Part shown: one piece after another, positions 1 through 40,754 of the stretch
Numbering within the stretch: position 1 is the first letter of the stretch
Layout of the letters: every line of letters starts with the position of its first letter
Assembly (NCBI GenBank): GCA_012964435.1
Contig: DTTX01000074.1
Span: 1-40,754, forward strand
From: Mesonia sp.
GTDB taxonomy: Bacteria; Bacteroidota; Bacteroidia; Flavobacteriales; Flavobacteriaceae
Direction of reading: 5' to 3'
DNA length: 40,754 bases
Notes under the pieces: generated by a model
What the model was told of the DNA's origin: nothing
Seen by the model: only the letters and a program-made list of their open reading frames with translations
Databases searched by the model: none
Program-made: the position numbers and the translations under genes

Positions 1-58
1 AAAATTTAACATTTTGAAATTCGACTGATTGGTAAGCAGTTTTTTAAAATACTCGACA
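1..58. repeat. Chimeric repeat at the window start
   Basis: Bases 1-30 are identical to 3090-3119, and bases 23-47 are identical to 2862-2886 inside the excisionase-type gene. Weaker similarity may run to about base 58. The two matches share the 8-bp word GACTGATT, so the stretch reads as 3090-3119 joined directly to 2870 onward. That is the junction expected from a 250-bp circle or tandem duplication with crossover at GACTGATT. It could equally be an assembly artefact at a contig end. No gene is visible here; the stretch lies directly upstream of the merTP-like gene. Confidence 0.7.
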
Positions 59-80
59 AAGAAAAAATATTAGAAACAAT

Positions 81-680
81 ATGAAAAGTGAAAACAAATT
101 ACTTGGTGCAGGATTGTTAACCGCAATTACAGCTTCATTATGCTGTATTACACCTCTTTTGGCTCTAATTGCAGGAACAAGCGGAATTGCTTCACCATTT
201 TCTTGGATGGAGCCATTTAGACCCTATTTAATAGGACTGACATTTTTTGTTCTTGGTTTTGCTTGGTATCAAAAACTAAAACCGAAAAAAGAAATCGATT
301 GTAAATGTGAAACTGACGAGAAACCAAAATTTACACAGTCAAAAACCTTTTTAGGAATAGTAACTGTTTTTGCCATTGTAATGTTGGCTTTTCCATCCTA
401 TTCAGGAGTTTTTTATCCAAACACAGAAAAGCAAATAGTCGTAGTTGACAAATCGGACATTAAAACAACTGAATTTAAAATCAGCGGAATGACCTGTGCA
501 AGTTGTGAAGAACACGTGAATCACGAAGTAAATGAACTCAACGGAATTGTAAACTCAAAGGCGTCTTACAAAAACGGAAACGCAATCATTGAGTTTGACA
601 AAACCAAGACCAATGAAACGGAAATCGAGAAAGCAATTAACTCAACAGGGTATAATGTAACAGGTAAAAAGGAAAACTAA
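81..680 (+). CDS. merTP: Mercury-type transport protein MerTP (MerT-MerP fusion)
   Basis: A 199-aa inner-membrane protein expected to bring Hg(II), or a similar thiophilic ion, across the membrane. The N-terminal MerT-like part has about three membrane segments (roughly residues 7-34, 47-63, 90-110). It carries the vicinal cysteine pair C21-C22 in the first segment and a cytoplasmic CxC (C74, C76). After a linker, a MerP/HMA-like domain starts near 130 with GMTCASC (136-142; metal-binding C139 and C142) and ends at the C-terminus. Fused MerTP proteins of this architecture are known in Bacteroidota. Its stop overlaps the next gene's ATG by one base, so the three plus-strand genes look co-transcribed. 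No mercuric reductase or MerR/ArsR regulator is present; if they exist they lie left of the window. Confidence 0.88.
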   Translation: MKSENKLLGAGLLTAITASLCCITPLLALIAGTSGIASPFSWMEPFRPYLIGLTFFVLGFAWYQKLKPKKEIDCKCETDEKPKFTQSKTFLGIVTVFAIVMLAFPSYSGVFYPNTEKQIVVVDKSDIKTTEFKISGMTCASCEEHVNHEVNELNGIVNSKASYKNGNAIIEFDKTKTNETEIEKAINSTGYNVTGKKEN

Positions 681-886
681 TGAATATTGAGTTGAAATCA
701 GAAATTACTTGTCCAAACTGCGGACATACAAAAGTAGAAGATATGCCCACAAACGCCTGCCAATTCTTTTACCAGTGTGAGGATTGTAAAACGGTTCTAA
801 AACCAAACGAAGGTGATTGTTGTGTTTATTGCTCTTATGGAACTGTACCTTGTCCACCAATTCAAGAAAATAAAAGTTGTTGCTAA
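680..886 (+). CDS. GDCCVxC domain small cysteine-rich protein
   Basis: A 68-aa cytoplasmic protein with 11 cysteines. It has CPNC near residue 11, CEDC in the middle, the family signature GDCCVYC, and a C-terminal CC. GDCCVxC proteins commonly sit beside MerT-type transporters in Bacteroidota and other phyla, and some relatives carry selenocysteine in the signature; here all positions are ordinary cysteines. It starts on the overlapped stop of merTP and ends on the overlapped start of the next gene, implying translational coupling. A metal-handover or thiol-redox role for the mer module is inference; the biochemical function is not established from sequence. The antisense reading frame over this gene is a shadow. 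Confidence 0.85.
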
Positions 887-1215
887 TGCAGATTGTTAAA
901 TCAATTCCCATATTCATTTTAGCAGGACTTTGCGAAATCGGTGGAGGTTATCTTATTTGGCTATGGTTGAAGGAAGATAAGCCTATTTGGTATGGTTTAA
1001 TAGGAGGCCTAATTCTTGCATTTTACGGTGTGGTTGCAACTTTGCAAACCGCAAGCTTTGCCAGAGTTTATGCAACTTATGGCGGAGTCTTTATTGTAAT
1101 GTCACTACTATGGTCGATGAAGTTTGACAATTATTCGCCCGACAAATACGATATAATAGGAGCATTGATTGCACTATTGGGTGTTTGCATTATTTATTAC
1201 GCACCAAGAAATTGA
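886..1215 (+). CDS. YnfA/UPF0060 family small membrane protein
   Basis: A 109-aa protein made almost entirely of four hydrophobic segments, with the family features [13 protein letters not shown] near the N-terminus and YATYGGVFI in the middle. UPF0060 (YnfA) proteins resemble small multidrug-resistance transporters in size and topology; members have been linked to cation or drug export, but a substrate cannot be read here. The ATG at 886 overlaps the previous gene's stop (TAATG), so I prefer it to the in-frame TTG codons at 877 and 880. It is the last gene of the mer-like module and converges on the DnaC-like gene. No convincing terminator is visible in the 48 bp between them. Confidence 0.85.
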
Positions 1216-1263
1216 AAAAAAACAGAAGCAAGTATACTTTGAATAGTGTCAGTTTTTTCAAAT

Positions 1264-1926
1264 CTATTTCCGCTTATCCCCAGCCCCTTCCTCAAAGGCT
1301 ATCAAATTAAACAGTTCCCGCATTCGGCTACGGACACGATTTCCGTAACGTTCTTCCAGTTCTTCCGCATTTAAGTTGGTAGTGGCGTGGGTCTTGATTT
1401 TATGCTTTGTCTGAAGGTAAAGTTCGTACCGTGACAAAAGGACTTCGCCCATCACGTTCAGATCTTTTCCGTAAAAACGCCCTGCGGGTTCTACGCCCAG
1501 ATCGTCAAAACAGAAGAATTTTGTATTCCCATAATCCTCGATGGTTTTAAAACCAAGATGGTTAAAACTGAACGCCACATTTCGGCAAGGGATCATTTCA
1601 TACGGGCGTTGCAACGGCACTAAATGCCGTAAAAGTTTCATTAGGCTGGTTTTACCACACCCTACGGGACCAGAAAGTAAAATGCCTTTGTCAACATCGA
1701 TATCAAATTTTTGGCAGTTTTCCTTGTCTTTGATGAAGTAGGAACAGAGTTTTAATAAAATATCCTTATCCTCATCATAGATTTTGAATTTCTTTCCAAA
1801 GAGGAGTTTTCCCTTGGCATTCAAATAAATCAGGATTTTTGGGAAGTCGTAAAGTACACATTTTCCGTCAAACTTGCCCAGTGAGTATTCTACGCCGCCT
1901 TCGGTTATTTTAGAGGGGTTGTCCAT
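1264..1926 (-). CDS. DnaC/IstB-like AAA+ ATPase of a mobile element
   Basis: A P-loop ATPase of the kind that loads helicase or supports replication of Bacteroidota conjugative elements. Numbered from the longest frame (start 2004, 246 aa), it has Walker A GPVGCGKT (112-119), Walker B FFCFDDLG (163-170) and a sensor-like HATTNL (206-211). I chose the ATG at 1926 (220 aa), which overlaps the upstream gene by 17 bp. The longer start would overlap it by 95 bp, and its first 26 residues are low-complexity and basic. The gene follows the replication-initiator-like gene in the order usual for these elements. DnaC-like helicase loading is inferred; it lacks any transposase domain. Confidence 0.82.
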   Translation of the reverse strand: MDNPSKITEGGVEYSLGKFDGKCVLYDFPKILIYLNAKGKLLFGKKFKIYDEDKDILLKLCSYFIKDKENCQKFDIDVDKGILLSGPVGCGKTSLMKLLRHLVPLQRPYEMIPCRNVAFSFNHLGFKTIEDYGNTKFFCFDDLGVEPAGRFYGKDLNVMGEVLLSRYELYLQTKHKIKTHATTNLNAEELEERYGNRVRSRMRELFNLIAFEEGAGDKRK

Positions 1927-2662
1927 AATCCTTGGTTTTAGTGGTTTTGAGGTTGTCCCGATTTGGGGACGCTCCCTTTTTATTTGGTTTGTTTTCTTCG
2001 GCAAATAGCTCGGTTCGATCCATCCAATTTTTGGCTAAAGCCTGCCAATCCCGAATTGTTTTTCCATCGCTTGTTTTCCAATCGTTGGCTTCATAATGCT
2101 CGAAGAATTTTTTTCCTTCATCAGCATTAAAACTTTTTTCTTTAAAAAAATCTAAAACAGCCTGTCTGCCCTTTGGCTGTTTATTAATGTTTACCTGTTT
2201 GGTATTGTTTATATTAGATACCAATGCTTGTCCACTGGTGGGACGGTGCGGGTACATAGCTTGTCCGTTGCTGGGATGGTGCTGGTACACTACCGGTTCA
2301 CGTATGGGATGGTACCGTTCCGCAAGCTGTTCCAATTCGGGATTGTAGTGTCCCATATCAGGTTCATCACTTGTCCCGATAATGGACATCTTGATTTTGC
2401 TCCCTTTGTACGGATTGTTAGATGGAAAATAGGATAGGTAGTTCCAAGAATCGAGGTCTGTTACACAGCGATGGTAGGTAGATTTTGAACCAATCTTGGC
2501 CACGCGCATCAATTCGCGACGGTTCACGAAAAACTCATCGGCAAAGCGGCTGCTGTTCCATTCCTGAAACAAGGCCATATAGAGGCTGATATGAGTCGGG
2601 TTCAAGCGGTCATCGAAGAAGAATTTTTCAAAAGCCGCGTTGAGGAGCTTTATATAATTCAT
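1910..2662 (-). CDS. Replication-initiator-like / DnaD-like element protein
   Basis: A 250-aa soluble protein. The N-terminal half looks like a winged-helix region (phrases such as HISLYMALFQEWN and ELMRVAKIGSKSTYHRC are typical of phage and ICE replication or regulatory proteins). The central linker is rich in His, Pro and Gln. The C-terminal part, FFEHYEANDWKTSDGKTIRDWQ and following, resembles the DnaD-like domain of phage primosome proteins. It is 3 bp downstream of the excisionase-type gene and overlaps the ATPase gene, so the trio is probably one operon. A role in replication of the excised element is inference from context and domain resemblance; no origin was recognised. Confidence 0.65.
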   Translation of the reverse strand: MNYIKLLNAAFEKFFFDDRLNPTHISLYMALFQEWNSSRFADEFFVNRRELMRVAKIGSKSTYHRCVTDLDSWNYLSYFPSNNPYKGSKIKMSIIGTSDEPDMGHYNPELEQLAERYHPIREPVVYQHHPSNGQAMYPHRPTSGQALVSNINNTKQVNINKQPKGRQAVLDFFKEKSFNADEGKKFFEHYEANDWKTSDGKTIRDWQALAKNWMDRTELFAEENKPNKKGASPNRDNLKTTKTKDYGQPL

Positions 2663-2665
2663 CTC

Positions 2666-2950
2666 TTAAGAATTTAATCCGTGCTGTACACGGTTTGCGG
2701 TCATCACATTCTGAATTTCCTCGGCATCGTAGTAGATGATGCCACCCACTTTGGTGTAGGGCAACGTGCCATTAATGCGTAGGTTTTGTAAAGTTCCTGG
2801 GCTTACTTGTAGTAAATCCATTACTTCAGAGGATTTTAGGTACTTTTTTAGCTTTCCTTTAGACTGATTGGTAAGCAGTTTTTTAATATCATCGAGTAAT
2901 TCCATTTTGAATTCACGAAGATCGTCTGTGGTAATAATACTTGTAGGCAT
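2666..2950 (-). CDS. Excisionase-type helix-turn-helix protein
   Basis: A 94-aa DNA-binding protein. Residues about 40-85 form a MerR/excisionase-like winged helix: YLKSSEVMDLLQVSPGTLQN, then the wing and tip GTLPYTKVGGIIYY and DAEEIQNVM. Proteins of this class sit between RteC and the replication genes of Bacteroidota conjugative elements and act as excision factors or repressors. The N-terminal ~35 residues are charged and helical. A 25-bp piece of its coding sequence (2862-2886) is repeated at the window start. Upstream lie two copies of a CCGTA-G-TACGG palindrome, the best candidates for its control elements. Confidence 0.78.
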   Translation of the reverse strand: MPTSIITTDDLREFKMELLDDIKKLLTNQSKGKLKKYLKSSEVMDLLQVSPGTLQNLRINGTLPYTKVGGIIYYDAEEIQNVMTANRVQHGLNS

Positions 2951-3247
2951 AATAGAACGGTTTTAAAAGAAAGGGACTACCAAAAGGTTAAACATTTTAA
3001 TTGATAGCCCCTCGCAGGATTTGACTTTCGTTCTACAAATTTGGGCTGGTTTAGTGGATTTTATTCCCCATAACGACCGTAGTACGGACAAAATTTAACA
3101 TTTTGAAATTCGACTGATTATGATAGGTTTTGGGTCTTTTCTTACGGAAACTATGAGATTAAAAGAATCAGATTAAATGGAGAATCTTAAAAAGCAGGAT
3201 TTCGGTAGGTCAACCGTAGTACGGACTTTTTTTAACAGTTTTTAGAA
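2951..3247. promoter_or_regulatory. Control region upstream of the excisionase-type gene, two palindromes
   Basis: This 297-bp gap separates rteC from the excisionase-type gene, both minus strand. It holds two identical 14-bp words, ACCGTAGTACGGAC, at 3076-3089 and 3213-3226. Each contains the perfect inverted repeat CCGTA-G-TACGG. The 30-bp repeat shared with the window start (3090-3119) abuts the first palindrome. In the CTnDOT system RteC binds inverted-repeat half-sites upstream of the excision operon, so these palindromes are plausible RteC operators; that assignment is inference. I could not fix a TAnnTTTG promoter with confidence. Confidence 0.55.
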
Positions 3248-4087
3248 TTATTCTTCACTCTTGTTCATCTCAGAAATTAGGGAGGTACTTAGTGAATCCA
3301 GAAACAATGTTCTGCTGTGTTTTCTATTTTTTATGTCTTGGTAGGTATTGTAAATTTTTGCGGTAGGTTTAAAATCAAAAATCTCTTGAAGCTTATTGGA
3401 GAGTTTGATGATACTTAAATCATTTTGATTTGTTATTCCGGCAAAACTTAAAGCATAAACTAGCTCCACCCAATCGGTATTGGTAAATGGCCAGGGGATT
3501 TTTTCTGTATTCGATTTAACACTTTTCTCATTTAGATTATTTTTGAGCTTAAATAATCGCTCATCCAAATAGACAACCAATAAATTGTATGCTTTAAATT
3601 TACCTAAGAGCATATCCCTTGGGGTGCAAAACTCGGGATCCTGAAAGTAGAATTTTGAAGTGGTTATATGATAAGTGTCCAAATAATCACGTGTATAATA
3701 TTCCTTATCAAAATGGGTAGCTTTGGAATTGACATACTGCCCGAAATCAATATTATAGAGAAAGAAACGGTTAAGCTTGCCAATTTTCTTTTTTAGGAAT
3801 TTAAGTTGGGCTTTTTTGTCAACTTTTGGAAATTGAATTTCTAAAGAATGGATTTCTGAGAAATAAATGAGCTGTACCAGCGGGATTTGTTTAATGTTCT
3901 TAAAAAAGTCTATCTCTTGTTCTAGGGAACCAAATTCATTTGCAATAATTTCCTTTTTGAACAAACTAAGAAGATTACGGCATACTTCAATAGAACGAAA
4001 AGCCCTATTCAAAATATCATTGTTTTTAAGCTTAATTTCGTTCAGTCCTTCCAGTAGTATTTCTGCTTGTAACTGTAAATCCATCAC
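3248..4087 (-). CDS. rteC: RteC-family regulator of element excision
   Basis: A 279-aa protein with the pattern of the RteC family. The middle contains FFKNIKQIPLVQLIYFSEIH, an aromatic-rich stretch around the FDKEYYTRDY phrase, and the DPEFCTPRDMLLGKFKAYN region. The C-terminal part carries WPFTNTDWVELVYALSFAG and YQDIKNRKHSRTLFLDSL, which is a winged-helix DNA-binding fold in the characterised CTnDOT protein. In CTnDOT, RteC activates transcription of the excision genes. Here it sits directly upstream of an excisionase-type gene on the same strand, matching that role. ATG codons at 4087 and 4084 are both possible starts. There is no RteA/RteB two-component pair; a membrane LuxR protein occupies the upstream position instead. 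Confidence 0.85.
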   Translation of the reverse strand: MMDLQLQAEILLEGLNEIKLKNNDILNRAFRSIEVCRNLLSLFKKEIIANEFGSLEQEIDFFKNIKQIPLVQLIYFSEIHSLEIQFPKVDKKAQLKFLKKKIGKLNRFFLYNIDFGQYVNSKATHFDKEYYTRDYLDTYHITTSKFYFQDPEFCTPRDMLLGKFKAYNLLVVYLDERLFKLKNNLNEKSVKSNTEKIPWPFTNTDWVELVYALSFAGITNQNDLSIIKLSNKLQEIFDFKPTAKIYNTYQDIKNRKHSRTLFLDSLSTSLISEMNKSEE

Positions 4088-4173
4088 CCATCATTTTACA
4101 GATCATTTTTAAAGAGTTTAAGTGAATTCATTTAAAGATAAATTTAAAACAATAAAATACAAGTGAATTACAG

Positions 4174-4209
4174 CGTATTTGGCTACGTAAAAACCGTATT
4201 TTCCTACGG
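4174..4209. promoter_or_regulatory. Tandem 21-bp-period repeats upstream of rteC
   Basis: CGTATTTGGCTACG (4174-4187) is followed by CGTATTTTCCTACG (4195-4208), two mismatches in 14 and a period of 21 bp, about two helical turns. The second copy with flanks also forms an inverted repeat CCGTA-N6-TACGG (4194-4209). The half-site CCGTA/TACGG is shared with the two palindromes upstream of the excisionase-type gene. The site lies between the LuxR gene and rteC, so it could be read by the LuxR protein, by RteC itself, or by both. Confidence 0.5.
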
Positions 4210-4261
4210 AAATCTATTAAACCTGAGTATTTATAGGTAAATAATAGAATACTATCCTAAC

Positions 4262-5185
4262 TTATTTTTTGAACTTTTTACGAAAGCCTAATAAGAATTG
4301 TCGCCTATTTTTCACCCCTGTTTTCTTGTAGATGTTAGATGCGTGCTTAGATACTGTACTTTCGGCAATATATAAATCTTTGGAAATTTCTTTATAAGAC
4401 TGATTACTTAAAATTGATAAAGCGACTTCAATTTCCCGTTTGGTTAAGTTTTCATAAACTATTCTGTCCTTTGCAGGATATTCATTTTGTTTTTTGTTCC
4501 AATCAAAAATTTTATGCATTTTACTCTTATTCTCAAGTAGGTAAAGATACCTTTCTATTTCAATGGCGGTAATAGCGTAAAAAGCCAAGTTCATTACAGT
4601 AAAAGTTAACCATTGGTAATCACCAATTACTGTTAAAATGGGTAGTAATGCGATACAACTTACGCTTAGGATTGAAAATTTATTTCGCCTTAGAAAAAAG
4701 CAATTGGGATTTTCGAGGTTTGATATTCTTTTATAAAAGAACCAAAGAAATACAAAAGCCACTATTGATATGGGAACTGTAAAAAGTACTCTAGCCCAAT
4801 AAAGGGAACTGGTAAGAAAGTAAGGAATAAGAAATAATAAGATAAAACTACTAATTGCCAGAATTATCAAATTTTTAATTGAAAAATGTATTCTAACAAC
4901 AAGAATATCATATTCTTTATATAAGTAGTATATTAAGTAAATGCAGAGGGTTATAGCTACACCGTAAGTAATAATATATTGAAGGATGAATGGGCCTGGA
5001 AAGTTTTCAAAGGGTAAAAACCCCCCTGTGCCATTATATGCTATAAAAAGTAAACCAAGCTTTAAAAACCTAAAATGGTTACTCCTAATTTTTTTAAATG
5101 AATGGTGGTAAAACGTAAACGATACGATGAGAGTATCTATTAAAAGATAGAAGAAAGTTGTCCAATGTATCGGTGTGCCAAACAT
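4262..5185 (-). CDS. Membrane-anchored LuxR-type transcription regulator
   Basis: A 307-aa protein with about seven hydrophobic segments in the first ~215 residues and a LuxR/GerE helix-turn-helix at residues ~245-300 (LTKREIEVALSILSN, then EISKDLYIAESTVSKHASNIYKK). This arrangement implies a membrane sensor that binds DNA directly, without a receiver domain. It starts 2 bp after the stop of the asparaginase-like gene, so the two are translationally coupled. It lies upstream of rteC, where CTnDOT-type elements have a two-component system, so it may give the inducing input for excision. Its ligand is unknown, and the membrane domain matched no sensor family that I recognise. Confidence 0.78.
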   Translation of the reverse strand: MFGTPIHWTTFFYLLIDTLIVSFTFYHHSFKKIRSNHFRFLKLGLLFIAYNGTGGFLPFENFPGPFILQYIITYGVAITLCIYLIYYLYKEYDILVVRIHFSIKNLIILAISSFILLFLIPYFLTSSLYWARVLFTVPISIVAFVFLWFFYKRISNLENPNCFFLRRNKFSILSVSCIALLPILTVIGDYQWLTFTVMNLAFYAITAIEIERYLYLLENKSKMHKIFDWNKKQNEYPAKDRIVYENLTKREIEVALSILSNQSYKEISKDLYIAESTVSKHASNIYKKTGVKNRRQFLLGFRKKFKK

Positions 5186-5187
5186 TT

Positions 5188-5682
5188 TTAATTTTTATTT
5201 TTGGACATAAATTTGTTGGTATCTGTATTCTTGGTAACATCCTTCCAATGAAAAATTTTACCATTCATAGCAATATATACATCGGGCTTTAGAAATTGTA
5301 AAGAGCTAATGGCAAACCCTAAATTGAAAGAGGCATCCGTATCTTTAGAGTTTCCTATTATAAATGAGCCTACGAGAACAATAGTTTTTTCAAGGCCCTT
5401 ATTGCCAAGGTAAAATGCGGTATCTTCCATCGTAAAAGTGCCGTGGGTTATTAAGATTTTTTCCGCATTGGAAGCTTTTATTTTTTTTAGTAAAAACATC
5501 CTGTCTTCATCGGTAATTGATCGGCTATCTTTGGCGAATGCTTTTTCGATAATGTAGGGAAAGGAAACATTGGCAGAATCAAGAAACTCCCGAATAGTGA
5601 TTTTACTTTGCTCTAAATTATTTTCTGGGTTTTCATAATCCAGGCCTTCAATAGTTCCCCCTGTGGTGATAATATGAATCAT
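5188..5682 (-). CDS. Asparaginase-fold N-domain protein, probably not an enzyme
   Basis: A 164-aa protein that matches only the N-terminal domain of L-asparaginases (complete enzymes are about 330 aa). The first motif TTGGTIEG (6-13) is intact and keeps the nucleophile-type threonine. The second motif reads THGTFTMEDTA (79-89), whereas active enzymes have HGTDTMEETA; the substrate-binding Asp is replaced by Phe83. With no C-terminal domain and this substitution, amidase activity is doubtful. Two bp separate it from the LuxR membrane regulator, suggesting a ligand-binding partner or cofactor for that sensor. The structure assignment is strong; the function is inference. Confidence 0.75.
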   Translation of the reverse strand: MIHIITTGGTIEGLDYENPENNLEQSKITIREFLDSANVSFPYIIEKAFAKDSRSITDEDRMFLLKKIKASNAEKILITHGTFTMEDTAFYLGNKGLEKTIVLVGSFIIGNSKDTDASFNLGFAISSLQFLKPDVYIAMNGKIFHWKDVTKNTDTNKFMSKNKN

Positions 5683-5719
5683 TTTATAAACTTTATTAGT
5701 TTGTAAATCCCTTGGTTAC

Positions 5720-5887
5720 TCAATGCTTATGAATATTCCCTTTTAGCACAAAAAAGTAAAGCAGAAATGAGGCAATAACCAAGAGGACAAGTACAATAAC
5801 TCCCTTGACTTTATCTTTTTTTGTGATTTTGTTTTTAGCTGGTTTTTGAGCTTTTTTCTTTCTTCTATTTCTTCTACTTTGAGACAT
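5720..5887 (-). CDS. Small single-pass membrane protein (55 aa)
   Basis: An ATG at 5887 opens a 55-codon frame ending with TGA at 5720-5722. The first 28 residues are extremely basic (Arg/Lys/Gln/Ser, beginning MSQSRRNRRKKK). They are followed by one hydrophobic segment (residues ~29-48, GVIVLVLLVIASFLLYFFVL) and a short tail ending HKH. Predicted topology is N-terminus inside. It starts 9 bp downstream of the zinc/cadmium P-ATPase stop on the same strand, so it is probably the last gene of that operon. Small proteins of this shape can regulate or stabilise transport ATPases (KdpF and MgtR are known precedents), but no homology to them is claimed. Confidence 0.6.
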   Translation of the reverse strand: MSQSRRNRRKKKAQKPAKNKITKKDKVKGVIVLVLLVIASFLLYFFVLKGNIHKH

Positions 5888-5896
5888 CTTGTTAAA

Positions 5897-7861
5897 CTAT
5901 TTCCAATTCATTTTCTGTAATCTTACGGCGTTGAGTATTGCTAAAAACGCCACTCCAACATCGGCAAATACGGCCTCCCACATTGTCGCCATTCCAAAGG
6001 CACCTAATGCCATAACGGCAATTTTAACCCCGAATGCCAAGCCTATATTCTGCCAAACGATTCGTCTGGTGGAACGCCCAATTTTAATGGCTTGGGCAAT
6101 TTTAGAAGGCTGGTCGGTCTGGATGATGACATCTGCGGTCTCAATGGCGACATCGCTGCCCAGACCTCCCATAGCCATACCTACATCGCTGGTCGCAAGT
6201 ACAGGAGCATCGTTGATGCCATCACCAATAAAAGCCACGGTAGTGCCGGTGACTTTTTGAAGCCGTTCCACTTCGTTGAGTTTATCTTCCGGTAATAATC
6301 CTCCCATTGCACTATCCACACCCATTTCCCTACCAACTTCTTTGGTAATGGAATCCTTGTCACCAGAAAGCATTATGATTCTTGATATTCCCGCTTTACG
6401 GATTTGTTTGATTGCTTCGTGGGCATCTTCCTTCAGTTCGTCGGCAATGGTCACGTAGCCTGCAAATTTCCCATCAATTGATACCATTACAATAGATTCT
6501 ACAATGGTTTCAGTTTCCGCAGGGACTTCTATATTGTTTGAGGTCATTAAAGCCTTATTGCCCACTAAAACCGTTTTACCGTTTACTGTGCCTTTCAAGC
6601 CTTTTCCTGCCACCTCAGATACTTCGGAAGCTTCAAAATCCGCACCTTTGGTCTTATATTCCAATATCGCCTTGGCAATGGGATGGGTGGACTGTTCTTC
6701 CATCGCCATCAGGTATTTCATAAATTCCGCTTCCGCGAAAGTGTCATTATTAACAACATCCTTGATTTTAAAGACCCCTTTGGTAACCGTTCCCGTTTTG
6801 TCCATTACCACGGTATTCACTTTGGTCATTGTATCCAAGAAGGAAGCTCCCTTAAAAAGAATACCGTTGTGCGAGGCTGCTCCCAAACCACCAAAATAGC
6901 CCAATGGAATCGAAACAACCAATGCGCAGGGACAAGAAATAACAAGGAAGATCAAGGCACGGTACAACCAATCTTCAAAGATGTAATTCTCGACAAATAG
7001 ATAGGGTACAAAGGTCAGTCCAATGGCAAGGAATACCACGATGGGGGTGTACACCCTCGCGAATTTTCTAATGAACAGTTCCGTTTTTGATTTACGGGCG
7101 GTGGCATTCTGTACCAAATCCAGGATACGGGCAATTGAACTGTCCTTGAATTCCTTAGTGGTCTCGATTTCAATAACTCCATCGAGGTTGATACTTCCGG
7201 CAAAAACCTTGTCGTCTTTTGCAACAGTATCGGGTTTGCTTTCGCCGGTAATGGCAGCAGTATTCAACGAAGCTTTTTCGGATAACAGTTTACCGTCCAA
7301 AGGGATTTTCTCGCCCACCCGTACCTGAATCTTATCACCAACCTCGACCGTTTCGGGGTTGACGGAAACAAAATCGCCATCACGATATACCAAAGCTTCA
7401 TTGGGACGCACATCCAAAAGGGCTTTTATATTACCCTTCGCTTTTTTGACCGCAGCACTTTGAAAGAGCTCGCCGACCGCGTAAAAAAGCATTACTGCCA
7501 CGCCCTCGGGATATTCGCCTATGGCAAATGCCCCCAATGTTGCGAGTGACATTAAAAGGAATTCGGTAAAGAAATCCCCATTTTTTATACTTTTCCAACC
7601 TTCAATAATAACGGGAAACCCAACAGGAATATAGGCTACAACGTACCAGATTATTCGAACCCAACCCTCGAAAAACGGGAAGGCATCAAAATAATCGATG
7701 ACAATACCCGCAATCAGCATTACAAAACTGAAAATAGCGGGTAGGTAGGTTCTAAATTTTGATGCTTTTTCCGGACTACTGTGGTTATGGCCATCATCGT
7801 GGCTGTGTTCGCCAGAATGTTTCCGGGTATCGATATCCCTTAGATTTTGTTTTTTCTTCAT
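5897..7861 (-). CDS. P1B-2-type Zn/Cd/Pb-exporting P-ATPase
   Basis: A 654-aa metal-pumping ATPase of the inner membrane. The short N-terminus lacks a CxxC HMA domain but is His/Asp rich (HSGEHSHDDGHNHS, about 15-28). Core motifs are all present: TGES (205-208), the CPC transport motif (310-312), the phosphorylation motif DKTGT (354-358), an HP motif (STHPIAKAI) and GDGINDAP. The last membrane segment has a conserved Lys and the ADVG motif typical of the Zn/Cd/Pb subgroup. I chose the ATG at 7861, which leaves 10 bp after the CDF gene; the longer frame from 7912 would overlap it. With the CDF gene upstream it forms a zinc/cadmium efflux pair. Confidence 0.92.
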   Translation of the reverse strand: MKKKQNLRDIDTRKHSGEHSHDDGHNHSSPEKASKFRTYLPAIFSFVMLIAGIVIDYFDAFPFFEGWVRIIWYVVAYIPVGFPVIIEGWKSIKNGDFFTEFLLMSLATLGAFAIGEYPEGVAVMLFYAVGELFQSAAVKKAKGNIKALLDVRPNEALVYRDGDFVSVNPETVEVGDKIQVRVGEKIPLDGKLLSEKASLNTAAITGESKPDTVAKDDKVFAGSINLDGVIEIETTKEFKDSSIARILDLVQNATARKSKTELFIRKFARVYTPIVVFLAIGLTFVPYLFVENYIFEDWLYRALIFLVISCPCALVVSIPLGYFGGLGAASHNGILFKGASFLDTMTKVNTVVMDKTGTVTKGVFKIKDVVNNDTFAEAEFMKYLMAMEEQSTHPIAKAILEYKTKGADFEASEVSEVAGKGLKGTVNGKTVLVGNKALMTSNNIEVPAETETIVESIVMVSIDGKFAGYVTIADELKEDAHEAIKQIRKAGISRIIMLSGDKDSITKEVGREMGVDSAMGGLLPEDKLNEVERLQKVTGTTVAFIGDGINDAPVLATSDVGMAMGGLGSDVAIETADVIIQTDQPSKIAQAIKIGRSTRRIVWQNIGLAFGVKIAVMALGAFGMATMWEAVFADVGVAFLAILNAVRLQKMNWK

Positions 7862-7871
7862 CGTGATTTTA

Positions 7872-8768
7872 TTATTCCAGACCTTGATAGGGTTTATATT
7901 CTTTGTCCCCAAATTCTTTTTCGATTTGCAGGGTGGTATGGGTTATTTCAAATTTATCGTGCAATTGTTCCCGGATATCGTAGATGAACTGATCCTCGTG
8001 CCCATCAGGAACGACCAGATGGGTAGAAAGTGCCGTTTCCGTGGTACTCATTGCCCAGATATGTAAATCGTGTACTTCTTCGACCCCTTCGATATCCATT
8101 AAGAATTTTTCCACTTCATCGATGTCGATGTTTTTGGGAACGGCATCAATGGCTATTTTTACGGAATCCCTCAAAAGTCCCCAGGCACTATATAAAATGA
8201 CCAGTACAATGACCAAACTAAGCGCAGGGTCTATCCACGTCAATCCTGTGTATTTAATGGCAAGTCCACCAAGAAGCACTCCTAAAGTTACCCCGGCATC
8301 GGCGGCCATATGTAAAAATGCGCCACGTATGTTCAAATCGCCTTTTGAACCTTTCCAAAAAAGGAAAGCCGTACCGGTGTTTACCACCAAACCAATAGCC
8401 GCTACAATCATTACGATGTTACCGGAAATTTCTGCCGGATTTTGGAATTTTTGAATGGCGTCCCAAGCGATCAGTCCCGCAGCCGCAATGATGATAAGCC
8501 CATTGATCATCGAAGCCAAAATGGTCGTTTTTCGTAAACCATACGTATAGCGTTTTGAGGGTCTTTTAGTCGCTATTTTAATTGCCGCCCAGGCCAGGAT
8601 CAGACTAAAGACATCGCTTGCATTGTGGGCTGCATCTGCAACGAGGGCTGAAGAATTGACCATAAAACCATAATACAACTCGACGACAACATAAATAGTG
8701 TTCAAGGCTATGCCTATGCCAAAAGCCTTTCCGTAGTTCTGTGAACCGTGTGAATGATCGTGTGCCAT
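7872..8768 (-). CDS. Zinc-type CDF transporter (CzcD/ZitB-like)
   Basis: A 298-aa cation diffusion facilitator with six membrane segments and a cytoplasmic C-terminal domain, exchanging Zn(II) or similar ions for protons. The N-terminus is His-rich (MAHDHSHGS). The transport site is of the HD-HD kind: H48 and D52 in membrane segment 2 (DAAHNASD, 45-52) and H153 and D157 in segment 5 (HMAAD). In characterised CDF proteins this arrangement favours zinc, while a DD-HD site also admits cadmium. The SpoIIAA-like gene lies 11 bp upstream and the P-ATPase 10 bp downstream, so the three are probably co-transcribed. Confidence 0.92.
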   Translation of the reverse strand: MAHDHSHGSQNYGKAFGIGIALNTIYVVVELYYGFMVNSSALVADAAHNASDVFSLILAWAAIKIATKRPSKRYTYGLRKTTILASMINGLIIIAAAGLIAWDAIQKFQNPAEISGNIVMIVAAIGLVVNTGTAFLFWKGSKGDLNIRGAFLHMAADAGVTLGVLLGGLAIKYTGLTWIDPALSLVIVLVILYSAWGLLRDSVKIAIDAVPKNIDIDEVEKFLMDIEGVEEVHDLHIWAMSTTETALSTHLVVPDGHEDQFIYDIREQLHDKFEITHTTLQIEKEFGDKEYKPYQGLE

Positions 8769-8779
8769 AATTATCTAAT

Positions 8780-9136
8780 TTATTTTTTTATCCATTGTTT
8801 AGCTGTTTTTCTATCTTCTAAACTAAAATAGTTGATCTCGGCGTTTGTAAATGGTTTCATAAATTGGGCAATCCAATCCTGCCATTTTTTTTCACCCACC
8901 ATCGCTATTTTTTCATAATCTTTTGCGTGGGCAGTATCCATTTTTAGATCTTCCCACAGGCCTGGAAAATCCCAGCCGGTAAAATTCTCCATTTCAAAAT
9001 ACCAGCGTACTTTTAGGTCTTTATCTAAAATAGAATGGATAAGTGGATGTATTTTTTCAATATCCTTTTCTGTCAAATTCCCCGATGCTCTGGTAGCAAT
9101 AATATTATCTCCTGAAATCTCTATAATTTGTAACAT
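8780..9136 (-). CDS. SpoIIAA-like (STAS/SEC14-type) protein, copy 1
   Basis: A 118-aa soluble protein with the SpoIIAA-like fold pattern: an N-terminal beta strand pair (ISGDNIIATRASGNLTEKDIEK), a conserved core VRWYFEMENFTGWD, a central KIAMVGEKKWQDW and a C-terminal FSLEDRKTAKQW. The family is often found near ion transporters and stress proteins, but its molecular role is not settled. A diverged second copy sits in the same island at 22075-22434. It lies between the 58-aa small gene and the zinc CDF gene, with gaps of 11-18 bp. Confidence 0.85.
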   Translation of the reverse strand: MLQIIEISGDNIIATRASGNLTEKDIEKIHPLIHSILDKDLKVRWYFEMENFTGWDFPGLWEDLKMDTAHAKDYEKIAMVGEKKWQDWIAQFMKPFTNAEINYFSLEDRKTAKQWIKK

Positions 9137-9154
9137 ATCTATTTTTATTAATTA

Positions 9155-9331
9155 TTAACCGCCTAAATCGTAAAACCATTCTTCAGCTTTCATAATTCCT
9201 TCTTTTATGGCATTTCCCTTAGTATAATTCTTTTCTATAACCAGACTTTTAGCAATTTCTAGGGCTTTTTCCTTCACTGCAGGATGGAGGCCATCCAAAC
9301 TGGTTTTAAATTCTTCAAAGGTCCATTCCAT
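9155..9331 (-). CDS. Small helical protein (58 aa), paralog A
   Basis: ATG at 9331 and TAA at 9155-9157 enclose a 58-codon protein. The product is charged and helical, with the core HPAVKEKALEIAKSLVIEK and the C-terminal AIKEGIMKAEEWFYDLGG. It is clearly related to the 61-aa product of 10676-10861 (AIERGIVKAE against AIKEGIMKAE, with the same spacing and an upstream helix of similar pattern). Both small genes abut the APC permease gene, one on each side, and no other reading of this gap makes sense. I recognise no named domain. Function is unknown; the repeated pairing with transporters suggests an accessory role. Confidence 0.65.
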   Translation of the reverse strand: MEWTFEEFKTSLDGLHPAVKEKALEIAKSLVIEKNYTKGNAIKEGIMKAEEWFYDLGG

Positions 9332-9340
9332 AGCTTCATT

Positions 9341-10657
9341 TTAATGGTTGAACAGTTCTTTTTCTTTTTCGGGATCCATCTCATTCTTTGACTTTTTATC
9401 CAAAAAATAATCCAGTACGATGCCCACTATAATTGCGCCCACAAAAGCAACATATACCTGCCAGTTAAACTGAACTACCAAAGACAAGCTAATGATTATG
9501 GCCAAAATGGGTAGGATAGGTACTTTTCCTATGGAAAGGGGAACTCTAAAGGGTCTTTCTTTGTCAGGTGCTTTAAAACGCAGCACAATCAAGGCAATAT
9601 TCACGGCTACAAAAACGAGTAACGCCCCTAAAGAAGACATTCCTGCGACAATTTTAATATCCCCCAATAACAAAAATGCCGCTACCGCAGCCATAACCAC
9701 AAGTGTAGTTACCCAGGGTACTTTTTGTGCATTGGTCTTGGTCATAAATTTTGGAAGCTCGCCCACGCTTGCCATACCGAAAAGCAACCTGCTAATGGAA
9801 ATAATGCCACTAAAAGCCGCATTGGCCGTAGCAAAAAGTGCCGCAACTGCCAGGGCTACGGGCAACCAGGAATTTAAATTTGAAGCGGCCAGCGACAATG
9901 GGGAATCTACCTTTGCTATTTCTGCGGGGTCACTTATATTGAGTACCGTAAAAGATATTAGTAGGTATATAATTGTGGTAAACACCATTGTCAATAAAAA
10001 TGCCCTCGGAATAGTCTTGCCCGGATTTTTTACCTCGGAACCTAATGCTGCCATATGCTCAAAACCCGTATAAACAAAGAATAAGGTAGCAGTCGCTGCC
10101 AGGGTGCCTGAAAAGGACTCCACTTTAAAAAATTCTGCTTTTGGTGCACCTGTTTCTGAAAGTCCAACGGCAATAAGAATAAACAAACCTAATAGTTGAA
10201 TACTTACCATAACAATATTAACAGTTGATGATTTTTTGATGCCCGTAATGCTTATCAATGCAAGAACCAGTAGCACGGCATAGCTAACCAGTAAGGAAGG
10301 GATGTTAAAAAAAGTGTTGAAATATCCTGAAAAAGCCAATAAAACTGCGGCAATAGTGGCCGAACTGTGAAATGCAATCGTCCAACCTGTTAGAAAGGAT
10401 GGAATGTCGATTTTTGGAAACGCTTTCCTTACAAAAATGAATTCCGCACCGGCATTAGGATAGGTAGAGGACAACTCTGCATAGGACATTGCCGAGACAC
10501 TGGCCGCGATGGCAGCAAAAATAAAACTCAACCAAAGGTCTGTTCCCGCCTGTCCAGCGGCTGCACCAATTACAGTATATATTCCAGCACCAACAATGGT
10601 ACCTACACCATAAAAAGTAAGGCGGAGAGTACCCAGAGATTTTTTTAATTCTGCCAT
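9341..10657 (-). CDS. APC-superfamily permease
   Basis: A 438-aa transporter with about twelve membrane segments. Near the N-terminus it has the APC hallmark GVGTIVGAGIYTVIGAAAG, the unwound helix 1 that binds substrate in this superfamily. Further conserved phrases are YAELSSTYPNAGAEF and FFVYTGFEHMAALGSEVKNP. The C-terminal tail is charged. APC proteins move amino acids, polyamines or related amines; the substrate cannot be read. Its position inside a metal island, flanked by two paralogous small genes, is unusual and may mean import of an amino acid used for metal chelation or for pH control (inference). Confidence 0.88.
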   Translation of the reverse strand: MAELKKSLGTLRLTFYGVGTIVGAGIYTVIGAAAGQAGTDLWLSFIFAAIAASVSAMSYAELSSTYPNAGAEFIFVRKAFPKIDIPSFLTGWTIAFHSSATIAAVLLAFSGYFNTFFNIPSLLVSYAVLLVLALISITGIKKSSTVNIVMVSIQLLGLFILIAVGLSETGAPKAEFFKVESFSGTLAATATLFFVYTGFEHMAALGSEVKNPGKTIPRAFLLTMVFTTIIYLLISFTVLNISDPAEIAKVDSPLSLAASNLNSWLPVALAVAALFATANAAFSGIISISRLLFGMASVGELPKFMTKTNAQKVPWVTTLVVMAAVAAFLLLGDIKIVAGMSSLGALLVFVAVNIALIVLRFKAPDKERPFRVPLSIGKVPILPILAIIISLSLVVQFNWQVYVAFVGAIIVGIVLDYFLDKKSKNEMDPEKEKELFNH

Positions 10658-10675
10658 AATAATATTAGTGGTTTA

Positions 10676-10861
10676 TTATCCATTTCTATCTAAATTCCTT
10701 TTTTCCATCTCTGCCTTTACGATGCCACGCTCAATAGCCTCTTCTTTTGAACATTTTTTTTTCAAATAGAAATCCGTCGCATATTTTAATGCTACTGCTC
10801 TAATATTTTCATCCAGCACATTTAGCCTCTCCTGGTAATCCTTAAATAAATCCTCCTTCAT
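10676..10861 (-). CDS. Small helical protein (61 aa), paralog B
   Basis: A 61-aa charged, helical protein (ending KAEMEKRNLDRNG) related to the 58-aa product just beyond the permease gene. The shared core is L-x(n)-ALKYATDFYLKKK followed by EEAIERGIVKAE, matching ALEIAKSLVIEK and NAIKEGIMKAE of the other. Gaps to its neighbours are 18 bp (permease) and 3 bp (CaCA exchanger upstream), consistent with co-transcription. No domain is recognised. Conservation of the pair within one island supports both being real genes. Confidence 0.72.
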   Translation of the reverse strand: MKEDLFKDYQERLNVLDENIRAVALKYATDFYLKKKCSKEEAIERGIVKAEMEKRNLDRNG

Positions 10862-10864
10862 TTT

Positions 10865-11863
10865 TTAAAATAGTTTTAGGACAAAAAACGCCATAGTTAA
10901 AAGATATACAATATACGCTCCATCGAAAACGAATATTTGCCATTTGCTGAACCCGTGAAGTTCCTTGCTTTGATGGACAAATACCGAATATAAAAGCGGC
11001 ATCAGTCCTACAAAAGCCAGGTTGACCCAAAACAACTGGAAATCTTCGATGGGGGTCGTCACCAGTGCCAACGGGAAAAATGCCACCGTCATGGTAACAG
11101 CATTATCGGCAATCACGCTCGTGGTTCCCGCGGTCACTTCACCTCCTTTTACCACACTCCATGTTTTAAATACTTCTGGGGCAGTCGTCATAATTCCGGT
11201 AATAAACAGCCCTCCAACAATTTCGGAAATGTTCAACACCGAAACAATATTTTCCGTAGCCTTAACAATAAAAAAAGCACCCACGGCTATAGCCATAGCT
11301 CCGGCCACTGATAACCACACTTTCTTCCTATCCCACTCCACACTTTCCCCTTTTTTCCTGCCTTTTATAATGGCATGCGTTAAAAAAGCCGCATAGGCCG
11401 CCAGCATAATCCACCCATCAATGGGTTGTAACCCACGCCAGGCTTTTGGAAGGGTTAGTATAGCTACTAAAGCAATGATTGCCAGATAGGGGATAGACAA
11501 TACCGAAACAGAACGTTTGTTCAGAGCCAGCAGGTTGGCATCCAAATGTTTTTGATGTTCCTTATTGTTTTTAAACTTTCTTCTGGAAGCAAAGTATGCG
11601 ATGGTTACCATGAGCGGAATGGAAATGATATTGGAACCAAGCAAATTTCCTAATCCAATATCGGATACACCACGGGCGGCGCTGGTGATATTTATCGCCA
11701 CTTCCGGGCTCGCCGTTACAATAGCTAGGAAAGCTGCTCCTGCAGAAGCTGTAAGCCCCCATTGCTTACGCAGCATTTTTAAAGGGGTAAGGAGTTGGTC
11801 CGCGCCCCAATGAGCAGCCCAAGCTGCCAATCCCAATACTACTACCCAGAGCCAAACGTTCAT
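10865..11863 (-). CDS. CaCA-type cation exchanger (Na+/Ca2+ exchanger family)
   Basis: A 332-aa membrane protein with the two inverted alpha repeats of the CaCA superfamily. Alpha-1 is ASPEVAINITSAARGVSD with GLGNLLGSNI, and alpha-2 is TAPEVFKTWSVVKGGEV with GTTSVIADN. The acidic residue in each repeat (SPE, APE) is where the cation binds in known exchangers. The likely activity is exchange of Ca2+ or another divalent ion for Na+ or H+. It lies between lspA and the small paralog B gene. The substrate is not determined; in this island it may contribute to divalent-cation balance. Confidence 0.88.
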   Translation of the reverse strand: MNVWLWVVVLGLAAWAAHWGADQLLTPLKMLRKQWGLTASAGAAFLAIVTASPEVAINITSAARGVSDIGLGNLLGSNIISIPLMVTIAYFASRRKFKNNKEHQKHLDANLLALNKRSVSVLSIPYLAIIALVAILTLPKAWRGLQPIDGWIMLAAYAAFLTHAIIKGRKKGESVEWDRKKVWLSVAGAMAIAVGAFFIVKATENIVSVLNISEIVGGLFITGIMTTAPEVFKTWSVVKGGEVTAGTTSVIADNAVTMTVAFFPLALVTTPIEDFQLFWVNLAFVGLMPLLYSVFVHQSKELHGFSKWQIFVFDGAYIVYLLTMAFFVLKLF

Positions 11864-11906
11864 AACTAATCGATTTTTATAATTGTCCTGTTACTTTCAG
11901 TATATT

Positions 11907-12545
11907 TCAACTTTTTCTTATCCGATATATTCTGGTCTTTTTTTGTTGGCTTTGAAAGATCAGGAGTAAAATCACTCCCGTGCTAATCCAAACATCTGCG
12001 GTATTGAATACAGGGTCGAAAAATGTAAATTCATTGCCTCCCCATAATGGCATCCATTCCGGAAGCCTTGTGTCAATAATTGGAAAGAACCACATATCCA
12101 CCACATTGCCATTTAAAAATCCCGCATAACCACCGCCTGAGGGGAATATTTCAGCAATGTTGCGAAGTGCTGGATCACTTTTTTCAAAGATCAGTCCGTA
12201 AAATGCACCGTCCATCAAATTGCCCAATGCACCTGCGTATATAAATGCGGCACAGATTATAAAGACTTCTGCATATCCTTCACGTATCATCTTTTTGATA
12301 TAAAAGGTCCCCCAAATAACGGCTACGAAGCGAAATAGTATTAAAACAAATTTGGCCAGATATCCTTCGCCAAATTTAAAGCCCCAGGCCATGCCGGGAT
12401 TTTCCAAAAAATGTAAGCGAAACCAATCCAGGCCAAACACAAAATATTCCTCGCCATAATAAAAATGGGTCTTCACATAAATCTTTATGGCCTGGTCTAT
12501 TACGAACAACAGTAAAATCAATAATGCTACACTACTTTTATTCAT
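11907..12545 (-). CDS. lspA: Signal peptidase II (lipoprotein signal peptidase)
   Basis: A 212-aa aspartyl protease with four membrane segments that removes signal peptides from prolipoproteins. Conserved motifs are D17-x-x-IK, ENPGMAWG (49-56), GALGNLMDG containing catalytic D112, VVDMWFFP, and FNTADVWI containing catalytic D184. I start it at the ATG at 12545; the extra 12 residues of the longer frame do not look like LspA. Extra lspA copies are known in lead/cadmium resistance loci (PbrB/PbrC type), and here it follows a CDF-like gene. It may process lipoproteins of the island such as CzcB, which has a lipobox; that link is inference. Confidence 0.92.
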   Translation of the reverse strand: MNKSSVALLILLLFVIDQAIKIYVKTHFYYGEEYFVFGLDWFRLHFLENPGMAWGFKFGEGYLAKFVLILFRFVAVIWGTFYIKKMIREGYAEVFIICAAFIYAGALGNLMDGAFYGLIFEKSDPALRNIAEIFPSGGGYAGFLNGNVVDMWFFPIIDTRLPEWMPLWGGNEFTFFDPVFNTADVWISTGVILLLIFQSQQKKTRIYRIRKS

Positions 12546-12590
12546 AATTTCCTTATTGTTGCCCAACGTCTTGTGCAACATATATTTGCA

Positions 12591-13391
12591 TTATTTAGAT
12601 AATTTTAAAATTCTTATGGCGCCCCGCATTACAAACGTGAAAACGATGCCGCCAATTACCAAATCAGGCCATTTGCTATCCAGAAAATAAACCAAAACAC
12701 CTGCCAGAATCACCCCACCGTTTACAATAATATCATTTGAAGTAAAAATAGCACTGGCCTGCATATGGGCTTCCTTACTTTTGGCCTTATTGATTAACCA
12801 TAATGAAATTAAGTTTCCGGCAAGTGCCAGAGAGGAAATAATAATCATCCACTGAAATATGGGAGGTTCACTGCTCATAATAAACCTGCGTAAGACCTCT
12901 ACAAATCCAAGTGTCGCCAGAGCCATTTGAAAGTATCCGCTAAATTTTGCGACCTTCTTTTTTCTTGAAACAGCACCACCTACGGCAAATAGGCTTAGTG
13001 CATATACAATGGAATCTGCCAGCATATCTAACGAATCGGCAATAAGGCCCATCGAAGAAGATATCCACCCCGTGGTCATTTCGATAATGAAAAAGCCGAA
13101 ATTTATCCCGAGGACCCACCAAAGGATTGTTTTCTGTTTGGATTGGTCTTCTATTTCAGGAGGCTCGGCTTCTTCGGTCCCTTGAAAGGAATCCCCAAGG
13201 TTTAAACCGGCTATTGATGTTTGTATATCTTCGATTCCATTCACATGATATACTTCCAGTTTCCTGTTGGGAATATCAAAATCCAAGTGTTTCACCTGAG
13301 CATAAGACTCCAACTTCATCCGGATCATCTGTTCTTCTGAAGGACAGTCCATTTGACTTACTATAAAAGTACTTTTGTTCATTTCTCCCAT
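12591..13391 (-). CDS. CDF-like cation transporter with N-terminal HMA-like domain
   Basis: A 266-aa protein. Residues ~6-70 form an HMA-like fold with the variant motif QMDCPSEEQ, where the second metal-binding Cys of CxxC is replaced by Glu. About residues 88-262 hold six membrane segments of the CDF type, with DSLDMLADS in segment 2 and SNDIIVNGGV in segment 5 providing acidic ligands (D, D and N/D). The usual C-terminal cytoplasmic domain of CDF proteins is absent, and the N-terminal domain may replace it. It starts 1 bp after nhaA and precedes lspA. The metal cannot be read; the MDCPxEE variant is seen in several divalent metal exporters. Confidence 0.85.
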   Translation of the reverse strand: MGEMNKSTFIVSQMDCPSEEQMIRMKLESYAQVKHLDFDIPNRKLEVYHVNGIEDIQTSIAGLNLGDSFQGTEEAEPPEIEDQSKQKTILWWVLGINFGFFIIEMTTGWISSSMGLIADSLDMLADSIVYALSLFAVGGAVSRKKKVAKFSGYFQMALATLGFVEVLRRFIMSSEPPIFQWMIIISSLALAGNLISLWLINKAKSKEAHMQASAIFTSNDIIVNGGVILAGVLVYFLDSKWPDLVIGGIVFTFVMRGAIRILKLSK

Positions 13392-13392
13392 A

Positions 13393-14742
13393 TCACTTAA
13401 CTATATTTTTCTTTCCTTTATTGGAAGTTAATAAGAGAATTACCGCACCGCCAATAGCTGCAAGTAATGAAGCTATCAAAATGCTTATTTTCGAAATTTT
13501 AATCAATTCCTGATCATTAAATGCGAGATTGGTAATAAAAAGGGACATGGTAAAGCCAATTCCCGCAATCATACCAATTCCAATTATATGTTTCCAGTTT
13601 AGTGTAATATGTAATTCGGAAACTCCAAGTTTTTGCCCAATCAATGTAAAAATACCAATCCCTGTTACTTTACCAATTGCTAATCCCAAAAGGATCCCCA
13701 ACCCTAAAGAACCGGAAACAACCTCAATTAAATTTACATCGAGCTTTACTCCCGCATTCGCGACTGCAAAAACAGGAATGATAAAGAAAGCATTAAAATC
13801 AACAAGGGAATTTTCCAGTTTGAGCAAAGGAGGCCTTGAATTCTCAGTATCTGTTTTAATGGCTTTTAAAATTTTTCGTTGTTTTATATCCTGAAGAGGA
13901 TTTAATTTTTCTAACTCTGCTTTCTCAAGATCAGTAACGTTTGTGGCAGTCCTTTCTTTGAATTTTTTACTGTCTAATTTGGGCACTATTGGGATGGTAA
14001 TGGCAAAAAGTACTCCCGCAATTGTTGGATGGATACCTGAATTAAGGAAGCAATACCATAAGATGATACCTATAATAATATACCAAATCAAATTTTTGAC
14101 CCCAGTCCAATTCATTAATAATAATAACCCAAATGCCCCCATGCCCGATCCAAGGTATATCCAGCTCAACTCGTTGCTATAAAACAATGCTATCACCAAT
14201 ATGGCACCTATATCGTCAGCAATAGCGAGGGCTATTAAAAATGTTTTTAACTGCCTGGGGACATTTTTCCCCAGTAGGCCAATTATCCCTAGTGAATATG
14301 CGATATCGGTAGCCATAGGGATGCCCCAACCCTTTATATTTTCAGTGCCTAAATTTAGGCTAATAAAAATGAGGGCCGGAACTGCCATACCACCTAAAGC
14401 TGCCAACAAGGGGGCTGAGGCTTTTTTAATTGAAGATAATTCCCCCACCATAACCTCCCTCTTCAATTCAAGGCCGGCAACCAAAAAGAAAATTGCCATT
14501 AGGCCATCATTGATCCATTCTTCAATTGTTAGCCCAAAACTAAGATGCTCGGAAAATTCAAAAAGCAATTCATCACCAAGAAAATGATGATAGGCACCTG
14601 CCCACTGTGAATTAGCTAAAAGAAGGGCAACTATAGTAGCAATTATTAAAAAAATCCCCCCAGCTGTTTCCCTGTCGAGGAACTTTGTTGCCGTTTCCCT
14701 GATATACCCAATAGTGGATTGATTTCGAACTGATTGCCCCAT
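13393..14742 (-). CDS. nhaA: Na+/H+ antiporter NhaA
   Basis: A 449-aa sodium/proton antiporter. Landmarks are AGLELKREVMVGEL, PMATDIAYSLG, and the transport aspartate pair D176-D177 in ALAIADDIGAI, equivalent to Asp163-Asp164 of E. coli NhaA. Late in the protein are FFIIPVFAVANAGV and the IGIGMIAGIGFTMSLFI segment. It is about 60 residues longer than the E. coli protein because of a charged cytoplasmic insertion (residues ~270-325, Lys/Glu rich). Function is pH and Na+ homeostasis. It lies between lpdA and the CDF-like gene on the same strand and may offset proton uptake caused by metal/proton antiport (inference). Confidence 0.93.
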   Translation of the reverse strand: MGQSVRNQSTIGYIRETATKFLDRETAGGIFLIIATIVALLLANSQWAGAYHHFLGDELLFEFSEHLSFGLTIEEWINDGLMAIFFLVAGLELKREVMVGELSSIKKASAPLLAALGGMAVPALIFISLNLGTENIKGWGIPMATDIAYSLGIIGLLGKNVPRQLKTFLIALAIADDIGAILVIALFYSNELSWIYLGSGMGAFGLLLLMNWTGVKNLIWYIIIGIILWYCFLNSGIHPTIAGVLFAITIPIVPKLDSKKFKERTATNVTDLEKAELEKLNPLQDIKQRKILKAIKTDTENSRPPLLKLENSLVDFNAFFIIPVFAVANAGVKLDVNLIEVVSGSLGLGILLGLAIGKVTGIGIFTLIGQKLGVSELHITLNWKHIIGIGMIAGIGFTMSLFITNLAFNDQELIKISKISILIASLLAAIGGAVILLLTSNKGKKNIVK

Positions 14743-14839
14743 TTGATCTTATCTATTTTTTGAGTTTATTACTTAAACCTTAATTTTTCAAAAAGCTCTG
14801 TAGCGTCTTAATTTTTAAGAACTTACTGTTAGGTCAACT

Positions 14840-16249
14840 TTAAATATGCAACGCCCTGTCTTCGGTAGCTGCCAGACAGGCCTCCTTAAAGGTCTCGGAA
14901 AATGTGGGGTGCCCGTGTGACATTCTTGCTATGTCTTCGGCAGCTGCCCTAAATTCCATCGCTACCACCGCTTCAGTGTAGCTGTCTGCAATGCGAGGGC
15001 CTATCATATGCACGCCCAGTATCTCATCGGTTTCCTTATCTGCGATTACCTTGATAAAACCGTCAGTGTCCATACTTATCTTTGCCCGTGCGTTTGCCTT
15101 ATAGGGAAAAGAGCCCGTTTTTATACTTCTATTGGTCTTCTTCAGTTCTTCTTCCGTTAAGCCTACACCGGCAACCTCGGGTTGGGTGTACACAATATTT
15201 GGGATGAGCGAATAATTGATATGGGGCTTTTGGCCAACAATCCGTTCGGCTACAAAAACGCCTTCTTCGCTGGCTTTATGGGCGAGCATTGCCCCTCGGA
15301 TTACATCCCCAATGGCATATACATCCTTGACGTTTGTTTCAAGGTTTTTATCTACCGTTACCTGTCCTTTCTCATTGGTTTTTACTCCTATATTTTCAAG
15401 CCCTAAACTGGCGATATATGGCTTTCGGCCAATGGCCATAAGACAGTAATCGCCTTCTAAACTCATTTCTTCTTTATCCGAAAGGTTTTCCGCTTTCAAT
15501 TCTACTTTGCCGTCAGTTGCCGTTGCATTGGTTACCTTATGTTCCAAATAAAAATCAATTCCCTGTTTTCTTAGGGAACGGTGCAATTGATGTCCCAGTG
15601 CGCCGTCCATAGTGGCGATTAGGCTATCAAAATATTCTACTATAGAAACCTTTGAACCCAGGCGGGCGAATACGGAACCTATTTCAACACCGATAACGCC
15701 ACCGCCAACGACCATTAAATGCTCGGGAATTTGGCCTAAGGCAAGGGCTTCGGTAGAAGAGATGATCCGCTTTTTATCGATTTCAATATTGGGCAGTGAA
15801 GCGGGTTTGGACCCTGTGGCAATGATGATTTTATCGGTTGCTATGGTTTCCGTTTTATCTTCGCCCTTAATCTCAATCGTGTTTTTATCCCTGATGGTAC
15901 CGTGACCTTCATATACGGAAACCTTGTTCTTTTTCATCAGATAGTCAACGCCATTGATGATTTCCTGTACCACATCCTGAACCCTTTGGTTCATCTTTAG
16001 GATATCTACATTGGCCTCTTTAACATCAATTCCAAATTTTTCGAATTGATGTTTGAGTTTGTAATAATGCTCAGAGGCTTCCAACCAGGCTTTTGACGGG
16101 ATACAGCCCACATTAAGACAGGTACCGCCCAACGTGCTGTACCTTTCAACAATGGCCACTTTCAATCCCAATTGGGCGCAACGGATCGCACTTACATACC
16201 CGCCCGGGCCAGATCCTATTATAGTTACATCAAATTTTTCCATATTCAT
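14840..16249 (-). CDS. lpdA: Dihydrolipoyl dehydrogenase
   Basis: A 469-aa FAD-dependent pyridine nucleotide-disulphide oxidoreductase. It has the N-terminal GSGPGGYVSAI dinucleotide-binding motif, the redox-active disulphide C45-C50 in GGTCLNVGCIPSK, an NAD-binding GGGVIGVEIGSVF, and the C-terminal HGHPTFSE with the catalytic base H447 and E452. It normally serves as E3 of 2-oxoacid dehydrogenases and glycine cleavage, but no E1 or E2 genes are nearby. Here it sits downstream of a Fur gene in a metal island, so a role in thiol or metal redox defence is possible. ATG codons at 16249 and 16243 are both possible. Confidence 0.93.
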   Translation of the reverse strand: MNMEKFDVTIIGSGPGGYVSAIRCAQLGLKVAIVERYSTLGGTCLNVGCIPSKAWLEASEHYYKLKHQFEKFGIDVKEANVDILKMNQRVQDVVQEIINGVDYLMKKNKVSVYEGHGTIRDKNTIEIKGEDKTETIATDKIIIATGSKPASLPNIEIDKKRIISSTEALALGQIPEHLMVVGGGVIGVEIGSVFARLGSKVSIVEYFDSLIATMDGALGHQLHRSLRKQGIDFYLEHKVTNATATDGKVELKAENLSDKEEMSLEGDYCLMAIGRKPYIASLGLENIGVKTNEKGQVTVDKNLETNVKDVYAIGDVIRGAMLAHKASEEGVFVAERIVGQKPHINYSLIPNIVYTQPEVAGVGLTEEELKKTNRSIKTGSFPYKANARAKISMDTDGFIKVIADKETDEILGVHMIGPRIADSYTEAVVAMEFRAAAEDIARMSHGHPTFSETFKEACLAATEDRALHI

Positions 16250-16269
16250 ATTTTTTTTAAGTTAGTTAC

Positions 16270-16331
16270 GGTGGAAAAAACCTTAAGCTTGACCATTGGG
16301 GGCTGGGATTCAGGCTTAAGGCACTCCCACC
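16270..16331. promoter_or_regulatory. Inverted repeat between fur and lpdA
   Basis: The fur-lpdA gap contains CCTTAAGC (16281-16288) and its exact reverse complement GCTTAAGG (16314-16321), 25 bp apart. An outer pair, GGTGG (16270-16274) and CCACC (16327-16331), extends the stem with unpaired bases between. In the minus-strand transcript this would fold into a long imperfect hairpin directly before lpdA. No run of T follows, so a standard terminator is unlikely. A leader structure or a palindromic operator are the alternatives. Confidence 0.5.
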
Positions 16332-16333
16332 TA

Positions 16334-16762
16334 TTATTTTTTACTACAATTTTTACAAATCCCTTTTAAAACCAGGTTCACATCGTTCACCTCATACTGG
16401 TCTGGCAAACTCTCTTCCGATATTTTATTTGGTAAACAGATTGTTTTCTTACAATCGGTACAATGAAAGTGCATATGTAAATCTGTACTGTGTTTAAAAT
16501 TGGTGTTTTCATCAGAAAGCGCATATTTTGCAAAAGCAGTTCCATCGTCAATTTGGTGCACCATGCTTTTTTTCTCAAAGAGCTTTATCGTCCTGTAGAA
16601 AGTGGTCTTATTGGCCGTTTTGATATTTTTATTGATAAAGACTTTTTGCATTTCATTTAAACTTACTGCATAAGTTTTCCTTTTGAGGTATTTGTAAATT
16701 TTCAACCTCATTTCAGTGGGACGTATCCCTTTTGACGATAATTTTTTTTCCGTTTTTGTCAT
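16334..16762 (-). CDS. Fur-family metalloregulator, copy 1
   Basis: A 142-aa transcription regulator. Residues ~8-80 are the winged-helix DNA-binding domain (GIRPTEMRLKIYKYL, then KTTFYRTIKLFEKK). The dimerisation part has the metal-rich DLHMHFHC (H96, H98, H100, C101) with C104, and the structural zinc pair C136-C139 (GICKNCS). The length and Cys pairs fit Fur or Zur. It lies directly after the P1B-4 ATPase gene and before lpdA, so it likely controls this part of the island; whether it senses Zn, Co, Fe or another ion cannot be decided by reading. The second copy at 22461-22883 is clearly related. Confidence 0.9.
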   Translation of the reverse strand: MTKTEKKLSSKGIRPTEMRLKIYKYLKRKTYAVSLNEMQKVFINKNIKTANKTTFYRTIKLFEKKSMVHQIDDGTAFAKYALSDENTNFKHSTDLHMHFHCTDCKKTICLPNKISEESLPDQYEVNDVNLVLKGICKNCSKK

Positions 16763-16797
16763 TTTATATTCTTTCGAAAAACAGTCTAAGTCCGGAT

Positions 16798-19350
16798 CTA
16801 ATCTTTTTTATAAGCCAAAAGCCTTAACGCATTAAAAACCACCAGAAGCGTCGAACCTTCATGGATTACTACAGCCACTCCAATATTTGCCAAGCCGAAT
16901 ATGGTTGAAGGTATAAGCAGGGCCACAATACCAAGGCTAACCCAAAGGTTTTGCCTGATAATCGCCTTTGCCTTCCTGCTTAAGCCTATGGCAAAGGGCA
17001 GGGTTTCCAACTTATCGGCCATTAGCGCAATATCCGCCGTTTCCAAGGCTACATCACTTCCCGCAGCACCCATAGCTATGCCTACAGTGCTGTTTGCCAT
17101 GGCAGGGGCATCATTAACGCCATCGCCCACCATTGCCACCTTGGATTCCTTTTCTTTTAATTCTTTTATAGCATCCACTTTTTCTTCCGGCAATAGGCTC
17201 CCCCAGGCATCGGTCAATCCTATTTCTTCTGCTACAGCGTCTGCTACCTTCTGGTTATCTCCGGTAAGCATGATCATTCGTTTAATGCCGATTTCTTTTA
17301 ATTTTTTGAGGGTTCCCTTGGCGGCTTCACGAGGGGTATCCATTAATGCAATGATGCCTATATATTCTTCATTTTTTCGTATAAGCATTGTTGTATTTCC
17401 ACCACCTTCAAGACCACGCACTTTCGTAGCTATTTTTTCGGAAGGTGTACTCTCATCAAGCCCTTCGTACAGGTCGAGGTTACCTATATAGATTTTATCA
17501 TTGCCAAACGATGCTTTAATCCCTTTACCCAGAACTGCCTCCAAATTAGAGGCATTTGGGATTTCCTCGCCTTCCAGACGCTCTTTTCCATCACGAACTA
17601 CAGCTTTGGCCAGGGGGTGATCACTCAAACTTTCCACAGCTACTGCTATTTTGAGAAGTTCGTTTTCAGATATATTTCCAAGTGGCACCACTTGGGTAAG
17701 TTTTGGCTTTCCTTCCGTTAGAGTTCCGGTTTTATCAAAGGCGAGGGCGGTAATAACCCCCAGGTCCTCCAGAGGGCGCCCTCCTTTAATTAATACCCCG
17801 CCACGGGCAGCTCTGGCCACTCCACTCAATACAGCACTTGGGGTCGAGATTGCCAACGCACAGGGACTTGCAGCTACCAGTACCGCCATTGCCCGGTAAA
17901 AGCTCGCGCTAAAGGGTTCGTCAATAACTAAAAAAGCGAACAAAAGAATCCCGACCAAAATAAGGACGGACGGCACAAAATATTTTTCAAATTTATCGGT
18001 GAGCAACTGGGTAGGTGATTTTTGGGTCTGGGCCTCGTTAACCAGTTTCACCAATCGGGAAAGCGTTGAATCTTTGGCTGCTTTGATCACTTTAATTTCC
18101 AAAGTATTGTTCCCATTGATCGTTCCGGCAAAAACGCGGTTTTCATCCTTGATATCATCTTGCGCCGAATAATCCTTGTCAACATCTTCTACGGGAACTT
18201 TATCTACCGGTACACTTTCCCCGGTAATCGGAGCTTGGTTGACACTGCTTTTTCCGTTGACCACAACGCCATCGGCAGATATTTTACTGTTCGGCTTGAC
18301 CACGATAATATCGCCTATACCCAATTTTTCGATACCCACCTCTTCGGTTTTGCCATCTTTTTTGAGCAAAGCTGTTTTTGGTGCGAGATCGGCAAGGGCC
18401 GCTATGGACTTTCGGGCCTTGTTCATTGCATAATGCTCCAGGGCATGCCCCAGGCTAAAGAGAAATAATAACAAAGCTCCTTCAGCCCATTCCCCAAGAA
18501 TAGCTGCTCCTATAGCTGCGACCAACATGAGAAAATCAATTTCAAATCCACCTTTGGCTACGGTCTGTATGGCTTCTTTTGCTGTAAAGTAACCTCCAAA
18601 AAAGTAGGCACCTATGTATAGGGATAAGCTGACCCATTCCGGTATTGATGTTACGTAGGACAAACCAAAACCAATACCCAAAAGAGCACCACAAATAATA
18701 GCAAAAATAAGTTCGGTGTTTTTCCCAAAAATACCTCCGTGGGCGTGGGAATTTTCTTCCCCGGCCCCGTGGCTATCCGCTTCTCTATGATTCTGGAGAT
18801 CAGTATCTTTATGCTTTTGTTCTTCTATATCCCTTACCTTTTCTTTATTTAAATTTTGAGGATTCTTTTCGGCAGATTTAAAGCCCTTATTCTCAGCAGA
18901 GGAGCTTTTTTTAACTTGTAGGTTTTCTTTTTCGAGCTTTGTAGTTATCTCATCAAAACTTGTTTCCCGTTTATCATATTCTAAACGGATCATTCCTCCG
19001 GCATTGGCGGAAGCTTCCAAAACGCCTTTGATATTCAGCAGACTCTTTTCTAAAGTCCTTGCATGCCGGGTATGTCTAATCCCCTCAACCTCTATAAGCA
19101 AATGTCCATATTTCGCGGTAATTTCAGCCCCGGTTCTTTCTGCCAATGATTGAATGCGGTCAATAGAAATTATATCCGGATCGTAATGAAAGCACAATTG
19201 TGGCACCGTATCTTCCTGATCGTCTTTTATATGCACTTTATCAAGACCTTCTTTGGCTTCTAATTCTTCAATGAGCCTTTGCACACAAGTGTCTTTTTCA
19301 TTTGGCACCTGAGGTAACAGTACCGGAATTTTCAGTTGTAATTTTTTCAT
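16798..19350 (-). CDS. P1B-4-type metal-exporting P-ATPase (Co/Zn/Fe type)
   Basis: An 850-aa ATPase with a long N-terminus. Residues ~1-145 look like two degenerate HMA folds without CxxC (C22 remains in the first; the second has HTRHARTLEKSL in that place). A charged, His-containing linker follows (about 150-210, with HAHGG). Catalytic core: TGES (376-379), the SPC transport motif (495-497) instead of CPC, DKTGT (539-543), GDGVNDAPAM, and a final segment with HEGST (H830). SPC with HEG[GS]T defines the P1B-4 group, which includes CoaT/CtpD exporters of Co, Zn or Fe. It follows mgtC by 1 bp and precedes the Fur gene by 35 bp, suggesting one operon. Confidence 0.92.
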   Translation of the reverse strand: MKKLQLKIPVLLPQVPNEKDTCVQRLIEELEAKEGLDKVHIKDDQEDTVPQLCFHYDPDIISIDRIQSLAERTGAEITAKYGHLLIEVEGIRHTRHARTLEKSLLNIKGVLEASANAGGMIRLEYDKRETSFDEITTKLEKENLQVKKSSSAENKGFKSAEKNPQNLNKEKVRDIEEQKHKDTDLQNHREADSHGAGEENSHAHGGIFGKNTELIFAIICGALLGIGFGLSYVTSIPEWVSLSLYIGAYFFGGYFTAKEAIQTVAKGGFEIDFLMLVAAIGAAILGEWAEGALLLFLFSLGHALEHYAMNKARKSIAALADLAPKTALLKKDGKTEEVGIEKLGIGDIIVVKPNSKISADGVVVNGKSSVNQAPITGESVPVDKVPVEDVDKDYSAQDDIKDENRVFAGTINGNNTLEIKVIKAAKDSTLSRLVKLVNEAQTQKSPTQLLTDKFEKYFVPSVLILVGILLFAFLVIDEPFSASFYRAMAVLVAASPCALAISTPSAVLSGVARAARGGVLIKGGRPLEDLGVITALAFDKTGTLTEGKPKLTQVVPLGNISENELLKIAVAVESLSDHPLAKAVVRDGKERLEGEEIPNASNLEAVLGKGIKASFGNDKIYIGNLDLYEGLDESTPSEKIATKVRGLEGGGNTTMLIRKNEEYIGIIALMDTPREAAKGTLKKLKEIGIKRMIMLTGDNQKVADAVAEEIGLTDAWGSLLPEEKVDAIKELKEKESKVAMVGDGVNDAPAMANSTVGIAMGAAGSDVALETADIALMADKLETLPFAIGLSRKAKAIIRQNLWVSLGIVALLIPSTIFGLANIGVAVVIHEGSTLLVVFNALRLLAYKKD

Positions 19351-19351
19351 T

Positions 19352-19792
19352 TTAGGTGTTGTTTATTTTATGTTTTTTCAAAAAAGGGAAATGATGTGAA
19401 ACCAATAATAGAATAAGAAAAGCGGATGTAACACTTCCAATGAGGTACATACCAAACCCAATTGATATACCAACCGCGGCAGTGGCCCAAATTGTAGCTG
19501 CGGTAGTCAAACCGGAAATTAAATTTTTCGCGCTATCCCTAAAAATAATTCCTGCACCAAGGAACCCAATACCGGAAACAATATTGGCGACAATGCGGGT
19601 TTGGTCAGTTACTTCAATATGAGTATTGATTATTGTAATTAATGCGGCCCCAAGGCAAACGGCTGCATACGTTCTAATTCCTGCCGCATTTCCGTCAATT
19701 TCCCTATCGAGTCCTATCAGGACACCTAGTAAAAGAGCGACAAATAATCTCGGTATCAGTGTTATTTCAGTTTGAAAATCCATTGTATTCAT
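19352..19792 (-). CDS. MgtC/SapB-family membrane protein
   Basis: A 146-aa inner-membrane protein with four to five hydrophobic segments. The MgtC/SapB hallmarks are LLLGVLIGLDREIDGNAAGIRTYAAVCLGAAL, GIGFLGAGIIF, and GLTTAATIWATAAVGISIG. It lacks the C-terminal soluble domain of the Salmonella virulence MgtC, as many MgtC-like proteins do. Family members act in Mg2+-limited or acid growth and affect ATP synthase or membrane potential. It is 6 bp downstream of the bestrophin gene and 1 bp upstream of the P1B-4 ATPase. The starts at 19792 and 19783 are both possible. Confidence 0.9.
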   Translation of the reverse strand: MNTMDFQTEITLIPRLFVALLLGVLIGLDREIDGNAAGIRTYAAVCLGAALITIINTHIEVTDQTRIVANIVSGIGFLGAGIIFRDSAKNLISGLTTAATIWATAAVGISIGFGMYLIGSVTSAFLILLLVSHHFPFLKKHKINNT

Positions 19793-19798
19793 CTTGTA

Positions 19799-20689
19799 TT
19801 ATAAAATATAATAATCTGTTGGCTCTTTCTTTACAGGAACATCTGTTTCACCTATCATTTGTTTAATGTTTATTTCTATCGTTTCGGCCAAATCAGTCAT
19901 GGGTGTATCCAAAGGGTCGTTTTCAAAGGGATCCTGCATGAGTATGGATGTTTTTTCAATGGCAATGAAAATGACTGGTATAATAAATGTTATAGCGATT
20001 TCAACTGCTATATTTTTATCGTCCAATCCAAAAGGCAACATTGTAGCAAAAACGTAGATGATCAAATGAATCAATAAGCTGTGTGCTTTGGGGAAGACAG
20101 TATTTTTTATACGTTCGCATTTGCCCATTGAATCACATAACCTGGCTATAGTACTGTCTATCTGTACCTGCTGAAAATCATTGACCATACCAATTTCTTT
20201 TGCCTTTAACAAAGTTTCAGAGTGTTGTGACAATAAAGCATTAGGAATATTAAATGCTTTAATCCCATAGGATTCTGAGTATACCTTAACCCGAGTGGAA
20301 AAGGGTAGTTTCCTCAACGATTCCCCTAGGGCATAGCACCAGATTACCTGACGATCGGTCATCTCTTTCACCATCTTTTGATAGCCTCCTTGATCCCTTG
20401 CAAAAAAAGACACACACTGCCTGACCAGTGTTCTGGAATCATTGACAATAGCCCCCCAAATAATACGGGCTTCCCACCACCGTTCATAGGCTTGATTGGT
20501 TCGAAAACCCAAAAGTAGAGCCACCGCAGTACCAAAAACGCCGGTTATTGCAATTGGAATAGAGATTTTTGACAAAAAACCATATTGGTCTATATAGCCA
20601 ACCAGAATTGAATAACTACCGATAAATATCAGGTCAAATTTTATGGTTTTCAAGAAGTCAAAAATTGATATCCGCTTATTTAAGAGCAT
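19799..20689 (-). CDS. Bestrophin-family ion channel
   Basis: A 296-aa membrane protein of the bestrophin (UPF0187) family: an N-terminal helix, a first pair of membrane segments, the conserved GFRTNQAYERWWEAR, and late in the protein the hallmark MQDPFENDPLDTP with downstream helix LAETIEI. Bacterial bestrophins form pentameric ion channels; the Klebsiella protein conducts cations whereas eukaryotic ones conduct anions, so ion selectivity here is open. It heads the mgtC-ATPase-fur group. A channel in this place may dissipate membrane charge during metal export; that is inference. Confidence 0.88.
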   Translation of the reverse strand: MLLNKRISIFDFLKTIKFDLIFIGSYSILVGYIDQYGFLSKISIPIAITGVFGTAVALLLGFRTNQAYERWWEARIIWGAIVNDSRTLVRQCVSFFARDQGGYQKMVKEMTDRQVIWCYALGESLRKLPFSTRVKVYSESYGIKAFNIPNALLSQHSETLLKAKEIGMVNDFQQVQIDSTIARLCDSMGKCERIKNTVFPKAHSLLIHLIIYVFATMLPFGLDDKNIAVEIAITFIIPVIFIAIEKTSILMQDPFENDPLDTPMTDLAETIEINIKQMIGETDVPVKKEPTDYYIL

Positions 20690-20746
20690 ATTTAAAAATT
20701 ATTTAAGTCCGTTCAATAAGTTGTTTGCTTATTCTCATAATGTAAA

Positions 20747-21001
20747 CTATACTTCATTGCCACATTTAGAACAAAATTTTGCATCCATAGGTATTGGTTC
20801 TTGACAACTTATGCATTTTACTTTACCTAAAGGCTCGCCATAATGTTGACAAAAAGAAGCATTTTCAGGATTGTCTTTGCCGCATTTTGTACATCTCACA
20901 ACAACCTTGGGTTCATTAAATCTTGGGTCATTATTTTTACGTTGATGCTTGTTGGAATGATGACCATAATTTCCTCTTAATAAATGTTTTAAAAATCCCA
21001 T
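20747..21001 (-). CDS. Small double zinc-ribbon protein with a damaged first ribbon
   Basis: An 84-aa protein. The N-terminal ~30 residues are basic and His-rich (GNYGHHSNKHQRK). Two zinc-ribbon units follow: CTKCGKDNPENASFCQHYGEPL and CISCQEPIPMDAKFCSKCG. In the first unit the fourth expected Cys is Tyr (QHYG; the codon TAT differs from TGT by one base), so its zinc site is incomplete unless a His substitutes. The second unit has all four Cys. It lies 5 bp downstream of the AlbA_2 gene, so the two are likely co-expressed. Function unknown; zinc-ribbon partners often recruit nucleic acids or proteins. Confidence 0.75.
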   Translation of the reverse strand: MGFLKHLLRGNYGHHSNKHQRKNNDPRFNEPKVVVRCTKCGKDNPENASFCQHYGEPLGKVKCISCQEPIPMDAKFCSKCGNEV

Positions 21002-21006
21002 ATTGT

Positions 21007-21768
21007 TTAGTTTAAGTATGTTTCCATATATTCCAACGCCTCGGGCATATCCAACTCGCGGGTTCCGTTCCCTGTTCTGATAAAGAAATGCGAACGATCG
21101 CCCAAATTCAAATACACAGGTTTTTGTGATTTGTGAACCCTTACATAACAGATATCCTTTTCTTCAAATTGGTGAAAAGACACTTTAACCAAAGTGCAAA
21201 AATGGGTACCCAACTTGAGGGACACCAATTGCATTATATATTGCTCAAACCCGTCCTTGCCAGGTTTTTTTAAAGTACCATAATCCTGTTCCAGCCCCAG
21301 AATACTACCTTCATCATCAATTCCGATAATTAAATGCCCTCCTTGGGTGTTCATAAACCCGGCAATTGTTTTTGCTATTACGTCTTCCAAAGCCTTATTC
21401 GGTTTAAACTGCCTCAAATCCCATCTCAAGGTAGATTTAAATTCTACTTGCTGGTTTTCTCCTGCCGCAATCAGCTCTCTGATCTCCTCCAGCTTATCTT
21501 TTCTTCCGGTCAATTGAAATATTCTTTGCCTGACCATAAACATAAGCGACAAGGCAATGCCCAGCAGTCCAAATAGCAATTTGATTATGGCTTGATCCAA
21601 ATCCCATACTCTAAATTCCTGCTGATATGAAGCAAGCAGAGATTTCCACCATTCGCCATTATCTCCCTGCATGTCATACATGTGGAGTGAAATAGCCAGG
21701 GGCTGTATTATAAATAAGCCAAGGGCTAATCCAATGAATATAAAAACAAATACTTTCCGTTTTTTCAT
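21007..21768 (-). CDS. Membrane-anchored AlbA_2 (Schlafen-type) domain protein
   Basis: A 253-aa protein with two N-terminal membrane segments (about 7-25 and 60-80) followed by an AlbA_2 putative nucleic-acid-binding domain (~100-240). The domain signature is visible in ENQQVEFKSTLRWD, VIAKTIAGFMNTQGGHLIIGIDDEG, and the tail FFIRTGNGTRELD. AlbA_2 domains resemble Schlafen proteins and occur in regulators and defence or stress proteins. The membrane anchor is less usual. The gene is paired with the zinc-ribbon gene 5 bp downstream. What nucleic acid it binds, if any, is unknown. Confidence 0.82.
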   Translation of the reverse strand: MKKRKVFVFIFIGLALGLFIIQPLAISLHMYDMQGDNGEWWKSLLASYQQEFRVWDLDQAIIKLLFGLLGIALSLMFMVRQRIFQLTGRKDKLEEIRELIAAGENQQVEFKSTLRWDLRQFKPNKALEDVIAKTIAGFMNTQGGHLIIGIDDEGSILGLEQDYGTLKKPGKDGFEQYIMQLVSLKLGTHFCTLVKVSFHQFEEKDICYVRVHKSQKPVYLNLGDRSHFFIRTGNGTRELDMPEALEYMETYLN

Positions 21769-21825
21769 TTTTACCTTCTTTTATATACCATAGGTGCCAT
21801 CGCTTTCGATGCCTGTGCCTTATAA

Positions 21826-22017
21826 CTACTTCTTCTTATCCTGAAGGACTTTCTTCTTTTGTTCAAATTCCTCATCGCTTATCTCGTCCCGGGCGTATCG
21901 ATCTCTCAGGGCTTCCATAGCCTTATCCTTCCGTCTGTTTTGTCCCGGGGTGGGATAAGGAATTAAGAATATCCAAAAGATAAGGATTATCCAAAGCCCC
22001 CACCATATCCAGTGCAT
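21826..22017 (-). CDS. SHOCT-domain small membrane protein
   Basis: A 63-aa protein with an N-terminal hydrophobic segment (WIWWGLWIILIFWIFLI, ~3-19) and a C-terminal SHOCT domain (DKAMEALRDRYARDEISDEEFEQKKKVL, ~31-58), whose ERY-like and GEI-like landmarks are conserved. SHOCT modules are short helical pairs at protein ends, thought to mediate oligomer contacts. The gene lies between the second SpoIIAA-like gene and the AlbA_2 gene, 57 bp from each. Its role in the island is unknown. Confidence 0.82.
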   Translation of the reverse strand: MHWIWWGLWIILIFWIFLIPYPTPGQNRRKDKAMEALRDRYARDEISDEEFEQKKKVLQDKKK

Positions 22018-22074
22018 TCCCCCAAAATATCAGTCGTCCATCATAATCTTTCTGTTTAAATTTATTTAACTTTT

Positions 22075-22434
22075 TTAATGATTTCCTTTCTCCATCCATT
22101 CCTTGGCCAAATCTTTTTCTTCAGGGCTAAAGAATTTAATATGTGTCCTTGTAAAGGGAATCAAAACTTCCGTAAACTGTTCCTTCCATTTTGTATTTCC
22201 CACCAATGCAACCTTTTTAACGCGTTCTTCATTCGGAAGTTTCAGTTCAATGCCCTTCCAATACGCACTTGCGGTCCACCCCTCAAAATTTTCCATTTCA
22301 ATATACCAGTACACTTTATGGTTTGCCTGTATATGGTTTTTTAATTGAGATATCAAATTGTCATAATCGGTAGCATCCAATCTATTTTGAGCTACCATAT
22401 ATACCTTGCTTTCTTTCTTATAAATTTTCATCAT
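22075..22434 (-). CDS. SpoIIAA-like (STAS/SEC14-type) protein, copy 2
   Basis: A 119-aa soluble protein of the same family as the product of 8780-9136. Shared phrases are VYWYIEMENFEGW against VRWYFEMENFTGW, KVALVGNTKWKEQF against KIAMVGEKKWQDWI, and a C-terminal SPEEKDLAKEW against SLEDRKTAKQW. It follows the second Fur gene by 26 bp. Having two diverged copies in the same island, each beside a metal-handling set, suggests a function tied to metal or ion stress; none is established. Confidence 0.83.
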   Translation of the reverse strand: MMKIYKKESKVYMVAQNRLDATDYDNLISQLKNHIQANHKVYWYIEMENFEGWTASAYWKGIELKLPNEERVKKVALVGNTKWKEQFTEVLIPFTRTHIKFFSPEEKDLAKEWMEKGNH

Positions 22435-22460
22435 TGTTCCAATTTTTTAAATCAAAAAAC

Positions 22461-22883
22461 TTAATCCAAGTCATTGCTACATTTCTCACAGACTCCCTTG
22501 GCCACCAGATTGATATCCTCTGCCACATAGCCTTCGGGCAGGTTTATCTGAGGGATTTTGTGCTCTGTAAGGCACACGGTTTCCCCGCAACTATTGCAAT
22601 GAAAATGTAAGTGAAGGTCGTTTCCCACCTCACATTCACAATTGTCTTCGCACAGGGCATATTTAATGATGCCGGTGCCATCCTCAATTTGATGCACGAT
22701 TCCTTTTTCTTCAAATGTCTTCATAGTACGGAAAAGCGTACTCCTTTCCGAGCTTTCGAAATCCTTTCCAAGGTCGCCTAAGCTAACGGCCACATTCAGT
22801 TGTGCCAGCCGTCTATAGGTCATCAAGCGCATTGCCGTAGGGCGGATGCCTTTGCTTTCCAACTTTTTTACTATTTTTTCCAT
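22461..22883 (-). CDS. Fur-family metalloregulator, copy 2
   Basis: A 140-aa Fur/Zur-type regulator paralogous to the one at 16334-16762 (shared LESKGIRPTAMRL, TLFRTMKTFEEKGIVHQIEDGT). The metal-binding part has DLHLHFHC with C96 and C99, and the structural pair C132-C135. It also has three extra cysteines (C78, C82, C84 in CEDNCEC) that copy 1 lacks; these might alter metal or redox sensing. It sits 15 bp after the PII-like gene at the end of the czc group, so it is the best candidate regulator of the RND efflux genes. No Fur-box consensus was seen. Confidence 0.9.
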   Translation of the reverse strand: MEKIVKKLESKGIRPTAMRLMTYRRLAQLNVAVSLGDLGKDFESSERSTLFRTMKTFEEKGIVHQIEDGTGIIKYALCEDNCECEVGNDLHLHFHCNSCGETVCLTEHKIPQINLPEGYVAEDINLVAKGVCEKCSNDLD

Positions 22884-22898
22884 TTGCTATAAAAGTAT

Positions 22899-23237
22899 TT
22901 AGGGGTCGTAACGCTTTATGGATTCCCCGGTTTTTATCTGGAAGGCATCTTCAATATCGGAAAGATAAATTATTCCGTCACCGGGTTCAGTTGTTTTTGC
23001 ATTCTCAAGGATAATATCTATTGCTGATTGTGCTTCTTCGTTTTGACATACCAGTTCTAACTTTACAACCGGACTGTCTGTTACACGGAAATCTAAAGAA
23101 GGTGATGCGCCTTTTGCTTTAAAAGCCCCGGTACCTTCCCCCTGGGAAAGCGTCATACTTTTGAATCCACTTTCACTAAGGGATTCTATCACTTTTTGAA
23201 CTCGTTTCGGTTTTATAAATGCTTTTATTTCTTTCAT
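22899..23237 (-). CDS. PII-like signalling protein linked to metal efflux
   Basis: A 112-aa protein with the PII fold pattern: MKEIKAFIKPKRVQKVIESLSESGF at the start, a T-loop-like stretch (~30-50, GEGTGAFKAKG), VVKLELVCQNEEAQSAIDIIL, and the closing PGDGIIYLSDIEDAFQIKTGE. The loop lacks the uridylylated Tyr of GlnB/GlnK. No ammonium transporter, glnA or uridylyltransferase is nearby; instead it follows czcB. A PII subgroup associated with heavy-metal efflux genes has been described, and this gene's context fits it. Ligand (nucleotide or metal) is unknown. It probably modulates the CzcCBA pump or the adjacent Fur regulator. Confidence 0.85.
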   Translation of the reverse strand: MKEIKAFIKPKRVQKVIESLSESGFKSMTLSQGEGTGAFKAKGASPSLDFRVTDSPVVKLELVCQNEEAQSAIDIILENAKTTEPGDGIIYLSDIEDAFQIKTGESIKRYDP

Positions 23238-23333
23238 TGCTGTAATATTAATTTTAGTATTAAGGATGAACCCTCTGGAATTTTAATTAAGACAAACATT
23301 TAACAGAGAGTCCATCCATCTAATTTTTTTAAT

Positions 23334-24584
23334 TTAATGACCATGGGAAGTCTGGCTTTTCTGCATTTCAGAAACCAGATAATAGGCATTATTATAGGCA
23401 ACCAACGTACCTTCAGGCAGAGGCTCCAGCAGTTTAATTTCAACCCAACCATCTTCATTTATTCCCGTTCTAACCTGCACTGGTTTCAATTCCCATTCGG
23501 TTTCACCATCTTCCTGGTGTTTTTGGGCCGTAAAGATGTAGGGATTTCCTTCTTCTTCAATTATTGCTTCTTCCGGTAAGGCAGGAACAGCTTCTTCACC
23601 GGTCCTGATTTTTCCGTTTATATACATCCCCGGAATTAGAAAATCTTCTTTATTATCGATTTCTGCATGCACATGTACCGCTTTGGGGTTTTGTTCAAAT
23701 TGTTTCCCCACTGAATAAATTTCCCCGGTTAAATTACTGCCTGGAACCGATTCCAGTGTAAACGCAATCTTTTGGCCTTCTTTCACCTTATAAATATCTT
23801 TTTCAAAAACCATTAGATCGGCATGAACATGTTCATTATCAACTACCATAAACATACTGGTCTGAGGGTCTACATATTGTCCTACCTGTACCAGTACTTT
23901 TTCAATATAACCTCCAATTGGGCTTACTACCGGAATATATTCATATAATTCACCGTCTCTAACCTGGGAAGCATTTAGGTTTAACTGCCGTAACTGTGAT
24001 TCATACCCCCGCACTTCACCTTGTACAGACTGGTAATCTGATTGGGTTTGTTGAAAAGATTTTCCAGATCCTACCTCTGCTTCATATAAACGTTTCTGTC
24101 TTTCAAATTCCTTTTCCAAAAATTGCATCCTACTATATGCATTAATATAATCAGACTGCATTCTGGTTAAATTTGGGTGAGAAAGATAAGCCAACACCTG
24201 ACCTTTATTTACCTTATCCCCCTCAATAACCTTTATAGAAGTTATATTACCGCCTAAAATTGCCGTAACGGTAGCTTCATATTGTGGCGGCACTTCTAAC
24301 TGGCCATTGGCTTCCACAATACCGGACAAAGCTTTTTTAGGCAAGGTATCTACTTTAATCCCCAGACTATTGAATTTCATTTCTGAAAGATGTACCGAAC
24401 GCATCCCACCTTCTTCTTCACCGTGTTCTTCATCTCCTTCCTCACCGTGATTTTCACCTTCTTCGGTATTAGTAGTTGCAGTTTCACTGGAAGCATCTTC
24501 CCCTGCCGCAGGATTTTCTTTACATCCAAAGAATATGCTGAGCGTTAAGGCAAGCATTAGAATATTTATTGATCTTGTATTCAT
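23334..24584 (-). CDS. czcB: RND efflux periplasmic adaptor CzcB, lipoprotein
   Basis: A 416-aa membrane-fusion protein that links the inner-membrane pump to the outer-membrane channel. The N-terminus is a lipoprotein signal with lipobox IFFGC (lipidated C21). An acidic, His-containing segment follows (~28-60, rich in Glu with HGEE repeats) that may bind metal. The body has HlyD-type features: VEANGQLEVPPQYEATV, the hairpin between two lipoyl halves (INAYSRMQFLEKEF to ESQLRQLNL), and the C-terminal barrel with YVDPQTSMFMVVD. The tail ends SHGH. It follows the czcA-czcC fusion by 22 bp and needs LspA processing, which the island also encodes. Confidence 0.92.
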   Translation of the reverse strand: MNTRSINILMLALTLSIFFGCKENPAAGEDASSETATTNTEEGENHGEEGDEEHGEEEGGMRSVHLSEMKFNSLGIKVDTLPKKALSGIVEANGQLEVPPQYEATVTAILGGNITSIKVIEGDKVNKGQVLAYLSHPNLTRMQSDYINAYSRMQFLEKEFERQKRLYEAEVGSGKSFQQTQSDYQSVQGEVRGYESQLRQLNLNASQVRDGELYEYIPVVSPIGGYIEKVLVQVGQYVDPQTSMFMVVDNEHVHADLMVFEKDIYKVKEGQKIAFTLESVPGSNLTGEIYSVGKQFEQNPKAVHVHAEIDNKEDFLIPGMYINGKIRTGEEAVPALPEEAIIEEEGNPYIFTAQKHQEDGETEWELKPVQVRTGINEDGWVEIKLLEPLPEGTLVAYNNAYYLVSEMQKSQTSHGH

Positions 24585-24606
24585 ATCGATTTTCTTATTT
24601 TAATTT

Positions 24607-27600
24607 TTAATTTGAATTCTTAAGGTAATATTCCAGTTGGTAACGGCTGTCGAGATAATCGTTAAAAGCACTCCAGGCATTTACCTCGATTCTAATGGCA
24701 TCTCTTATATTTTGGAGAAATGTCACATAATCGATAGCGCCTTCCTTAAAGGCCAGCACTGATCCATCTTGTTGCTCTTTGGCCAGCGGAAGTGCTTCAT
24801 CCCTATAATAATTCCATGAGTTTCTCCATTTGATATAGTCTTCACGCATATTTTTATAGGCGGTTTCCAGTTCGATTTTATCCTGATAAAAGTTTTGCTC
24901 TGCAATCTGTCTATTTACTTGTGCTTCCTGTGTACGGCCTAATTCCGGCCCAAAAAACAGCGGAATTTGAATTCCTATTTGATATTGGAAGAAACCCGAT
25001 TGCCCGGCTATTTCCTGCCTACCGTACTGACCCTGAAATTTGGGCAAAAATTCAGATTTTCGTTCTCTGGTAACCGCTTTGGCAACATCTATCCTTTGTT
25101 CCGAAACCTGTAGCAACGGATGATTTTCAAGCGACTCTACCAGAAAGTTTAAAGGTTCGTCTAAAGTTTCAACAGGCAAATCTGGTACATCATAGATTGT
25201 GTCACTAACGAACCATAGGTTTAAACGCTGTATTGATTTCAGGTAATCTCGGTACGATTGTTCCAGCTGTATTTTAACCTCGTTCGCCTGGTTGGAGGTA
25301 GCAAGATATTCCAATTTGGAGGTGGCCTCTGTTTCATACCTGATTCTTGCAGCCCTTTCAATATCTTCAAAAATTGAATCCATTTTTCTATAAACCTGGA
25401 ATGTCCTTTTAGTTGTATAAACCGAGGCCCAGGCCCTGCTTACTTCACGTTCAATTTCAATAGTAGATAACTCTAAGGCACTTTCAGCAAGGGCCACCCT
25501 TTCTTTCTGCAATTTTAACCGGGGGGCAATTCCAAAAATATCAATGCCTTGTTGTTGGACGCCAATTTGGGTATAGATCCCATCAGAGCCATTTCCTACC
25601 TCTTCTTTTCCTGTAAAGATTTGGGTATTTCCAAAATCATAGGCGGTTTTACGCAATACTTCCTCACTTTCAATTTCAAGTTGGGCAGCTTTTAATTGTG
25701 GAAAGTTTTGGATTGCCATTTCTTTAGCCTCTTCCAAACTAATAGTTTGTAAAGAATCCTGTATTGGATTTTCCGATGACATTTCATCAGATTGTGCATT
25801 TACGGAAAAGGTTCCGCCTAACATCAAGCCAATTATCAAAATTGTGGCTAAAGATCGTGAATTGGAAGAACCAAGCTTGTTCTGTTCCTTTTTCTCTCGT
25901 CTCTTCTCTACAAATGTATAAAGGACAGGAAGAACAACCAGCGTAAGTAAGGTAGCTGTAAGCATGCCACCAATAACAACCGTAGCAAGGGGTCGTTGTA
26001 CTTCAGCTCCTGCTGACGATGAAAAAGCCATCGGCAGAAATCCAAAAATATCTGTTGTTGCTGTTAACATAATGGGACGTATTCGTTCTTTGGTTCCTGT
26101 AAAAATTCTATCTTTTATACTGGTTACCCCTTCTTCTTTTAAGGAATTAAACCTGTTAATAAGCACCAGCCCGTTTAAAACGGCAACCCCAAACAATACA
26201 ATGAAGCCTACACCAGCTGAAATACTAAACGGCATATCTCTTAACCAAAGAGCAAATATTCCTCCAATAGCCGCCAGTGGAATGGCTATATAGATCATAA
26301 TTGATTGGGAAAAAGATTGGAGTGCAAAGTACAGAAGCACGAATATCAGAAATAGAGCGATGGGCACTACTATTTGTAAACGCCCTTTTGCTCTTTGAAG
26401 GTTTTCAAACTCCCCACCATAAGTAATGTAATATCCTGGAGGTAAATCTAACTCTTCATCCAATTTTTGCTGGATGTCATTTACCACAGATTCCACATCC
26501 CTCCCGCGGGCATTAACTCCCACATAGGTTCTTCTAAAGGTGTTATCCCTGGAAATTTGCATAGGACCCGGTACATAACTAATATCAGCTACTTCCTTAA
26601 TCGGAACCTGGGTTCCATCCGGCAGATCTATATAGAGGGTACGTAAATCATCAATGCTTTGGCGGTGCGCCTCATCAAAACGTATTACCATATCAAACCG
26701 CTTTTCCCCTTCAAAGATCACTCCGGCCGTTCCTCCGGCAAAAGCTGCACTTATATAATCGTTAATCTTTTCAATGTCCAATCCATATTGCGCAATTTTT
26801 TTACGATTAAACCGCACCGTCATTTGTGGAAGACCAGATGTTCGTTCAGGGTTCACATCTCCTACGCCCGGTATAGTCTGTATTATTTCAGCCATTTTAT
26901 CAGCTTTTTCAGCAAGAAGGTCTAAATCTTCGCCATATAATTTTACCGCAACATCTTCCCTGACCCCGGTAAGCAGTTCATTAAAACGAAGCTCTACAGG
27001 CTGGCTAAAAACCAGGTTGACTCCCGTAAGTTCTTCATTAAGTTTCTCTTTGATCTTTTCTATCAATTCCTCTTTAGAACTTGCCGAAGTCCAATTATCC
27101 ATATCCTTCTCTAATACAATAAACATATCGGCAATATCCATAGGCATTGGATCAGTAGGGATATCGGCAACCCCAATCCTCGCTACGGCGGTTTCTACTT
27201 CCGGGAAATTCTCAAGAAGGATATCTTCTATTTTTGTGGAAACATCGATTGTTTCACTCAACCCACTTCCAGGCCTGATTAACGCCTGCATGGCGATATC
27301 CCCTTCATCAAGTTGAGGGACAAATTCCCCTCCCATTCTGGAAAAGATAAAACCGGCTACTATAAGTGAGACAACCGCAGACCCCAATACTATGAACTTC
27401 AATCTTAAAGCTCCTTTTAATAAAGGCATGTATCCTTTTTGAATCCCTCCAATAATTTTATCACTAACTTTTTCCAGCCAGCGTTCAAACTTTCCAAACC
27501 AGTTCTTTTTATTCTGAATTGGTTTCATAAATAAAGCAGACATCATAGGGACATAGGTAAGGCATAAGAAAATAGCACCTATCATGGCAAAACCAAAAGT

Positions 27601-29040
27601 AAATGCCATTGGCCGAAACATTTTCCCTTCTACCCCCGTTAGAAAAAGAATGGGCGCAAATACGATAAGAATGATAATTTGTCCAAAAAAGGCGGAACCC
27701 ATCATCGTACTTCCGGCATCATAGGCTACTTCATCCATTTTAGCCTTATTAAATTTTATTTTGCCGGAACGCATCCGTTTTTGTATTTCATATACCGTAC
27801 CCTCAATGATGATCACAGCACCGTCTATAATAATTCCAAAGTCAATAGCTCCCAAACTCATTAGATTGGCCCAGACATTAAATTGCTTCATTAATATAAA
27901 AGCAAAAAGAAGTGATAAAGGAATGGTAGTCGCTGTTATAAGTCCACCTCTTAAGCTACCTAATAGTATCACCAGGGCAAAAATCACGATTAAAGCACCT
28001 TCCAGAAGATTCTGGGTCACGGTACTCGTAGTTCTTTCAATTAAAACACTTCTGTCAAGGAAGGGTTCTATTGATAAACCTTCAGGCAAAGATTGTTCTA
28101 CCGTCTCCATACGATCCTGAACATTTGCAATTACTTTATTAGGATTTGCACCTTTCAACATGAGCACCATACCGCCAACAGCTTCACGGCCGTCCTGGGT
28201 AAAAGCACCATAGCGTACCTGGCTACCAAACTGGACCTCTTCAGCTGCATCTCCAATTGTTACAGGTACTCCATTTTCATTCTTGATAACAATAGATTTT
28301 ATATCATCTAGTGACCTGATTAAACCCTCACCACGGATAAAATTGGCCATATTATTTTTTTCTATATATGCACCGCCTGTATTAACATTATTTTTTTGCA
28401 GGGCATCGAAGACTTGGGAAATAGAAACGTTTAACGCATTCAGTTTTTCGGGATTAATGGCAATTTCATATTGTTTTATAGAGCCCCCAAATGAATTTAC
28501 CTCTACTACACCTTCGACGAGGGTCATTTGACGCTTTACGATCCAATCCTGGATGGTACGCAATTCCGTAGGGGAATAAACAGTGTCATACTCTTTTTGG
28601 GGCTTTATCGTATATTGATAAATCTCACCCAAACCTGTAGTAATGGGCCCCATAGCGGGACTTCCAAATTTTTCAGGTATTTGGTCCCTGACTTCGTTCA
28701 GTTTTTCCTGAACCAGTTGACGGGGTTTGTAAATGCCCATATCGTCCTCAAAAACAATTGTAACCACGGAAAGGCCAAACCGGGAAACAGATCGTATTTC
28801 CGTAACCCCGGGCAGGTTCCCCATTGAGAGTTCTACAGGATAGGTTACAAATTGTTCAATATCTTCTGTTGCAAGATTAGGTGATTGGGTGATCACCTGA
28901 ACCTGGTTGTTAGTAATATCTGGCACCGATCCCAGGTTGACGGTCATCATGGACCAAATACCCGTCCCTATCAGCGCTAAGGTAAGTAGTCCAATAATAA
29001 ATTTATTATTAATGGAAAATGCGATTATCTTATTAATCAT
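24607..29040 (-). CDS. czcA: CzcA-type RND pump fused to a TolC-like (CzcC) channel
   Basis: A 1477-aa fusion. Residues 1 to ~1045 form a heavy-metal RND pump (CzcA/CusA type): start MINKIIAFSINNKF, and the proton-relay motif with D400, D406 and E413 in LGAIDFGIIIDGAVIIIEG, aligning with D402, D408 and E415 of CzcA from Cupriavidus. The sequence then passes through a basic linker (EKRREKKEQNK) into a signal-peptide-like hydrophobic stretch (about 1059-1082, ending SVNA-Q) and an outer-membrane factor domain (1083-1477; SLEEAKEMAIQNFPQLKAAQ, RYETEATSKLEYLATS, YLDSRYQLEYYLKN). Such fusions recur in Bacteroidota. The internal signal-like segment suggests cleavage at A1082-Q1083. The metal is probably Zn/Cd/Co (or Cu); not decided. 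Confidence 0.93.
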   Translation of the reverse strand: MINKIIAFSINNKFIIGLLTLALIGTGIWSMMTVNLGSVPDITNNQVQVITQSPNLATEDIEQFVTYPVELSMGNLPGVTEIRSVSRFGLSVVTIVFEDDMGIYKPRQLVQEKLNEVRDQIPEKFGSPAMGPITTGLGEIYQYTIKPQKEYDTVYSPTELRTIQDWIVKRQMTLVEGVVEVNSFGGSIKQYEIAINPEKLNALNVSISQVFDALQKNNVNTGGAYIEKNNMANFIRGEGLIRSLDDIKSIVIKNENGVPVTIGDAAEEVQFGSQVRYGAFTQDGREAVGGMVLMLKGANPNKVIANVQDRMETVEQSLPEGLSIEPFLDRSVLIERTTSTVTQNLLEGALIVIFALVILLGSLRGGLITATTIPLSLLFAFILMKQFNVWANLMSLGAIDFGIIIDGAVIIIEGTVYEIQKRMRSGKIKFNKAKMDEVAYDAGSTMMGSAFFGQIIILIVFAPILFLTGVEGKMFRPMAFTFGFAMIGAIFLCLTYVPMMSALFMKPIQNKKNWFGKFERWLEKVSDKIIGGIQKGYMPLLKGALRLKFIVLGSAVVSLIVAGFIFSRMGGEFVPQLDEGDIAMQALIRPGSGLSETIDVSTKIEDILLENFPEVETAVARIGVADIPTDPMPMDIADMFIVLEKDMDNWTSASSKEELIEKIKEKLNEELTGVNLVFSQPVELRFNELLTGVREDVAVKLYGEDLDLLAEKADKMAEIIQTIPGVGDVNPERTSGLPQMTVRFNRKKIAQYGLDIEKINDYISAAFAGGTAGVIFEGEKRFDMVIRFDEAHRQSIDDLRTLYIDLPDGTQVPIKEVADISYVPGPMQISRDNTFRRTYVGVNARGRDVESVVNDIQQKLDEELDLPPGYYITYGGEFENLQRAKGRLQIVVPIALFLIFVLLYFALQSFSQSIMIYIAIPLAAIGGIFALWLRDMPFSISAGVGFIVLFGVAVLNGLVLINRFNSLKEEGVTSIKDRIFTGTKERIRPIMLTATTDIFGFLPMAFSSSAGAEVQRPLATVVIGGMLTATLLTLVVLPVLYTFVEKRREKKEQNKLGSSNSRSLATILIIGLMLGGTFSVNAQSDEMSSENPIQDSLQTISLEEAKEMAIQNFPQLKAAQLEIESEEVLRKTAYDFGNTQIFTGKEEVGNGSDGIYTQIGVQQQGIDIFGIAPRLKLQKERVALAESALELSTIEIEREVSRAWASVYTTKRTFQVYRKMDSIFEDIERAARIRYETEATSKLEYLATSNQANEVKIQLEQSYRDYLKSIQRLNLWFVSDTIYDVPDLPVETLDEPLNFLVESLENHPLLQVSEQRIDVAKAVTRERKSEFLPKFQGQYGRQEIAGQSGFFQYQIGIQIPLFFGPELGRTQEAQVNRQIAEQNFYQDKIELETAYKNMREDYIKWRNSWNYYRDEALPLAKEQQDGSVLAFKEGAIDYVTFLQNIRDAIRIEVNAWSAFNDYLDSRYQLEYYLKNSN

Positions 29041-29146
29041 ATAAATAAAAATTTAATTCAGTTAAAATTCTTGATAATAATTTTGTGCCTAACAAAATCT
29101 ATCAATAGGACCAAGGATCTAGTATGAGAACCAGGATTTGGTCAAA

Positions 29147-29166
29147 AAAGGATATAATTATCCTTT
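29147..29166 (-). terminator. Hairpin between the DUF6660-like gene and czcA, possible attenuator
   Basis: AAAGGATA (29147-29154) and TATCCTTT (29159-29166) are perfect reverse complements around a 4-nt loop. On the minus strand the stem is followed by a run of six T (counting two in the stem end), as in an intrinsic terminator, although the stem is AT-rich and therefore weak. It sits in the 138-bp leader between the small DUF6660-like gene and czcA. A larger 12-bp inverted repeat (29052-29063 with 29172-29183) encloses it and could form an alternative fold. Confidence 0.5.
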
Positions 29167-29178
29167 AAAAAAACTGAA

Positions 29179-29499
29179 TTAAACTTTAGGGGGATCTAAA
29201 AAGGAAAGAATAGGTTCTTCCACTGAGCTGTCAAAATGGACAAAGGCTTTTGATGGAATTTCAATAATCAAAGCCTTGAAATTTGAAGAACCGAAATCTA
29301 CTGTATGCACATGGCAGCAATGACAACTACAAAAAGGAGGGCATAAATCTGCTACTTTATCATGTGAATGGTCGATATCTAAATCCTGGGTAGCAACCAT
29401 TGTTACTTCTGAATCAGAAATCACTTGTGAAGTATCACTATCATTACAGGCTAATAAGTTAAGCCCGAATATATATAGAGATAATATGATAGCGATCAT
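29179..29499 (-). CDS. DUF6660-like cysteine-rich small protein preceding czcA
   Basis: A 106-aa protein from the ATG at 29499. The N-terminus is a hydrophobic signal ending LLAC, which fits a lipobox. The centre contains DHSHDK and then the striking CPPFCSCHCCHVH cluster (five Cys and two His in 13 residues). The remainder is unremarkable. Similar proteins (DUF6660 in my recollection) precede CusA/CzcA-type genes in flavobacteria. I chose 29499 because a promoter box ends 10 bp upstream of it; the longer frame from 29529 would start upstream of that box. Periplasmic metal binding or sensing is a reasonable inference. It is the first gene of the minus-strand metal array. Confidence 0.75.
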   Translation of the reverse strand: MIAIILSLYIFGLNLLACNDSDTSQVISDSEVTMVATQDLDIDHSHDKVADLCPPFCSCHCCHVHTVDFGSSNFKALIIEIPSKAFVHFDSSVEEPILSFLDPPKV

Positions 29500-29509
29500 T
29501 TTCACACTA

Positions 29510-29544
29510 CAAAGATAAAAAAAAATCAATGCACAGATTGTGCA
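29510..29544 (-). promoter_or_regulatory. Promoter and palindromic operator of the czc array
   Basis: On the minus strand TATCTTTG (29517 to 29510) matches the Bacteroidota -7 element TAnnTTTG exactly, placing the transcription start within a few bases of the ATG at 29499. The perfect palindrome TGCACA-GAT-TGTGCA (29530-29544) lies across the expected -33 position, 13 bp upstream of the -7 box. This is the position expected of a repressor operator. The regulator is unknown; the Fur-family proteins of the island are candidates. The transcript would be almost leaderless. Confidence 0.62.
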
Positions 29545-29679
29545 ATGATATAATGAGTACGTTTTTAAAGTATATTCAATTATTTCAAATCTTGAAATAA
29601 TCGCGAAAATCTATACCACAATGAACAGCCAAAATACAATAATTATGTTCCCGATCATCCAATTGTTATTTTTGTTCCA

Positions 29680-29907
29680 TTAGTAGTTCTTTGCTTTTAT
29701 CAAACACTCCGCTTTTACATCTTCAGGAACAAGCCTTCCGATGAAATAAATCCCAATCGGTATTAAGATTAGGCTGTCAAGATATCCAATTATCGGGATG
29801 AAGTCAGGAATAATGTCAATTGGACTTAACGCATAACCGATAATTATAAAAATCGAAAGTTCGGCTTACCAGAGAGTTCGCTTTTCTTTCGAAGTCAAAT
29901 GGAGCAT
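29680..29907 (-). pseudogene. Decayed DUF1232 (YkvA-like) gene
   Basis: Read on the minus strand from 29907, the frame gives MLHLTSKEKRTLW, then a TAA stop, and then continues as AELSIFIIIGYALSPID, IIPDFIPIIGYLDSLILIPIG and a basic tail to TAA at 29680-29682. YALSPID and IPDFIP are the DUF1232 hallmarks, and W-Y-A-K is the usual residue order where the stop occurs, so a Tyr codon probably became TAA. The start of the gene is also short. DUF1232 proteins are small membrane proteins of unknown function. It marks a degraded segment at the island edge. Confidence 0.7.
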
Positions 29908-30169
29908 CACTATTCGCTGCTTTAGGTTCTTCCCCAGGTTTTTAGATTTTCAATAATACATTAGGCCTGTTCAAAATACTTAAGAATTGTTGCACAAAGG
30001 GGGAGCCAAATAGAATTTGATTCTATTTATTGTCTTTTAGTTTAAGATAATCATATATCTTTGCATTTACGAATAAAATCGGTGCAAAGGTTACCTATCC
30101 GGTTACCTGATTTTATTGAAACAGTGTAAGTGTCTGGTTATTAAAATATTGTCTAGTGGTAATTTAGTT
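29908..30169. other. Non-coding stretch at the right edge of the island
   Basis: I see no coding frame, tRNA cloverleaf or repeat array here. The stretch contains TTGCACAA near 29990 (an 8-mer also expected by chance) and short AT-rich runs. With the decayed DUF1232 gene on one side and a tRNA-like fragment on the other, it reads as degraded boundary DNA between the metal island and the chromosome. Confidence 0.5.
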
Positions 30170-30182
30170 CTGCCACCCCGAC
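30170..30182 (+). other. Possible tRNA-Pro 3'-end remnant (attachment-site candidate)
   Basis: CTGCCACCCCGAC resembles the end of Bacteroidota tRNA-Pro genes as I recall them (T-stem 3' strand, acceptor 3' strand and discriminator base). The upstream bases (GTGGTAATTTAGTT) do not form a T-arm, and no matching 5' acceptor CGGGGTG is present upstream, so this is not an intact tRNA. A strong terminator follows at once, as it would after a real tRNA. Elements that integrate into tRNA 3' ends leave exactly such a fragment at the far junction. The identity of the tRNA is a recollection and needs a search. Confidence 0.4.
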
Positions 30183-30183
30183 A

Positions 30184-30214
30184 AAAAAGCCTTAGAAAAA
30201 ATCTAAGGCTTTTT
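30184..30214 (+). terminator. Strong intrinsic terminator
   Basis: A perfect 13-bp stem (30184-30196 with 30202-30214, core GCCTTAGA/TCTAAGGC) with a five-A loop, A-rich before and T-rich after, so it can work on both strands. It terminates something on the plus strand that ended just upstream; only the tRNA-like 13-mer remains there. It precedes the esterase gene by about 70 bp. Confidence 0.85.
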
Positions 30215-30285
30215 ATTTTTAAGCTTATTTTTCTTGCTTTATTCTTCTTAGAATATCTTATTTTAGTTCTCATTAATCTTTACTT

Positions 30286-31188
30286 ATGAAACTAAAATTT
30301 TCACTTCTACTACTCTTTTTGTCCTTATTTTGTAAAGCTCAGACTCGATACATTGATGATCTCTTTCAGCCTAAAAAAACAACTGAAAAAGTTTATGCTA
30401 CAAAAGATGGTGAGCAATTAAAATTATACGTTTACGAACCTAAAAATGATTCCGCAGAAAAAAGACCGGTGATTATTTTTATGCACGGTGGCGGTTTTGG
30501 TTTTGGCTCACCTATGAATCCCGATGAAGTCAGATTCGCAAAAGAATGTGCTAAAAAAGGTTATGTTGCTGTACAAATTGGCTACCGACTAACTAGAAAA
30601 GGAAAATCTTTTGGTTGTGATTATTCTGCGGAAGGAAAACGAGAAACTTTTAAAAAAGCTGCGGAAGATTATTTAGATGCGGTAAACTATATGATTTTGC
30701 ATCAAGAAGAATTTAACATCGATCCAAATCAAATTATTGCCGGAGGAAGTAGCGCCGGAGCTGAAGCAGTTCTGCACGCGGTTTACCAGCTAAACTTGCT
30801 TTTTGACGATACTTCTGATTATGAAAACATCAAATTTAGCGGACTTTTCTCTTTAGCCGGAGCGATGCTTGATGTGCGTTATTTAAATGAAGAAAATGCC
30901 ACTCCTGCTGTATTTTTTCACGGAACTGCAGATAATTTGGTTCCTTATGCTACGGCACCTCACCACTACTGTGATAAAAATGCTCACGGTTATTTAATTT
31001 TAGATGGTTCTAAAACTATAGCGGAAAGATTAAAACAATTAGAAACGTCTTATTTACTTTATACTTTTAAAGAGGCTAAACACGAAATTTCAAGTATTCC
31101 TTTTGATCATTTAGATCAGGTATTTCCCTATTTTAAAGAAGTGTTTTTAGAAAAAAAGCACATTCAATCTGAAGTTATTATAGAGTAA
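30286..31188 (+). CDS. Secreted alpha/beta-hydrolase (esterase/lipase, carboxylesterase type)
   Basis: A 300-aa protein with a signal peptide (MKLKFSLLLLFLSLFCKAQ, cleavage near residue 19). The esterase oxyanion motif HGGG is at 67-70, the nucleophile S156 lies in GGSSAG (153-158), the acid is probably the Asp of HGTADNLVP, and the base is the His of EAKHEIS. This is the hormone-sensitive-lipase/acetyl-esterase pattern. Substrates may be acetylated or other acylated sugars, given the GH2 glycosidase next door (129 bp gap, same strand), but this is inference. Codons are AT-rich like those of the following genes and unlike the island. Confidence 0.85.
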   Translation: MKLKFSLLLLFLSLFCKAQTRYIDDLFQPKKTTEKVYATKDGEQLKLYVYEPKNDSAEKRPVIIFMHGGGFGFGSPMNPDEVRFAKECAKKGYVAVQIGYRLTRKGKSFGCDYSAEGKRETFKKAAEDYLDAVNYMILHQEEFNIDPNQIIAGGSSAGAEAVLHAVYQLNLLFDDTSDYENIKFSGLFSLAGAMLDVRYLNEENATPAVFFHGTADNLVPYATAPHHYCDKNAHGYLILDGSKTIAERLKQLETSYLLYTFKEAKHEISSIPFDHLDQVFPYFKEVFLEKKHIQSEVIIE

Positions 31189-31316
31189 AAACTCAAATTC
31201 CTTCAACTTTTAGCTTATAATAAAAGTAATTGATTCAATTTTCTAAAGAAAACTTATATATTTGCTAAATCGTTTTATTAATTACGAAAACGATTTCTTT
31301 AAAATCAATTTAACTT

Positions 31317-34300
31317 ATGAGAAAATTCAACCTTCTATTTTTTCTACTTAGCATTAGCTTTAGTGCTTTATCCCAAACAAAAACAGTTTCACTTAATAGC
31401 GATAATCAACAAATTAGTTGGCAAATTAAACCAGAAGCAGATTTAAAAGCAGACGGTTTTGCGATTTCAAAAACCGGTTTTAAGATAGACGATTATGTAC
31501 CTGGTGTAGTTCCGGGTATTGTTTTTACTTCTTATGTTGAAGCAGGTAAAGAAAAAGATCCAAATTTTGCCAATAATATTAATGAAGTAGATGAAAGCTT
31601 CTATAATCGACCATTTTGGTATAGAACCGAATTTAAATTACCCGAAGATTATAAAAAAGGGCAACGCGTTTGGCTACATTTTGATAATACCAATCGGTAT
31701 GCTGATTTCTATTTTAACGGAACAAAAATATCAGGCTCAAAAAATACAACAAAAGACGTTAGCGGGCATATGTTACGCTCTAAATTTGATATAACCTCTC
31801 TAATAAATAAAGATGGTAAAAATGCTATTGCCGTATTAATTTACGATGCCGATCAAAAAAAGACGCGTGATGCAAAAGATGGCTTTGGTGTTACTGCAAG
31901 CCCTACTTATCTATCGGCTGCCGGTTGGGACTGGATGCCATATGTTCCTGGAAGATTAGCCGGTATTACAGGAAATGTGTATTTAAAAATTACCGGAGAA
32001 GTGACTATGGAAGATCCTTGGGTACGTTCTCAATTAGAATCTAATGAGGTCGCGTATCTATCAATTTCTTCAGCATTAAAAAACACTTCAGAAGAGAAAA
32101 AAGAAGCTACTATTTCTGGAGTCATAAGTCCGGGAGATATAAAGTTTTCAGAAAAAATCACCATCGACCCTAAGTCAACTTCAACAATCTATATTGATAG
32201 AAAGAAAGTTGAAGAACTTCTTATTAAAAATCCTAAACTTTGGTGGCCTAATGGCTACGGTGATCCTAATTTATATACGCTAAAACTTAGCTGTAGTATA
32301 GATGATAAAGTTTCAGATGAAAAAGAAATTACCTTCGGAATTAAAGATTACGACTACCGTTTCGAGAAAAATGCTGCCGGATGGCCTGTAATGGTTTTCT
32401 ATATAAATGGTCAAAAATTATTTATAAAAGGTGGTAACTGGGGAATGAGTGAGTATCTTTTACGTTGCCGTGGTGAAGAATACGAGAAAAAAATAAAGTT
32501 GCATAAGGATATGAATTATAATATGATTCGCCTTTGGACGGGTTCTATAACCGATGACGCTTTTTACGAATATTGCGATAAATACGGGATAATGGTATGG
32601 GACGATTTTTGGCTTTATGTTGCTTATAACGATGTGGCAAACGACGAAGATTTTAAGAAAAATGCACTCGATAAAGTAAAGCGCCTACGAAATCACCCAA
32701 GTTTAGCTTTATGGTGTGGCGCTAACGAAACGCATCCAAAACCCGAATTAGATAATTATTTAAGAGGAATTGTAGCAACAGAAGATCACAACGACAGGAT
32801 GTATAAATCAAGTTCTAATCAAGACGGATTATCCGGTTCCGGTTGGTGGGGAAATCGTCCGCCAAAAGAACATTTCGAAAATTCGGGAAGTAATCTGGCG
32901 TGGAACAAGCCTCCTTACCCCTATGGTTCAGATCGTGGTTACGGAATGAGATCTGAGATCGGTACCGCTACCTTCCCTACTTACGAGAGTATTGTAAAGT
33001 TTATTCCAAAAGACGATTTATGGCCTTTACCTACCGATGAAGAACTTAAAGACCAGGACGATAATGTTTGGAATAAGCATTATTTTGGAAAAGAAGCATC
33101 TAATGCCAACCCCGTTGCTTATAAAACTGCTGTAAACGAGCAATATGGAACAACAGATAATTTAGAAGATTTTGCTGAAAAAGCGCAGTATTTAAACCTT
33201 GAAGTAATGCGCGGTATGTACGAAGCCTGGAACGATAAAATGTGGAACGATGCCAGCGGAATTTTAATTTGGATGAGCCAATCTGCCTATCCTTCTTTTG
33301 TTTGGCAAACCTACGATTATTACTATGATGCTACAGGATCGTATTGGGGAGCAAAAATAGCTTCAGAACCTTTACATATACAATGGAACTCTTCAAGCAA
33401 CAGCGTAAAAGCCATCAATACAACTTCTAAAGATGTAATGGGCGCAACTGCAAAAGCAACTATTTATAATTTAAACGGAAAAGAATTACCAGATTATGGA
33501 AAAACTGCCACGGTAGATGTAAAATCAAGTAATAATGCTGAAGCTTTTGTAATTAATTTTGCACCCTACAATTTAGCAAAAGATAGAAAAGTCGTAGCCT
33601 CAAGCGAAGTAAAATCAGCTACAAATTTAACCGACGCCAGTTCTGGTAGTCGTTGGGAAAGTGAAGCTGAAGACAACCAGTGGATTTATGTAGATTTAGG
33701 TGAAAATAAAGAATTAGAACTGGTAACACTACGTTGGGAAAATGCTTATGCCAAAGCTTATGATTTGCAAATTTCTAAAGATGCAAAAAAATGGAATACG
33801 GTGTATAGCACTAAAGAAGGAAAAGGTAAAACTGAAAATATAGAACTCGATACTGAAAAAGCGAGATATGTGAGGTTAAAACTTAATAAGCGCGCCACTC
33901 AGTTTGGGTATTCTTTGTTTGAAATGGAAGTTTACGGCGAAAAGCACCAATCTAAAGATTTTACTCCACTACATTTTATAAAACTTCAGTTAAAAGATAA
34001 CGAAGATAAATTACTTTCAGAAAATTTTTATTGGAGAAACGGGCAAAACGAGTTAGATTATACTGCTTTAAACAGCCTTCCGAAGGCAAAAATTTCTTCA
34101 GAATTAATAGAGAAAAAAGCAACAAGCGATAGCATTTCTTTAAAGGTGAAATTAAAAAATAATTCGAATACCGTAGCTTTTGGTAACCGACTTCGATTGG
34201 TGAATAAAAAAGATCAAAGTAGAATTTTACCGGTGTTAATGAATGAAAATTATTTTACGCTTTTCCCAAATGAAGAGAAAGAAATTTGGTTAGAGTTTGC

Positions 34301-34385
34301 TAAAACTGAAGCAAAAGAAAAAATAGAATTGTTACTGAAACAATACGGTAAGGATGAAGAAAAATTATTTAAATTGAAAATCTAA
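31317..34385 (+). CDS. Secreted GH2 glycosidase with inserted F5/8C domain
   Basis: A 1022-aa exported glycosidase (signal peptide ends near SALSQ). It has the GH2 layout: sugar-binding jelly-roll (~40-240), Ig-like part, then a TIM barrel with WCGANE (the acid/base Glu of the GxNE motif) and RSEIGTATFPT (likely nucleophile Glu). The sequence most resembles beta-mannosidase or exo-beta-glucosaminidase branches. Near residues ~752-878 an F5/8 type C (CBM32-like) domain interrupts the C-terminal Ig region: INFAPYN precedes it and KDFTPLHFIKLQLKD follows it. The enzyme probably degrades beta-mannosyl or glucosaminyl glycans; the exact substrate is unresolved. It ends at a shared terminator. Confidence 0.88.
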   Translation: MRKFNLLFFLLSISFSALSQTKTVSLNSDNQQISWQIKPEADLKADGFAISKTGFKIDDYVPGVVPGIVFTSYVEAGKEKDPNFANNINEVDESFYNRPFWYRTEFKLPEDYKKGQRVWLHFDNTNRYADFYFNGTKISGSKNTTKDVSGHMLRSKFDITSLINKDGKNAIAVLIYDADQKKTRDAKDGFGVTASPTYLSAAGWDWMPYVPGRLAGITGNVYLKITGEVTMEDPWVRSQLESNEVAYLSISSALKNTSEEKKEATISGVISPGDIKFSEKITIDPKSTSTIYIDRKKVEELLIKNPKLWWPNGYGDPNLYTLKLSCSIDDKVSDEKEITFGIKDYDYRFEKNAAGWPVMVFYINGQKLFIKGGNWGMSEYLLRCRGEEYEKKIKLHKDMNYNMIRLWTGSITDDAFYEYCDKYGIMVWDDFWLYVAYNDVANDEDFKKNALDKVKRLRNHPSLALWCGANETHPKPELDNYLRGIVATEDHNDRMYKSSSNQDGLSGSGWWGNRPPKEHFENSGSNLAWNKPPYPYGSDRGYGMRSEIGTATFPTYESIVKFIPKDDLWPLPTDEELKDQDDNVWNKHYFGKEASNANPVAYKTAVNEQYGTTDNLEDFAEKAQYLNLEVMRGMYEAWNDKMWNDASGILIWMSQSAYPSFVWQTYDYYYDATGSYWGAKIASEPLHIQWNSSSNSVKAINTTSKDVMGATAKATIYNLNGKELPDYGKTATVDVKSSNNAEAFVINFAPYNLAKDRKVVASSEVKSATNLTDASSGSRWESEAEDNQWIYVDLGENKELELVTLRWENAYAKAYDLQISKDAKKWNTVYSTKEGKGKTENIELDTEKARYVRLKLNKRATQFGYSLFEMEVYGEKHQSKDFTPLHFIKLQLKDNEDKLLSENFYWRNGQNELDYTALNSLPKAKISSELIEKKATSDSISLKVKLKNNSNTVAFGNRLRLVNKKDQSRILPVLMNENYFTLFPNEEKEIWLEFAKTEAKEKIELLLKQYGKDEEKLFKLKI

Positions 34386-34392
34386 AATGTTT

Positions 34393-34419
34393 AAAAAAGC
34401 CTCCTAAGGAGGCTTTTTT
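34393..34419. terminator. Bidirectional terminator between GH2 and aldehyde dehydrogenase genes
   Basis: A stem of AAAAAAGCCTCCT (34393-34405) and AGGAGGCTTTTTT (34407-34419), with one unpaired base between them (in practice a three-base loop TAA). T and A runs flank both arms, so it serves the GH2 gene on plus and the dehydrogenase gene on minus, which converge here. Confidence 0.88.
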
Positions 34420-34423
34420 ATTT

Positions 34424-35806
34424 CTAATCATTTAATCGCATTACAGCTTTAGCATTTACAAATTCTCGAATACCAAAACCGCCGTGCTCATTACCGTAAC
34501 CAGAGTCTTTTACTCCACCAAACGGCATATTAGGCTGTGCGACACCAAATGAGTTGATAAAAACCATACCGGTATCAAAATGTTTTTTTGCTAATACAAA
34601 AGCTTTTTCTTCATCTTTAGTGAAAATTCCGCCACCTAATCCAAAATTACTGGTGTTAGCAATTTCAAATGCATCTTCTTCATCTTCTGCTTTTATCAAG
34701 GAAGCTACAGGTCCAAAAAGTTCATCGTCATAAGCCGGCATTCCGGGGCTTAGGTTGTCTAAAACGGTAGCCGGGTAGTAATAACCTTTTTGATCTGGTA
34801 CTTCTCCCCCACATAAAACTTTAGCTCCTTTACTCACACTTTTTTCGACTTGGTCGTGAAGTTTTTCTCGAAGATCTTTACGGGCCATTGGTCCAATATT
34901 AGCATCATTACTCGTAGGGTCTCCAAATTTTATAGCTTTCATTTTCTTTACAAAAGCTTCTTTGAAATCTTCATAAATATCAGCTTCAACAATAAAACGT
35001 TTAGCTGCTACACAAGTTTCTCCGTTATTGTAAACTCTACCATTAACGCAACTCTTTACAGCTGTTTCTAAATCTGCATCCTTCAATACAATATAAGCAT
35101 CGTTAGAACCTAACTCTAACACCGTTTTTTTAAGGTTTTCTGCTGCTTTTTTTGCTACAACTTTTCCGCCTGCTGCACTACCGGTAAAAGTAACCCCTCT
35201 TACCAAATCGTGTTCAATAATTTTATCAGATTGATCATGATCTACAAGAATTACTTTGAAAAGATTTTCTGGTAAACCAGCATCTTTTAAAACTTTTTCT
35301 ATCATTAATGCTGATCCGGTAACATTTTCTGCATGCTTTAATAAAACTCCATTACCGGCCATTAAATTTGCGATCGTGTAACGGATAACTTGATAGACTG
35401 GAAAATTCCAGGGTTGAATACCATAAATAACTCCGAGTGGTGAATACGTGATTAAACCTTTACCGCCATTAGGTAAAGTACGTTGTTCATCTTTTAGACT
35501 TTCTGCTCCGTTTTCTGCTGTATAATCACAAATGCTAGCGCAAAGTTCTATTTCTTGTTCTCCTTGAGAAATAAGTTTTCCCATTTCTTTCGTCATCAAT
35601 TTGGCAAATTCGGTCTTGTTCTTTTTAAGTTCAACACCAATCGCCTTCAATTTATTTGCGCGTTCTTCAAATGATGTAAACTTCCATTTTTGGAAAGCTT
35701 GATGACAATCTTTTACAGCTTGGTCTGCTTCAGCATCACTTATAAAAGTATATTCTTTTATTGTTTCTTCTGTTGCAGGATTAATAGTTTTAAATGATTT
35801 CGACAT
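34424..35806 (-). CDS. Succinate-semialdehyde-type NAD(P)+ aldehyde dehydrogenase
   Basis: A 460-aa enzyme of the aldehyde dehydrogenase superfamily, oxidising an aldehyde such as succinate semialdehyde to the acid in the cytoplasm. Landmarks are the PWNFP motif (N134 holds the oxyanion), the FTGS cofactor loop (207-210), catalytic E231 in VLELGSNDAY, and the nucleophile C265 in NNGETCVAAKRF. The short length and NGETCVAAKRF fit the GabD-like group. It stands alone on the minus strand, its promoter facing away from the H-NOX operon. The GH2 gene ends next to it, with no operon link. Confidence 0.88.
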   Translation of the reverse strand: MSKSFKTINPATEETIKEYTFISDAEADQAVKDCHQAFQKWKFTSFEERANKLKAIGVELKKNKTEFAKLMTKEMGKLISQGEQEIELCASICDYTAENGAESLKDEQRTLPNGGKGLITYSPLGVIYGIQPWNFPVYQVIRYTIANLMAGNGVLLKHAENVTGSALMIEKVLKDAGLPENLFKVILVDHDQSDKIIEHDLVRGVTFTGSAAGGKVVAKKAAENLKKTVLELGSNDAYIVLKDADLETAVKSCVNGRVYNNGETCVAAKRFIVEADIYEDFKEAFVKKMKAIKFGDPTSNDANIGPMARKDLREKLHDQVEKSVSKGAKVLCGGEVPDQKGYYYPATVLDNLSPGMPAYDDELFGPVASLIKAEDEEDAFEIANTSNFGLGGGIFTKDEEKAFVLAKKHFDTGMVFINSFGVAQPNMPFGGVKDSGYGNEHGGFGIREFVNAKAVMRLND

Positions 35807-35914
35807 AATTTTTTTATTTAAAATTAGTCAAGATATTTCTAAACAAATGCCAATAAAGTGTTATGTAACATTAATTTTAGAAAATATGTTAAACCATTCA
35901 TCGACACTAAAGGT

Positions 35915-35983
35915 CAACTCAACGATATAGTTGAAAGCTTAAACGATTAGTTGAAATTGTAAGTTTTTATTTATTCATATTTG
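35915..35983 (+). promoter_or_regulatory. Promoter region of the H-NOX/FIST operon with repeated AGTTGAAA
   Basis: AGTTGAAA occurs at 35929-35936 and again at 35949-35956, exactly 20 bp apart, about two helical turns. The upstream copy also pairs with CAACT (35915-35919) as an inverted repeat. CATATTTG (35976-35983) matches the Bacteroidota -7 box TAnnTTTG at all but one base, with TTG around 35957 as a possible -33. This would start transcription near 35990, 20 bp before the response-regulator ATG. A regulator that binds the repeats is suggested; nothing indicates which. Confidence 0.45.
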
Positions 35984-36009
35984 TTACTTAAACCTACTTA
36001 TGTTTAAAA

Positions 36010-36423
36010 ATGAGAAATAAATTAAAAATTTTGCTTATCGAAGATGATATGATCGAAGTGATGAAACTCAATCGTACAATATCATCAACAGAGCTTTCCC
36101 ACGAAGTTATCGAAGCAAAAAATGGTGAAGAAGCACTTACTTTTTTAAGAAGTGATAAAGCTTTACCAGATATTATTTTATTAGACTTAAACATGCCAAA
36201 AATGAATGGTATTGAGTTTTTAAATGTTTTAAAGAATGATGAAGTTCTTAAATATTTACCAACCATAATCTTAACTACTTCTGCAAACCAAAAAGATATT
36301 TTGGCCTGTTACAAATCTGGAATAGCGGGTTACATTATTAAACCACTTAAATACGAAGATTACGTTATAAAATTAAAATCACTTTTAGACTATTGGAGTC
36401 TAAACGAGCTTATTAAAACCTAA
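36010..36423 (+). CDS. Stand-alone CheY-like response regulator
   Basis: A 137-aa receiver domain with no output domain. The phosphorylation site is D59 (LLDLNMPKMNG), with the acidic pocket E11-D12-D13 (LLIEDD), the switch Thr in ILTTSA (T89/T90) and the conserved K111 in IIKPL. The spacing to the H-NOX gene is 2 bp, so the proteins are made together. It is the presumed phosphate acceptor of the multi-PAS kinase downstream. Rcp1-like receivers of this kind are often paired with PAS kinases in flavobacteria. Its output partner is not encoded in the window. Confidence 0.92.
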   Translation: MRNKLKILLIEDDMIEVMKLNRTISSTELSHEVIEAKNGEEALTFLRSDKALPDIILLDLNMPKMNGIEFLNVLKNDEVLKYLPTIILTTSANQKDILACYKSGIAGYIIKPLKYEDYVIKLKSLLDYWSLNELIKT

Positions 36424-36425
36424 TT

Positions 36426-36968
36426 ATGAAAGGCATCGTTTTTACAGAATTTTTAGAAATGGTTGAAGAAAAATTTGGTTTAGAAACTGTAGATTATATA
36501 ATTAACAGTTCTGAGCTTAAATCTGATGGTTGTTATACTGCTGTTGGTACCTACGATTTTTTTGAAATGCAACAATTATTAGTTCATTTAAGTGAGGTCT
36601 CTAAAATACCGGTTAATGACCTTATTTATACCTATGGCCTGTATTTTTTTAAAACATTAACAGCCCACCATTCAGATATTTTTAAATATTACGACTCCCC
36701 AATTAAAATGGTGGCTTCTATTGAAAACCATATTCATATTCAGGTAAAAAAAATATATCCTGAAGCACAACTCCCCACCTTTCAAATAATTGATCAAGCC
36801 GAAAACAAACTTTCCCTAATTTATAAGTCAGAAAGAGCGATGTTTATGTTCGCTAAAGCATTAATGGAAAAAACATTTGAATATTATAAAGAAAATGTCG
36901 AAATTAAATTCGATTTACTAAATGAGAAAGGTACCGAGGTAAAGTTCTTAATCAATTCTTATGAATGA
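36426..36968 (+). CDS. H-NOX haem nitric-oxide/oxygen sensor
   Basis: A 180-aa haem-binding sensor domain protein, starting MKGIVFTEFLEMVEEKFG as in many bacterial H-NOX. The haem-ligand His is predicted at H104 (the IHIQVKKIYP stretch, with the conserved Pro of YPEAQLPTF 8-13 residues later). The YxSxR motif that holds the haem propionates is intact at YKSER (133-137). A stand-alone H-NOX beside a kinase binds NO (and CO), and NO-bound H-NOX usually inhibits the kinase. It lacks an obvious distal-pocket Tyr of the O2-binding type, but reading that residue with certainty needs a structure-based alignment. The kinase gene overlaps it by 8 bp. Confidence 0.9.
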   Translation: MKGIVFTEFLEMVEEKFGLETVDYIINSSELKSDGCYTAVGTYDFFEMQQLLVHLSEVSKIPVNDLIYTYGLYFFKTLTAHHSDIFKYYDSPIKMVASIENHIHIQVKKIYPEAQLPTFQIIDQAENKLSLIYKSERAMFMFAKALMEKTFEYYKENVEIKFDLLNEKGTEVKFLINSYE

Positions 36969-39333
36969 ATTATCTAAAAAAATTGAAGTTCTAGAAAAAG
37001 CATTACTACGGGAGAAGAATGCCAGAAAGAAAGCAGAATCTATTTTAGAAGAAAAATCTACAGAACTTTATAATTTATCTGAAGCTTTAAAAACTTCAAA
37101 CCAAAAACTTGCCAAACATTTAAAAGAAAAAACTAATCAGTTAGAAGGTGTTTTCACGAATATCTTAGATGCGTATGTTGTGATCGATATTAATGGGTTT
37201 GTCTTGAATATGAATGATGCAGCCGTTACTCTACTTGGTTTTGATCATAAAAAAGAAAATGTAAATCTTTTAGAACTTGTAAAACCTGAATATATAGATT
37301 ATACTAAATATGCATTTAGAGAACTATATCATAAAGGAAAATTCGCCAATTATAGAGCACAACTTTATACCAAGAACAAGGAAGAAAAATTTGTTCAAAT
37401 TAATGCAAGTATTATTTATGATGAAAACGGTAAACCTATCGCTGCACAAGGAATTGCGAGAGATATTACTAACGAAACTTTTCTAAAAAAAGAACTTGAA
37501 GAACAAAAAAAACAATTAGATATCGTGATGGATAATTCGCCAATTGGGATTAGTCTATCTAAATCTAATTTTGAAGGATTGATTCTTGCTAATAAAACCC
37601 TATCTAAAATGTTAGGATATTCTCAAGAAGAATTAAATTCTATCGATCCTAAGGTCATCACACATCCGGAAGATCGAGATTGGTCTCTACAACATTTGAA
37701 TGATCTAAAAACCGGAAAAATAAAAGATTATTCTGTAGAAAAAAGATATATTAAAAAGAATGGCGAAACAATTTGGGTAAAAACTTCAGCCAAAGCCGTT
37801 ATAGATAAAAATCAGAATGCTTACCAAGTAGCAACATTTGAAGATATTTCTAATGAAAAATTAGCGCTAGAAAAACTCAAAGAATCAGAAAACAGACTTT
37901 CTGCGTTAATTGTTAATTTACAGACCGGTATTCTCTTAGAAGATGAACATCGTAAAATTTTACTAACAAATACAAGATTTTGCAAGATGTTTGGCATAGA
38001 TGCACCACCGGAAGTTTTAAAGGGAATGGACTGTAGCAATGCAGCAGAACAAAATAAAATTTATTTTAAAAATCCTGAAGGTTTTGTAAATAGGATTAAT
38101 GAACTTTTAGAGAAAAAAGAAACAGCACTCAACGACGAATTATACCTAAACGATGGTCGAGTTTTCGAGAGAAATTATATCCCTATCTATCACGAAGATC
38201 AATACAAAGGTCATTTATGGAGTTATACCGATATTACCATTCGTAAGAAATATAAAGAAAGCCTACACGCACAAAAAGAGAAATATAGTAGCATCATTGC
38301 CAATATGAATTTAGGATTATTAGAAAATGATCTTGAAGACAATATTATCTTTTCTAACCAAAGTTTTTATGAAATGAGTGGGTACACAGAAGAAGAACTT
38401 TTAGGAAAAAAAGCAACTGATCTATTTTTAACTGAAAAATCTTTAGAAGCTTATAACGAGAGAAAAAAGAAAAGAGACTTAAGTAAACCAGATTCTTTTG
38501 AGCTATCAGTAATAAATAAATTAGGCAAAACAAGACATTGGCTTATAAGTACAGCCCCTAACTTTAATGTAAAAGGAAATAAAACAGGAAGTGTAGGTAT
38601 TCATCTAGATATTACTCATATTAAAGAGTTAGAAAAACAAAAAGAGCAACTTCTTAATAATCTCGAAAAACAAAATGAACAACTCAATGAATATGCACAT
38701 ATTGTTTCTCACGACTTAAAATCTCCACTTAGAAATATTTCTGCACTTTTAAGTTGGACCAAAGAAGACTTTCAAAATAAATTAGGAGAAGAGAGTTTAA
38801 CAAATTTAGACCTTATGCAATCTAAGGTTGAAAAAATGGATCATCTTATCGAAAGTATTCTAAAGTATTCGAGTATTGATAGTGATATACTTATTGAAGA
38901 AGAAATTGATCTAAATGAATTAATAGTAGACATACAAGATCTTATTTATATACCCGAACATATAAATTTAGTAGTCAAAACAAAATTACCGATTATAAGA
39001 GCAGATAAAACTAGAATACAACAAGTATTTCAAAACCTTATTAGTAATGCAGTAAATTATATCGATAAAGAAAAAGGGTTTATCGAAGTAGATTATACTT
39101 CATCTAAAAGTCATCACATTTTTTCTGTAAAAGATAACGGAATTGGTATTGCAAAAGAGCATCACGAAAAAATCTTTAAAATTTTTAGCTCGCTTGGTAA
39201 CTACGAAAAATCTACAGGAATAGGGTTAAGTATCGTAAAGAAAGTAACCGAATTATATAAAGGTAAAGTTTGGCTAGAAAGTGAAGTAAATAAAGGCACA
39301 ACTTTCTTCATAAGTATTAAAAAAGTAAAATGA
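36961..39333 (+). CDS. Multi-PAS sensor histidine kinase (likely H-NOX partner)
   Basis: A 790-aa soluble kinase with no membrane segment. The first ~55 residues are a coiled coil (KKIEVLEKALLREKNARKKAE). Four PAS domains follow (roughly 57-180, 187-305, 310-430, 440-560). HisKA lies at ~570-640 with H584 in SHDLKSPLRNI, and the ATP-binding domain at ~680-788 with N box (NLISNAVNY), DNGIGI and STGIGLSIVKK. Because it overlaps the H-NOX gene and is cytoplasmic, it is the probable NO-controlled kinase. The PAS domains show no haem- or flavin-specific residue that I can assert. Its phosphate target is probably the first gene's receiver. Confidence 0.9.
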   Translation: MNELSKKIEVLEKALLREKNARKKAESILEEKSTELYNLSEALKTSNQKLAKHLKEKTNQLEGVFTNILDAYVVIDINGFVLNMNDAAVTLLGFDHKKENVNLLELVKPEYIDYTKYAFRELYHKGKFANYRAQLYTKNKEEKFVQINASIIYDENGKPIAAQGIARDITNETFLKKELEEQKKQLDIVMDNSPIGISLSKSNFEGLILANKTLSKMLGYSQEELNSIDPKVITHPEDRDWSLQHLNDLKTGKIKDYSVEKRYIKKNGETIWVKTSAKAVIDKNQNAYQVATFEDISNEKLALEKLKESENRLSALIVNLQTGILLEDEHRKILLTNTRFCKMFGIDAPPEVLKGMDCSNAAEQNKIYFKNPEGFVNRINELLEKKETALNDELYLNDGRVFERNYIPIYHEDQYKGHLWSYTDITIRKKYKESLHAQKEKYSSIIANMNLGLLENDLEDNIIFSNQSFYEMSGYTEEELLGKKATDLFLTEKSLEAYNERKKKRDLSKPDSFELSVINKLGKTRHWLISTAPNFNVKGNKTGSVGIHLDITHIKELEKQKEQLLNNLEKQNEQLNEYAHIVSHDLKSPLRNISALLSWTKEDFQNKLGEESLTNLDLMQSKVEKMDHLIESILKYSSIDSDILIEEEIDLNELIVDIQDLIYIPEHINLVVKTKLPIIRADKTRIQQVFQNLISNAVNYIDKEKGFIEVDYTSSKSHHIFSVKDNGIGIAKEHHEKIFKIFSSLGNYEKSTGIGLSIVKKVTELYKGKVWLESEVNKGTTFFISIKKVK

Positions 39334-40463
39334 TGAAAGTAGTACAAGCCATTCAAAAAAATAAAAGTTGGGAGTATCTTCAGCCTAAAAAAGAATTAAA
39401 TAATCCGCTGGTATTTGTGTTTGGTGAACGAAAATTGCTTCAACAAAATGATATTTTAGAGAATATTGAAAAAGAATTTCCTTACCAACATAAAATTTTC
39501 GGGTCAACCGCCGGAGAGATCATAAAAGATCGAGTTTTAGATAACTCCATCACTGTTACTGCAATAGAATTTGAAAATAGTACCTTTCAAATTGAAAGAG
39601 CAAATATAAAAGAAACCAATAATGACTCTCAAGCATTAGGTAGAGAACTATTTAGAAAACTAACTAAAGAAAATTTAAAGCATATTTTTATTATTTCTGA
39701 GGGCAGTTTTGTTAACGGAAGTGCTTTAATTAATGGTATTGAAAAAGATAATAAAAACCAAGTAAAAATATCGGGAGGTTTGTGTGGCGATAACGAACGT
39801 TTTGAGAAAACTTTAGTTTCTTATCGCGAAGAGCCTCAAGAAGGTGAAGTGATTATTTTAGGTTTATACGGAGAAGATTTAGAGATCACTTCTTCTAGCT
39901 GCGGAGGTTGGATTCCCTTTGGACCGCAAAGAATTATCACAAAATCTAAAGATAATATTCTTTACGAAATCGATGATATCCCGGCATTAGACCTTTATAA
40001 AAAATATTTAGGTGATAAAGCATTAGAATTACCCCATTCCGCACTATTTTTTCCTTTAAACGTTCAAGCTCAAAATAATTCTCAACCGGTAGTTAGAACG
40101 ATTTTAAATATAGATGAAGAAAATAAATCGATGATCTTTGCGGGAGATCTACCGAAAGGATCAAAAGTACAATTAATGATGGCCTCTGTAGATGCAATTG
40201 TTGGTGGTGCCGGCGATGCTGCCATACAAGCTATGCAAGGTCGAGTTAAAAAGCCGGAAATAGCTTTACTTATTAGCTGTATAGGTAGAAAACTTGTGAT
40301 GGCTCAACGCACCGAAGAAGAGGTTGAAGAAGTACTTCAGATCATAGGTTGCGACACGAAAACTACAGGGTTTTATTCGTATGGTGAAATTGCACCATTT
40401 CAAACTCAAGAAAATGCTCAACTTCATAACCAGACAATGACGTTAACCCTAATTAGTGAGTAA
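39330..40463 (+). CDS. FIST-domain protein, NosP-type haem NO sensor candidate
   Basis: A 377-aa protein with FIST_N (about 40-230; GSTAGEIIKDRVLDNSITV, FIISEGSFVNGSALINGIEKD, ISGGLCGDNERFEKT) and FIST_C (about 235-365; SALFFPLNVQ, MIFAGDLPKGSKVQLMMAS, ALLISCIGRKLVMAQRTEEEVE). FIST proteins beside PAS kinases were shown, as NosP in Pseudomonas and other genera, to bind haem and NO and to inhibit the partner kinase NahK. Here the gene overlaps the kinase stop by 4 bp (ATGA) and is followed by a NahK-like start. ATG at 39330 or 39333. That this protein binds haem is inference. Confidence 0.85.
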   Translation: MMKVVQAIQKNKSWEYLQPKKELNNPLVFVFGERKLLQQNDILENIEKEFPYQHKIFGSTAGEIIKDRVLDNSITVTAIEFENSTFQIERANIKETNNDSQALGRELFRKLTKENLKHIFIISEGSFVNGSALINGIEKDNKNQVKISGGLCGDNERFEKTLVSYREEPQEGEVIILGLYGEDLEITSSSCGGWIPFGPQRIITKSKDNILYEIDDIPALDLYKKYLGDKALELPHSALFFPLNVQAQNNSQPVVRTILNIDEENKSMIFAGDLPKGSKVQLMMASVDAIVGGAGDAAIQAMQGRVKKPEIALLISCIGRKLVMAQRTEEEVEEVLQIIGCDTKTTGFYSYGEIAPFQTQENAQLHNQTMTLTLISE

Positions 40464-40754
40464 TGGATTCTTTACTAAAAAGACAAATTAAAAAATATCT
40501 TCCGGAAGAATTCGTAAACGACGAAAGGTTAACACCATTTTTAGAAGCCATTAATAGCACTTATCAAACTCAACAAGATCAATTTAATATGTTGCAAAGG
40601 GCTATGCAAATTAGTTCTGAAGAATTGTATAAAGCAAATCAAAAATTAAGAGCAGAAAGTGAAGCTCAACAAGAAATTTTAAATAGCTTAAATGAAGTAA
40701 TCAAAACACTACATCTAACCAAATTTTGCCTCCATAAAAATCGATTATTTTTTT
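40463..40754 (+). CDS. NahK-like sensor kinase, N-terminal fragment cut by window end
   Basis: The ATG at 40463 overlaps the FIST stop by one base. The visible 97 codons give MDSLLKRQIKKYLPEEF, FLEAINSTYQTQQDQFNMLQ, RAMQISSEELYKANQKLR and the start of a coiled coil. This N-terminus is typical of PAS kinases encoded after FIST genes (NahK type) and of related hybrid kinases. The PAS, HisKA and ATPase parts lie beyond the window. The last ~20 residues (from TLHLTKF) depart from the usual continuation, which may mean a frameshift or a low-quality contig end. Confidence 0.78.
   Translation, partial: MDSLLKRQIKKYLPEEFVNDERLTPFLEAINSTYQTQQDQFNMLQRAMQISSEELYKANQKLRAESEAQQEILNSLNEVIKTLHLTKFCLHKNRLFF

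Follow-up and report, generated by a model that had tools for sequence, protein, structure and literature searches.

The last part of a 40,754-nucleotide stretch from Mesonia sp., a marine-type flavobacterium (contig DTTX01000074.1; the whole stretch is referred to here as the window), carries genes for an H-NOX and a FIST protein alongside those for two kinases and one stand-alone receiver. This raises the question whether both putative sensors feed a single signaling pathway and, if so, where that pathway ends. Most of the bacterial NO responses that have been worked out end in c-di-GMP, according to the accessible text of a review (PMC8738867).

Organization of the gene cluster

The five genes lie on the plus strand, and their open reading frames are separated by 2 bp at the first junction and overlap by 8, 4 and 1 bp at those that follow. 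They encode a stand-alone receiver (REC, 36010..36423, 137 aa, Response_reg with 77.5 bits in Pfam), a predicted H-NOX haem NO sensor (36426..36968, 180 aa), the soluble kinase HK1 (36961..39333, 790 aa), a protein with FIST N and FIST C domains (39330..40463, 377 aa) and the start of HK2, a soluble kinase without a recognized sensor domain (40463..40754). Coordinates, overlaps and Pfam domains all agree with the operon of H-NOX, FIST, two soluble kinases and one stand-alone receiver proposed in the preliminary description. The window is cut off inside HK2 at an assembly gap, so that the operon is incomplete within it. On the same contig, the HK2 frame runs across a stretch of N to position 41542 and is followed by genes for an HPt-like protein (41547-41870) and a REC-LytTR response regulator (41876-42592), such that the order of the complete cassette is REC–H-NOX–HK1–FIST–HK2–HPt–LytTR. 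These two genes, which lay outside the view of the preliminary description, turn two kinases and one receiver into a putative phosphorelay with transcriptional output.

The two putative sensors

The H-NOX protein reaches 124.3 bits with the HNOB family model (Pfam cut-off 25.5). The proximal ligand His104 and the YxSxR motif that had been pointed out earlier are indeed present and are conserved across 107 aligned H-NOX proteins (H104 in 106/107, Y133 and S135 in 107/107 each, R137 in 101/107). Its closest solved relative (6bde/6bdd, E 1e-58) is matched over the full length; PDB 6BDD is the H-NOX of Kordia algicida, also of flavobacterial source, which is described as sensing NO without coordinating O2. 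There, the protein was studied in isolation. The prediction that H-NOX senses NO is well supported by homology, that to the Kordia protein included.

The FIST protein does not enjoy the same homology support, and NO sensing by it is not well supported. Both of its domains are recognized by Pfam (FIST, 141.9 bits; FIST_C, 124.9 bits) and it can be called NosP-like; an identity as NosP, as originally assumed, is not supported, given 62.3 bits with the NCBIfam NosP equivalog model compared to a cut-off of 450. A sequence search for a solved FIST relative found none, and the best solved match to an AlphaFold model (pLDDT 92.7) is the FIST region of human FBXO22. Candidate ligand residues are Cys317 (56/56) and His366 (54/56); at two loci, a very different FIST protein (20-21% identity) without His366 occupies the same slot. 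Together with the low NosP score, this substitution would fit a sensor of haem or another ligand instead of NO, in which case the unit would integrate NO with haem or redox state. Reportedly, to go by the title of a paper, NosP of B. thailandensis detects haem. The FIST domains of V. cholerae CdpA are described as serving haem detection in the available part of the source (PMC8846402). The gene layout speaks for a NosP-type function instead, as a FIST protein followed by a kinase whose long N-terminus is undefined is also the arrangement of the B. pseudomallei NosP-NosK pair in the accessible portion of PMC12570481. We regard it as quite possible, though not probable, that the FIST protein responds to a ligand other than NO.

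Paralogous kinases and a putative conserved relay

HK1 matches several PAS models as well as HisKA and HATPase_c in Pfam, with four stretches matched by the NCBIfam PAS S-box model, and is soluble (maximal Kyte-Doolittle value of 1.52 over any 19-residue segment). Taken alone, the part of HK2 that lies inside the window (97 residues) matches no family in Pfam or NCBIfam; the complete frame comprises HisKA and HATPase_c without any further Pfam domain. Its designation as NahK-like is not supported: none of the family models identifies HK2 as NahK, and it scores 86.8 bits compared to a cut-off of 400 for NahK-related models. The cores of HK1 and HK2 are 47% identical, compared to at most 31% for the other kinases listed from the same genome, a comparison from which 6 of the 15 other kinases were left out because their cores could not be extracted by script. 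They are also set apart from nine other kinase cores of the genome, with the reservation that long-branch warnings apply; 17 of 57 HK1 and 17 of 54 HK2 cores were included in the grouping. Judged by their sequences, the two cores are close paralogues, and it is therefore likely that both kinases share the one stand-alone receiver, as had been suggested.

The phosphate acceptors of the presumed relay are conserved in at least 93% of the aligned rows, namely D59 of REC, H56 and H60 of HPt and D53 of LytTR, and each of the REC residues D12, D13, D59 and K111 occurs in at least 93% of 102 rows. The HPt protein scores slightly below the Pfam cut-off (24.0 versus 24.6 bits). All 91 uncut loci whose cassette includes both REC and LytTR also have HPt (one locus, L047, was scored as lacking LytTR, though one lies past an inserted frame), and HPt without REC was encountered in 0/103 uncut loci. 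Mesonia oceanica and Salegentibacter sp. R32 retain H-NOX, HK1, FIST, HK2 and LytTR in the 20-kb locus but lack REC as well as HPt there. Counting against the presumed relay, HPt is kept without LytTR at three loci (L064, L066 and L075).

FIST-HK2 as an optional module

Among 299 genomes of the same family that were searched, 66 contain both H-NOX and FIST, and in 57 of these the genes lie within 6 kb of each other on one strand. Rows excluded from this count were one H-NOX row of 109, which was below the cut-off and had a broken frame, and 17 of the 114 FIST_C rows, which were weaker additional copies; a row was retained for each of the 85 genomes. The initial impression that a tight operon of both families is uncommon, with no characterized example known, is not supported as regards its rarity. 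The pairing is not new in itself either, because the accessible part of the review lists FIST proteins among the genome neighbors of one H-NOX group (PMC8738867). The wide occurrence of the gene order indicates that the cluster is more than a product of chance. FIST resides inside the cassette at 50/80 named loci. In 40 of the 103 uncut H-NOX loci the relay occurs without FIST, and FIST-HK2 can therefore be regarded as an optional module.

The two genes are gained or lost as a pair, and pairs of FIST and kinase stand alone in five other genomes examined (L151-L155). Such independence would be expected if the cluster housed two separate systems, with H-NOX-HK1 acting on REC and FIST-HK2 on another target, or on HPt and LytTR, and their adjacency reflecting only co-expression. 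We consider this unlikely: in the standard arrangement no second REC accompanies FIST-HK2, the core nearest to that of HK2 is that of HK1, the pair is placed between HK1 and HPt at 49 of the 107 loci with complete order, and its divergence tracks that of the other cassette genes (r 0.71, reached in 0/2000 permutations). A single relay with two inputs accommodates these observations better, and the presence or absence of FIST-HK2 in otherwise alike cassettes offers a natural experiment on the contribution of the second sensor.

A LytTR-like box upstream of the cassette

Upstream of REC, the plus strand carries a LytTR-like box, ACCATTCATCGACACT (35893..35908, PWM 27.4), with a weak second half 21 bp further on (35914-35929, PWM -4.0). 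The box presumably resembles the AlgR box CCGTTCGTC. It is followed, 83 bp after its start, by CATATTTG (35976..35983, plus strand), a likely Bacteroidota -7 element that differs from TAnnTTTG in the first base; in relatives, the distance from the start of the box to TAnnTTTG is 62-64 or 83-84 bp. Scanning the window returned one match to the box without mismatches, and with up to three mismatches shuffled sequences averaged 1.91 matches; the single box therefore proves nothing alone and the case is comparative. A box precedes REC at 87/102 loci compared to 1/510 shuffles; the loci scored had also served to seed and train the PWM, and the shuffles were mononucleotide. The box goes along with the LytTR gene: it is found at 82/91 loci with LytTR and 1/7 without (Fisher p 3e-5; 4 of the 102 loci, L112, L114, L127 and L108, were left out as cut by a contig end or degraded), and is missing above threshold at 9/91 loci having LytTR. 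A TAGTTGAAA repeat upstream of REC, initially considered as the regulator's site, occurs at the locus of the window only and was replaced by the CATTCGTC box.

Genes behind further boxes

Near the cassettes, 99 further boxes exceed PWM 13, compared to six in shuffles. All 48 pattern sites within 60 kb of H-NOX share the strand of the cassette and lie between -1.3 and +29 kb; elsewhere, the pattern search returned 24 sites in genomes with H-NOX and 21 in genomes without, with 17 control hits. In relatives, the boxes precede exopolysaccharide genes and genes for secreted proteins, i.e., those for a flippase, glycosyltransferases, REC-glycosyltransferase and REC-sugar-transferase fusions, a chain-length determinant, an OEP exporter, STAS, and CAP and T9SS-tailed proteins, and the same target types recur across different genera. 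For the genome of the window itself no regulon is visible: 18 box-like sites face 12 in the reversed control, and the sole perfect one is at the cassette. The 20 kb behind the cassette contain no box above PWM 9; nearby genes for glycosyltransferases and a STAS-like protein without a Pfam family match have weak boxes (PWM 9.0 or under 5).

That the strong box of this genome is confined to the cassette, and that boxes also adjoin relays without H-NOX (e.g., L219, REC-HK1-HPt-LytTR), would agree with a box general to LytTR regulators of this family, autoregulation as the only output and polysaccharide genes as mere neighbors. In view of the excess of boxes over shuffles, their uniform strand and the identical target types in different genera, this explanation appears improbable to us, and we favor an output that extends to the boxed genes. 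Rfp18 of Flavobacterium psychrophilum was set aside as a possible match; LytTR is not mentioned in the accessible part of its source.

Three tandem candidate small RNAs follow on the contig of the window (42673-42759, 42907-42994 and 43120-43209). An Rfam search of L043 gave no match, and the candidate was not found in other family loci. Outside the genome of the window, the small RNA model yielded only weak hits, treated as background, in 10/299 genomes (34-40 versus 92-100 bits). An open frame was dismissed because of a one-base length difference within a conserved stretch.

A model for signal flow

A cytoplasmic two-sensor phosphorelay is, in our view, the probable function of the cassette as a whole. 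H-NOX would bind NO on its His104-ligated haem and tune HK1, the FIST protein would tune HK2 upon binding NO or haem, and both kinases would phosphorylate the one stand-alone REC, from which phosphate would pass to the HPt protein and on to the LytTR regulator. Phosphorylated LytTR would bind direct-repeat boxes of about 16 bp with a period of 21 bp just upstream of the promoter and switch on its own operon (feedback), in many relatives also the exopolysaccharide locus and secreted proteins, and in the close kin of the window the small RNAs. In the characterized H-NOX and most NosP systems, the NO-loaded sensor inhibits the kinase; if this applied here, NO would lower matrix production and favor dispersal without c-di-GMP. 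The stimulation of NahK by NosP-NO in Legionella, as given in the available portion of the source, counts against this assumed direction.

A search for GGDEF domains found none in the genome of the window (90.5% complete), and a c-di-GMP-independent route from NO to the matrix is therefore the best reading. As a broader and tentative proposal, flavobacteria may link NO to the biofilm matrix through a switch that is free of c-di-GMP. Its two haem sensors, unrelated in fold, would be a fixed H-NOX and a plug-in FIST-HK2 pair; both would signal into a single phosphorelay, and LytTR as its output would control the polysaccharide genes that cluster behind it as well as, in the close kin of the window, tandem small RNAs that form a new family. 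If true, the cassette would explain how NO could be linked to the matrix in bacteria without GGDEF proteins; through the box and its targets, the output of the relay can be tested directly.

Comparison with known systems

Joint signaling by NosP and H-NOX is reportedly the subject, by its title, of a paper on Shewanella oneidensis. In the H-NOX/HnoK systems of Shewanella and Vibrio (HnoX-HnoK-HnoB/HnoD; HqsK-LuxU), a stand-alone H-NOX adjoins a kinase, as it does here, and in V. parahaemolyticus and V. harveyi the H-NOX-associated kinase feeds the phosphotransfer protein LuxU (PMC8738867, accessible text). Outputs described there are c-di-GMP enzymes or quorum sensing, whereas the cassette of the window combines stand-alone REC, HPt and LytTR in the same cluster, in a genome without a GGDEF hit. 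With NosP-NahK/NosK of P. aeruginosa, L. pneumophila and B. pseudomallei it shares a FIST gene next to one for a soluble kinase without a recognized sensor domain (PMC12570481, accessible portion); in contrast to these, its FIST protein is far below the NosP equivalog cut-off, has no receiver-effector gene of its own and is joined to an H-NOX cassette. L. pneumophila likewise unites both sensor families in one network, with three receptor genes in three separate operons according to the available part of the source instead of one cassette. Finally, AlgR and AgrA are REC-LytTR proteins too, with a direct-repeat box whose halves are about two helical turns apart, but the LytTR regulator described here is predicted to receive its signal from a relay that has haem-sensor partners.

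Composition of the cassette

The five reading frames lie where the preliminary description had placed them, on a single strand and with a 2-bp gap followed by overlaps of 8, 4 and 1 bp, and Pfam recognizes REC, HNOB, PAS/HisKA/HATPase_c and FIST/FIST_C domains in them. The window stops at a run of N, an assembly gap, partway through the gene for the second kinase, HK2. Its source contig comprises 90,996 bases and continues with the rest of HK2 and, downstream of it at spacings of 4 and 5 bp, genes for an HPt-like protein (107 aa) and a REC-LytTR regulator (238 aa). The complete unit is therefore REC-H-NOX-HK1-FIST-HK2-HPt-LytTR. A formate/nitrite transporter (PF01226) is encoded about 3.4 kb downstream of LytTR (11946-12809 in L043, the window's locus).

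The top match of the H-NOX protein among solved structures is the protein from Kordia algicida (E 1e-58), described in a passage of PMC7356049 as an NO sensor without O2 coordination. For the FIST protein, a structure was predicted with confidence (pLDDT 92.7). The solved structure nearest to this model is the FIST fold of FBXO22 (E 1e-9 to 1e-7, TM 0.48-0.53), and a search by sequence revealed no solved bacterial relative. The label NosP, initially given to this protein, is not retained because the score fell below the cut-off of the NosP model.

Distribution and history of the sensor pair

A tight operon of both sensor families had been considered uncommon, a view contradicted by the co-location search. 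Among 299 genomes of the same family (Flavobacteriaceae), 105 encode H-NOX, 85 FIST_C and 66 both, and in 57 of these 66 the two genes lie on the same strand no more than 6 kb apart, with H-NOX first in 56 pairs and the order reversed in one (genome G253). In the phylum sample, H-NOX is present in 27 of 395 genomes; FIST_C, searched for in the 20 of these 27 that were new, occurred in 14 and was adjacent by coordinates in seven, six from the same family and one (G448) from another family of the class. Pairing is therefore widespread in Flavobacteriaceae and thin outside the family in the phylum sample. The best 80 of at least 585 H-NOX relatives include hosts from within the family (Salegentibacter, Mesonia, Zobellia, Maribacter, Aquimarina, Winogradskyella, Tenacibaculum) and outside it (Roseivirga, Algoriphagus); FIST resides inside the cassette in 50 of these 80 named loci, a set that is not independent of the same-family genomes because the two overlap, with some contigs having the same length in both. 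Neither of the two sampled genomes from the window's own genus (G053, G273) gave profile hits for H-NOX or FIST_C.

The full gene order was found in 49 of the 107 H-NOX loci read and the order REC-H-NOX-HK1-HPt-LytTR in 35, the remainder being variants or cut. When only the 103 uncut loci are considered, REC, HPt, LytTR and FIST are all present in 51, the relay occurs without FIST in 40 (one of which, L149, retains HK2) and 12 show other arrangements. On a tree of 90 cassettes, which is blind to gain versus loss, FIST-HK2 appears or disappears 21 times, compared with a mean of 29 for shuffles, and starred branches force no fewer than 10 of these changes. Since the divergence of FIST-HK2 tracks that of the cassette (r 0.71, n = 51, 0/2000 permutations), inheritance with repeated loss fits better than repeated capture. 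In loci L048 and L078, the FIST slot is occupied by a distant FIST subfamily (20-21% identity) without His366. Locus L219, from the H-NOX-less genome G115, carries REC-HK1-HPt-LytTR and a box of the kind described below (5619-9141 after reversing the locus); this relay adjoins genes resembling those for nitrate reductase, nitrite reductase and molybdopterin proteins, named by eye from the sequences.

Kinases and relay

The cores of HK1 and HK2 are 47% identical (206 bits), compared with at best 31% (97 bits) for the other kinase cores listed from the window's genome, and a kinase-core tree separates the two (99, starred) from nine further cores of this genome, albeit with warnings about long branches meeting. 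HPt never occurs without REC (0 of 103 uncut family loci; 0 of 80 named loci, the best 80 of at least 585) and accompanies REC and LytTR wherever a cassette holds both (91/91 uncut family loci, 72/72 named loci). Paralogous cores and co-occurrence of REC, HPt and LytTR argue that HK1 and HK2 probably share one relay. Salegentibacter sp. R32 and Mesonia oceanica (L241, L242), whose H-NOX proteins are the closest to that of the window among the relatives listed (75 and 73% identity), retain LytTR along with the two sensors and the two kinases but have neither REC nor HPt in the locus; in these hosts the kinases may feed LytTR directly. HK1 lengths cluster at about 400, 540, 670 and 790 aa (103/106 proteins), in steps of about 130 aa, which suggests that whole PAS units have been gained or lost; a model counted four such units in the window's HK1, the one protein to which this count applies.

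The box and its putative output

Sites resembling WCCATTCGTCKACACT precede REC in 87 of 102 loci at PWM >8 versus 1 of 510 shuffled sequences, the PWM having been trained on the loci it scored and the shuffles being mononucleotide. A second half-site (score >3) is located at a distance of 21 or 22 bp in 53 of the 102 loci. Named loci, from the best 80 of at least 585, exceed PWM 8 in 67 of 77 cases. The box is found in 82 of 91 loci with LytTR versus one of seven without (p 3e-5), and it is likewise absent from L265 and L313, named loci with HPt and no LytTR. In 156 strong boxes, TAnnTTTG starts 62-64 bp past the box start in 33 cases, at 83-84 bp in 13 and at all remaining distances combined in six; the window's box has a perfect first half and CATATTTG at +83.

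Additional boxes (PWM >13) numbered 99 in the fetched loci versus six in shuffles. A family-wide pattern, which misses the window's own promoter and picks one unrelated site in its genome, detected 93 sites, spread over 63 of the 299 genomes (reversed control, 17). Within 60 kb of H-NOX lie 48 sites, all 48 on the H-NOX strand (-1.3 to +29 kb); of the others, 24 fall in more remote parts of H-NOX genomes and 21 in genomes that lack H-NOX. In relatives, boxes precede genes for a T9SS-tailed DUF6923 protein, CAP lipoproteins, STAS proteins, a polysaccharide flippase, glycosyltransferases, REC-glycosyltransferase and REC-sugar-transferase fusions, an OEP exporter, a chain-length determinant (called from weak NCBIfam matches below cut-off) and, about 400 bp downstream of a box in L143, a UDP-sugar dehydrogenase. 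The window's genome has weak boxes ahead of a STAS-like gene, whose product has no Pfam match, and, less clearly, of a glycosyltransferase gene; a genome-wide site search found no strong box besides that of the cassette. The putative output of the relay is therefore read from relatives.

Directly downstream of LytTR in the window's genome, a candidate small RNA of about 75 nt is repeated three times in tandem (L043 8674-9210; contig positions 42673-43209). Each copy has box-like sites upstream and combines a -7-like element with a strong hairpin that resembles a terminator. Salegentibacter and Mesonia have one copy each at the same position. Over about 40 nt the five copies are identical except for a one-base length difference, and two pairs in the terminator show clean compensatory changes; the change at a third pair holds only in part. 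The locus has no Rfam match, and the 299 genomes contain only weak matches elsewhere.

Comparison with known systems

The preliminary description knew of no characterized example. A review lists FIST proteins among the genome neighbors of one H-NOX group (PMC8738867); in the portion of the review considered, flavobacteria appear only within a reference title. The pairing is thus known in outline, while relay and putative output are new as far as the searches reached: no description of cassette, box or regulon was found in PMC open literature, a scope within which subscription papers mostly do not fall. The output may carry either sign, inhibition being the likelier. NosP inhibits NosK in B. 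pseudomallei (PMC12570481) yet is reported to stimulate NahK in Legionella. The characterized H-NOX proteins of V. cholerae and S. oneidensis inhibit their kinases when NO is bound (PMC8738867).
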